From positions 1-36,829 of the forward strand of contig JAGQIK010000703.1 of NCBI GenBank assembly GCA_020431405.1: DNA of 36,829 nucleotides, read 5' to 3'. A model generated the notes under the pieces. That model made no database searches. It saw nothing but the letters and a program-made list of their open reading frames with translations, and was not told the DNA's origin. This DNA comes from Myxococcales bacterium (lineage in GTDB: Bacteria; Myxococcota_A; Polyangia; GCA-2747355). A program made the position numbers and the translations under genes. Shown here in pieces: positions 1-36,829 of this stretch; position 1 is the first letter of the stretch, and each line of letters opens with the position of its first letter.

Positions 1-158
1 CAGCTCGCGCGCGTCGTGCCCGTCGCCTGCGTCGCGTCCATCGCCGCGCGCGCCCGCGACGCGCTCGCGACAACGCACGCGCGTCAGCCGGCGCGACGCC
101 ACCAACGGAGCGCCGCGATCGCGTCAACGCGTTTGCCAAGGTCCCGGGAGGGCTCTAG
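1..158 (+). other. Window edge; possible 3' end of an unrecognised gene
   Basis: The stretch before the first clear gene is GC-rich and open in more than one frame. One plus-strand frame runs from the window edge to TAG at 156-158 and ends in a plausible C-terminus (AFAKVPGGL), so it may be the tail of a gene cut off by the window. Its composition is Arg/Ala-rich and typical of chance open frames at this GC content. No domain is recognisable. Confidence 0.2.
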
Positions 159-161
159 TCC

Positions 162-1217
162 ATGCGTTGCCGTCTCGCTGGTCGCGTCTCGCTCTTCGCC
201 CTCTTCGCTGCCGTGACAGCACCCAGCGCGGTGTGTGCTGGCAGCGAGCAGGCGCCGGTCGACATGGCGCGCCACGATGCGCGCGCGGTCAAGCTGCACC
301 GCGAGGCGATGTTGCACTTCGCGGGCGGTCGCTACCAAGCAGCGATCACCGCGTTCGAGCGGGCCCTCGCCATCGAGCCGCACCCCAACACGCTCTACGG
401 CATCGGCGAGGCGTACCGTCGCCTCGGACAGCTCCAGCGCTCGTACCACTACTACGCGCTCTACGCGGCGACCCTGACGCCGCAGCGTCGCCGCGCGTTC
501 GCCGCCAAGCTGGCACGCTTGCGCGCCGCGGCCTACCCCGCGCCAAAGCCTCCACGGCGTGCCGCGACACGACAGCCGCAGCGCGCCGCCGCGGCTCCGC
601 CCGCTGCCGCGTGGCCGGTGCACGCGCTGCCGCGGACGGCGACAACGATGGCACTGCGTCAGCGCGCGCCAGCAGGCGCCGATCGCAGCGCGCTGTTGGT
701 CGGCGTCACGCTGGGCCCCACGCTCTCGGCCTTCGGCGACGAGCGCCTCTCGCTGAGCGCGGGCCTTTCGCTCGGCGCCGAGGTCGGCGTCGCGTGGCGC
801 GTGGCGCCGAGCTTCGCCATCGACGCGCGGCTGCAGCTGCTCGCCAGCTCGCTGCACGACGCCGTCGTCGATGACGATGCAGCGTTTGTCTCGCTGGCGG
901 CCACTGTCGGCGCCCGCGTGACGTTCGGCGCGCGCTGGTTCGTCGCGATGAGCTTCGGCATCGGGCCATCACTTCTGATCGGCGCCTCGGCGCAGAGCTT
1001 TCTCGTCAGCGGATCGGGCGGCTCGTCGGGTGTTCTCGCCGGCATCTTGGTGCGCCCCTCGGCCGAGCTGGGTCTGCGACTTTGGCGCGGTCTCGAAGTG
1101 GCCTTGGTGCCGGCGCTCGACTACAGCCCGCGCGCCGGCGGCTTCTCGCACCTCGCGCCCGACATCACATCGGTGACGCGATATCACCTCGCGCTCGCCG
1201 TGCGCTGGCGGCGCTAG
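162..1217 (+). CDS. Exported TPR protein with C-terminal beta-barrel-like region
   Basis: A 351-residue protein. It begins with a signal peptide (basic start, hydrophobic residues about 8-24, Ala-X-Ala-like end near CAG). One to two TPR units follow at about residues 45-110 (HREAMLHFAGGRYQAAITAF, then a GIGEAYRRLGQ helix). A Pro/Ala/Arg-rich linker spans about 125-165. The rest alternates hydrophobic and polar residues and ends in Leu-Ala-Leu-Ala-Val-Arg-Trp, typical of small outer-membrane beta-barrels. The ATG is supported by GGAGGG at 147-152, nine bases upstream. TPR plus barrel architectures are common in myxobacterial envelopes, but no specific function can be assigned. The barrel is an inference from residue pattern only. 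Confidence 0.75.
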   Translation: MRCRLAGRVSLFALFAAVTAPSAVCAGSEQAPVDMARHDARAVKLHREAMLHFAGGRYQAAITAFERALAIEPHPNTLYGIGEAYRRLGQLQRSYHYYALYAATLTPQRRRAFAAKLARLRAAAYPAPKPPRRAATRQPQRAAAAPPAAAWPVHALPRTATTMALRQRAPAGADRSALLVGVTLGPTLSAFGDERLSLSAGLSLGAEVGVAWRVAPSFAIDARLQLLASSLHDAVVDDDAAFVSLAATVGARVTFGARWFVAMSFGIGPSLLIGASAQSFLVSGSGGSSGVLAGILVRPSAELGLRLWRGLEVALVPALDYSPRAGGFSHLAPDITSVTRYHLALAVRWRR

Positions 1218-1367
1218 CGAATGTCGCGCGCAATGTGTTGTCCGGATGACGTTTGGGAATTCTCGCCCCGCGCCGTGCCCCGTCACCGCATCTCGCGTGG
1301 TTGGCGCTCGCCGCACGCTGGTACAGCGGTTGCTCTCGCCCCGTGCACACATCGACGAGGGAGATTG

Positions 1368-2492
1368 ATGAGAGCATCGAGACATCTGACGATCGCCGCG
1401 GCACTGCTCGTGGCCAGCGCCTGCACGCAAGTACGTTACGCGACGCCAAGCGATCCCGACGCGATGGCCAACACCAGCGTCGACGCGCTCTACCCATCCG
1501 ACACGTACCTGGTGGACGCGCCCGCGCGCAAGCCGGGCAGCCCCGAGCGGCCGCCGTTGGCCGACGCGGGTGCAGGCTGCTGGGGAAAACCCGCGTGCCC
1601 GTGCCCGCCACAGCACGTCACCTGCACCGGCGATCCCAAGCGCGGCGTCGTCTGCCACTGCGACGACTACCGCGACTACGTGATCAACCGCTGGACGCTG
1701 CCTACCGACGACGCCAGCAGGATCGGCAACGCCGCCGATCTCGACGGCGACGGCTTGCTCGACAATGGCCTCGGCGCGCTGCTGCAGAGCCTCAAGGGCA
1801 TCGGCGCGGCGGCGAGCTTCCAGGCAGACCTCGATCACACCATCGATTCGGGCGCCGCGCTGGCCCTGCTGCGGGTGGCGACCAAGACCACCAGCTTCGC
1901 CGAAACGAGCCGCCTCAGCTACGCGCGCGCCGTCGACCGCAGCTGCTGCGACGATCCGAGCGACGCCTCGTCGTGCGCGACGCAGGCGGCGGCGCGCTGC
2001 TTCTCGGGCGTCGCCACCTTCAGCGCCCAGAACGGCGCGTGGGTCGAGGCGCCCGCTACCGTCACGGCCGGGCGCATCGCCGCGAGCCTGCCGGGCAGCG
2101 TGCACATCTCGCTGCCGTTGTACGTCGGCGGCCGCGCCGTCGAGGTCGCCGTCGAGCAGGCGCGCATCGAGGGGCAGCTGGCCGGCGACGCCATCACCAA
2201 CGGGAGGCTGGTGGGCGTGATCCGCCGCGCCGAGCTGAACAAGACCCTAATCCCGGCGATGGCAGCGCATTTCGACGCGCTGATTCACGACACGTCGGTT
2301 TCTCAGCTGGACCGCACCGCCCTCGCCAACCTGCTCGACGGCAACAAGGATGGCACGATCAGTTTCAGCGAGGTGGCGAGCAACGCGTTGATCGCCTCGA
2401 TCCTGCAAGATGTGGACATCGACAAGGACGGCACGTTCGAGCTGTCGGTGGGGCTCGGCTTCAGCGCCGTGCGCGCGGTGGTCAACAACTGA
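1368..2492 (+). CDS. Lipoprotein with EF-hand-type calcium loops
   Basis: A 374-residue predicted lipoprotein. I chose the ATG at 1368 because it directly precedes a lipoprotein signal peptide (basic MRASRH, hydrophobic core, ASAC with Cys19) and has a purine-rich GAGGGAG ribosome site just upstream. The open frame extends further 5' without looking coding. After the lipobox is a Cys-rich patch (about residues 65-100). One segment matches the 12-residue EF-hand loop exactly (DGNKDGTISFSE, residues 324-335). Two degenerate DxDxDG loops are also present (DLDGDGLLD, and DIDKDGTFE near the end), so calcium binding is plausible. I recognise no enzyme family. The gene ends four bases from the convergent acyl-CoA dehydrogenase gene, leaving no room for a terminator. 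Confidence 0.75.
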   Translation: MRASRHLTIAAALLVASACTQVRYATPSDPDAMANTSVDALYPSDTYLVDAPARKPGSPERPPLADAGAGCWGKPACPCPPQHVTCTGDPKRGVVCHCDDYRDYVINRWTLPTDDASRIGNAADLDGDGLLDNGLGALLQSLKGIGAAASFQADLDHTIDSGAALALLRVATKTTSFAETSRLSYARAVDRSCCDDPSDASSCATQAAARCFSGVATFSAQNGAWVEAPATVTAGRIAASLPGSVHISLPLYVGGRAVEVAVEQARIEGQLAGDAITNGRLVGVIRRAELNKTLIPAMAAHFDALIHDTSVSQLDRTALANLLDGNKDGTISFSEVASNALIASILQDVDIDKDGTFELSVGLGFSAVRAVVNN

Positions 2493-2496
2493 GACG

Positions 2497-3789
2497 CTAC
2501 ATCGAGAGCGTCAGCCCCCCGCGCTCGACCACCGCCAGCGCGGCGCGGCGCGTGTCGCCGTCGAAGAGCGCCGCGGCGAGGGCGCGGCGGTGCAGGGTGG
2601 CGTCGCCGAGCGTCGCGCGTGCGAATAGGGCGCGCTTGACGTGGAAGTGCACGTCGCAGTCGTAGGTGAAGCCGAAGCCGCCGTGCAGCTGTACACCGCG
2701 GCCGGCGGCGTGGTGATAGGCCTCGCAGGCTTTGACCTTGGCCATACGCGCCAGCTGCAGCTGCTCGTCGTCGTCGACGCCGGCGTCGATGGCGGCGGCG
2801 GCGGCGTAGGCGAGGCTGCGCGCCAGCTCGACGTCGACCATCACATCAACGATGGGGTGCTTGACGGCCTGAAAGGCGCCGATGGGCTTGCCGAACTGCA
2901 GCCGCTCCTTGGCGTAGGTCGCCGTCAGCTCGAGCACGCCTTCGAGCGCGCCGCAGACCTCGGCGGCGACCATCGTCAGGCCGCGCGCGAGCAGCTCGCG
3001 CGAGATACGCTCGGCGTCGTCGGCGTCGGCGACGAGCGCCGTGGCCGGCAGCCGCGCGCCGTCGAAGCGCAGCCGCGCGGTGCGGCGCGTGGGGTCGATG
3101 CCGATCTCGGGCGAGACCTCGACGCCCTCGCAGGGCAGCGGCACGGCGATCCAACCGAGGCGCTGCTCGTCGCGCAGGCGCGCCGGCACGAGCACCAGGT
3201 CGGCTTCGGTGCCCCACATGACGTGGTTCTTCTCGCCACGAAGCACGAGCGTATCGTCGCCGTCCACCGCGGCGCTCGTCTGCACGTGCGCGTAGTCGAG
3301 CGCGAGCCCGGCGGCGCCGCGCCCCGGCTCGCTGAGCGCCACGGTGGCGATGCAGTCACCGCCGATGATGCGGTCGAGCGTGCTCGGCTCGCTGTCGTCG
3401 CCCTCGCCCGATTCATCTTCTTCTTCGTCGTCGTCGTCGATGGCTGTGCGCGGCTCGGTCACCGTCGCCAGCGCGCGCGCGGCCAGCGAGCAGGCGAGAA
3501 ACGGTGACGGCAGCAACACGCGGCCCATCTGCTCGAGCAGCAACGACAGCGTCAAGGCGCCCATACCCATGCCGCCGCGCGCGGCGTCGATGTCGAGGCC
3601 GACCCAGCACAGGCCGACCATGTCCTGATAGAGGCCGCTATCGAAGGCGTGCCCCTCGTCGTCGCCGCCGCGCTCGCAGAGCTCGCGCGTGCGTGACAGC
3701 GGCGCGCGCTCGGCGAGCAGCCGCCGCGCCATTTGCCGCAGCGTGCCGTGGTCTGCCTGGAAGCCGAAGTCGTCTGGGATCTGCGTCAT
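2497..3789 (-). CDS. Acyl-CoA dehydrogenase, probable non-catalytic partner subunit
   Basis: A 430-residue member of the acyl-CoA dehydrogenase superfamily. It has an N-terminal helical domain, a middle beta domain, and a C-terminal domain with the family signature YAKERLQFGKPIGAFQAVKH and a closing HGGFGFTYDCDVH segment. It lacks both usual positions of the catalytic Glu (the YEGT loop and the FERG helix). In that respect it resembles the beta subunit of ChsE4-ChsE5-type alpha2beta2 enzymes. An unusual run of about 19 mostly acidic residues (118-136) sits between the helical and beta domains. It starts six bases after the stop of the neighbouring dehydrogenase gene, so the two are surely co-transcribed. 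The family call is firm; the non-catalytic role is an inference from the missing residue. Confidence 0.88.
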   Translation of the reverse strand: MTQIPDDFGFQADHGTLRQMARRLLAERAPLSRTRELCERGGDDEGHAFDSGLYQDMVGLCWVGLDIDAARGGMGMGALTLSLLLEQMGRVLLPSPFLACSLAARALATVTEPRTAIDDDDEEEDESGEGDDSEPSTLDRIIGGDCIATVALSEPGRGAAGLALDYAHVQTSAAVDGDDTLVLRGEKNHVMWGTEADLVLVPARLRDEQRLGWIAVPLPCEGVEVSPEIGIDPTRRTARLRFDGARLPATALVADADDAERISRELLARGLTMVAAEVCGALEGVLELTATYAKERLQFGKPIGAFQAVKHPIVDVMVDVELARSLAYAAAAAIDAGVDDDEQLQLARMAKVKACEAYHHAAGRGVQLHGGFGFTYDCDVHFHVKRALFARATLGDATLHRRALAAALFDGDTRRAALAVVERGGLTLSM

Positions 3790-3795
3790 GTTGCC

Positions 3796-5046
3796 CTACT
3801 TGCTCTTGGCCAGGCCGAGCACGCGCTCGCCGAGGATGTTGCGCTGGATCTCCGAGGTGCCGCCACCGATGGTGAAGCCGTAGGAGTTGAGATACGCGCG
3901 CGGCCACTCGGCGGCGTCGATGGCGTGCGCATCCTCGAGCCACAGCTGCGCTTCGGCGCCGAGCAGCTCGACGGCGAGATCGGTGACGCGCTGGTTGAAC
4001 TCGCTGATGGTCAGCTTGCTCATCAGCGGCAGCACCATCGGGCGCTCGCTGCAAAGCCCCGGCACCGCGGCGCGCACGCCCGACCAGCGCAGCGCTTCGG
4101 CTTCGATGCGCAGCGCGACGAGCTTCTCGCGCGCCACGGCATCGTCGATCACCGCTGCGCCGTCGCGCTCGATGCGCGCCGCCAGCGAGGCGAGCCGCTC
4201 GAAGAGCGCCACCAGCTGCGCGCCGCGCTCGCGCGCCGCGGGATCGGCGGCGCCGCGCTCGAAGGCCAGCGTGGTCATCGCCACTTGCCAGCCCTGGCCC
4301 TCCTTGCCGAGCAGCGCGTCCTTGGGCATCGGCGCTTCGTCGAAGATGACCTGGTTGAAGCCGCCCTCGCCGGTCATCTTGACCAGCGGCTGGATCGTCA
4401 CGCCCTCGGCGTCCATTGGAAACAGGAAGTAGGACAGCCCTGCGTACTTTGCCGCCGAAGACTTCTCGGCGGCCGGCGAGCCCTGGCCTTCGCTGCCCGT
4501 GCGGGCGAGCAGGATCATCCACTTGGCCACGTGCGCCAGCGTGGTCCAGACCTTGTGGCCGCTGACGTGGTAGCGCTCGCCGTCGGCGCTCGGGCGCGCG
4601 CGCGTCTGCAGCGACGCGAGATCCGAGCCGTGTTCGGGCTCGGAGAAGCCCTGACACCAGATCTCGTCGCCGCGCAGCAGCGGCGCCAGCATGCGCTGCT
4701 TTTGCGCCTCGCTGCCGTACATCAGGATCGTCGGGCCAGCCCAGTGCAGGCCGATCACGTTGACAAGAAACGGCGTGCGCGCGCGCACCATCTCCTGCAC
4801 GGTGATGCGCTTCTTGTCGTTGTCGACGCCCTGGCCGCCGTACTTTTCGGGCACGTCGAAGCCGAGATAGCCGGCGTCGTAGACGCGTCGCTGCCAGTCG
4901 CGCAGAAACTCGAACTGGGCGTCGCTCTCCACCTCGAGAAAGCTCTGCGGCAGTCGAAACGACGGCGCCTCTGGGCGGTTGTCAGCGAGCCAGGCTCTCA
5001 GCTCGGCGCGAAACTCGCGCAGCGCTTCGGTGCGGTCCTGCGTCAC
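3796..5046 (-). CDS. Acyl-CoA dehydrogenase, probable catalytic subunit
   Basis: An FAD-dependent acyl-CoA dehydrogenase of 416 residues, which would introduce an alpha-beta double bond into an acyl-CoA. I chose GTG at 5046 because GGGGAGG lies five bases upstream; the frame opens a little earlier at an ATG without such a site. The FAD/substrate signatures are present: WCQGFSEPEHGSDL, then HVSGHKVWT, and the C-terminal SEIQRNILGERVLGL. The usual YEGT Glu is replaced (TIGGGTSEIQ). Instead a Glu is present in FERG (Glu263 from this start), the place used by isovaleryl-CoA dehydrogenase and by ChsE4 of the mycobacterial sterol-side-chain enzyme. Together with the adjacent partner gene, this suggests a heteromeric dehydrogenase for a bulky or branched acyl-CoA. 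The actual substrate is unknown. Confidence 0.92.
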   Translation of the reverse strand: MTQDRTEALREFRAELRAWLADNRPEAPSFRLPQSFLEVESDAQFEFLRDWQRRVYDAGYLGFDVPEKYGGQGVDNDKKRITVQEMVRARTPFLVNVIGLHWAGPTILMYGSEAQKQRMLAPLLRGDEIWCQGFSEPEHGSDLASLQTRARPSADGERYHVSGHKVWTTLAHVAKWMILLARTGSEGQGSPAAEKSSAAKYAGLSYFLFPMDAEGVTIQPLVKMTGEGGFNQVIFDEAPMPKDALLGKEGQGWQVAMTTLAFERGAADPAARERGAQLVALFERLASLAARIERDGAAVIDDAVAREKLVALRIEAEALRWSGVRAAVPGLCSERPMVLPLMSKLTISEFNQRVTDLAVELLGAEAQLWLEDAHAIDAAEWPRAYLNSYGFTIGGGTSEIQRNILGERVLGLAKSK

Positions 5047-5066
5047 GGCGGCCTCCCCGTGGAAAA

Positions 5067-5089
5067 AAGCTGTACGCGGCAAGCTGTAC
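5067..5089. repeat. 9-bp direct repeat in the leader of the dehydrogenase genes
   Basis: AAGCTGTAC occurs at 5067-5075 and again at 5081-5089, 14 bases apart, in the 88-bp gap upstream of the catalytic dehydrogenase gene. On the minus strand the same stretch can form a small CGCGG/CCGCG hairpin followed a few bases later by six T residues. It could be an operator or a weak attenuator. The evidence is slight. Confidence 0.3.
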
Positions 5090-5134
5090 CGCGAGGGCCT
5101 CGGGGCTGTCTACGCTAGGTGCGCCGGGGCGCGG

Positions 5135-6676
5135 CTAGGGACACATCTGCGGCACGACGGTGATCGGGTTGCGCAGCACGTTGTCGCGCGACAACCGGCG
5201 CAGCGAGGTGGGCAGCCCGCTCGACGAGCAGGTCGACCACAGCGCGTTGTCGTTGATCGGGTTGCCCTGGATCAGCTGCTGCGCGGCGACGTTGCTGCCG
5301 CCCGAGCCCCAGCACCACAGCGAGTTGTCGCCGAGGCGCGCGCAGACGTGCAGGTAGCCGACGTCGAGCTGCTGCACGTTGGCGAGCGGTGTGTTGGCGG
5401 GAAACGCCGTCACCACCTGCTTGGGCTTGAGCTTGCAGTAGTTGATGCAGCCGTCGTGGTTGGCCGGGTCGCTGGGCGTGCCGATGCCGACCTGTCCGCT
5501 GTTGTTGGCGCCCCAGCACCACACGGCCGTGCCGTCGCGCGTGCAGGTGGCATCGGAGCCGGCGCCCACGTCATCGGCGAGCACCGCTGTGTTGTTGGTG
5601 TAAGTCACCTGCGTCGGATACTGGCGCAAGGTCTGGTCGCCGAGCCCGAGCGGGCCGCCGACGTTCATGCCCCAGCACCACACCGTGCGATCGGACTTCA
5701 GCGCGCAGGCGTGGCGCACGCCGAGCGAGACGCGCTCGACGCCGAGCAGCGGCGCCGTCGCGCTGGCGTCGAGCTGCGTGGCCCACGGTCGTGTGGCGAC
5801 CGACCCCTTGGTGTAGAAGCTGCCGGCGCCGCCGCCGGCGTTGTCGCCGCCCCAGCAGAACACGGCGCCGTCGGTCTGGCGCACGCCGCAGGTGGTGTAG
5901 GCCAAATAGCAGCGCGACGAGCCGGTGCTGAGACGCTTGATGCCGGTCAGCGGCTGCGGATTGCCGCCCGCCGTCGCCGGCGGCAGCATCACTTGCGTCG
6001 CGGTCCACAGCGTGACCGAGCCGCCGATGTTGCCGCGGCCGAGCTCGCCGAAGTCGTTGCCGTTGGACGACTTGGGCCAGCACCAGACCGTGCCGTTGGC
6101 GCGCAGCGCGCAGCCGTGACGCCAGCCGCTGTAGATCTCGATCACGTTGTCGAGCGGCACGCCGGGGCTGGTCTCGATGACGTTCTGCTGCGACGTGTAG
6201 TCGACCACCGTGCCGTTGGTGCGCAGATACATGCTGCCGTGCAGCGCCTTGATGCAGCTGCAGGCGACGCCGAGACAGTTGAGCGCGCCGCACGAGGTCG
6301 GCGAGCAGACGCCCGAGTCCATCGTGGTGTCGGCCGTGGTGTCGGGTGGGGGCAGGTCGACGGTGGCGTCGGCCGCGTCGACGGTGGCGTCGGCCGCGTC
6401 CGCCGCCGCGTCGATGCTCTGCTCGGCAGCGCCGTCCTTGCGATCGATGGGCAGGTCGACGCGCGCGTCGCCGGCGGCATCGGGTGCAGCCGTGTCGGCG
6501 TGTCCGTCGGCGCCGAGGTCGGGCAGCGGTCCGTCGGTGGCGCCCACACGCTCGCCGCCGGCGTCGGGCACGCCACGGTCCTTTTGGACGGCGTCGCTGC
6601 TGTCGCACGCGGGGAGCGCGACGAGGGTTGTTAGGGCGAAGAGGATGACGACGACGCGCGTGCTCGGGTGGCGCAT
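5135..6676 (-). CDS. RCC1-repeat lipoprotein
   Basis: A 513-residue predicted lipoprotein: a short basic start and hydrophobic helix lead into LPAC (Cys24). Residues about 30-125 are an Asp/Ala/Pro-rich linker typical of myxobacterial surface lipoproteins. The rest consists of RCC1-type repeats, recognisable by repeated 'CALRANGTVWCWG'-like blades. Five blades carry a WCWG/FCWG core and one N-terminal blade is degenerate, consistent with a beta propeller and probable disulfides. It overlaps the TetR stop by one base (TGATG), so it is translationally coupled to the regulator, and the two dehydrogenase genes follow 88 bp downstream. In this setting it may be a surface binding component of the lipid locus, but nothing in the sequence names a ligand. 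Confidence 0.85.
   Translation of the reverse strand: MRHPSTRVVVILFALTTLVALPACDSSDAVQKDRGVPDAGGERVGATDGPLPDLGADGHADTAAPDAAGDARVDLPIDRKDGAAEQSIDAAADAADATVDAADATVDLPPPDTTADTTMDSGVCSPTSCGALNCLGVACSCIKALHGSMYLRTNGTVVDYTSQQNVIETSPGVPLDNVIEIYSGWRHGCALRANGTVWCWPKSSNGNDFGELGRGNIGGSVTLWTATQVMLPPATAGGNPQPLTGIKRLSTGSSRCYLAYTTCGVRQTDGAVFCWGGDNAGGGAGSFYTKGSVATRPWATQLDASATAPLLGVERVSLGVRHACALKSDRTVWCWGMNVGGPLGLGDQTLRQYPTQVTYTNNTAVLADDVGAGSDATCTRDGTAVWCWGANNSGQVGIGTPSDPANHDGCINYCKLKPKQVVTAFPANTPLANVQQLDVGYLHVCARLGDNSLWCWGSGGSNVAAQQLIQGNPINDNALWSTCSSSGLPTSLRRLSRDNVLRNPITVVPQMCP
6356..6397. repeat. 21-bp tandem repeat, two copies
   Basis: Two exact adjacent copies of a 21-bp unit (beginning GTCGACGGTGGCGTC) lie in the linker-coding part of the RCC1 lipoprotein gene. 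They encode a repeated Ala-Asp-Ala-Thr-Val-Asp-Ala motif. Such repeats can change copy number by slippage without breaking the frame. Confidence 0.85.
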
Positions 6677-7317
6677 CAGCTGGAACGCTCCGTGAAGTGT
6701 GGGTAGGTCGCGAGGCCGCCGCGCTCGATCAGCTCGAAGACCTCGTGTGCGATCTCGATCAAATTCGGCTCGCCATCGTGCTCGACCCAGTAGTCGAGCG
6801 TCGCGCGCACCAGTCCCATCAGCGCGCCAGCCGTCAGCCGCGCCGCGCGCTCGGTCGTCTCGTCACCGCTGGCGTCACGCGCGATGCCGTGCTGGATCGC
6901 TTGCTCCCAGCCGCGGTCGTACTCGCGGCTGGCCGCGCGCAGCGCCGCGTGGCTGGCGACGATGCGCTCGAGGCGGATCACCATCTCGCGCTCGCGCATG
7001 AAGTCGCCGGCCATCACCAAGCAGGCGCGCTTGACCGACTGCCAGCCGGTCTCGTCGGCTGCGCCGCCTTGGATCAGCGCGTCGAAACGCTCGAGGCGGT
7101 CTTCGCGGTAGGGGAAGGCGATGTCTTCCTTGCTGGGAAAGTAGCGGAAGTAGGTGCGCCGCGAGATGCCGGCCGCTTCGGCGATCTCTTCGATGGAGGT
7201 GGCGTCGTAGCCTTGGGTCTCGAAGAGGTCGCTGGCGACGGCCACCAGGCGCGCTCGGGTCTCGCGCTTCTTCTGCTCGCGGCGGCCGAGGTCGCCATCT
7301 GTGGCATGCAGTGTCAA
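6676..7317 (-). CDS. TetR-family transcriptional regulator
   Basis: A 213-residue regulator. The N-terminal DNA-binding domain is typical: RREQKKRETRARLVAVASDL, then the helix-turn-helix at about 40-60 (TSIEEIAEAAGISRRTYFRYF) followed by PSKEDI. The C-terminal ligand domain is helical and has no recognisable subfamily. The open frame reaches back to 7740, but that extension lies upstream of a good minus-strand promoter (7354-7382). The only sensible in-frame start downstream of it is TTG 7317, which gives a normal TetR length. It is translationally coupled to the RCC1 lipoprotein gene and divergent from the M23/FadL genes, so it is the likely local repressor of both arms. The ligand is probably an acyl-CoA or related lipid, inferred from the neighbouring FadL and dehydrogenase genes. 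Confidence 0.88.
   Translation of the reverse strand: MTLHATDGDLGRREQKKRETRARLVAVASDLFETQGYDATSIEEIAEAAGISRRTYFRYFPSKEDIAFPYREDRLERFDALIQGGAADETGWQSVKRACLVMAGDFMREREMVIRLERIVASHAALRAASREYDRGWEQAIQHGIARDASGDETTERAARLTAGALMGLVRATLDYWVEHDGEPNLIEIAHEVFELIERGGLATYPHFTERSS
7302..7316 (-). promoter_or_regulatory. Candidate regulator site, copy 1 (inverted)
   Basis: Read on the minus strand this is TGACACTGCATGCCA, itself an imperfect dyad. It matches the site at 7423-7437 in 13 of 15 positions, but in the opposite orientation. It abuts the proposed TTG start of the TetR gene. Its pairing with the second copy across the divergent region suggests a regulator-binding site. It could be autoregulatory. 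Confidence 0.45.
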
Positions 7318-7353
7318 CTTCTCGCCTGGCGCCAATACCTCATCTCGATGCCG

Positions 7354-7382
7354 TTGATAGCCCTTATGGCGCCATGCGTCAA
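7354..7382 (-). promoter_or_regulatory. Sigma-70-like promoter of the TetR gene
   Basis: On the minus strand: TTGACG (7382-7377), a 17-bp spacer, then TATCAA (7359-7354). The expected transcript start lies near 7347, about 30 bases before TTG 7317. The spacer contains the perfect 10-bp palindrome ATGGCGCCAT (7366-7375). The near-consensus hexamers and ideal spacing stand out in this GC-rich DNA. Confidence 0.6.
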
Positions 7383-7421
7383 GAATGGCGCCGAGGCTAC
7401 AGGCGTCGCTGCGGCGCAATA

Positions 7422-7450
7422 TTGACACTGTGTGCCACTTTGGATATATC
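7422..7450 (+). promoter_or_regulatory. Sigma-70-like promoter of the M23/FadL operon
   Basis: TTGACA (7422-7427), a spacer of exactly 17 bp, and TATATC (7445-7450). The -35 is consensus. The expected transcript start is near 7457, giving a leader of about 85 bases before ATG 7541. Both halves of the promoter are overlapped by candidate operator sequences (7423-7437 and 7439-7458). Confidence 0.7.
7423..7437 (+). promoter_or_regulatory. Candidate regulator site, copy 2
   Basis: TGACACTGTGTGCCA lies over the -35 and spacer of the plus-strand promoter. It is a near copy, in inverted orientation, of the site at 7302-7316, and has a partial dyad (ACAC-T-GTGT). Binding here would block RNA polymerase access to the M23/FadL promoter. 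Confidence 0.45.
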
Positions 7451-7458
7451 GGTCCAAA
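7439..7458. promoter_or_regulatory. Palindromic operator candidate over the -10 element
   Basis: A 20-bp dyad: TTTGGA (7439-7444), eight bases, then TCCAAA (7453-7458). It covers the -10 and the predicted transcript start of the plus-strand promoter, the classic position for a TetR repressor site. The perfect arms, their A/T-rich ends in GC-rich surroundings and the adjacent tetR gene make it the best single candidate for the TetR operator. Confidence 0.55.
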
Positions 7459-7540
7459 TGACGAAAGCGAGCCCGAGCTGTCCATGTGAGCCCGATGCGA
7501 CGACCGGCGCGCCGTCGCGAGCGCACCCGAGGCGCGAGCC

Positions 7541-8539
7541 ATGAGCCGTGCGCTGAGCCTGGCTCGCGCCAGCAGAAACAACCGCGAGCCGGTCGGCGTG
7601 CTCGAGGCCTTCGGGCTGCGCCCGCTGCGCCCGGCGCTCGCGCAGGCGGCGCGCGCGCTGGGGGGCGATCCCAACATGCCCGCCACGCGCTTCGGCCTCT
7701 CGTCGACGCGCGTCTTCAAGCCGCGCATCGCCATCCCCACCTGGTTGGGCCTGCGACCGCGCGACGGGCGGCTGTGGATCTACAACCTCTTCAATCACGA
7801 CGCGCCGCCGCCGACGGAGCGCTACTCGGTGCGCGTCACGCGCTGCCGCGACTTTCAGGGCGGCCAGTTCACCTACGACGCGCACCGTGGCGTCGATATC
7901 GCCGCGCCGGTGGGCACCTTCGTGAGCACGCCAGCGCCGGGCGTGGTGCGCTCGGTGGTCTGCGACATGGATCGCGGCGGCCTCAAGGTCGCCATCGATC
8001 ACGGCAGCGGCCTCTTCACCACGCTCAACCACCTCTCGCGCGCGCTGGTGCGACCCGGCGCGCGCGTCGGGCGCGGCGACGTGGTGGCGCTGTCGGGCAG
8101 CTCGGGCATGGAGCTGGTGCTGTTCTTTCCGTGGGTCGCGCCGCACGTGCACTTCAACGTGCTGCTCGACGGCCAGCGCGTCGATCCGTTCGCCCATGCT
8201 GGGCTGTGCTCGCTGTGGCGCAGCGGTGACAACCAGCCGCTGCCGCACCGCGGCGAGCCCGGCGAGACCCACGGCTTCGTCGAAAGCGACTACGATGAGC
8301 AAGGCGTCGAGGCCGCCATCGCCGACTGCAAAGACGACGACGAAGCATGCCGCCTCGCCGCGATCCCCGATCTCGAAACGCGCGCTGCCGAGGTGATGAT
8401 GAGCTACATGTTCCGCGGACCGCTCTACTCGCGCGCGCCGCGCGTCTACGCGAGAGCCTACGAGCGCCGCGCCGTGCTCGACCTTCCGTTTCGTGCCGCC
8501 GACGTCAGCGGCGTGATCCTGCCCGAAGCCACGCGATGA
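7541..8539 (+). CDS. M23-family (LytM-type) metallopeptidase domain protein
   Basis: A 332-residue protein with the zinc-peptidase signature of family M23: HRGVDIAAPVGT supplies His115 and Asp119, and HVHFN supplies His202 and His204. These proteins normally cleave peptide cross-links of peptidoglycan. The key residues are all present, so an active enzyme is possible. No signal peptide or membrane segment is visible in the first 70 residues, which is odd for a wall enzyme. GAGG upstream of the ATG fits a ribosome site. It is the first gene after the 7422-7450 promoter and overlaps the FadL gene by ATGA. Association with two outer-membrane proteins suggests a role in fitting them through the wall, but this is inference. 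Confidence 0.85.
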   Translation: MSRALSLARASRNNREPVGVLEAFGLRPLRPALAQAARALGGDPNMPATRFGLSSTRVFKPRIAIPTWLGLRPRDGRLWIYNLFNHDAPPPTERYSVRVTRCRDFQGGQFTYDAHRGVDIAAPVGTFVSTPAPGVVRSVVCDMDRGGLKVAIDHGSGLFTTLNHLSRALVRPGARVGRGDVVALSGSSGMELVLFFPWVAPHVHFNVLLDGQRVDPFAHAGLCSLWRSGDNQPLPHRGEPGETHGFVESDYDEQGVEAAIADCKDDDEACRLAAIPDLETRAAEVMMSYMFRGPLYSRAPRVYARAYERRAVLDLPFRAADVSGVILPEATR

Positions 8540-9878
8540 AAGCGCGCCTCCTGTTCGCGGCCGCGCTGCTGTGCGCGACCGTCTGCCAGCATCGTGCGGC
8601 CATCGCCGCGGGCTTCGCCGTGCCGGAGCACGGCACGCGCAAGAACGCGATGGGCGCCGTCATCGGGCGCCCCGACGATCTGTCGGCCATCTATCACAAC
8701 CCGGCGGGGCTGATCCTGACGCGCGGCACCAACCTCTACATCAACGCGGGCGTGCTGCTGCCGACCACCGATATCAACCTGCGGCCGTGGCCAGGCTCCG
8801 ATCGCTACATCAACGAGCCGGTGACGGCCGAGGGCTACTACCCGCAGATCCAGCCCAAGCGCGCCTTCGGCGTGGTGCCGATGCTCGTCGGCTCTACCGA
8901 CTTCGGCCGCGACGATATCGTCGTCGCCCTCGGCGCCTTCGCCGGCAACGCCGCCGGCGGCGCCTTCGCCGACGACAGCCTGGCGCGCTATCACCTGCTC
9001 GACAGCTACATCGTCGGGCTCTACGTCACCGGCGCGGTCGCCTGGCGCCCGCACCGCTACATCAGCATCGGCGCCGCCCTCTCGGCGGTCTATCTGCGCA
9101 TCCGCGCCAAGCGCGACCTGTTTCCCGTGCTCAACGGCATCGACCTCGGCGGGCTATTGGGCGGCCAGTCGAAGCTCTATCTGGCCGGCGAGGACGTCAA
9201 GCCGCGCTTCAGCTTCGGGCTGCTCTTCACGCCGCACAAGCGGCTGTCGATCGGCGTGGCGATGCTGACGCGCGTCGACATCAAGCTCGAGGGCGACGTG
9301 CGCGTGACCAGCGGCGCCGACGCGCCGCGCAAGTTCACCTTCGAGGGCCGGCAGAAGACGGCGCTGCTGTTTCCCTGGTCGCTGCACCTCGGCGCCAACG
9401 TCGACGTCTTTTCGTGGCTCGAGCTCGGCCTCGAGCTGCGTTACTGGTTCTACTCGCAGTTCGTCGAGCAGCGCACCGAGGTGACGGGCATCTCGCTGCT
9501 CGACGAGCTGTTGACGCCCAAGAACTACCACGACTCGATCCAGGCCTCGGGCGGCGTGCGCATCTCGCCGCCGTTCGTGCCCGGGCTCGAGGTGATGCTC
9601 GGCATGCACTACGACCGCACGCCGGCGCCGGACAACACGCTCAGCATCGAGCAGCCGACGTTCAACCACTGGGGCTTTCACAGCGGGCTGCGTTACCGCA
9701 TCAACTCGCGCTTTCGCGTCTCGGTGACCTACGCGCACTACATCTACGTCGAGCGCACCACCGACAAGACGCTGCTGAAAAACCCGCCTTCCAACTACCG
9801 CGCCTCGGGCGAGGGCAACTGGGTGACGGCCGTCTTCGAGGCGCGCTTCGAGCCGTTCCAGCGCAGCAGCAAGCGCCG

Positions 9879-9882
<4 letters not shown>
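8536..9882 (+). CDS. FadL/OmpP1/TodX-family outer-membrane transporter
   Basis: A 448-residue protein with a clear signal peptide (MKARLLFAAALL... ending near AIAA). The family N-terminus follows: GFAVPEHGTRKNAMGAVIG, then DDLSAIYHNPAGLILT, the conserved hatch-domain region with the NPAG motif. The remainder alternates like a long beta-barrel and closes with an aromatic-rich C-terminus. FadL proteins carry long-chain fatty acids and other hydrophobic compounds across the outer membrane. ATGA overlaps link it to the M23 gene upstream and the small membrane-protein gene downstream. The divergent TetR and acyl-CoA dehydrogenase genes make uptake and oxidation of a lipid a reasonable joint function. 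The exact substrate is unknown. Confidence 0.9.
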
Positions 9883-10559
<677 letters not shown>

Positions 10560-10708
10560 GGGTCACTCTCTGCTCCGCAAGTGCGCGTAACGACTGCGCG
10601 TATAGCCCACAATGACAAAACCCGAAGTGCGATATGCGCACTTCGGGTTTTGTCATTGTGGGCTACGCGCGCTTTGATTACAGCGGGTTGCGAGGCGTAG
10701 AGTGACCC
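10560..10708. repeat. 149-bp imperfect palindromic element
   Basis: The ends are exact 10-bp inverted repeats (GGGTCACTCT at 10560-10569, AGAGTGACCC at 10699-10708). The outer arms remain alignable with mismatches, and the core is a perfect 29-bp inverted repeat (10603-10631 and 10637-10665) around a 5-base loop. It fills the gap between two convergent genes, starting right after one stop codon and ending six bases before the other. The core is a bidirectional terminator; the terminal repeats suggest it may have arrived as a MITE- or REP-like element. I see no target duplication and no second copy in this window. Confidence 0.8.
10603..10665. terminator. Bidirectional intrinsic terminator
   Basis: The stem-loop core AAAACCCGAAGTGCG / CGCACTTCGGGTTTT has a GC-rich stem flanked by A4 on one side and T4 on the other, so it reads as a terminator on both strands. 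It serves the convergent small barrel-protein gene and the vWA lipoprotein gene. Confidence 0.75.
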
Positions 10709-10713
10709 TGTGC

Positions 10714-12717
10714 TTACCAGCGTTTGTAGGCGATCTTGACGGTGCTGCCGACGGCGATGGCGCCCGAGCCTGGGAAGGCGAGGGTGTTGCTGGCGGTGTT
10801 GAAGTTGAAGCCGTTGGTGAGGCTGCGCTGCAGCGTGGTGTTGTTGACGGCGACGTTGACGCTGGCGGCGATGCCGGGGTGCGAGAGCTTGATCTGCGCG
10901 CTGGCTGCTTGGATGTCGTTGATGATCTTGGTGATGCTCGGGCCGAGGTTGCTCTGGCAGACGTCGTAGACCGCGCCGTTGAACTGGGCGGCGACCTCTT
11001 TGTAGCCGTGCGCGATCTGTGGGAAGCCGCCGCCAGCGCAGCTGCTGTTGCAAGCGCCGGCGATGACCTGGAAGAAGTCGAGCTTGGCTTCGGCGCCGGT
11101 GGCCGACGAGCCGGCGAATAGATCGATGGTCGGCTTGAGCGCGGTGTCGAGCTGCTGCTGCACGCCGTTGGGCAGCACACACTGCGAGGCGTAGCTGACG
11201 ACGATGCTGCTCACGCTCTGCGGCACCTCGTCGGTGACAACGATGACGACCAGCTGGGCGCCGGTGCGGATCTTGTCGACGGCGTTGGCGGCGCGCGGCA
11301 GGTGGCGCTTGACGGCTTCGGCAGCGTTGACGAGACCGTACTCTTGGCCGCCTTCATAGCCGGGCGGGTTGTTGATGCAGGCTTCGAAGGTGGTGCGCTC
11401 GCTGGGCAGCAGGAAACGGTCTTGCCCGCCGAGGTGGTTCGGATCCTGCGAGGCCACCGAGCAGAACTTGCCGACGACCTGCGCGTAGGAGCCGTTGGGA
11501 TCGACGACGTTTGTGACGCCCATGCGGAAGTTGAGCCCGCGCTGGGTGGCGAGGTTGAAGAAGTTGGTGGCGTTGGCGGCGATGTTGGCGCGGCGCTGCG
11601 TCATCGAGCCGGACTCGTCGATGACCCAGATGATGTCCACCGGCGCCACTGGCTGCGTCACGGTCTGGCTCTCGCACTCGTTCTGCGGCGTCTTGCTCTG
11701 CTGCGCGAGGCCGCTCGCGCCGGCGATGTCCTGCGAGATGAGGCGCGTGTTCTTGGAGAAGTCGCCGTCGCTGGCGGTGTCGGTGACGGCGCCGACATAG
11801 ACCACCTGCGAGCCGCGATGCACCAGCGCGAGCCGCACGGTGAAGTTGGTGGTGGGCACACCGAAGTTGCCGGGCAGGCCCGTGAGCGCGCTCTGCGCGC
11901 GGCCGAGCAGCGCGGCGAGCACGCGGTTTCGCTGCAGGCTGACGTCGCTGGCGCTCGCGGCGGTGATGGTGAAGGTGAAGCCTGTCTGCGCGTCGAAGCT
12001 GTCGTGGGTCTTGCCGGCGAGGCCCGAGCTGACGACGGTGAAGCTGTTGAACAGCGTGCCGCTAAGCGCGCTGCGCATCTGCGTCAGCGCGTCGGCGAGG
12101 TTGGTGGTGGTGGTGGCGCGGCTGACCGCGAAGCCGGCGACCTGCTGCAGCGCGACGTTGTAGTCGAAGACGGCGGCCGCCTCTTTGCTCGCCGACAAGG
12201 TGATGCCGACATTGGCGTAGCTCGTCTGCGGCTCGAGGATCAGGTGCCAGTCACCGCTGGTGCTCTTGCCGCTGACCACCGCGCGATGGCCGGGCGGCGT
12301 GCAGAGCACGGGCGGTGGCGCGTCCGCCGTCGTGTCGGGGGTAGGCGGAGGTAGGTCGTTGGGCGAGGGGCCGTCGGTGATCTGCGGTCCGTCACTGCGC
12401 GGACCATCACTGCGCGGACCATCACTGCGCGGCCCGTCGAGGGTGAGGTCGGCGACCGGCGGCCCGTCAATGACAAGCGGCCCGTCGTCGGTGATCGGCG
12501 GTCCGTCGGGCAGCGGCCCGTCGCTGCTCTTCACGCACGTGCCACCCTGGCAGGTCAGCCCGGTGTTGCAGGTGTCGTTGGGGTAGCAGGGGCCGCCGAG
12601 CTTGCCGGTGTTGTCGCTCTTGTCGAGCCCGCCGTCGGTGACGGTCCCTGGGTTGCGCGTGGTGCAGCCCGCGGCGAGCAACAGACAGCAGATAAGCGAT
12701 ACGGTGGTGGCCCTCAT
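10714..12717 (-). CDS. von Willebrand factor A domain lipoprotein
   Basis: A 667-residue predicted lipoprotein. ATG 12717 is chosen because GGAAGGGA precedes it and it gives a clean lipobox (LLLAAGC, Cys18); the longer open frame upstream is not protein-like. A four-Cys mini-domain (about 44-61) is followed by a linker of repeated Asp-Gly-Pro units (about 66-135). The vWA domain begins near 358 with DIIWVIDESGSM, whose Asp367, Ser369 and Ser371 form the metal-ion-dependent adhesion site (DxSxS). VIVVTDE later fits the third MIDAS element. Such proteins bind partners at the cell surface. It is divergent from the kinase gene, with only 141 bp between the two starts, so they may share control. 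Confidence 0.85.
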   Translation of the reverse strand: MRATTVSLICCLLLAAGCTTRNPGTVTDGGLDKSDNTGKLGGPCYPNDTCNTGLTCQGGTCVKSSDGPLPDGPPITDDGPLVIDGPPVADLTLDGPRSDGPRSDGPRSDGPQITDGPSPNDLPPPTPDTTADAPPPVLCTPPGHRAVVSGKSTSGDWHLILEPQTSYANVGITLSASKEAAAVFDYNVALQQVAGFAVSRATTTTNLADALTQMRSALSGTLFNSFTVVSSGLAGKTHDSFDAQTGFTFTITAASASDVSLQRNRVLAALLGRAQSALTGLPGNFGVPTTNFTVRLALVHRGSQVVYVGAVTDTASDGDFSKNTRLISQDIAGASGLAQQSKTPQNECESQTVTQPVAPVDIIWVIDESGSMTQRRANIAANATNFFNLATQRGLNFRMGVTNVVDPNGSYAQVVGKFCSVASQDPNHLGGQDRFLLPSERTTFEACINNPPGYEGGQEYGLVNAAEAVKRHLPRAANAVDKIRTGAQLVVIVVTDEVPQSVSSIVVSYASQCVLPNGVQQQLDTALKPTIDLFAGSSATGAEAKLDFFQVIAGACNSSCAGGGFPQIAHGYKEVAAQFNGAVYDVCQSNLGPSITKIINDIQAASAQIKLSHPGIAASVNVAVNNTTLQRSLTNGFNFNTASNTLAFPGSGAIAVGSTVKIAYKRW
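12392..12436. repeat. 15-bp tandem repeat, three copies
   Basis: Three adjacent 15-bp units (TCACTGCGCGGACCA, the third with two changes) lie within the vWA lipoprotein gene. They encode the repeated Asp-Gly-Pro-Arg-Ser linker, and copy number could vary in frame. Confidence 0.85.
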
Positions 12718-12845
12718 AAGTCCCTTCCTGTCAACGACCCGCGAATCCACACAACATACGGTAAACGACCTCGGACCTTCTTTGTTTCCCTGCTTTGGGT
12801 AGGTATTCATCGGCGCGTGTAGGGGCCGTCGTGTGCGCGGCGTCA

Positions 12846-12851
12846 TATACT
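12846..12851 (+). promoter_or_regulatory. -10 element suggesting a leaderless kinase transcript
   Basis: TATACT matches the sigma-70 -10 consensus closely and ends seven bases before GTG 12859, where transcription would be expected to begin. No ribosome-binding sequence lies between. The -35 position (about 12823-12828) is not recognisable, so this rests on the -10 and spacing alone. Confidence 0.4.
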
Positions 12852-12858
12852 GCGCACG

Positions 12859-14306
12859 GTGAGCCGGGTTCCGCGCATCGGGATGCAGCTAGGCGCCGCC
12901 TTTGGCGGCGTGATCGTGCTCTTCGCGCTGATGTTGGCGCTGACGTTGATCGCGCTGGCGCAGCTCGATGAGGCCGAGCGCGAGGTCGCGCTGCTCGATC
13001 ACGCCAAGCACGCGGCGCACATCGCCGAGGCGCAGGTGCGCGAGCTTCATCTGTGGCAGGCGCGACTGGTGATCAGCCGTGACGCCACGCGCGCGCCGCG
13101 CTATCGCGCCGCCGTCAAGCGCACGCGCGGCGCCATCGACGACGTGGCGCGCGCCGCGCGTGCCTTCGCGCCACGCGAGGTCGAGCGCCTCGGCGCGCTG
13201 GTCGGCAAGCTCGACCGACGCTTCGTCGAGACGATGCTGCCGCGCCTGTCGTCGGCGGCGCCGGGCGAGCTGGCGCGCGCACACGACGCGCTGGTCAAGC
13301 TCACCAGCAAGGCGACGCAGGTCAACGCGCAGCTGTCATCGGCGCTCAACGCGCGGGCGGCGCGCGCGCGTGCCGAGGCGGATCGGCTGCGCGCCAGCAC
13401 GCGCCGCGCGGCGCTCGGCACCTTCGGCGGCGCGGTGCTGCTCGCCATCGGGCTCGCCTTCTACCTCGGGCGGCGCATCGCGGGCCGCGTGGCGGCGCTT
13501 CGCAGCGGCGCCGAGCGCGTGGCGGCCGGCGATCTGTCGACCACCATCGAGCTTCCGGGCGGCGACGACGAGCTGGTGCAGCTGGCGCGCGCCTTCAACC
13601 AGATGGCGGCGGATCTCGGCGAGCAGCAGCAACGCGCGCTGCGCGCCGAACGGCTGGCCTCCATCGGGCAGGTCGCCGCCGGTGTGGCGCACGAGATCAA
13701 CAACCCGCTGGCGGTGATCCTCGGCTACGCGAAGATGCTCGAAAAGAAGCTGCAGGACGACAGCGCGCGCGACACCACGCGCGTGATCGCCGAAGAGACG
13801 CGACGCGCTCAGCGCATCGTTGACGAGCTGCTCGATCTGGCGCGCCCGCAGCGGCTCGAGCGCGAGTCGGCGGATCTCGCGGCGCTCGCCCACGAAGCAG
13901 TGGAGAGCCTGCGCGAGGCGGGGCAGCTCGACGAGATCGAAGTTTCCGTGCGAGGAAAGGCGACGGCCGAGGTCGATCGCGCGAAGATCAAGCAGGTGCT
14001 GATCAACGTCACGAGAAATGCCGCCGAGGCGACGCGCGCGGCGGGCGGAGCGGGCGTCGAGATCGCGCTCGAGGCTGCCGAGGGGCGCGCCAGCGTGGTG
14101 GTGCGAGACGAGGGCGCGGGAGCCGACAGCGAGGCGCTCGGCCGCGCCTTCGAGCCGTTCTACTCGAGCAAGGCCGAAGGCGTAGGGCTCGGCCTCGCCG
14201 TCTGTCACGCCATCGTCGACGCCCACAGCGGGCGTATCGCGCTGCAAAACCGCGGCGACGGCGCGGGCGCCGAGGTGGTGTTGAGCCTGCCTGCTGCGGA
14301 GAGCAG

Positions 14307-14310
<4 letters not shown>
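12859..14310 (+). CDS. Membrane sensor histidine kinase (NtrB/AtoS-like)
   Basis: A 483-residue kinase with two membrane helices (about 13-34 and 186-204) enclosing a roughly 150-residue helical sensor region rich in Ala and Arg. A HAMP linker follows (about 205-255). The dimerisation/phosphoacceptor domain contains VAHEINNPLAVILGYAKML, with His278 as the phosphorylated residue. The ATPase domain has the N box (NVTRNAAEA, Asn383 and Asn387), G1 (RDEGAGAD), an F box (FEPFYSSK) and G2 (GVGLGLAVCHAIV), so it should be active. GTG 12859 is the only start that keeps the first helix intact. It overlaps the downstream response-regulator gene by ATGA, and the two surely form a pair. The signal is unknown. 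Confidence 0.93.
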
Positions 14311-15728
<1,418 letters not shown>

Positions 15729-15795
15729 ATAAGAGACATATGGTCGTGGATAGATAATATCGACAGACAGCGCAATGCGGCGCCGGTAGCCTGAA

Positions 15796-15815
15796 GATCT
15801 ATCGAGGCTTAGATC
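15796..15815. promoter_or_regulatory. Short inverted repeat upstream of the YD-repeat gene
   Basis: GATCTA (15796-15801) and TAGATC (15810-15815) are separated by eight bases, just upstream of the GGGAGG ribosome site of the next gene. It could be an operator. Six-base arms are weak evidence on their own. Confidence 0.25.
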
Positions 15816-15829
15816 CCGGGAGGTCGCTG

Positions 15830-17770
15830 ATGAGACGCGCTGTCCTATTGTCTGCCCTGCTGATCGCGTCCGCGTGCTCGCGGCGCGCTGCGACGACGAG
15901 CACCGAGCCGCCACCGATCAACAAGCCGCCCGCCAAGCGCGAGCTCTCGCTGTGCGCGCCGGCGGCGCCCGAGCCGCTCAACTCGGCGCTGCTCTACTAC
16001 CAGGGCGCCGACAGCAAGGACTGCACGCTCGAGCGGCTCGATCGGCGCGAGGGCCAAAGCGGCGCGCTGCGCTCGGCCGAGGTTTACGAGCGCAAGGCGG
16101 ATGGCGTGGTCGAGGTCGTGACGGTGCTGCCCACCGGCACGCGCCGGCTCGACCAGCGCTACAAGCGCGACGCTGCGGGCAACGTGATCTGGCACGAGCG
16201 CATCCGCAACGACGAGGTCCAGCAGCGCACCGAGCGCACTTACGACGCGTCCGGCCACATGCTCAGCGAGCGCCGCACCAACGCGTCGGGCGTGACCGAG
16301 ACCGAGCAGCGCTTCGACGGCGCTGGCCGCATCACGTTTCGTCGCGTGGGCAACGGCAAGTACAAGAGCGAGCTCAGCTGGCGCTACGACGACGCCGGCC
16401 GGCTGCTCGAAGCGATCGAGCGCGACGCGACGCAGACGCTGCAGCGCTCGCTGTGGACCTACGACGACGCGGGGCGTCCGGCGACGCTCGAACGCTACGT
16501 CAAAGGCGAGCTGTCGACGCGCCAGAGCTGGAGCTGGAGCGCGCCACTGGAGGGCAAGACGCCGCAGCTGACGGCGCGCACAGCGGAGGTCTTCCCGCCG
16601 TCGGTCTATTACAGCTCGACGCTGCTCGACAACTACCAGCCGCGCGGCGCCTGGCACTACTACTACGGCGCCTACGTCACGCCGTGGTTCGAGAACCTGC
16701 CCGGCAGCGACGGCAGCTGCACGCCGCTTCGCACCACCTATGGGCTCGACGCGGCCGACGAGTACGCGCTGGTCTTCCAGCGCGGCGAAAACGGCACGTT
16801 GGCGTCGCTGCGCGACAAGAACGGCCAGGGCACCTGGTTCGACGGATCCGCCTCGGGGCTCGGCTACGCCGGTTACGGTCTGCCCTACGACTACTACGTG
16901 CCGCCGCAGCCGGTGATCTACGGTCACCTCGGCGCGGGGCGCCCGTGGACGACGATCTTGCACAGCGGCACGACCAAGATGGTCGAGCGCTTCGACAGCA
17001 GCGGTCGCATGATCGGTCAGACGGTCAACGTCACCGAGAACGCGGGCGATCCCGAGCGCGAGCGCAGCGTGCGCCACGAGCGCGAGCGCACCTTCGAGGG
17101 CGCCCTGCTGCGCAGCGACCGCGTGGTGCTCTTCAGCGGCGAGGTCGACCAGATCACGCGCACCCTGCGCTTCGAGCACGACGCGTCGGGGCGCGTGCTG
17201 CGACGCGAGCTGTTCGACGGCAGCGACGGCGCCGAGAAGCTCATCGAGTGGCAGAGCTGGCAGCGCGACGGCAGCGGCCGCGCGGTGATCTACAAGACGG
17301 CGCTGCAGAAGGACATGTGGCAGGTCAGCGAGCCGAGCACCGTCAAGGACCCGCCGGCCTTCGAGGCGCCGAGCGTCAGCGGCACCATCGAGCGGCGCTT
17401 CGAGGGCGCGCGGCTGGTCAGCGAAAGCGAGCGCTGGAACGGACAGTACGGCGAGCGTGACACCACCGTCAGCTACGATGGCGAGCGCGTGCTCGAGATC
17501 GCGACGGTGCTGCGCCGTCCGATCACGTCCACCGGCGGCCGCAACGACAGCACGGCGCGGCTGCGCTTCGACGCTGACGGGCGCATCATCGAAGAGCAAC
17601 GCGAGTACTCGACGATCAAAGACGGCGCGCAGACGACGATGTCGAGCTCGCGCAACGACTACGAGTACAACGCCTTCGGGCTGCTCACGCGGCAGGAGAC
17701 GCAGACGCGCTCGTCGAGCACGGCGCGCCACGACATCGCGACCTACACCTTCGCCTGCGCCAACGACTAG
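15830..17770 (+). CDS. YD-repeat lipoprotein
   Basis: A 646-residue predicted lipoprotein (MRRAVLLSALLIASAC, Cys16) preceded by GGGAGG. After a Pro-rich linker it carries about eight YD-type repeats of the Rhs/teneurin kind, for example YDASGHMLSERR, FDGAGRITFRR, YDDAGRLLEAIERD, FDSSGRMIGQ, FDADGRIIEEQ. An aromatic-rich middle region (about 255-375) is rich in Tyr and Gly. It lacks the Rhs core-cleavage signature and any toxin-like C-terminus, so it is probably a surface or periplasmic binding protein and not a polymorphic toxin. It stands alone after the two-component pair, about 100 bp downstream. That position gives a weak hint that it may be a target or sensor partner. Confidence 0.82.
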   Translation: MRRAVLLSALLIASACSRRAATTSTEPPPINKPPAKRELSLCAPAAPEPLNSALLYYQGADSKDCTLERLDRREGQSGALRSAEVYERKADGVVEVVTVLPTGTRRLDQRYKRDAAGNVIWHERIRNDEVQQRTERTYDASGHMLSERRTNASGVTETEQRFDGAGRITFRRVGNGKYKSELSWRYDDAGRLLEAIERDATQTLQRSLWTYDDAGRPATLERYVKGELSTRQSWSWSAPLEGKTPQLTARTAEVFPPSVYYSSTLLDNYQPRGAWHYYYGAYVTPWFENLPGSDGSCTPLRTTYGLDAADEYALVFQRGENGTLASLRDKNGQGTWFDGSASGLGYAGYGLPYDYYVPPQPVIYGHLGAGRPWTTILHSGTTKMVERFDSSGRMIGQTVNVTENAGDPERERSVRHERERTFEGALLRSDRVVLFSGEVDQITRTLRFEHDASGRVLRRELFDGSDGAEKLIEWQSWQRDGSGRAVIYKTALQKDMWQVSEPSTVKDPPAFEAPSVSGTIERRFEGARLVSESERWNGQYGERDTTVSYDGERVLEIATVLRRPITSTGGRNDSTARLRFDADGRIIEEQREYSTIKDGAQTTMSSSRNDYEYNAFGLLTRQETQTRSSSTARHDIATYTFACAND

Positions 17771-17810
17771 AGTCGCTGCGCTCGGCGCGCGCTCGCTGCT
17801 CCGGCGCGTG

Positions 17811-18317
17811 CTACTTCGACGCCATCTCGTCGGCGATCAGCTGGTAGGCGGCGAGCTGGTTCTCGTCGAGGATCTTGGCCAGCGCGGCGCCGATAGCCTT
17901 CATCGCGTCGGCGCTGGCGGGCTTGCCCTTGTACTGCTTGGCCAGCGCCTGCAGCTTGTGCTGCTGGTCCTTCTTGAGCTTGATCGCCTTGAGCAGGCGC
18001 GCGAAGAGGGCGTCGGGGGAGACGGGCTTCTTCGGCGCCGCGGCGGCGGCCGAGCCGGCGCTGTCGCCGTCGTCAGTAGCCGTGCCGCTACCGCTGCCCG
18101 AGGCGCTACCGCTGCCGGCGCGCGTGGCCGCTGCGCTGCCGCTGCCCGAGCCATGCCCGGCGGTGGTGCTGCCCGAGCCGCTGGCAGAGCCATGCCCGGC
18201 CGTGGCGCTGCCCGAGCCGCTGCCGCTGCCGGCGCCGGGCTTTTCTTTCTTGCAGCCGGCCCACAGCGCGCACGAAAGGAGCGCCAGCGCCAGCAACGTG
18301 CGAGATACCTTCATCAT
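17811..18317 (-). CDS. Small lipoprotein with Gly-Ser linker
   Basis: A 168-residue protein. Two adjacent ATGs start it; the first (18317) lies eight bases after GAGG. The signal peptide ends in LWAGC, a lipobox. Residues about 28-90 are almost entirely Gly, Ser, Ala and Thr, a linker style common in some myxobacterial lipoproteins. The last 70 residues are helical and basic, with KKDQQHKLQALAKQYKG and ILDENQLAAYQLIADEM. These faintly recall the LTxxQ repeats of Spy/CpxP periplasmic proteins, but this is too weak to assign. It is divergent from the BNR-like lipoprotein gene. Confidence 0.7.
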   Translation of the reverse strand: MMKVSRTLLALALLSCALWAGCKKEKPGAGSGSGSGSATAGHGSASGSGSTTAGHGSGSGSAAATRAGSGSASGSGSGTATDDGDSAGSAAAAAPKKPVSPDALFARLLKAIKLKKDQQHKLQALAKQYKGKPASADAMKAIGAALAKILDENQLAAYQLIADEMASK

Positions 18318-18358
18318 CGCGGCAGCCTCGCATAGCGTCGGATCGGGTGCAACGCGGC

Positions 18359-18372
18359 GGCGAGATCTCGCC
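18359..18372. promoter_or_regulatory. Perfect 14-bp palindrome in a divergent promoter region
   Basis: GGCGAGATCTCGCC is a perfect dyad in the 87-bp gap between two divergent lipoprotein genes. It lies 42 bases upstream of one start and 33 bases upstream of the other. This is a fitting place for an operator controlling both. No local regulator gene is adjacent. Confidence 0.4.
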
Positions 18373-18404
18373 TGACGGCGTGTATGGCCACAGGAGGATC
18401 GCGG

Positions 18405-19355
18405 GTGAGAACCATCGCGGCGCTCGTGCTCGTGCTCGTAACCACCGGGTGTGGCGGCCGTCAGGTCGTCGTCGCCGGCGAGCTGGTGTCCGGCTTCTAC
18501 GCGCTGGCCGGCGCGAGCATCGTCCATTCCGCCGACGGTGAGCGCTGGGCCACCGTCTACCAGGGCGACAAGACGCTCGCCGCGCTGGCGCACGCCGCGG
18601 GGCGGCTGGTGGCCGTCGGCAGCGCGGGGCGCATCGTCGTCAGCGGCGACGGCGCCCGCTGGGTTGTCGTCGGCTCGTCGACGACGGTGGACTTAGCGGA
18701 TGTGACGCACGACGGCGAGCGCTTCGTTGTTGTGGGCAGCAACTGGACCGATGGCGGCGCCGTGCTGACGTCGGCCGACGGCGAAGGCTGGCGCGTCCTC
18801 GCGCAGCCGCAGCTGCGGCCTGATCGCGTGCGCTGCGTGGGCGGTCGCTGCTTCGTGCGCTCGGGGCACTTCGGCGATCTGCCGGACACGTACTTTTCGC
18901 GGCTTCGAGGCGAGACCTTCGAGCGCGGCGAGCGGCTCGGCTGGGATGGGCCGGCGGAAGACGTGCTGGTCCGCGCGGCGCTCGGCGTCGCGGCCGACGC
19001 GCTGGTGACGTTCAACGACGGCGAGCTGCTGCTGCCCGGCGCCGACAAAGACCGCGCGTCGCTGGCGGTGCGCTCGGCGCTGTCCGGCTACATCGCCATC
19101 GGCTGGAGCGAGGCGTCGACCTCGAGCGACGGCCAGCGCTGGACGCCGCTGTCTCTGCCAGCGTCGTCGGCGGCGGGAGACCGCGCGCCGAGCTTTCACG
19201 GCGCGGCCGCGTCGGGCGACGTGGCGATCGTCGGTTTCTCCAAAGGCCGCGTGCTGCGCAGCACCGACCTCGTGCGCTGGGACAAGATCGCGGCGGCCGC
19301 AGCCGACGCCGCCGTAGCGGACGCGATGGTGAGAGACGTGCGCTACGTGCCGTGA
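18405..19355 (+). CDS. BNR/WD40-like beta-propeller lipoprotein
   Basis: A 316-residue predicted lipoprotein. GTG 18405 is preferred over the in-frame ATG at 18384 because a perfect AGGAGG (18392-18397) lies seven bases before it and it begins a clean signal peptide ending TTGC (Cys16). Inside are recurrent blades with an Asp-box-like core: HSADGERWATVYQG, VSGDGARWVVVGSS, TSADGEGWRVL, TSSDGQRWTPL, RSTDLVRWDKI. This S-x-D-G-x-x-W pattern is characteristic of BNR/sialidase-type and Ycf48-like propellers. No sialidase catalytic residues are evident, so a binding role is more likely than an enzyme. It converges on the BNR remnant with only four bases between. Confidence 0.78.
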   Translation: MRTIAALVLVLVTTGCGGRQVVVAGELVSGFYALAGASIVHSADGERWATVYQGDKTLAALAHAAGRLVAVGSAGRIVVSGDGARWVVVGSSTTVDLADVTHDGERFVVVGSNWTDGGAVLTSADGEGWRVLAQPQLRPDRVRCVGGRCFVRSGHFGDLPDTYFSRLRGETFERGERLGWDGPAEDVLVRAALGVAADALVTFNDGELLLPGADKDRASLAVRSALSGYIAIGWSEASTSSDGQRWTPLSLPASSAAGDRAPSFHGAAASGDVAIVGFSKGRVLRSTDLVRWDKIAAAAADAAVADAMVRDVRYVP

Positions 19356-19359
19356 GCGC

Positions 19360-19880
19360 TCAGGGCACGCAGCGCCGCGCGTAGACCATCTTGTTGTCCG
19401 GCCCCGTGATGACGTGCACGGCCTTGTCGTTGTCGTCGGCGACGATGTTCCACGGATGGTTGATCGCGCCGGTGCCATCCAGACGTGCTGGTGGTTGCGG
19501 TTTACACCCGGGTCGTTGAGCAGCACCTTGGCGGTGCTCCAGCTGGCGCCGCCGTTGCTCGAGCGGTTGTAGCCGATGCGGTCGGCGGGCAACGTCGCCC
19601 CGGTGAACGCCCCTTCGCGCTGCCAGATGGCGAAGACGTAGCCGCCGGCGGCGGTGATCTGGACGCGCGCCTGGCGGCTGCTCTGCGCGCTGTTTTCACC
19701 GATGAGCTGTGGGGCGCTCCAGGTGGCGCCGTTGTCGGTGGAGCGCCGGTAGGACGTCGGCGCGCCGCCGCCACCGACGTGCACGTAGTTGCCGTTGGCG
19801 GCGATGCGCATGCGAAACACGCCCTGTCCTGTCTTGGTGATGCGCACGGGCGCGCTCCAGGTCTGGCCAGCAGCAGCCAT
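19360..19880 (-). pseudogene. Frameshifted remnant of a BNR/Asp-box protein
   Basis: The minus-strand frame from 19880 encodes a convincing Asp-box stretch (STDNGATWSAP, then SSNGGASWSTA, and HQHV) that degrades abruptly near 19482-19484. The sensible continuation, LDGTGAINHPWNIV through VITGPDNKMVYARRCVP and a stop at 19360-19362, lies in another frame. The two can be joined by one missing base. There is no signal peptide or ribosome site at the 5' end, and about 170 residues is far short of a full propeller, so the N-terminal part has been lost too. It follows the DUF3347 gene. A sequencing error could account for the frameshift but not for the missing N-terminus. Confidence 0.65.
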
Positions 19881-19925
19881 CCTCGCCTTGCGATCATGTC
19901 GACCAGCATAGGCGTACCGGTCTCG

Positions 19926-20468
19926 CTAGTGCTTCATGTGACCGCTGGCCTTGCCCTTGTGCGTGCCGCCGATGATCTGTCCGCAGCTGAGCATCTTCGC
20001 GCCGTAGTAGGGGTTGCGGATCTTGGCGTCGGTCTGCAGCCAGCTGCCCTTGGCCATCGAGCAGAAGACGACGTTGACGCCCGCTGGCTTGGACATGGTC
20101 ACCCACATCGCCATCGGCCGCGAAAGCTCCTTGAAGGCGTCGCGCGCCGTGGCGAGCGACTTGGCGCCGGCGAGCTTCTTGGCCGCCGCGCGGATCTTCT
20201 TCGGCAGCGAAGCGTAGTGCGCCTTGTGCTGGCCCTTGACGGTCTCGGGCTTGACCTTCGTCGCCAGCTTGGCGATGCGCTTGCCCGCCGCGGCGACGCC
20301 GGACAGCTTGTCCGAAGCCAGCGCGTCGTGAATGCGCATGTACTGCGCGAGCAGCGGCTTCATCGAGCGATCGAACGTCGCCGTCCCCGACGACGCGGCG
20401 TGACTGTCGCTGCAAAGCGCGACGACGAGCAGGCTCGAAGCGAGCGCGACGAGATTACGCGTGTTCAT
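19926..20468 (-). CDS. Periplasmic DUF3347 protein of the copper operon
   Basis: A 180-residue exported protein. ATG 20468 lies six bases after GGAGG, a better start than the ATG touching that site at 20474. The signal peptide ends SHA-A. The mature part fits DUF3347, a domain found fused to or beside CusB-type adaptors: an all-helical region (LAQYMRIHDALASD ... ATARDAFKELSRPM), then FCSMAKGSWLQ and NPYYGAKMLSCG. Candidate metal ligands are Cys136, Met138, Met159, Cys162 and the His/Met tail. It overlaps the end of the cusA-like gene by 14 bases, so it belongs to the operon. It may carry copper or silver ions to the pump; that role is inferred from family and position. Confidence 0.82.
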   Translation of the reverse strand: MNTRNLVALASSLLVVALCSDSHAASSGTATFDRSMKPLLAQYMRIHDALASDKLSGVAAAGKRIAKLATKVKPETVKGQHKAHYASLPKKIRAAAKKLAGAKSLATARDAFKELSRPMAMWVTMSKPAGVNVVFCSMAKGSWLQTDAKIRNPYYGAKMLSCGQIIGGTHKGKASGHMKH

Positions 20469-23400
20469 GATCATCCTCCGTGCCGGCGCTGTCGGCCGTC
20501 TCTAATACGGCAGCCTCGCTGGCGTGCGCGCGCGCTGGCGCGAGCGTGGACGCCGCGGGCTGTCGGTTTATTGCGATGCCGCGCCACAGCAAATACAGCG
20601 CGGGCAAGATCACGAGGGTTAGCAGGGTCGACGAGATCAGGCCGCCGACCATCGGCGCCGCGATGCGCTTCATCACGCGCGCCCCCGTCTCGGAGCCGAA
20701 CATCACCGGCAGCAGGCCGATCAGCGTGGTCGCGACGGTCATCAGCTTGGGGCGCACGCGATCGACGGCGCCCTCGGTGATGGCTTGCTCGAGCGCGGCG
20801 CGGTCGACGAGGCGTCCGCTCTCGCGATAGCGCTCGTAGGCCTCGTCGAGATAGACGAGCATCACCACGCCCGTCTCGGCAGCAAGGCCGGCGAGCGCGA
20901 TGAAACCCACGCCGACGGCGACGGACATGTTGTAGCCGAGCGCGAACATCAGCCACACGCCGCCGATCAGCGCGAAGGGCAGCGTGAGCATCACCATGCT
21001 GGTCTCGACGACGTTGCGAAAGTGGGCGTAGAGCAGCAAGAACACCACCGCGAGCGTCAGCGGCACCACCAGCGCGAGCCGCTTGTTGGCCCGCTGCATG
21101 TACTCGAACTGGCCGGACCAGACGATCGAGACGCCGGGAGGCAGCTTGACCTGCCGTTTGACGGCGGCCTTGGCGCGGCGCACGTAGCCGCCGATGTCGG
21201 ACGTCTTGATGTCGACGTAGATCCACGCCGTGCGGCGCGCGTTCTCGCTCTTGATGGCGGGCGGGCCCTTGGCGACCTTGATCGTCGCGACCTGCCCGAG
21301 CGGCACGGTGTGACCCATCGGCGTGGGGATCGGGATGCTGCGCAGCTTGGCCAAGTTGTTGCGAAGCTCGCGCGGGAAGCGCACGTTGACCGGGTAGCGC
21401 TCGAGCCCTTCGACGGTCCAGGTCACGTTCATGCCGCCGAGCGCGCTCTTGATCACGTCCTGTACGTCGCCGACGGTCAGGCCGAAGCGCGCCGCGTCGC
21501 CACGCTTGATGTTGATGTTGATGAAGTTGCCGCCGACCACGCGCTCGGAGTAGGCCGACAGCGTCTCGGGCAGCACGCGCACGACGGCCTCGATCTTCTC
21601 GCCGATGGCAGAGAGCTGCTCGAGGTTCGAGCCGAGCAGCTTGATGCCCACGGGCGTCTTGATGCCCGTCGCCAGCATGTCGATGCGCGTCTTGATCGGC
21701 ATCGTCCAGGCGTTGGTCACGCCCGGAAACTGCACCATCTTGTCGAGCTCCTTGATGATGTCCTCGATGCTCTTGCCCGCTGGCCATGTCTTCTTGTCGG
21801 TGAGGATGATCGTCGTCTCGATCATCGACAGCGGCGCGGGATCGGTGGCGGTGTCGGCGCGGCCGATCTTGCCCAACACGTGTTTGACCTGCGGATGCTT
21901 GGCGATGAGCTTGTTGGTCTGCTGCAGCAGCTCTTTGGCTTTGGTGATACTGATGCCGGGCGGCGTCGTCGGCATGTAGAGCAGATCGCCTTCGTTGAGC
22001 GGCGGCATGAACTCGGAGCCGAGCTTGCTGAAGGGATAGACCGTCGCGGCGACCGCGAGAAGCGCGACAAAGACGGTGGCCTTGGGGAAGCGCAGCACGC
22101 TGCGGATCACCGGGCGATAGACCCAGATGAAGAAGCGGCTGATCGGGTTGGCGGCTTCGCTGCGGATCTTGCCGCGCACGAAGTAGTACATCAGCACCGG
22201 GATGATCGTGATCGCCAGCAGCGACGAGGCAGCCATGGCGAACGTCTTGGTGTACGCCAGCGGCGAGAACATGCGCCCTTCCTGCTGCTGCAACGAAAAG
22301 ACGGGCAGGAAGCTGACGGTGATGATGACCAGCGAGAAGAACAGCGCCGGACCGACCTCGCGCGCGCTGCGCACGACCAGCTCGGCTTGCGAGAGGTTGA
22401 GGTCGCGCTCTTTGTGCTTGTGCAGGTTCTCGACCATCACCACCGACGCGTCGACCATCACGCCGATGGCGATGGCGATGCCGCCGAGGCTCATGATGTT
22501 GGCGTTGATGCCGAGCAGGCGCATCACGAGCAGCGAGGCGAGGATGCCCACCGGCAGCGTGACGATGGCGACAAACGCCGAGCGGAAGTGCAGAAGGAAG
22601 ATGATGCAGATCAGCGCGACGACGGCCATCTCTTCGAACAGCTTGTGCTCGAGCGTGGTCACGGCGCGCTCGATCAGCGCCGAGCGGTCGTAGGAGGTGT
22701 GGATCTCGACGCCGGCCGGCAAGCCAGCCTTGAGCTCCTCGAGCCGCTTCTTGACGCGCTCGATGACCTCGAGCGCGTTTTCTCCGAAGCGCATCACGAC
22801 CACGCCGCTGACGACCTCGCCTTTGCCGTTCATCTCGGCGAGGCCGCGCCGGATCTCGGGGCCGAGGTGCACGTCGGCAACCTGCGAGAGCAAGATCGGC
22901 GTGTGCGTCTTCATGTCGACGCCGATCGGCACCTTCTTGAGGTCGTCGACGGACTTGAAGTAGCCCTGTCCGCGCACCATGTACTCCGTCTCGGCCATCT
23001 CGATCAGACGACCTCCGACGTCCATGTTGGAGCGGGCGATGGCGCGCTTGACCTTGGCTAACGGCACGTTGAACGCGCGCAGCTTCTCGGGGTCGACCTC
23101 GACCTGATACTGGCGCACGAAGCCGCCGAGGCTGGCGACCTCGGCGACGCCGCGCAGCGCCATCAGCTCGTAGCGCAGGTACCAGTCCTGCAGCGAGCGC
23201 AGCTGTGCGAGGTCGTGCTTCTTGGAGACGAGCGTGTACTGGTAGACCCAGCCGACCCCGGTGGCGTCAGGGCCGAGCTGCGGCGTGGCGCCTTCGGGCA
23301 GACGCTTCTGCACGAAGTTGAGGTATTCGAGCACGCGCGAGCGCGCCCAGTAGAGGTCGGTGCCGTCCTCGAAGATCACATAGACCAGCGAGAAGCCGAA

Positions 23401-23661
23401 GAACGAGTAGCCGCGCACCACCTTGGCGTAGGGCACCGACAGCATCGCCGTGGTCAGCGGGTAGGTGACTTGATCCTCGACAACCCGCGGGTCTTGTCCG
23501 TTGTGCTCGGTGAAGATGATCACCTGCACGTCGGACAGATCGGGGATCGCGTCGACGGGCGTCGTGAAGAGGGCCCACACGCCGCCGAGCACGACCATCG
23601 CCGTGACGACGATCACGAAGAAGCGATTGCGGACGGAGCCCTCGATGATCCACTTGATCAT
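20455..23661 (-). CDS. cusA: CusA-like heavy-metal RND efflux pump
   Basis: A 1068-residue inner-membrane proton antiporter of the HME-RND family, which exports Cu(I)/Ag(I) from the periplasm and cytoplasm through the TolC channel. The N-terminus has the family sequence TTPVDAIPDLSDVQVIIFTE. The three methionines known in E. coli CusA (M573, M623, M672) are present at Met563 (LLYMP), Met613 (PLSMIET) and Met662 (RIDMLATG), all with a constant offset, which supports copper/silver rather than Zn/Co specificity. The proton-relay Asp is Asp404 (VMVDASVVMVENLHKH), and RVRPK and AAETGVVML contain the relay Lys and Glu. The C-terminus ends in an acidic/His tail (EDDHEHA). It follows the adaptor gene by two bases. 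Confidence 0.95.
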   Translation of the reverse strand: MIKWIIEGSVRNRFFVIVVTAMVVLGGVWALFTTPVDAIPDLSDVQVIIFTEHNGQDPRVVEDQVTYPLTTAMLSVPYAKVVRGYSFFGFSLVYVIFEDGTDLYWARSRVLEYLNFVQKRLPEGATPQLGPDATGVGWVYQYTLVSKKHDLAQLRSLQDWYLRYELMALRGVAEVASLGGFVRQYQVEVDPEKLRAFNVPLAKVKRAIARSNMDVGGRLIEMAETEYMVRGQGYFKSVDDLKKVPIGVDMKTHTPILLSQVADVHLGPEIRRGLAEMNGKGEVVSGVVVMRFGENALEVIERVKKRLEELKAGLPAGVEIHTSYDRSALIERAVTTLEHKLFEEMAVVALICIIFLLHFRSAFVAIVTLPVGILASLLVMRLLGINANIMSLGGIAIAIGVMVDASVVMVENLHKHKERDLNLSQAELVVRSAREVGPALFFSLVIITVSFLPVFSLQQQEGRMFSPLAYTKTFAMAASSLLAITIIPVLMYYFVRGKIRSEAANPISRFFIWVYRPVIRSVLRFPKATVFVALLAVAATVYPFSKLGSEFMPPLNEGDLLYMPTTPPGISITKAKELLQQTNKLIAKHPQVKHVLGKIGRADTATDPAPLSMIETTIILTDKKTWPAGKSIEDIIKELDKMVQFPGVTNAWTMPIKTRIDMLATGIKTPVGIKLLGSNLEQLSAIGEKIEAVVRVLPETLSAYSERVVGGNFININIKRGDAARFGLTVGDVQDVIKSALGGMNVTWTVEGLERYPVNVRFPRELRNNLAKLRSIPIPTPMGHTVPLGQVATIKVAKGPPAIKSENARRTAWIYVDIKTSDIGGYVRRAKAAVKRQVKLPPGVSIVWSGQFEYMQRANKRLALVVPLTLAVVFLLLYAHFRNVVETSMVMLTLPFALIGGVWLMFALGYNMSVAVGVGFIALAGLAAETGVVMLVYLDEAYERYRESGRLVDRAALEQAITEGAVDRVRPKLMTVATTLIGLLPVMFGSETGARVMKRIAAPMVGGLISSTLLTLVILPALYLLWRGIAINRQPAASTLAPARAHASEAAVLETADSAGTEDDHEHA

Positions 23662-23663
23662 GG

Positions 23664-25127
23664 CTATGGCTTCTTCGGCTTGCTCTTGCTCTGGGGCTTG
23701 CGCTTGACGAGCTTCATGCCGCAGATCGGGCAGTCGCCCGGCTTGGCTTCGCTGATCCGCGGGTGCATCGGACAGGTGTAGTCGGCCTCGTGCTTGGACG
23801 ACGCCGGTGGCTTCTTGGCCGCGCTCGCCGGCAAGGGGGCGTTGCCGTTGCCGCGCTTTGCCTGCAGGCGTGTGGCGATGAGCTTCTGCACGGCCTCGCG
23901 GAGCTGGCTCTCCGAGTCGAGCAGGAACTGACCCGAGACGACGACGGTCTCGCCGTCGGTGAGACCCGACTTGACCTCCGTGAGGTGGTCATCGGCGATC
24001 ATCCCGGTGGCGACTTGGCGCGCCTCGTACTTGCCGATGCCGCGCGTGACGAAGACGAGTTGCCGCTCGCCGGAGTGGATGATCGCCTCGGTGGGGATGG
24101 CGAGCACGTCCTTCTTGGCGCGCGTCTTGATGCGCACCGTCGTGAACATGCCGGGCTTGAGGCGAAGCTTGGGGTTGACGAACTCGAGGCGCACCGTGAG
24201 CGTGCGCGTGCGCTCGCTGAGCGTCGGATAGATGTAGCTAACCTTGCCCTGGTAGAGCTTTCCGAGCTGAAACGACAGCTCCATCGTCGCGGGTTGGCCG
24301 ACCTCGATCCACGGCGCCTGAAACTCGTAGACCTGGACGTGGACCCAGATCGCGCTCAGCTTGCCGATGCGAAAGAGGTCCTGACCCGCCATCGCGCGCG
24401 TGCCTTGCACGATGCTCTTGTGCAGCACGTAGCCCGATCGCGGCGCGCGGATCGTCAGCGTGCGCCGCGCTTTGCCGCGCTTGACGATGGCGGCGATCAT
24501 GCGGTCGGAGAGATCCCACAGCTTGAGCTTGGTGTGCGCGGCGCGCGCCAGCGGCGTGTCCGTGCTCTTGGTGGCGCGCACGGCGAGCAGATACTCCTCC
24601 TGTGCCGAGACCAGCTCCGGCGAGTAGATGCTGAACAGCGCCTGGCCGGCGCGCACGCGCACGCCGGTCTTGTCGACGTAGAGGCGCTCGATCCAGCCCG
24701 AGAACTTGAGGTTGACGACCGAGAGCTTGTCTTCGGCGACGACGACCTCGCCGATGGTGCGCACCTCGCGCGTGAGGTCGCGTCGTTTGACCTTGGCGAC
24801 GCGCACACCCATGTTCTGCACGACGACCGGATCGATAGTCAGCGTCTTGCTGCTAGCTGCGCCCTTGGCGCCGCCGCCGCCGCCGGTGCTCGACTTCATC
24901 GGCGTCAGATCCATGCCGCAGATGGGACACTTGCCCGGTCCCTCCTGCACCACGTTGGGGTGCATGCCGCAGGTATAGAGCGTCTTCTTGTCTTTGCCTT
25001 GCGCGTGGGCGTGCTCTTGGCCGGGCAGCGCCTCGCGCGAGCTCGGGACGAGCTGCCACGCGAGCAGCAGCGCGATGGCTGCGAGGGGTAGGGCGAGCAG
25101 GAAGCGGCGTTTGGCTAGCGTTGACAT
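23664..25127 (-). CDS. cusB: CusB-like periplasmic adaptor with two heavy-metal-binding domains
   Basis: A 487-residue membrane-fusion protein linking pump and channel. ATG 25127 is chosen because it gives a short basic start and one hydrophobic segment, and avoids overlapping the upstream gene; an ATG at 25151 is in frame. Residues about 51-73 are a heavy-metal-binding domain (YTCGMHPNVV, CPICGMDLTP). The adaptor core follows: barrel-sandwich hybrid (GEVVVAEDKLSVVNLKFSGW), helical hairpin and beta barrel (GMFTTVRIKT, IPTEAIIHSG). A second heavy-metal-binding domain sits at the C-terminus (about 450-473; YTCPMHPR, CPICGMKL). Having this domain at both ends is unusual. The operon and pump support a Cu/Ag role. 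Confidence 0.92.
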   Translation of the reverse strand: MSTLAKRRFLLALPLAAIALLLAWQLVPSSREALPGQEHAHAQGKDKKTLYTCGMHPNVVQEGPGKCPICGMDLTPMKSSTGGGGGAKGAASSKTLTIDPVVVQNMGVRVAKVKRRDLTREVRTIGEVVVAEDKLSVVNLKFSGWIERLYVDKTGVRVRAGQALFSIYSPELVSAQEEYLLAVRATKSTDTPLARAAHTKLKLWDLSDRMIAAIVKRGKARRTLTIRAPRSGYVLHKSIVQGTRAMAGQDLFRIGKLSAIWVHVQVYEFQAPWIEVGQPATMELSFQLGKLYQGKVSYIYPTLSERTRTLTVRLEFVNPKLRLKPGMFTTVRIKTRAKKDVLAIPTEAIIHSGERQLVFVTRGIGKYEARQVATGMIADDHLTEVKSGLTDGETVVVSGQFLLDSESQLREAVQKLIATRLQAKRGNGNAPLPASAAKKPPASSKHEADYTCPMHPRISEAKPGDCPICGMKLVKRKPQSKSKPKKP

Positions 25128-25134
25128 GAGCTCC

Positions 25135-26469
25135 CTAGGGTTGCCTTCCAAGGCCAGGCGGGGCCTTCCTGAGCGCCTTTCCGACGAGCGCTTCGACGTT
25201 GACGCGGGCGATCCAAGTCGTCAGGCGGGCGCGGCGAATGACGCGCTCGAACTCGAGCAGCTGAAGCTCTGCCTGATAGAGCGCGGCGAAGTCGGTGCGG
25301 TCGACCTGATAAGACGCGAACGTCGCGTCGAGCGCCTTGTGCGCGAGCGGCATCAGTGTTTGTTCGTAGGTGCGTGCTTTCTGGTGGGCGCGGCGCCAGG
25401 CGGCGAGCTCGCGCCCGAGCGCGCCGCGAATGCGATCGAGCGCGCTCGAGCGATCGGCGAGCGCGGCGCGTGCGAGCGCCTCGCTGGCGTGCCGTTCGCT
25501 GCCAGCGCGGCGCTTGTACCAGAACGGGATCGGCACCGAGACGCCGACGCCGATGAAGTCGGTGCCGCTGTCGGTGCTCGCGAAGCGCAGTCGATAGCCG
25601 AGCCACGCGGTGAAGTCGGGATAGCCCTCGCGTGCGGCGCTGCGTGCGGCGAGCCGGCGTGTGCGGCTGACCTCGGTCTGTTGGCGCAGCGCGGGCCGGT
25701 GCGCGCTGGCGAGCTCGGCCAGCTTGGCGGCCGTCGCCTTGGGGGCGGCGGCGGCGGCGAGACTGCTGGGCGTGACGATCGGCGTGCGCGCGCGATGAAG
25801 CGCCGCGTCGATGGTGGCGGCGAGCGCGCGCTCGTCGCGCTCGAAGTTCTTCAGGTCGTCACGCAGCTTCTGCGCGAGCACCTGCAGCCGTAGATAGTCC
25901 TGCTGTCCGGCCTTGCCGACCTGGTACTTGATGCGGACCACGTCGGTGAACTGATCGACGAGCTTGACGTGCTGCTCGGTGACCGAACGCAGCTGCCGCA
26001 CCAGCACGAGCTTGTAGTAGGCGCGCTTGACGAGCGCTCGCAGCTGCAGCGCGAGCTCGTCGAGGGCTGCGCGCGTCTCGCGCACGCGCCCGCGGCCGAC
26101 CTCCTGGCGCAGCCCGACCTTGCCGGGGAACGGAAACGTCTGCTGCAGCTTGAACTGGATGCCGGCCATCGGGTGGGTGCCGGGCCGCCAGGCGTCGATG
26201 GGCATGTTGCTGTACTCGACGGCGACCTGCGGGTCGGGCCAGGCGCTGGCCCTGCGCACGCGCTGCTCGAGCGCCGTGATGCGCGCCCTCATGGCGGTGA
26301 TCGAGGGGTTGGCGGAGACAACGCGCGAGGCGAGGGCGGCGGCGAGCTGCTCGTGGTTCGCCGCCGCGCTGGGCTCGGCGAGCGCCGGGGCCGCGGCGAA
26401 GACGGCCGCTGCGAAGACGGCCGCGGCGACGAGAAGCAAGGTCGAGATCCGAGGGGTTGGAGGCTGCAT
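25135..26469 (-). CDS. cusC: TolC-family outer-membrane channel of the copper efflux system
   Basis: A 444-residue exported protein (signal peptide core LLLVAAAVFAAAVFAAAP with a small internal repeat). The mature sequence is two long coiled-coil/barrel repeats typical of TolC/CusC: NPSITAMRARITALEQRVRRA, then LALQLRALVKRAYYKLVLVR, and in the second half AHKALDATFASYQVDRTDF. It would form the outer-membrane trimer through which CusBA exports copper or silver. No strong ribosome site is seen; ATG 26469 and a TTG six codons upstream are both possible, and ATG is preferred for the better signal peptide. It is the first gene of the operon, and the adaptor gene starts seven bases after its stop. 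Confidence 0.9.
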   Translation of the reverse strand: MQPPTPRISTLLLVAAAVFAAAVFAAAPALAEPSAAANHEQLAAALASRVVSANPSITAMRARITALEQRVRRASAWPDPQVAVEYSNMPIDAWRPGTHPMAGIQFKLQQTFPFPGKVGLRQEVGRGRVRETRAALDELALQLRALVKRAYYKLVLVRQLRSVTEQHVKLVDQFTDVVRIKYQVGKAGQQDYLRLQVLAQKLRDDLKNFERDERALAATIDAALHRARTPIVTPSSLAAAAAPKATAAKLAELASAHRPALRQQTEVSRTRRLAARSAAREGYPDFTAWLGYRLRFASTDSGTDFIGVGVSVPIPFWYKRRAGSERHASEALARAALADRSSALDRIRGALGRELAAWRRAHQKARTYEQTLMPLAHKALDATFASYQVDRTDFAALYQAELQLLEFERVIRRARLTTWIARVNVEALVGKALRKAPPGLGRQP

Positions 26470-26470
26470 C

Positions 26471-26563
26471 GCTGCGGAGCAAAGCAACTGCAGGACCAGG
26501 ACATGGCAATTGGGCGCGCGGCCGTAATGGCCTGTAATCGCTTTGCTATGTCGACTCCGCAGC
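26471..26563 (-). promoter_or_regulatory. Possible mRNA hairpin at the cusC start
   Basis: In the minus-strand transcript, the bases directly before ATG 26469 (26471-26485) can pair with two upstream segments, 26540-26547 and 26555-26563, separated by a seven-base bulge. About 15-16 pairs result, and they would bury the translation start region, which lacks an obvious ribosome site. It could be a translational control element. Complementarity of this length could also be chance. Confidence 0.3.
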
Positions 26564-26592
26564 CTGGCTTGAAGCGAGGGGCCGGCCTCGAC

Positions 26593-26631
26593 TTGTGAGC
26601 GTTTCGGTCACAAAGGACGGTGGCGGTCACA
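26593..26631. promoter_or_regulatory. TTGTGA/TCACAA dyad and repeated GGTCACA
   Basis: TTGTGA (26593-26598) and TCACAA (26608-26613) form a dyad with a nine-base spacer. CGGTCACA occurs at 26605-26612 and again at 26624-26631, about two helical turns apart. Both lie midway between the divergent cus and selenoprotein genes, where an operator for either would sit. The spacer is too long for a standard CRP/FNR site. Confidence 0.3.
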
Positions 26632-26702
26632 TCGGTGGGCTCGATGCCCCAGCTGATGCTGCAAACCCCCACGCCGCGCCTGCCAACTGCGCCTAGCCAC
26701 TT

Positions 26703-26732
26703 AGCAAAAGGCGGGCACCCATTTTGCTTTTT
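26703..26732 (+). promoter_or_regulatory. Hairpin with T-run before the selenoprotein gene
   Basis: AGCAAAA (26703-26709) and TTTTGCT (26722-26728) can pair around a 12-base loop, followed by a run of T to 26732. It lies nine bases before the AGGAGG ribosome site. It resembles an attenuator or terminator, but the stem is mostly A-T. Confidence 0.3.
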
Positions 26733-26754
26733 GACCTCGCAGGAGGTCCGCCCC

Positions 26755-27315
26755 GTGTCCAGAACAAGCGCACGTCTCTTCGCCGCAAACCTCACCGTCG
26801 CCGCGCTGCTGCTCGCCGCGTGTGGCGGCGACACCGTCAGCCGGCCGCCGGTCACGCCCGACGGTCCCTTCGGCACGCAGCTCGGTCTGACGGTCAACAA
26901 CATCGAGCTGCCCGACTGCGCCGAGCAGCTTCACGACCTGCATCACTTCTACAAGCAGGGTGACGGCCTGCTGGTGGTGATGACCATGGGCGTTGGCTGA
27001 AAGACCTGCGGCGAGGTGAGCAGTTGGCTCACCCAGACCGTCAGGCCGCAGTTCCCGCGCGTCGGCGTGGTGGAGCTTCTCGACGGCGCCTTCAAAGACG
27101 GACAGCAGTCGGTCGAACGCTGCAACGCCTGGGTCACGCAGAACGCCACGTCGCACATGATCTTGCGCGACACCCTGGGCGCCGGGTCGGCTGCCGAGAC
27201 GCTCGAGCTGCCACCGCACCAGGCCATCCTCACCGACGGCAACCTGCGCATCGTATGGCGCGGCGACTTCGACGAATACGCGACCATGCAGGGCGAGCTG
27301 GCAAAGCTCAAGTAG
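26755..27315 (+). CDS. Thioredoxin-like lipoprotein, probable selenoprotein (in-frame TGA as Sec82)
   Basis: A 186-residue lipoprotein if TGA 26998-27000 is read as selenocysteine. GTG 26755 lies eight bases after a perfect AGGAGG, and the signal peptide ends LLAAC, a lipobox. The mature region begins like a TlpA/AhpC-type thioredoxin fold (LGLTVNNIELPDCAEQLHDL, then the beta strand GLLVVMTMGVG). TGA follows at once, then KTC: a U-x-x-C in place of the family's C-x-x-C, with Cys85 as partner. The same frame continues coding-like for about 100 more residues (QFPRVGVVELLDGAF; PHQAILTDGNLRIVWRGDF) to TAG at 27313-27315. A SECIS-like hairpin directly follows the TGA. The role would be a thiol-disulfide or peroxide reductase on the periplasmic side. 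It is followed 60 bp later by a GST-like gene. Confidence 0.82.
27001..27051 (+). promoter_or_regulatory. Bacterial SECIS-like element
   Basis: Immediately after TGA 26998-27000, GGTGAGC (27015-27021) and GCTCACC (27027-27033) form a perfect 7-bp stem with apical loop AGTTG. A lower stem pairs CTGCGGC (27006-27012) with GCCGCAG (27045-27051) across an asymmetric internal loop. The loop begins 21 bases after the TGA and has G in its second position, in keeping with the general bacterial SECIS pattern. In such RNA the loop is bound by SelB to insert selenocysteine. Confidence 0.65.
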
Positions 27316-27375
27316 ATCACCGCTTTGGCAGGCAGCGGGGCTTCGTTCGTCCAATCGGATGAAAGGAGCCCGAAC

Positions 27376-27954
27376 ATGTCCAAGCCGATCACTCTCTTCG
27401 GATTCGCCCCCAGCACGTATACCCGCAGCGCGCGTATGGCCTGCATCGAGGCCGGCGTCGCGCACCAGCTCGCGCCGCTCGAATTCAAGCAGCCGAGCCA
27501 TCTCGCGCTGCACCCGTTTGGCAAGATGCCGGCGCTCTCGCACGGCGACGTCGTGCTCTACGAGACGCTCGCCATCTGCAGCTACGTCGACTCGCTGGCC
27601 GCCGGCGAGCTGCTCGGCGGCGACGACGCGCTCGCGCGCGCGCGCGTGCTCGGCTGGTGCAGCGTGGCCATCGACTACAGCTACCCCGCGCTGGTCAGCC
27701 CGCTGCACGACGAGCGCATCGCGGCCGAGGCGCGCGCGGCGGCGCGAGCGCACCTCGAGACCCTCGACGGCCTCGTCGACGAAGCGACGTTTCTCGTCGG
27801 CGGGGCGCCGACGCTCGCCGACCTGATGCTCTACCCGATGGTCGAGTTTGCCGCGGGCAAGCTGGGCGCCTCGGCGTTCGAGGGCCTGCCGTCGCTGTTG
27901 CGCTGGCGCGCCGCCGTTGCCGACCGCCCGTGCGCGCGCCAGACTGCGCCGTGA
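27376..27954 (+). CDS. Glutathione S-transferase-like protein
   Basis: A 192-residue cytoplasmic protein with the GST fold. The N-terminal thioredoxin-like domain has a start strand (ITLFGFAPSTYTRSARMACIEAG), the LHPFGKMPAL segment with the cis-Pro loop, and a YETLAICSYVD glutathione-contact helix. The C-terminal helical domain has the conserved TLADLMLYPMVEFA capping region. The usual catalytic Tyr/Ser is probably Ser13 or Tyr15. AAAGGAG (27361-27367) precedes the ATG. It lies 60 bp after the selenoprotein gene, and its stop overlaps the start of the ECF sigma gene (TGATG), so the three genes probably form one redox-related operon. Confidence 0.87.
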   Translation: MSKPITLFGFAPSTYTRSARMACIEAGVAHQLAPLEFKQPSHLALHPFGKMPALSHGDVVLYETLAICSYVDSLAAGELLGGDDALARARVLGWCSVAIDYSYPALVSPLHDERIAAEARAAARAHLETLDGLVDEATFLVGGAPTLADLMLYPMVEFAAGKLGASAFEGLPSLLRWRAAVADRPCARQTAP

Positions 27955-28784
27955 TGACGACGATGCATGACGATCTGCAGGCCGCTCAGCGGGGCGACCG
28001 CGCCGCGTTCGAGCGACTCTTCGCCGAGCACATCCCCACGCTGCGCGGCGTGCTGCGCCGCATGGTGGGCCACCCAGACGACGTCGACGAGCTGGCGCAG
28101 CAGGCGCAGCTTCAGGCCTTCGAGTCGATCGCCGCGTTTCGCGGCGACGCGCGCCCTGCGACCTGGCTCTGCGCCATCGGCACGCGGCTGGCGATCGATC
28201 ACCTTCGCCGGCGCGAGCGCTGGCGCGAGCGGGCGCAGGTGATCTATGCCGCGTCGTGTCTCGAATCGGAGGCGCTCGCCGCCGACATCGGCGCTGCGTT
28301 CGGTGACGAGGCGTATCGTTACGACGTGCGCGAGCACATCGCCTACTGCTTCACCTGCGTGGGGCGTACGCTCGAGCCGGAGGCACAGGCGGCGCTCGTG
28401 CTGCGCGACGTGCTCGAGCTGTCAAACGACGAGGCGGCCAAGGCGCTCGACCTCTCGCGCTCGGTGTTTCGCCATCAGCTCGCCGCCGCGCGCGAGACGA
28501 TGCAGCGCGTCTACGACGGCCTCTGCGCGCTGGTCAGCAAACGCGGCATCTGCTGGCAGTGCGCGGGGCTTCGTGACGCGTCGCCGCCCGAGCGCCGCGG
28601 CCCGCCGGCGCCCGCCACACTCACTTGGCCGGAACGGCTGCGCACGGTGCGCGAGGCCAATCTCGATCGCGGCACGGCGCGCGCGCTGCACGACGTGTTC
28701 TTCAGGCACACCGAGGTGCAGGAGCGCGAGGGGCGTGTCGCGTCGCGCGAGACGACGCTCTGCGGGCATCCAAGCGACGAGTAA
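27954..28784 (+). CDS. ECF-type RNA polymerase sigma factor with Cys-rich C-terminal extension
   Basis: A 276-residue sigma factor. Region 2 (about 17-90) has the helix pair HPDDVDELAQQAQLQAFESI and the DNA-melting/-10 segment FRGDARPATWLCAIGTRLAIDHLRR. Region 4 (about 143-185) ends in a helix-turn-helix (LSNDEAAKALDLSRSVFRHQ). The protein is longer than most ECF factors. CFTC (Cys132-Cys135) lies just before region 4, and after it come Cys191 and CWQC (Cys200, Cys203) with a roughly 70-residue tail. These CxxC pairs suggest a metal or redox switch, and no anti-sigma gene is adjacent. It overlaps the GST stop by one base, so thiol or oxidative stress control of the operon is a reasonable guess, not shown by sequence. 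Confidence 0.88.
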   Translation: MTTMHDDLQAAQRGDRAAFERLFAEHIPTLRGVLRRMVGHPDDVDELAQQAQLQAFESIAAFRGDARPATWLCAIGTRLAIDHLRRRERWRERAQVIYAASCLESEALAADIGAAFGDEAYRYDVREHIAYCFTCVGRTLEPEAQAALVLRDVLELSNDEAAKALDLSRSVFRHQLAAARETMQRVYDGLCALVSKRGICWQCAGLRDASPPERRGPPAPATLTWPERLRTVREANLDRGTARALHDVFFRHTEVQEREGRVASRETTLCGHPSDE

Positions 28785-28802
28785 TCGCCTTATGATGGTG
28801 GC

Positions 28803-30737
28803 ATGCGCCACATACAGGTCGCCGCTACGCTGCTGCTGGTAGGATCTTGCGCGTCGAAGACGGCCACGCCGGTCGCCGCGTCCAACACGGCAGCGCCGGC
28901 CGCGAAGGCTGCAGCGCCGAAAGCGGGCGCTTCGACCAAGCCTGCGCCGCCAGCCAGGCGGGCCGGCACGACGACGGCTGCCGCTGCAGCGACGCCGCGG
29001 CGGGTCGACGGCGCGCTGCTGCTCGCGGGGCCGCTTCGGCTCGGCGCGGACGCGCTCGCTGTCTCGCGTGACGGCAAACACGCCGCCTTTGGTCTCGCCG
29101 ACTACACGGTGCAGGTCTGGGACCTGACGACGCGCAAGCGCGTGGCGAGCTTCCGCTACGGTCGCAAGGTCACGGCGCTGGCGATCTCGCCCGACGGCTT
29201 GCAGGTCGCGATCGGCGGCGCCGACGAGGTCTCGCTTTGGCGGCGCGGCGACAAGAAGGCGGCTTCTCTCGGCAAGCACAACGGCCCGGTCAACGCGCTC
29301 GACTTCTCGCTCGACGGCAAGATGCTCGCGTCGGGCAGCGACGAAGAGCAAGCGGCGATGTGGGATCTGACCAAGCGGCGCCTGCACCGCACGTTCTTCT
29401 TCTCGGCGGCCTGCGGCGGCGCGTGCACCGCCGAAAAACGCGTGGTCGCCGTGCGCTTTGTCAGCAAGCGCCTGCTCGCGTTCGGGCAGAACAGCGAGGT
29501 CAAGCTGGTGCACGCGCGCACGGGCAACAAGGTCGGCGAGTCGCGCTGCGTCAGCGGCGACAGCAGCACGTGCACGGGCATCATCAGCTCCAACATCGCC
29601 GTCGATCCGCGTGGCCGCTTCATGGCGTTTCACCTTGGCGGCGGTTGCGCGCATCTGGTCTCGTATACGGGCTGGTGCCGCCGGCTGAAGCCAAAGAAGA
29701 AGGGCGACCCGGCGCCGCGCGCCAGCGTCGCGTTTCTGCCGAGCGGCGAGCTGCTGGTGCCGATGGACAGCGGACGCTTCGCCACGTGGACGGTCAAAGG
29801 GCGGCGCCGCGCGGACCGCGTGTTGACGACCGGCAACAGCAGGATCGCGGTCAGCGCGGCCACCTCGCAGATCGTGAGCATCGGCGCGAGCACGCACGCG
29901 CTGCTCGAGCCGCTGCTGGCGGGCAAGGGAAAACCGGTGCGGCTCGGCTACTGGAGCAAAGCGCCGGCGACGACGGTGCGCGTCGCCGCCAAGAGCCTCT
30001 TTTTCAGCAAGGACGGCCAGTATCTGGAAGGGCGCGAGACCAAGGGGCGGCCGTTGCGCTGGCGTGTGGGGTCCTTCGCGTTGACGCGGCCTGCCAAGCT
30101 GTCGGTCGCGGAGGCGGCGCTGGCGCGCGGCATCCGCATCAGCGGCGGGCAGAAGTACAACAAAGCGCTCGGCATCTCCAAGAAGCGCTTCCAGCGCTTC
30201 GAGCGCATCAGCGCGGCGATGGACAAGTCGTTCGAGTGCTGTGGGGCGGACTGCACCTTTCCATATCGGGCCATCGCCTTCGACGTCTTGCTCTCGCCCG
30301 ACGGCAAGGTCGGCGCCTACCGCGACGACAACAACGAGCTGACCTTCGTCGGGCTGTCCAAGGCGACGCGCAGCCGACTGCCCAGCAAGGCCAAGGCCGT
30401 GCTGGCCTTTCGCAGCACGCGCTGGCTCGCGCTGATCGACGAAAACGGCGCGCTCGAGATGGTCGACCTGAAGACCACCAAGACGTACACGCTGGCCAAG
30501 CACGGCGGCGAGATCGGCACGCTCGTGCTGCGGCAGCTCGCGGGCGGCAAGGTGCTGGTGGGCACCGTCGACTCGCAGGGCGAGGTGCGCGTGCAGCGCC
30601 TCGGCGCCAAGCGCGTGTTCGAGACGCGCCCGCCGGGCGGCGGCGTGGCCGCGATGCTGGTCGGCCCGCGCGGAAAATACGTCGTCGTCGCCAGCAATGA
30701 CACCTCTCTGCGCGTCTATCCGCTGCCGCCGCTGTAG
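28803..30737 (+). CDS. WD40-like repeat lipoprotein
   Basis: A 644-residue predicted lipoprotein (lipobox LVGSC, Cys16) with an Ala/Thr/Pro-rich linker to about residue 75. A beta-propeller of WD40-like blades follows: LAVSRDGKHAAFGLADYTVQ, then VQVWDLTTRKRV, ALAISPDGLQVAIGG, ALDFSLDGKMLASGS, AAMWDLTKRR, and later blades less regular. Two short Cys clusters (ACGGACTAE and ECCGADC) may form disulfides, which fits a periplasmic or surface position. It begins 18 bases after the sigma-factor gene on the same strand and could be read from the same transcript. No function beyond binding is suggested by the sequence. Confidence 0.85.
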   Translation: MRHIQVAATLLLVGSCASKTATPVAASNTAAPAAKAAAPKAGASTKPAPPARRAGTTTAAAAATPRRVDGALLLAGPLRLGADALAVSRDGKHAAFGLADYTVQVWDLTTRKRVASFRYGRKVTALAISPDGLQVAIGGADEVSLWRRGDKKAASLGKHNGPVNALDFSLDGKMLASGSDEEQAAMWDLTKRRLHRTFFFSAACGGACTAEKRVVAVRFVSKRLLAFGQNSEVKLVHARTGNKVGESRCVSGDSSTCTGIISSNIAVDPRGRFMAFHLGGGCAHLVSYTGWCRRLKPKKKGDPAPRASVAFLPSGELLVPMDSGRFATWTVKGRRRADRVLTTGNSRIAVSAATSQIVSIGASTHALLEPLLAGKGKPVRLGYWSKAPATTVRVAAKSLFFSKDGQYLEGRETKGRPLRWRVGSFALTRPAKLSVAEAALARGIRISGGQKYNKALGISKKRFQRFERISAAMDKSFECCGADCTFPYRAIAFDVLLSPDGKVGAYRDDNNELTFVGLSKATRSRLPSKAKAVLAFRSTRWLALIDENGALEMVDLKTTKTYTLAKHGGEIGTLVLRQLAGGKVLVGTVDSQGEVRVQRLGAKRVFETRPPGGGVAAMLVGPRGKYVVVASNDTSLRVYPLPPL

Positions 30738-30768
30738 CTCGGGCCGACATGCGCTAGGATCTCGGACG

Positions 30769-31815
30769 TTGCACTGGCGGTACTCGATCCTCTCGCTCGT
30801 GGTGGTGGCGTGCTCGCTGAGCGCGTGCACGCGCTATGGCTTTGGCGATCGCCGCACGGCCACCACCGGCCAAGATGCACGACCCGAGACGGCCCCGACG
30901 GACGGCGCCAGAGACATTGCTGACATCGCGACGCCGGGCGATCTGACCAACGATGGTCCGCCCGCGGTGATCGCGATCAGCACGCTCGCGCAAGACTGGG
31001 CCACGCCCAACACGATCCGCTGGAGCTGGCAGGTTGATGGCGAGACCGACAAGCTCGCCGGCTACACGCTGGTGGTCGGGCTCTCGGCGCAGGACGTGCG
31101 GGCGAGCCAGGGATCGGCGAAGCGCTGGGACGTGCAGCAAAACCCCGAGCTGGGCGTCTTTCAGCTCGCCGGCGTGCAAGGCAACCAGGTCATCACCGGC
31201 ACCATCACGGACCTACTCGCGCCCGACACGGTCTACTTCGCGCAACTTCACGTCACCGACACGGCCGGCGGCACATCGAGCACGACCGTCGTGCAAGGAC
31301 GCACCGCGCGCGCCGCGAACAACGCCGTGGTGCTGTTCTCCGACGACGACACGCAAGGCTACTCGATCCCTTCGACGCTGGCGCTTAGCTCGCGCAGGCC
31401 GTATCAAGGGAAGTTCTGCTACGAGTACGTCTCGATCTGTCCCAATACCAAGCCCGACTGCTGGGAGAATCTGCGCCGCCAGGACATCAAGGTCGCGCTG
31501 CCCGCGCTCGACGCGGCCAGCTTCGCGCAGGCGTACTTCGAGGTGGCCGTCGGCTGCAACGGAAAGCACTCCTACTGGTCGAGCGTGTGGCTGACCTTCG
31601 GCTCGCTGCAGAACGACTTCTTCAGCTACGAAGGCTTCACCATCCGCTGCAACGACGGCTATAGGCTCTACCAGTTCCCGCTGCGCGTGCTGAAGAGCAA
31701 AAGCGGCAGCCTCAACGCGAGCGACGCGGCCGACGGCGTGAGCGAGTTCAACGTCGGTGGCCTGTGGACCGCGGGCGCGACGGTACGCCTCGACGAGCTG
31801 CGCATCCGCTGGTAG
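30769..31815 (+). CDS. FN3-like lipoprotein
   Basis: A 348-residue predicted lipoprotein. TTG 30769 is chosen because it starts a compact signal peptide ending SLSAC (Cys20) and has AGGA upstream; in-frame starts further 5' lie within the previous gene. An Asp/Thr/Pro-rich linker (about 25-65) leads to a segment resembling a fibronectin type III domain (TIRWSWQVDGETDKLAGYTL, then LLAPDTVYFAQLHVTDTAGG). The C-terminal half is a beta-rich region with several Cys and Trp residues (FCYEYVSICPN, DCWENLRR), which might be a carbohydrate-binding-like sandwich, but I cannot name it. The stop is 15 bases from the convergent TIGR02996 gene. Confidence 0.75.
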   Translation: MHWRYSILSLVVVACSLSACTRYGFGDRRTATTGQDARPETAPTDGARDIADIATPGDLTNDGPPAVIAISTLAQDWATPNTIRWSWQVDGETDKLAGYTLVVGLSAQDVRASQGSAKRWDVQQNPELGVFQLAGVQGNQVITGTITDLLAPDTVYFAQLHVTDTAGGTSSTTVVQGRTARAANNAVVLFSDDDTQGYSIPSTLALSSRRPYQGKFCYEYVSICPNTKPDCWENLRRQDIKVALPALDAASFAQAYFEVAVGCNGKHSYWSSVWLTFGSLQNDFFSYEGFTIRCNDGYRLYQFPLRVLKSKSGSLNASDAADGVSEFNVGGLWTAGATVRLDELRIRW

Positions 31816-31830
31816 CGGCGGCGTCGGCGG

Positions 31831-33348
31831 CTACCAGCCCCAGACCTTCTCGATGTCGATGGTGTCGTGTCTCTCGTCGCAGAGCACCTTGTACATCTCG
31901 ACGATGCGGCCGTTGAGCCAGTAGGGCGCGGCTTCGTCGTCGAGGCCCATGGCTTCGAAGGCGGCTCGCAGCGGCGCGCGCCGCAGCTCGGCGCGCAGCG
32001 GTCGGCCGTCGCCCTCGTCGTAGTAGTCGATCTCTTCGTAGGCGGCGATGAGGCCGTCGACGGCGGCGCGCTGCGGCGCCCCGAGCGCGGGCCAGTGTTC
32101 TTCGATCAGCTCCATCAGCGAGGCGAAGCCGACCCACACACATTCGGACTTGTCGCCGCTGTTGACCTCCAGCACCTCGCGGCCGCGCACCGCCCACGAA
32201 GGACGATGTGGCAGCACGGCTTCGATCTGCAGCGCGGGGAGCATCTCGCGCAGCGCGTCTTCGCTGACCGCCGAGGCGTGGGTGTAGAGGCGCGGCATCG
32301 AGAGCTTGGCGATACGGCTCAGCGCGCCGGCCTGCGCCCGCAGCGCGTCGGCGGCGTGCTCGCCGAGGGGCGTGGGCAGCAGCAGCGTCTCGGGTCGGCG
32401 CTCGGCGAGCGCGGCGAGCAGCTCGGGCTGATAGAGCGGCTCGGAGCAGTCGTCGTTGCGCGAGAGGTCGATCGAGCGCAGCGCGGGCATCGCCGGGTTG
32501 CACAGCAGCGTCACGAGGCGCGGCGGCTGCGTCGCGTCGACGGGCGTGTAGTAGGGGCTGTTGCGCAACGCGAGGTCGAGGTGCGAAAGCGCCGGCAGCT
32601 CGGGCGCGTCGTCGCGCGCGATGTCGTTGTTGTCTTCGAGCAGGCCGTCGAGGGCGTCGGCGCGGTCGAGCTGCAGCGTCTCGAGCGCGGCGTGGCGAAG
32701 GGTCTGCAGCATGCGCGCGCCGTGCAGCTTGAGCTGGCGCAGCGCGGGCAGCGCGTGCGCGAGCGCATCACAGCGCGCCGTGCCGACGGCGGGCTGATCC
32801 ACCTCGCGGGCCCAGCAGCTGAGCTCGAGCGCGGTGACGGCGCGTGGCGTTCGCGCGATGACCTGCACCAGATCGTCGATATGGCCCTGCTCGCTCACCG
32901 AGCAGGCGAAGCTGCGCAGAAAGCGCGCGGCGTCGCAGTCGAGCAGCGCGCCCACTTGGCGCGTCATGCGCGCGCGTGCTTGCTCGAAGCTCTCCTTGTC
33001 GGTCTCGTAGCTGAACCACAGCGAGAGCCGTTCGAGATAGCCGTAGCGCCACGTGAGCACTCGGCCCAGCTCGCGGCCGGGCAGAGCTAGCGCCGCGGCG
33101 ACCTCGTCGCCGAGCCAGCGCGCTTGGTTGGCCTCGACGAGGGCGTGGCGCCGCTTCCACAGCGCGCGCGTCTCGTCGTCGATGTCGGCGCCGTCGTCAT
33201 CATCGCGCGCGGCGAGGCGCTGCTCGATGGCGATCAGCTCGCCGCGCGGATCGCCCGCGTCAGCGAGTTGGTCGCCAAACACTGCCCAAGCGTGGGACTG
33301 ATCGTCTACGTAGGATCGCGCGAGGGTGCGCGCGAGCTCGGCGTCCAT
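31831..33348 (-). CDS. TIGR02996-domain / leucine-rich repeat protein
   Basis: A 505-residue cytoplasmic-looking protein. The N-terminus carries the myxobacterial repeat-companion domain TIGR02996 (HAWAVFGDQLADAGDPRGEL, the signature D-x-L-x-x-x-G-D-P-R-G-E). The centre has irregular leucine-rich repeats (LKLHGARMLQTLRHAALETL, LPALSHLDLALRNSPYY, MPALRSIDLSRNDD). ATG 33348 lies 11 bases after the aminotransferase stop and is chosen over a far longer open frame that only overlaps ilvE. It may be co-transcribed with ilvE. Such proteins are numerous in myxobacteria and their role is unknown. The last 100 residues show no recognisable domain. Confidence 0.82.
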   Translation of the reverse strand: MDAELARTLARSYVDDQSHAWAVFGDQLADAGDPRGELIAIEQRLAARDDDDGADIDDETRALWKRRHALVEANQARWLGDEVAAALALPGRELGRVLTWRYGYLERLSLWFSYETDKESFEQARARMTRQVGALLDCDAARFLRSFACSVSEQGHIDDLVQVIARTPRAVTALELSCWAREVDQPAVGTARCDALAHALPALRQLKLHGARMLQTLRHAALETLQLDRADALDGLLEDNNDIARDDAPELPALSHLDLALRNSPYYTPVDATQPPRLVTLLCNPAMPALRSIDLSRNDDCSEPLYQPELLAALAERRPETLLLPTPLGEHAADALRAQAGALSRIAKLSMPRLYTHASAVSEDALREMLPALQIEAVLPHRPSWAVRGREVLEVNSGDKSECVWVGFASLMELIEEHWPALGAPQRAAVDGLIAAYEEIDYYDEGDGRPLRAELRRAPLRAAFEAMGLDDEAAPYWLNGRIVEMYKVLCDERHDTIDIEKVWGW

Positions 33349-33359
33349 CGCCGATACGC

Positions 33360-34430
33360 CTAGAGGTCGATGCGCTCGACCCAGCCGTGAGGATCTTCGA
33401 CCTTGCCGTACTGCAGCGCGGTGAGGTGATCGAAGAGGCGCTGCGAGAGCTTGCCGGTGAGGCCGTCGCCCACGGCGAACGTCTCGCCCTTGTAGTTGAA
33501 GTGGCCCACGGGCGAGATCACGGCGGCCGTGCCGGTGCCGAAGACCTCTTCGAGGCGCTCGTTCCTGGCCGCGTCGACGATCTCGTCGATGGCGAGGCGA
33601 CGCTCGCTGACGGGCACGTCCCAGTCCTTGAGCAGCTGGATCGTCGAGCGTCGCGTGACGCCGGGCAGGATGCTGCCGCGCAGCGGCGCGGTGATGACCT
33701 CGCCGTCGATCTTGAAGAAGATGTTCATCGTCCCGACTTCTTCGACGTAGCGCCGCTCGCTGGCGTCGAGCCACAGCACTTGCGTGAAGCCGGCCGCCTT
33801 GGCCTGCACCTGTCCGAGCAGGCTGGCGACGTAGTTGGCGCCGGCCTTGGCCTCGCCGATGCCGCCTTCGACAGCGCGCACCATGGTGTCGTTGACCTGG
33901 ATGCGCACCGGGTTGAAGCCCTCGGGGTAGTAGGCGCCAACCGGCGAGAGGATGATGTAGAAGAGGTAGTTTTCGGAAGGCCGCACGCCGAGGAACGGGT
34001 CGGTGGCGATGATGTTGGGCCGGATGTAGAGCGAGCAGCCCTCGGTCTTGGGGACCCAGTGACGGTCGAGCAGCACGAGGTGCTTGAGCGCGTCGGCGAC
34101 CTTGTCGACATCGAACTCGGGGATGCAGACGCGTTTGGCCGAGGCGTGCAGACGCTCGAGGTGGTCGCGATAGCGGAAGAGGCGGATGCCGCCGTCGGCG
34201 CCGCGGTAAGCCTTGAGCCCGTCGAAGACTTGCTGCGCGTAGTGCAGCGCCATGCAGGCGGGGTCGAACGTCAGCTTGTGATAGGGCTCGATGCGCGCGT
34301 CGTGCCAGCCCTTGTCGGGGCTGAACTCCATCAGCATCATGTGGTCGCTGAAGTAGCGGCCGAAGCCCAGCTGCGTGTCAGCGGGTGGTTTGGGTTTCCG
34401 CTTGGTCGCCTCCACCTCGATGATCTTCAA
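33360..34430 (-). CDS. ilvE: Branched-chain amino acid aminotransferase
   Basis: A 356-residue fold-type IV PLP enzyme that transfers the amino group between glutamate and the branched-chain 2-oxo acids in valine, leucine and isoleucine metabolism. TTG 34430 is chosen because GAGGAGG lies just upstream; the frame is open ten codons further to TTG 34460. The PLP-binding Lys is in GIGEAKAGANYVASL (Lys195 from this start). GTGTAAVISPVGHF and YVEEVGTMNIFF are family signatures, and the length and HYAQQVFDGLKAYRG motif match the BCAT (human-type) group. It follows a recognisable promoter (34470-34498). Products feed branched-chain acyl-CoA metabolism, a common source of iso-fatty acids in myxobacteria. 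Confidence 0.95.
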   Translation of the reverse strand: MKIIEVEATKRKPKPPADTQLGFGRYFSDHMMLMEFSPDKGWHDARIEPYHKLTFDPACMALHYAQQVFDGLKAYRGADGGIRLFRYRDHLERLHASAKRVCIPEFDVDKVADALKHLVLLDRHWVPKTEGCSLYIRPNIIATDPFLGVRPSENYLFYIILSPVGAYYPEGFNPVRIQVNDTMVRAVEGGIGEAKAGANYVASLLGQVQAKAAGFTQVLWLDASERRYVEEVGTMNIFFKIDGEVITAPLRGSILPGVTRRSTIQLLKDWDVPVSERRLAIDEIVDAARNERLEEVFGTGTAAVISPVGHFNYKGETFAVGDGLTGKLSQRLFDHLTALQYGKVEDPHGWVERIDL

Positions 34431-34469
34431 CGGCCCCTCCTCGGTCAGTAGATCAGTCAACCGCGAGGC

Positions 34470-34498
34470 ACAGTAGCAGACCGCTAGTAGCGCGACAA
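34470..34498 (-). promoter_or_regulatory. Sigma-70-like promoter of ilvE
   Basis: On the minus strand: TTGTCG (34498-34493), a 17-bp spacer, then TACTGT (34475-34470). The expected transcript start lies about 33 bases before the TTG 34430 start. The match is moderate but the spacing is ideal. Confidence 0.45.
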
Positions 34499-34572
34499 TC
34501 GCTCGCCGGCCGATCGCCGATGACCCAGATTGTTTTAAGCATTACATGTGCTTGAGAGCGGCGCCAGGACGC

Positions 34573-36828
34573 CTAGTGGGCGTGCGCCTTGACCTTGTTG
34601 CAGGCGCCGGCGTGGCCATAGCGACAGGCGGCGCGCAGGTCTTGGCGCGCGCCGCGTGCGTCGCCGGCGAGCTGGCGAACGATGGCGCGGTTGACGCGGT
34701 ATTGCGCGTGCTTGGGGCGCGCGTGCACGGCGCGATCGATGTCGGCGAGCGCCGCGCGCAAGCGGCGGCCGTGATAGTGCGCGAGGCCGCGATGCATCAT
34801 CACGCTCGGCTCACCTGGCGCCAGCGCGGCGGCGCGCGTGCAAATGCGGATCGGCTCGAGCCAGCGGCCGTCGGCGCCGGCGCCGTGCTCGGAGAGCTGC
34901 CGGCAGAGCTGGCGCACGGCGCGCGCCGAGCGCGGCGCGAGCGCGACGGCGCGACGAGCGGCGCGCACGGCGCGCTTGGGATCGGGCTCGGCGACGGCGA
35001 GGTCGATCCAGACCTTGGCGCGGAAGGGCTTGAGCTCGGCGACGCGACGCAGCAGCGCGGCCGCCTCGGCGACGCGATCGAGCTTGTAATAGATGGCGGC
35101 GAGCTCGGTGAGGCCTTCGGCGTCGGCTGGGCGCAGTCGCAGCGCGCCCATCAGATCGGTATAGGCGTCGCGCGTGCGGCCGAGGCGGCGCCGCACGATG
35201 GCGCGGTTGCGCAGCACGTCGACGCGCGTGGCGTCGAGCTTGACGGCGCGCGTGAGCAGCCGCTCGGCCTCGTGGCGCTTGCCGCGGCGCATGGCGAGGT
35301 AGCCGAGCATCGACCACAGATCGACCAGCTGCGGCTGCTCGCGGCGCAGCTTGGCGAAGAGCGAGTTTGCCTCTTTGAGACGACCGAGGGCGGTGAGGAT
35401 CAGCGCGCGCGAGACCTGAAAGCGCGCGTCGCCGGGTGACGCTTTGATGCGCGCGTCGATGGTGCGCAGCGCGGCAGCGGGCCCATTGGGCAGCAGGTGG
35501 CTGGGAACGAGCTTGCCGGCGCGCGCGCGCTGGTCGTAGCGCTTGTCCGGCGGATCGCTGTTGGAGAGCGTGCTCGGCTTGATCGGTCGCACGGCGCGCA
35601 AGCCGCTGGGCGCGGCACTGTCGCTGTCGGTTGTCCGTGGAGCGGTCGTCGTCGGCGAGCTGCTGCCGCTGCCGCTGCCGCTGCTGGCGCTGGCGGGCTC
35701 GGCGCTGGCGAGCAGCTTGGCCACGCGCTTGTCCTCGCTCAGGAAGCGCGCGGCGTGTGCGCACGCGGCTCGGCGCGGCACGCCGGCGCGCGCTGCCGCG
35801 ATGCACAGCGCGCGCTGCACGTGCGCCTCCGACGGGTCGAGCGCCACCGCGCGGCGCGCCGCGCGCAGACCGTCTTGGGCGTCGGCGGCGGGGTCGTCGG
35901 CGAGCAGCACGGCCAGCTCGGCCCAGCCGTCGGCGCGGCTCGGCGCGATGCGCAACAGCCGCTCGACGAGCGGACGACCGCGCTGCGCGAGGCCGACGTG
36001 CGCGTAGATGCGAAACAGCTCGGGCAGCGCCTGGCGATCGGACGGGTCGAGCCGCAGCGCTGCGACGAGATCGTGATAGGCCGAGCGGGTCTTGCCCATG
36101 CGCCGGCGCACGATGCCGAGGTTGCGGCGCGCTTCGACGCTCTTGGGGGCGCGGCTGACGGCGCGCAGCAGTGCCTTTTCGGCTGCCGCGCGATCGCCAC
36201 GCCGCAGCGCGATGTAGCCGACGAAGCTCGCCGCCGCGGCGCCGCCTTCGCGATCGAGCTGCGCGAGCCGCGCCAGCCCGCGTTTTTCGGCGCCGCTGGC
36301 GACGAGCGCGATGGCGTAGCGCGCGGCGAGATCGCGGTCGCCGGGCGTCTTGTCGAGCCTGCGTTCGAGGCTGTCGCGCAGCGCGGCGGGCGATGCGCCA
36401 CCGAAGATCTTGCGTTCGACCAGCGGGTCTCCCGCCGCGCGCTTTTGTACCGCGGCGAGCGGCGTGTCGTCATCGCGCATGCGCGCGTCGGCGATGGCGC
36501 GCAGGCGTGGGATCTTGGGGATGGGCGAGACCCCCGCTGCGCTGCCGCTGCCGGAGGTCGCGGCGCTGTGTTGCGTGACGCCGGCCGTGGCGCCGGCACG
36601 TGCGGCAGGCGGTGCGGCTGTGCTGCCGCCGAGCAGGGCGCGCCACTCGGCGTCCTTCTGCGCGCGCTGGTCGACCCACGGCCGCCAAAGGGCGAGCGCT
36701 GTGCCCACGATGCCGAAGAGCGCCAGCACGGCCGCGGCGAGCGCCAGCCGGCGCTTGCGTCCGTGGCGGGCGTCACCGTCGACGCCGGGGCTGCGCGCGA
36801 GGCTCTCGCTGTCGCGCGCGCTCGGCAC
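34573..36828 (-). CDS. Membrane-anchored double-TPR protein (5' end at or beyond the window edge)
   Basis: At least 751 residues. The frame is open to the window edge; GTG at 36828 could be a start, but the gene may extend outside, so the N-terminus is uncertain. A single membrane helix lies near residues 26-47 (LALAAAVLALFGIVGTALAL), preceded by basic residues. Two large TPR blocks (about 150-350 and 460-740) are separated by a Ser/Gly/Thr-rich linker (SASSGSGSGSSS). The blocks repeat each other: NLGIVRRRMGKTRSAYHDLV and NRAIVRRRLGRTRDAYTDLM are clear internal duplicates. It is probably a scaffold exposed outside the cytoplasmic membrane. The C-terminus ends in a His-rich KVKAHAH. Confidence 0.8.
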   Translation of the reverse strand: MPSARDSESLARSPGVDGDARHGRKRRLALAAAVLALFGIVGTALALWRPWVDQRAQKDAEWRALLGGSTAAPPAARAGATAGVTQHSAATSGSGSAAGVSPIPKIPRLRAIADARMRDDDTPLAAVQKRAAGDPLVERKIFGGASPAALRDSLERRLDKTPGDRDLAARYAIALVASGAEKRGLARLAQLDREGGAAAASFVGYIALRRGDRAAAEKALLRAVSRAPKSVEARRNLGIVRRRMGKTRSAYHDLVAALRLDPSDRQALPELFRIYAHVGLAQRGRPLVERLLRIAPSRADGWAELAVLLADDPAADAQDGLRAARRAVALDPSEAHVQRALCIAAARAGVPRRAACAHAARFLSEDKRVAKLLASAEPASASSGSGSGSSSPTTTAPRTTDSDSAAPSGLRAVRPIKPSTLSNSDPPDKRYDQRARAGKLVPSHLLPNGPAAALRTIDARIKASPGDARFQVSRALILTALGRLKEANSLFAKLRREQPQLVDLWSMLGYLAMRRGKRHEAERLLTRAVKLDATRVDVLRNRAIVRRRLGRTRDAYTDLMGALRLRPADAEGLTELAAIYYKLDRVAEAAALLRRVAELKPFRAKVWIDLAVAEPDPKRAVRAARRAVALAPRSARAVRQLCRQLSEHGAGADGRWLEPIRICTRAAALAPGEPSVMMHRGLAHYHGRRLRAALADIDRAVHARPKHAQYRVNRAIVRQLAGDARGARQDLRAACRYGHAGACNKVKAHAH

Positions 36829-36829
36829 C

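Follow-up and report, generated by a model that had tools for sequence, protein, structure and literature searches.

A putative selenocysteine-containing thioredoxin-like lipoprotein encoded beside Cus-like efflux genes in a Myxococcales bacterium

The window (the whole stretch of DNA analysed, 36,829 nucleotides) carries on its forward strand a gene (26755-27315) interrupted by a single in-frame TGA. Judged from the DNA and its relatives, this gene most probably (probability about 0.88) encodes a selenoprotein lipoprotein acting as an extracytoplasmic thiol-disulfide oxidoreductase of the TlpA/ResA-like kind. The original prediction of a probable selenoprotein with a U-x-x-C motif is supported by a Cys/Sec alignment column, by the selenocysteine machinery of the same genome and by a SECIS-like hairpin just downstream of the codon.

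Reading frame, paralogues and the TGA codon

The gene starts with GTG at 26755, 8 nt downstream of a Shine-Dalgarno-like AGGAGG (26741-26746), and stops with TAG (27313-27315), thus specifying 186 residues if the only internal stop, TGA (26998-27000), is read as selenocysteine 82; 104 coding residues follow it in the same frame. G+C by codon position was 0.70/0.46/0.85 on the 5' side of the TGA and 0.64/0.45/0.90 on the 3' side, and both halves of the gene therefore look coding in one frame. The predicted signal peptide (26755-26823) ends in a lipobox L-A-A-C (residues 20-23), which agrees with the pattern [LVI][ASTVI][GAS]C in the translation and predicts lipidation at Cys23 (codon 26821-26823); A22 and C23 are invariant among the window protein and its two close paralogues. 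The ribosome site and the lipobox before the TGA, and the roughly 100 protein-like residues after it, were all recovered as originally described. The active-site context is MGVG-U-KTC, with the redox motif U-K-T-C (Sec82 and Cys85, 26998-27009) of the U-x-x-C type; residues 82 and 85 are invariant in two family alignments, and the usual Trp ahead of the active site is absent from the window protein.

The source genome (11.2 Mb, 95.7% complete, 733 contigs) contains two full-length relatives of the window protein, on contigs C574 and C101, respectively, with which it clusters on a quick family tree with a support of 100. The paralogue on C574 has TGA in the aligned column (NKGS-U-SSC) and that on C101 has Cys (KDEA-C-EAC) and is free of internal stops. 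A third, more distant paralogue on C119 (G000:C119:16540-17031, L061), belonging to the CPPxGPFG subfamily, again has TGA (RGS-U-GSC), so that of the three paralogues in this genome, two have TGA and one has Cys aligned with Sec82. The placing of the TGA exactly where a redox Cys is expected, which had been claimed from the window alone, is hence borne out by these copies.

Family counts here and below rest on the best 10 candidates scored per genome in profile searches at class and phylum level. At class level, 46 of the 318 genomes searched contained relatives. Alignment of the first 48 members put the first residue of the active site in a single column throughout (11 TGA and 37 Cys), and all 48 aligned through this position; homologues ending at the TGA, which would have counted against the original prediction, were not seen among them. 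Across the phylum, probably Myxococcota, 113 family domains were analysed, of which 49 had TGA and 64 had Cys in this column.

Selenocysteine machinery and the SECIS-like hairpin

The genes selA, selB, selC and selD, proposed earlier as a check, were all found in the source genome: tRNA-Sec with the anticodon TCA (68.9 bits), selB (353 bits), selA (553 bits) and selD (G000:C59:2976-3902, L074; 359 bits). The selD gene has an in-frame TGA of its own (CAG-U-ASK), at what we take to be the position where SelD proteins carry Sec or Cys, and would thus itself be a selenoprotein gene with TGA at the active site. With the best 10 candidates per genome scored and the genomes not independent of each other, selA and/or tRNA-Sec was present in all 29 genomes with TGA members. 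A selA match was obtained in 28 of these 29 (in three of the 28 only as fragments below cut-off), and the remaining genome (G141) has tRNA-Sec at 69 bits. The corresponding figure for genomes in which only Cys members were seen was 28 of 58 (p 3e-6, under the same sampling of 10 candidates and the same non-independence).

A bacterial SECIS-like hairpin (27005-27045, forward strand) with the apical loop AGUUG (27022-27026) lies directly behind the codon; its minimum free energy was -23.9 kcal/mol with a z-score of -4.4 (segment 26999-27045). Published rules for bacterial SECIS elements ask for a loop of 3-9 nt, a stem of 4-16 bp, a distance of 16-37 nt from the UGA, a folding energy of at most -7.5 and a G within the first two loop positions (PMC13188914, a 2026 review). 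The window hairpin, with its AGUUG loop, a 7 bp upper stem and a gap of 21 nt between UGA and loop, fits them. In the C574 copy the loop is GGU and its spacing almost identical; the energy of this hairpin is unremarkable (z -0.9). In the family set (best 10 candidates per genome), the general rules were satisfied by 44 of 49 TGA domains vs 37 of 64 Cys domains. A hairpin whose loop lies 19-24 nt from the codon and starts with G-G/U was found in 37 of 49 TGA vs 3 of 64 Cys domains (Fisher 6e-16, a p-value that is indicative only, since the narrow spacing was chosen after inspection of the TGA set). When the TGA genes were shuffled synonymously, this narrow hairpin occurred in 13 on average and in 20 at most, against the 37 observed. 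In the 113 family domains, total folding energy was no different in TGA genes than in Cys genes and was dropped as a SECIS signal; the position of the hairpin and its loop sequence did separate the two groups.

A genuine stop at this codon, a fault of assembly or sequencing, or a decayed gene, with an 81-residue fragment as product, is a very improbable reading of the TGA. The fragmented assembly (733 contigs) could be cited for it, but the coding signal continues unchanged past the TGA, the genome possesses the Sec machinery, and this position is held by TGA or a Cys codon in the paralogues and in dozens of relatives. Chance, error or a dead gene is unlikely because each would have needed to produce a TGA repeatedly, always at this one codon; by the same comparison, a misreading of TGT or TGC as TGA is very unlikely, given the TGAs in the same column within the genome and in dozens of others. 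Decoding as another amino acid (e.g. Trp), through a changed code or leaky readthrough, can be practically neglected: no supporting point was found, relatives have Cys in the aligned column, and a tRNA-Sec with the anticodon UCA is accompanied by selA, selB and selD. Selenocysteine at residue 82 is the preferred reading, and from it we infer actual selenium incorporation.

Fold, genomic neighbourhood and proposed function

The window protein had no Pfam match, and no NCBIfam model reached its cut-off. A paralogue (P0003) matched AhpC-TSA at E 2.4e-4, below cut-off, and more distant relatives matched AhpC-TSA and Redoxin above cut-off. An AF2 model built from 22 sequences reached a pLDDT of 67.8 (80-90 in the core blocks), a modest confidence, the alignment being made of relatives about 15% identical; the single-sequence model was poor (pLDDT 44). 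The 22-sequence model matched the structures of ResA, DsbE-like proteins and FetE at Z values (VIA) of about 13, with 12.9-14.6 to ResA and DsbE-like proteins, and for ResA (1st9) with a Foldseek probability of 1.00 and a Z of 12.9. The profile of the relatives, compared with solved structures, retrieved ResA and the lipoprotein Etrx2 at E about 4e-9. Relatives' profile and modest-confidence model together point to a thioredoxin fold of the TlpA/ResA type, in line with the thioredoxin-like nature first suggested for the protein.

Divergent from the gene, on the reverse strand, lie CusA/CusB/CusC-like heavy-metal RND efflux genes (20455-23661, 23664-25151 and 25135-26487, with Pfam ACR_tran, HlyD_D23 plus HMBD, and OEP, respectively). 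Downstream on the forward strand, and possibly co-transcribed, is a glutathione S-transferase family gene (27376-27954; GST_N/GST_C), whose stop is overlapped by the start of an ECF-type sigma factor gene (27954-28784; Sigma70_r2/r4). The copy on C574 adjoins a DUF6029 protein and a Cys-type TlpA and that on C119 adjoins DUF4388/TPR genes, so metal-resistance neighbours occur at the window locus only, among the three Sec copies of this genome. The copper efflux genes noted beside the gene at the outset are indeed there, but as the C574 and C119 copies lie among unrelated genes, the link to copper is not a shared feature, and a copper-specific role was dropped.

It is improbable that Sec-x-x-Cys serves as a metal ligand, handling copper with the adjoining Cus-like proteins, and not as a redox centre. 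The divergent efflux genes and the ties of many selenoproteins to metal resistance (PMC13188914) speak for this role, while the other Sec copies stand apart from metal genes and the fold and relatives are those of thiol-disulfide oxidoreductases. A Sec-dependent peroxidase (peroxiredoxin/PrxQ-like) in place of a disulfide reductase is unlikely, too. PrxQ/Bcp and AhpE structures were also among the fold matches of the model (Z 11-12.5), and some relatives match AhpC-TSA and Redoxin, as described above; the motif, however, is UxxC at the thioredoxin position, and the 48 structure-profile matches listed, headed by ResA and lipoprotein thioredoxins, include no peroxiredoxin.

As a thiol-disulfide oxidoreductase, the protein may work as follows. 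At the UGA of residue 82, SelB would bring in Sec-tRNA(Sec), and the hairpin just 3' of this codon would direct insertion, yielding the full-length lipoprotein of 186 residues. After export and lipidation at Cys23 the protein would be tethered to a membrane outside the cytoplasm, probably the outer one in view of the Gly at +2. Within the TlpA/ResA-type fold, Sec82 would be the attacking nucleophile and Cys85 the resolving residue; fed with electrons by a membrane thiol relay, the protein would act on other extracytoplasmic proteins and reduce their disulfides or related oxidised groups. The role of an extracytoplasmic thiol-disulfide reductase is proposed by analogy to the pneumococcal Etrx lipoproteins, anchored thioredoxins that can supply a methionine sulfoxide reductase (PMC3914529).

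Relation to known systems and spread of the family

Catalogued UxxC selenoproteins include the 'Prx-like thiol:disulfide oxidoreductase' (PF00578), the 'Thiol-disulfide isomerase-like' (cd02966), the 'Redoxin family protein' (PF08534) and the 'UGC-containing TlpA' (PMC13188914, Table 1), the last with UGC as its motif. With such members of the AhpC-TSA/TlpA superfamily on record, this kind of selenoprotein is already known; the window protein shares with them the broad superfamily and Sec as the first residue of a thioredoxin-type UxxC. It differs in having no Pfam match, in lacking the Trp before Sec and in being a predicted lipoprotein. The original remark that an extracytoplasmic lipoprotein with Sec beside a copper efflux operon was not recognised from known families thus needs refining as to superfamily and U-x-x-C chemistry; the lipoprotein subfamily and its phylum-wide use look new, though the subfamily may overlap with the catalogued Redoxin or isomerase-like families. 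The words lipoprotein and myxo- do not occur in the main text of the selenoprotein catalogue papers searched. A search for literature on selenocysteine in myxobacteria returned nothing relevant, a weak absence with most subscription journals outside its coverage.

With ResA, TlpA and CcmG-DsbE the window protein has in common the predicted fold, the second active-site Cys and a conserved P153, likely the cis-proline; unlike them, it has Sec for the nucleophilic Cys, is about 15% identical, and no link to cytochrome c maturation was seen. Etrx1 and Etrx2 of Streptococcus pneumoniae, which are among the profile and fold matches, are likewise extracytoplasmic lipoproteins (a prediction for the window protein) with a TlpA/ResA-like fold, but they are Cys-only, Gram-positive and partnered by CcdA and SpMsrAB2 (PMC3914529).

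The wider phylum search added many more members, including FWUGSC and WUPSC forms. On the quick family tree the Sec/Cys label switches at least 9 times, 5 switches being forced by well-supported branches. In two close pairs, substitutions downstream of the TGA were synonymous vs other in 13 vs 9 and 28 vs 25 codons, respectively, a mild bias. A crude lipobox pattern was found in 18 of 48 Sec and 32 of 53 Cys members, which says little, as many heads are cut or have unresolved starts. We tentatively suggest, at somewhat below even odds, that these anchored thioredoxin-like lipoproteins, phylum-wide, often multi-copy and repeatedly Sec/Cys-switching, constitute an undescribed selenium-dependent extracytoplasmic redox system of Myxococcota-like bacteria. 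Automated annotation would end such genes at the TGA and conceal the active site; in this group a sizeable selenoproteome has thus probably been missed. The many switches within one family offer a natural test of the benefit of Sec to an extracytoplasmic thiol enzyme, and the clear SECIS-like hairpins of the Sec forms offer one of SECIS gain and loss inside coding sequence.

A scan of named genomes with the alignment of the window protein and its close paralogues gave no relatives, and a plasmid search gave no match. The same scan with one subfamily alignment gave 19 loci, mostly from MAGs of uncultured Deltaproteobacteria/Proteobacteria, and one more distant match labelled Myxococcales. Some public MAGs with family genes bear the name Klebsiella pneumoniae or Bifidobacterium breve in their titles (L130, L131, L134 and L137), which look mislabelled. 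The genomes G490 (L105-L107) and G454 (L118) contain several Sec copies each, partly in tandem, which suggests a lineage-specific expansion of these Sec proteins. Beside several Sec copies in L118, the ORF from base 817 encodes a member of the family whose active site lacks both Cys and Sec (GASQDGPT). In G102, a different UxxC thioredoxin-like protein (ATF-U-PVC; L041, forward strand, ORF from base 2) adjoins a Cys-type family member.
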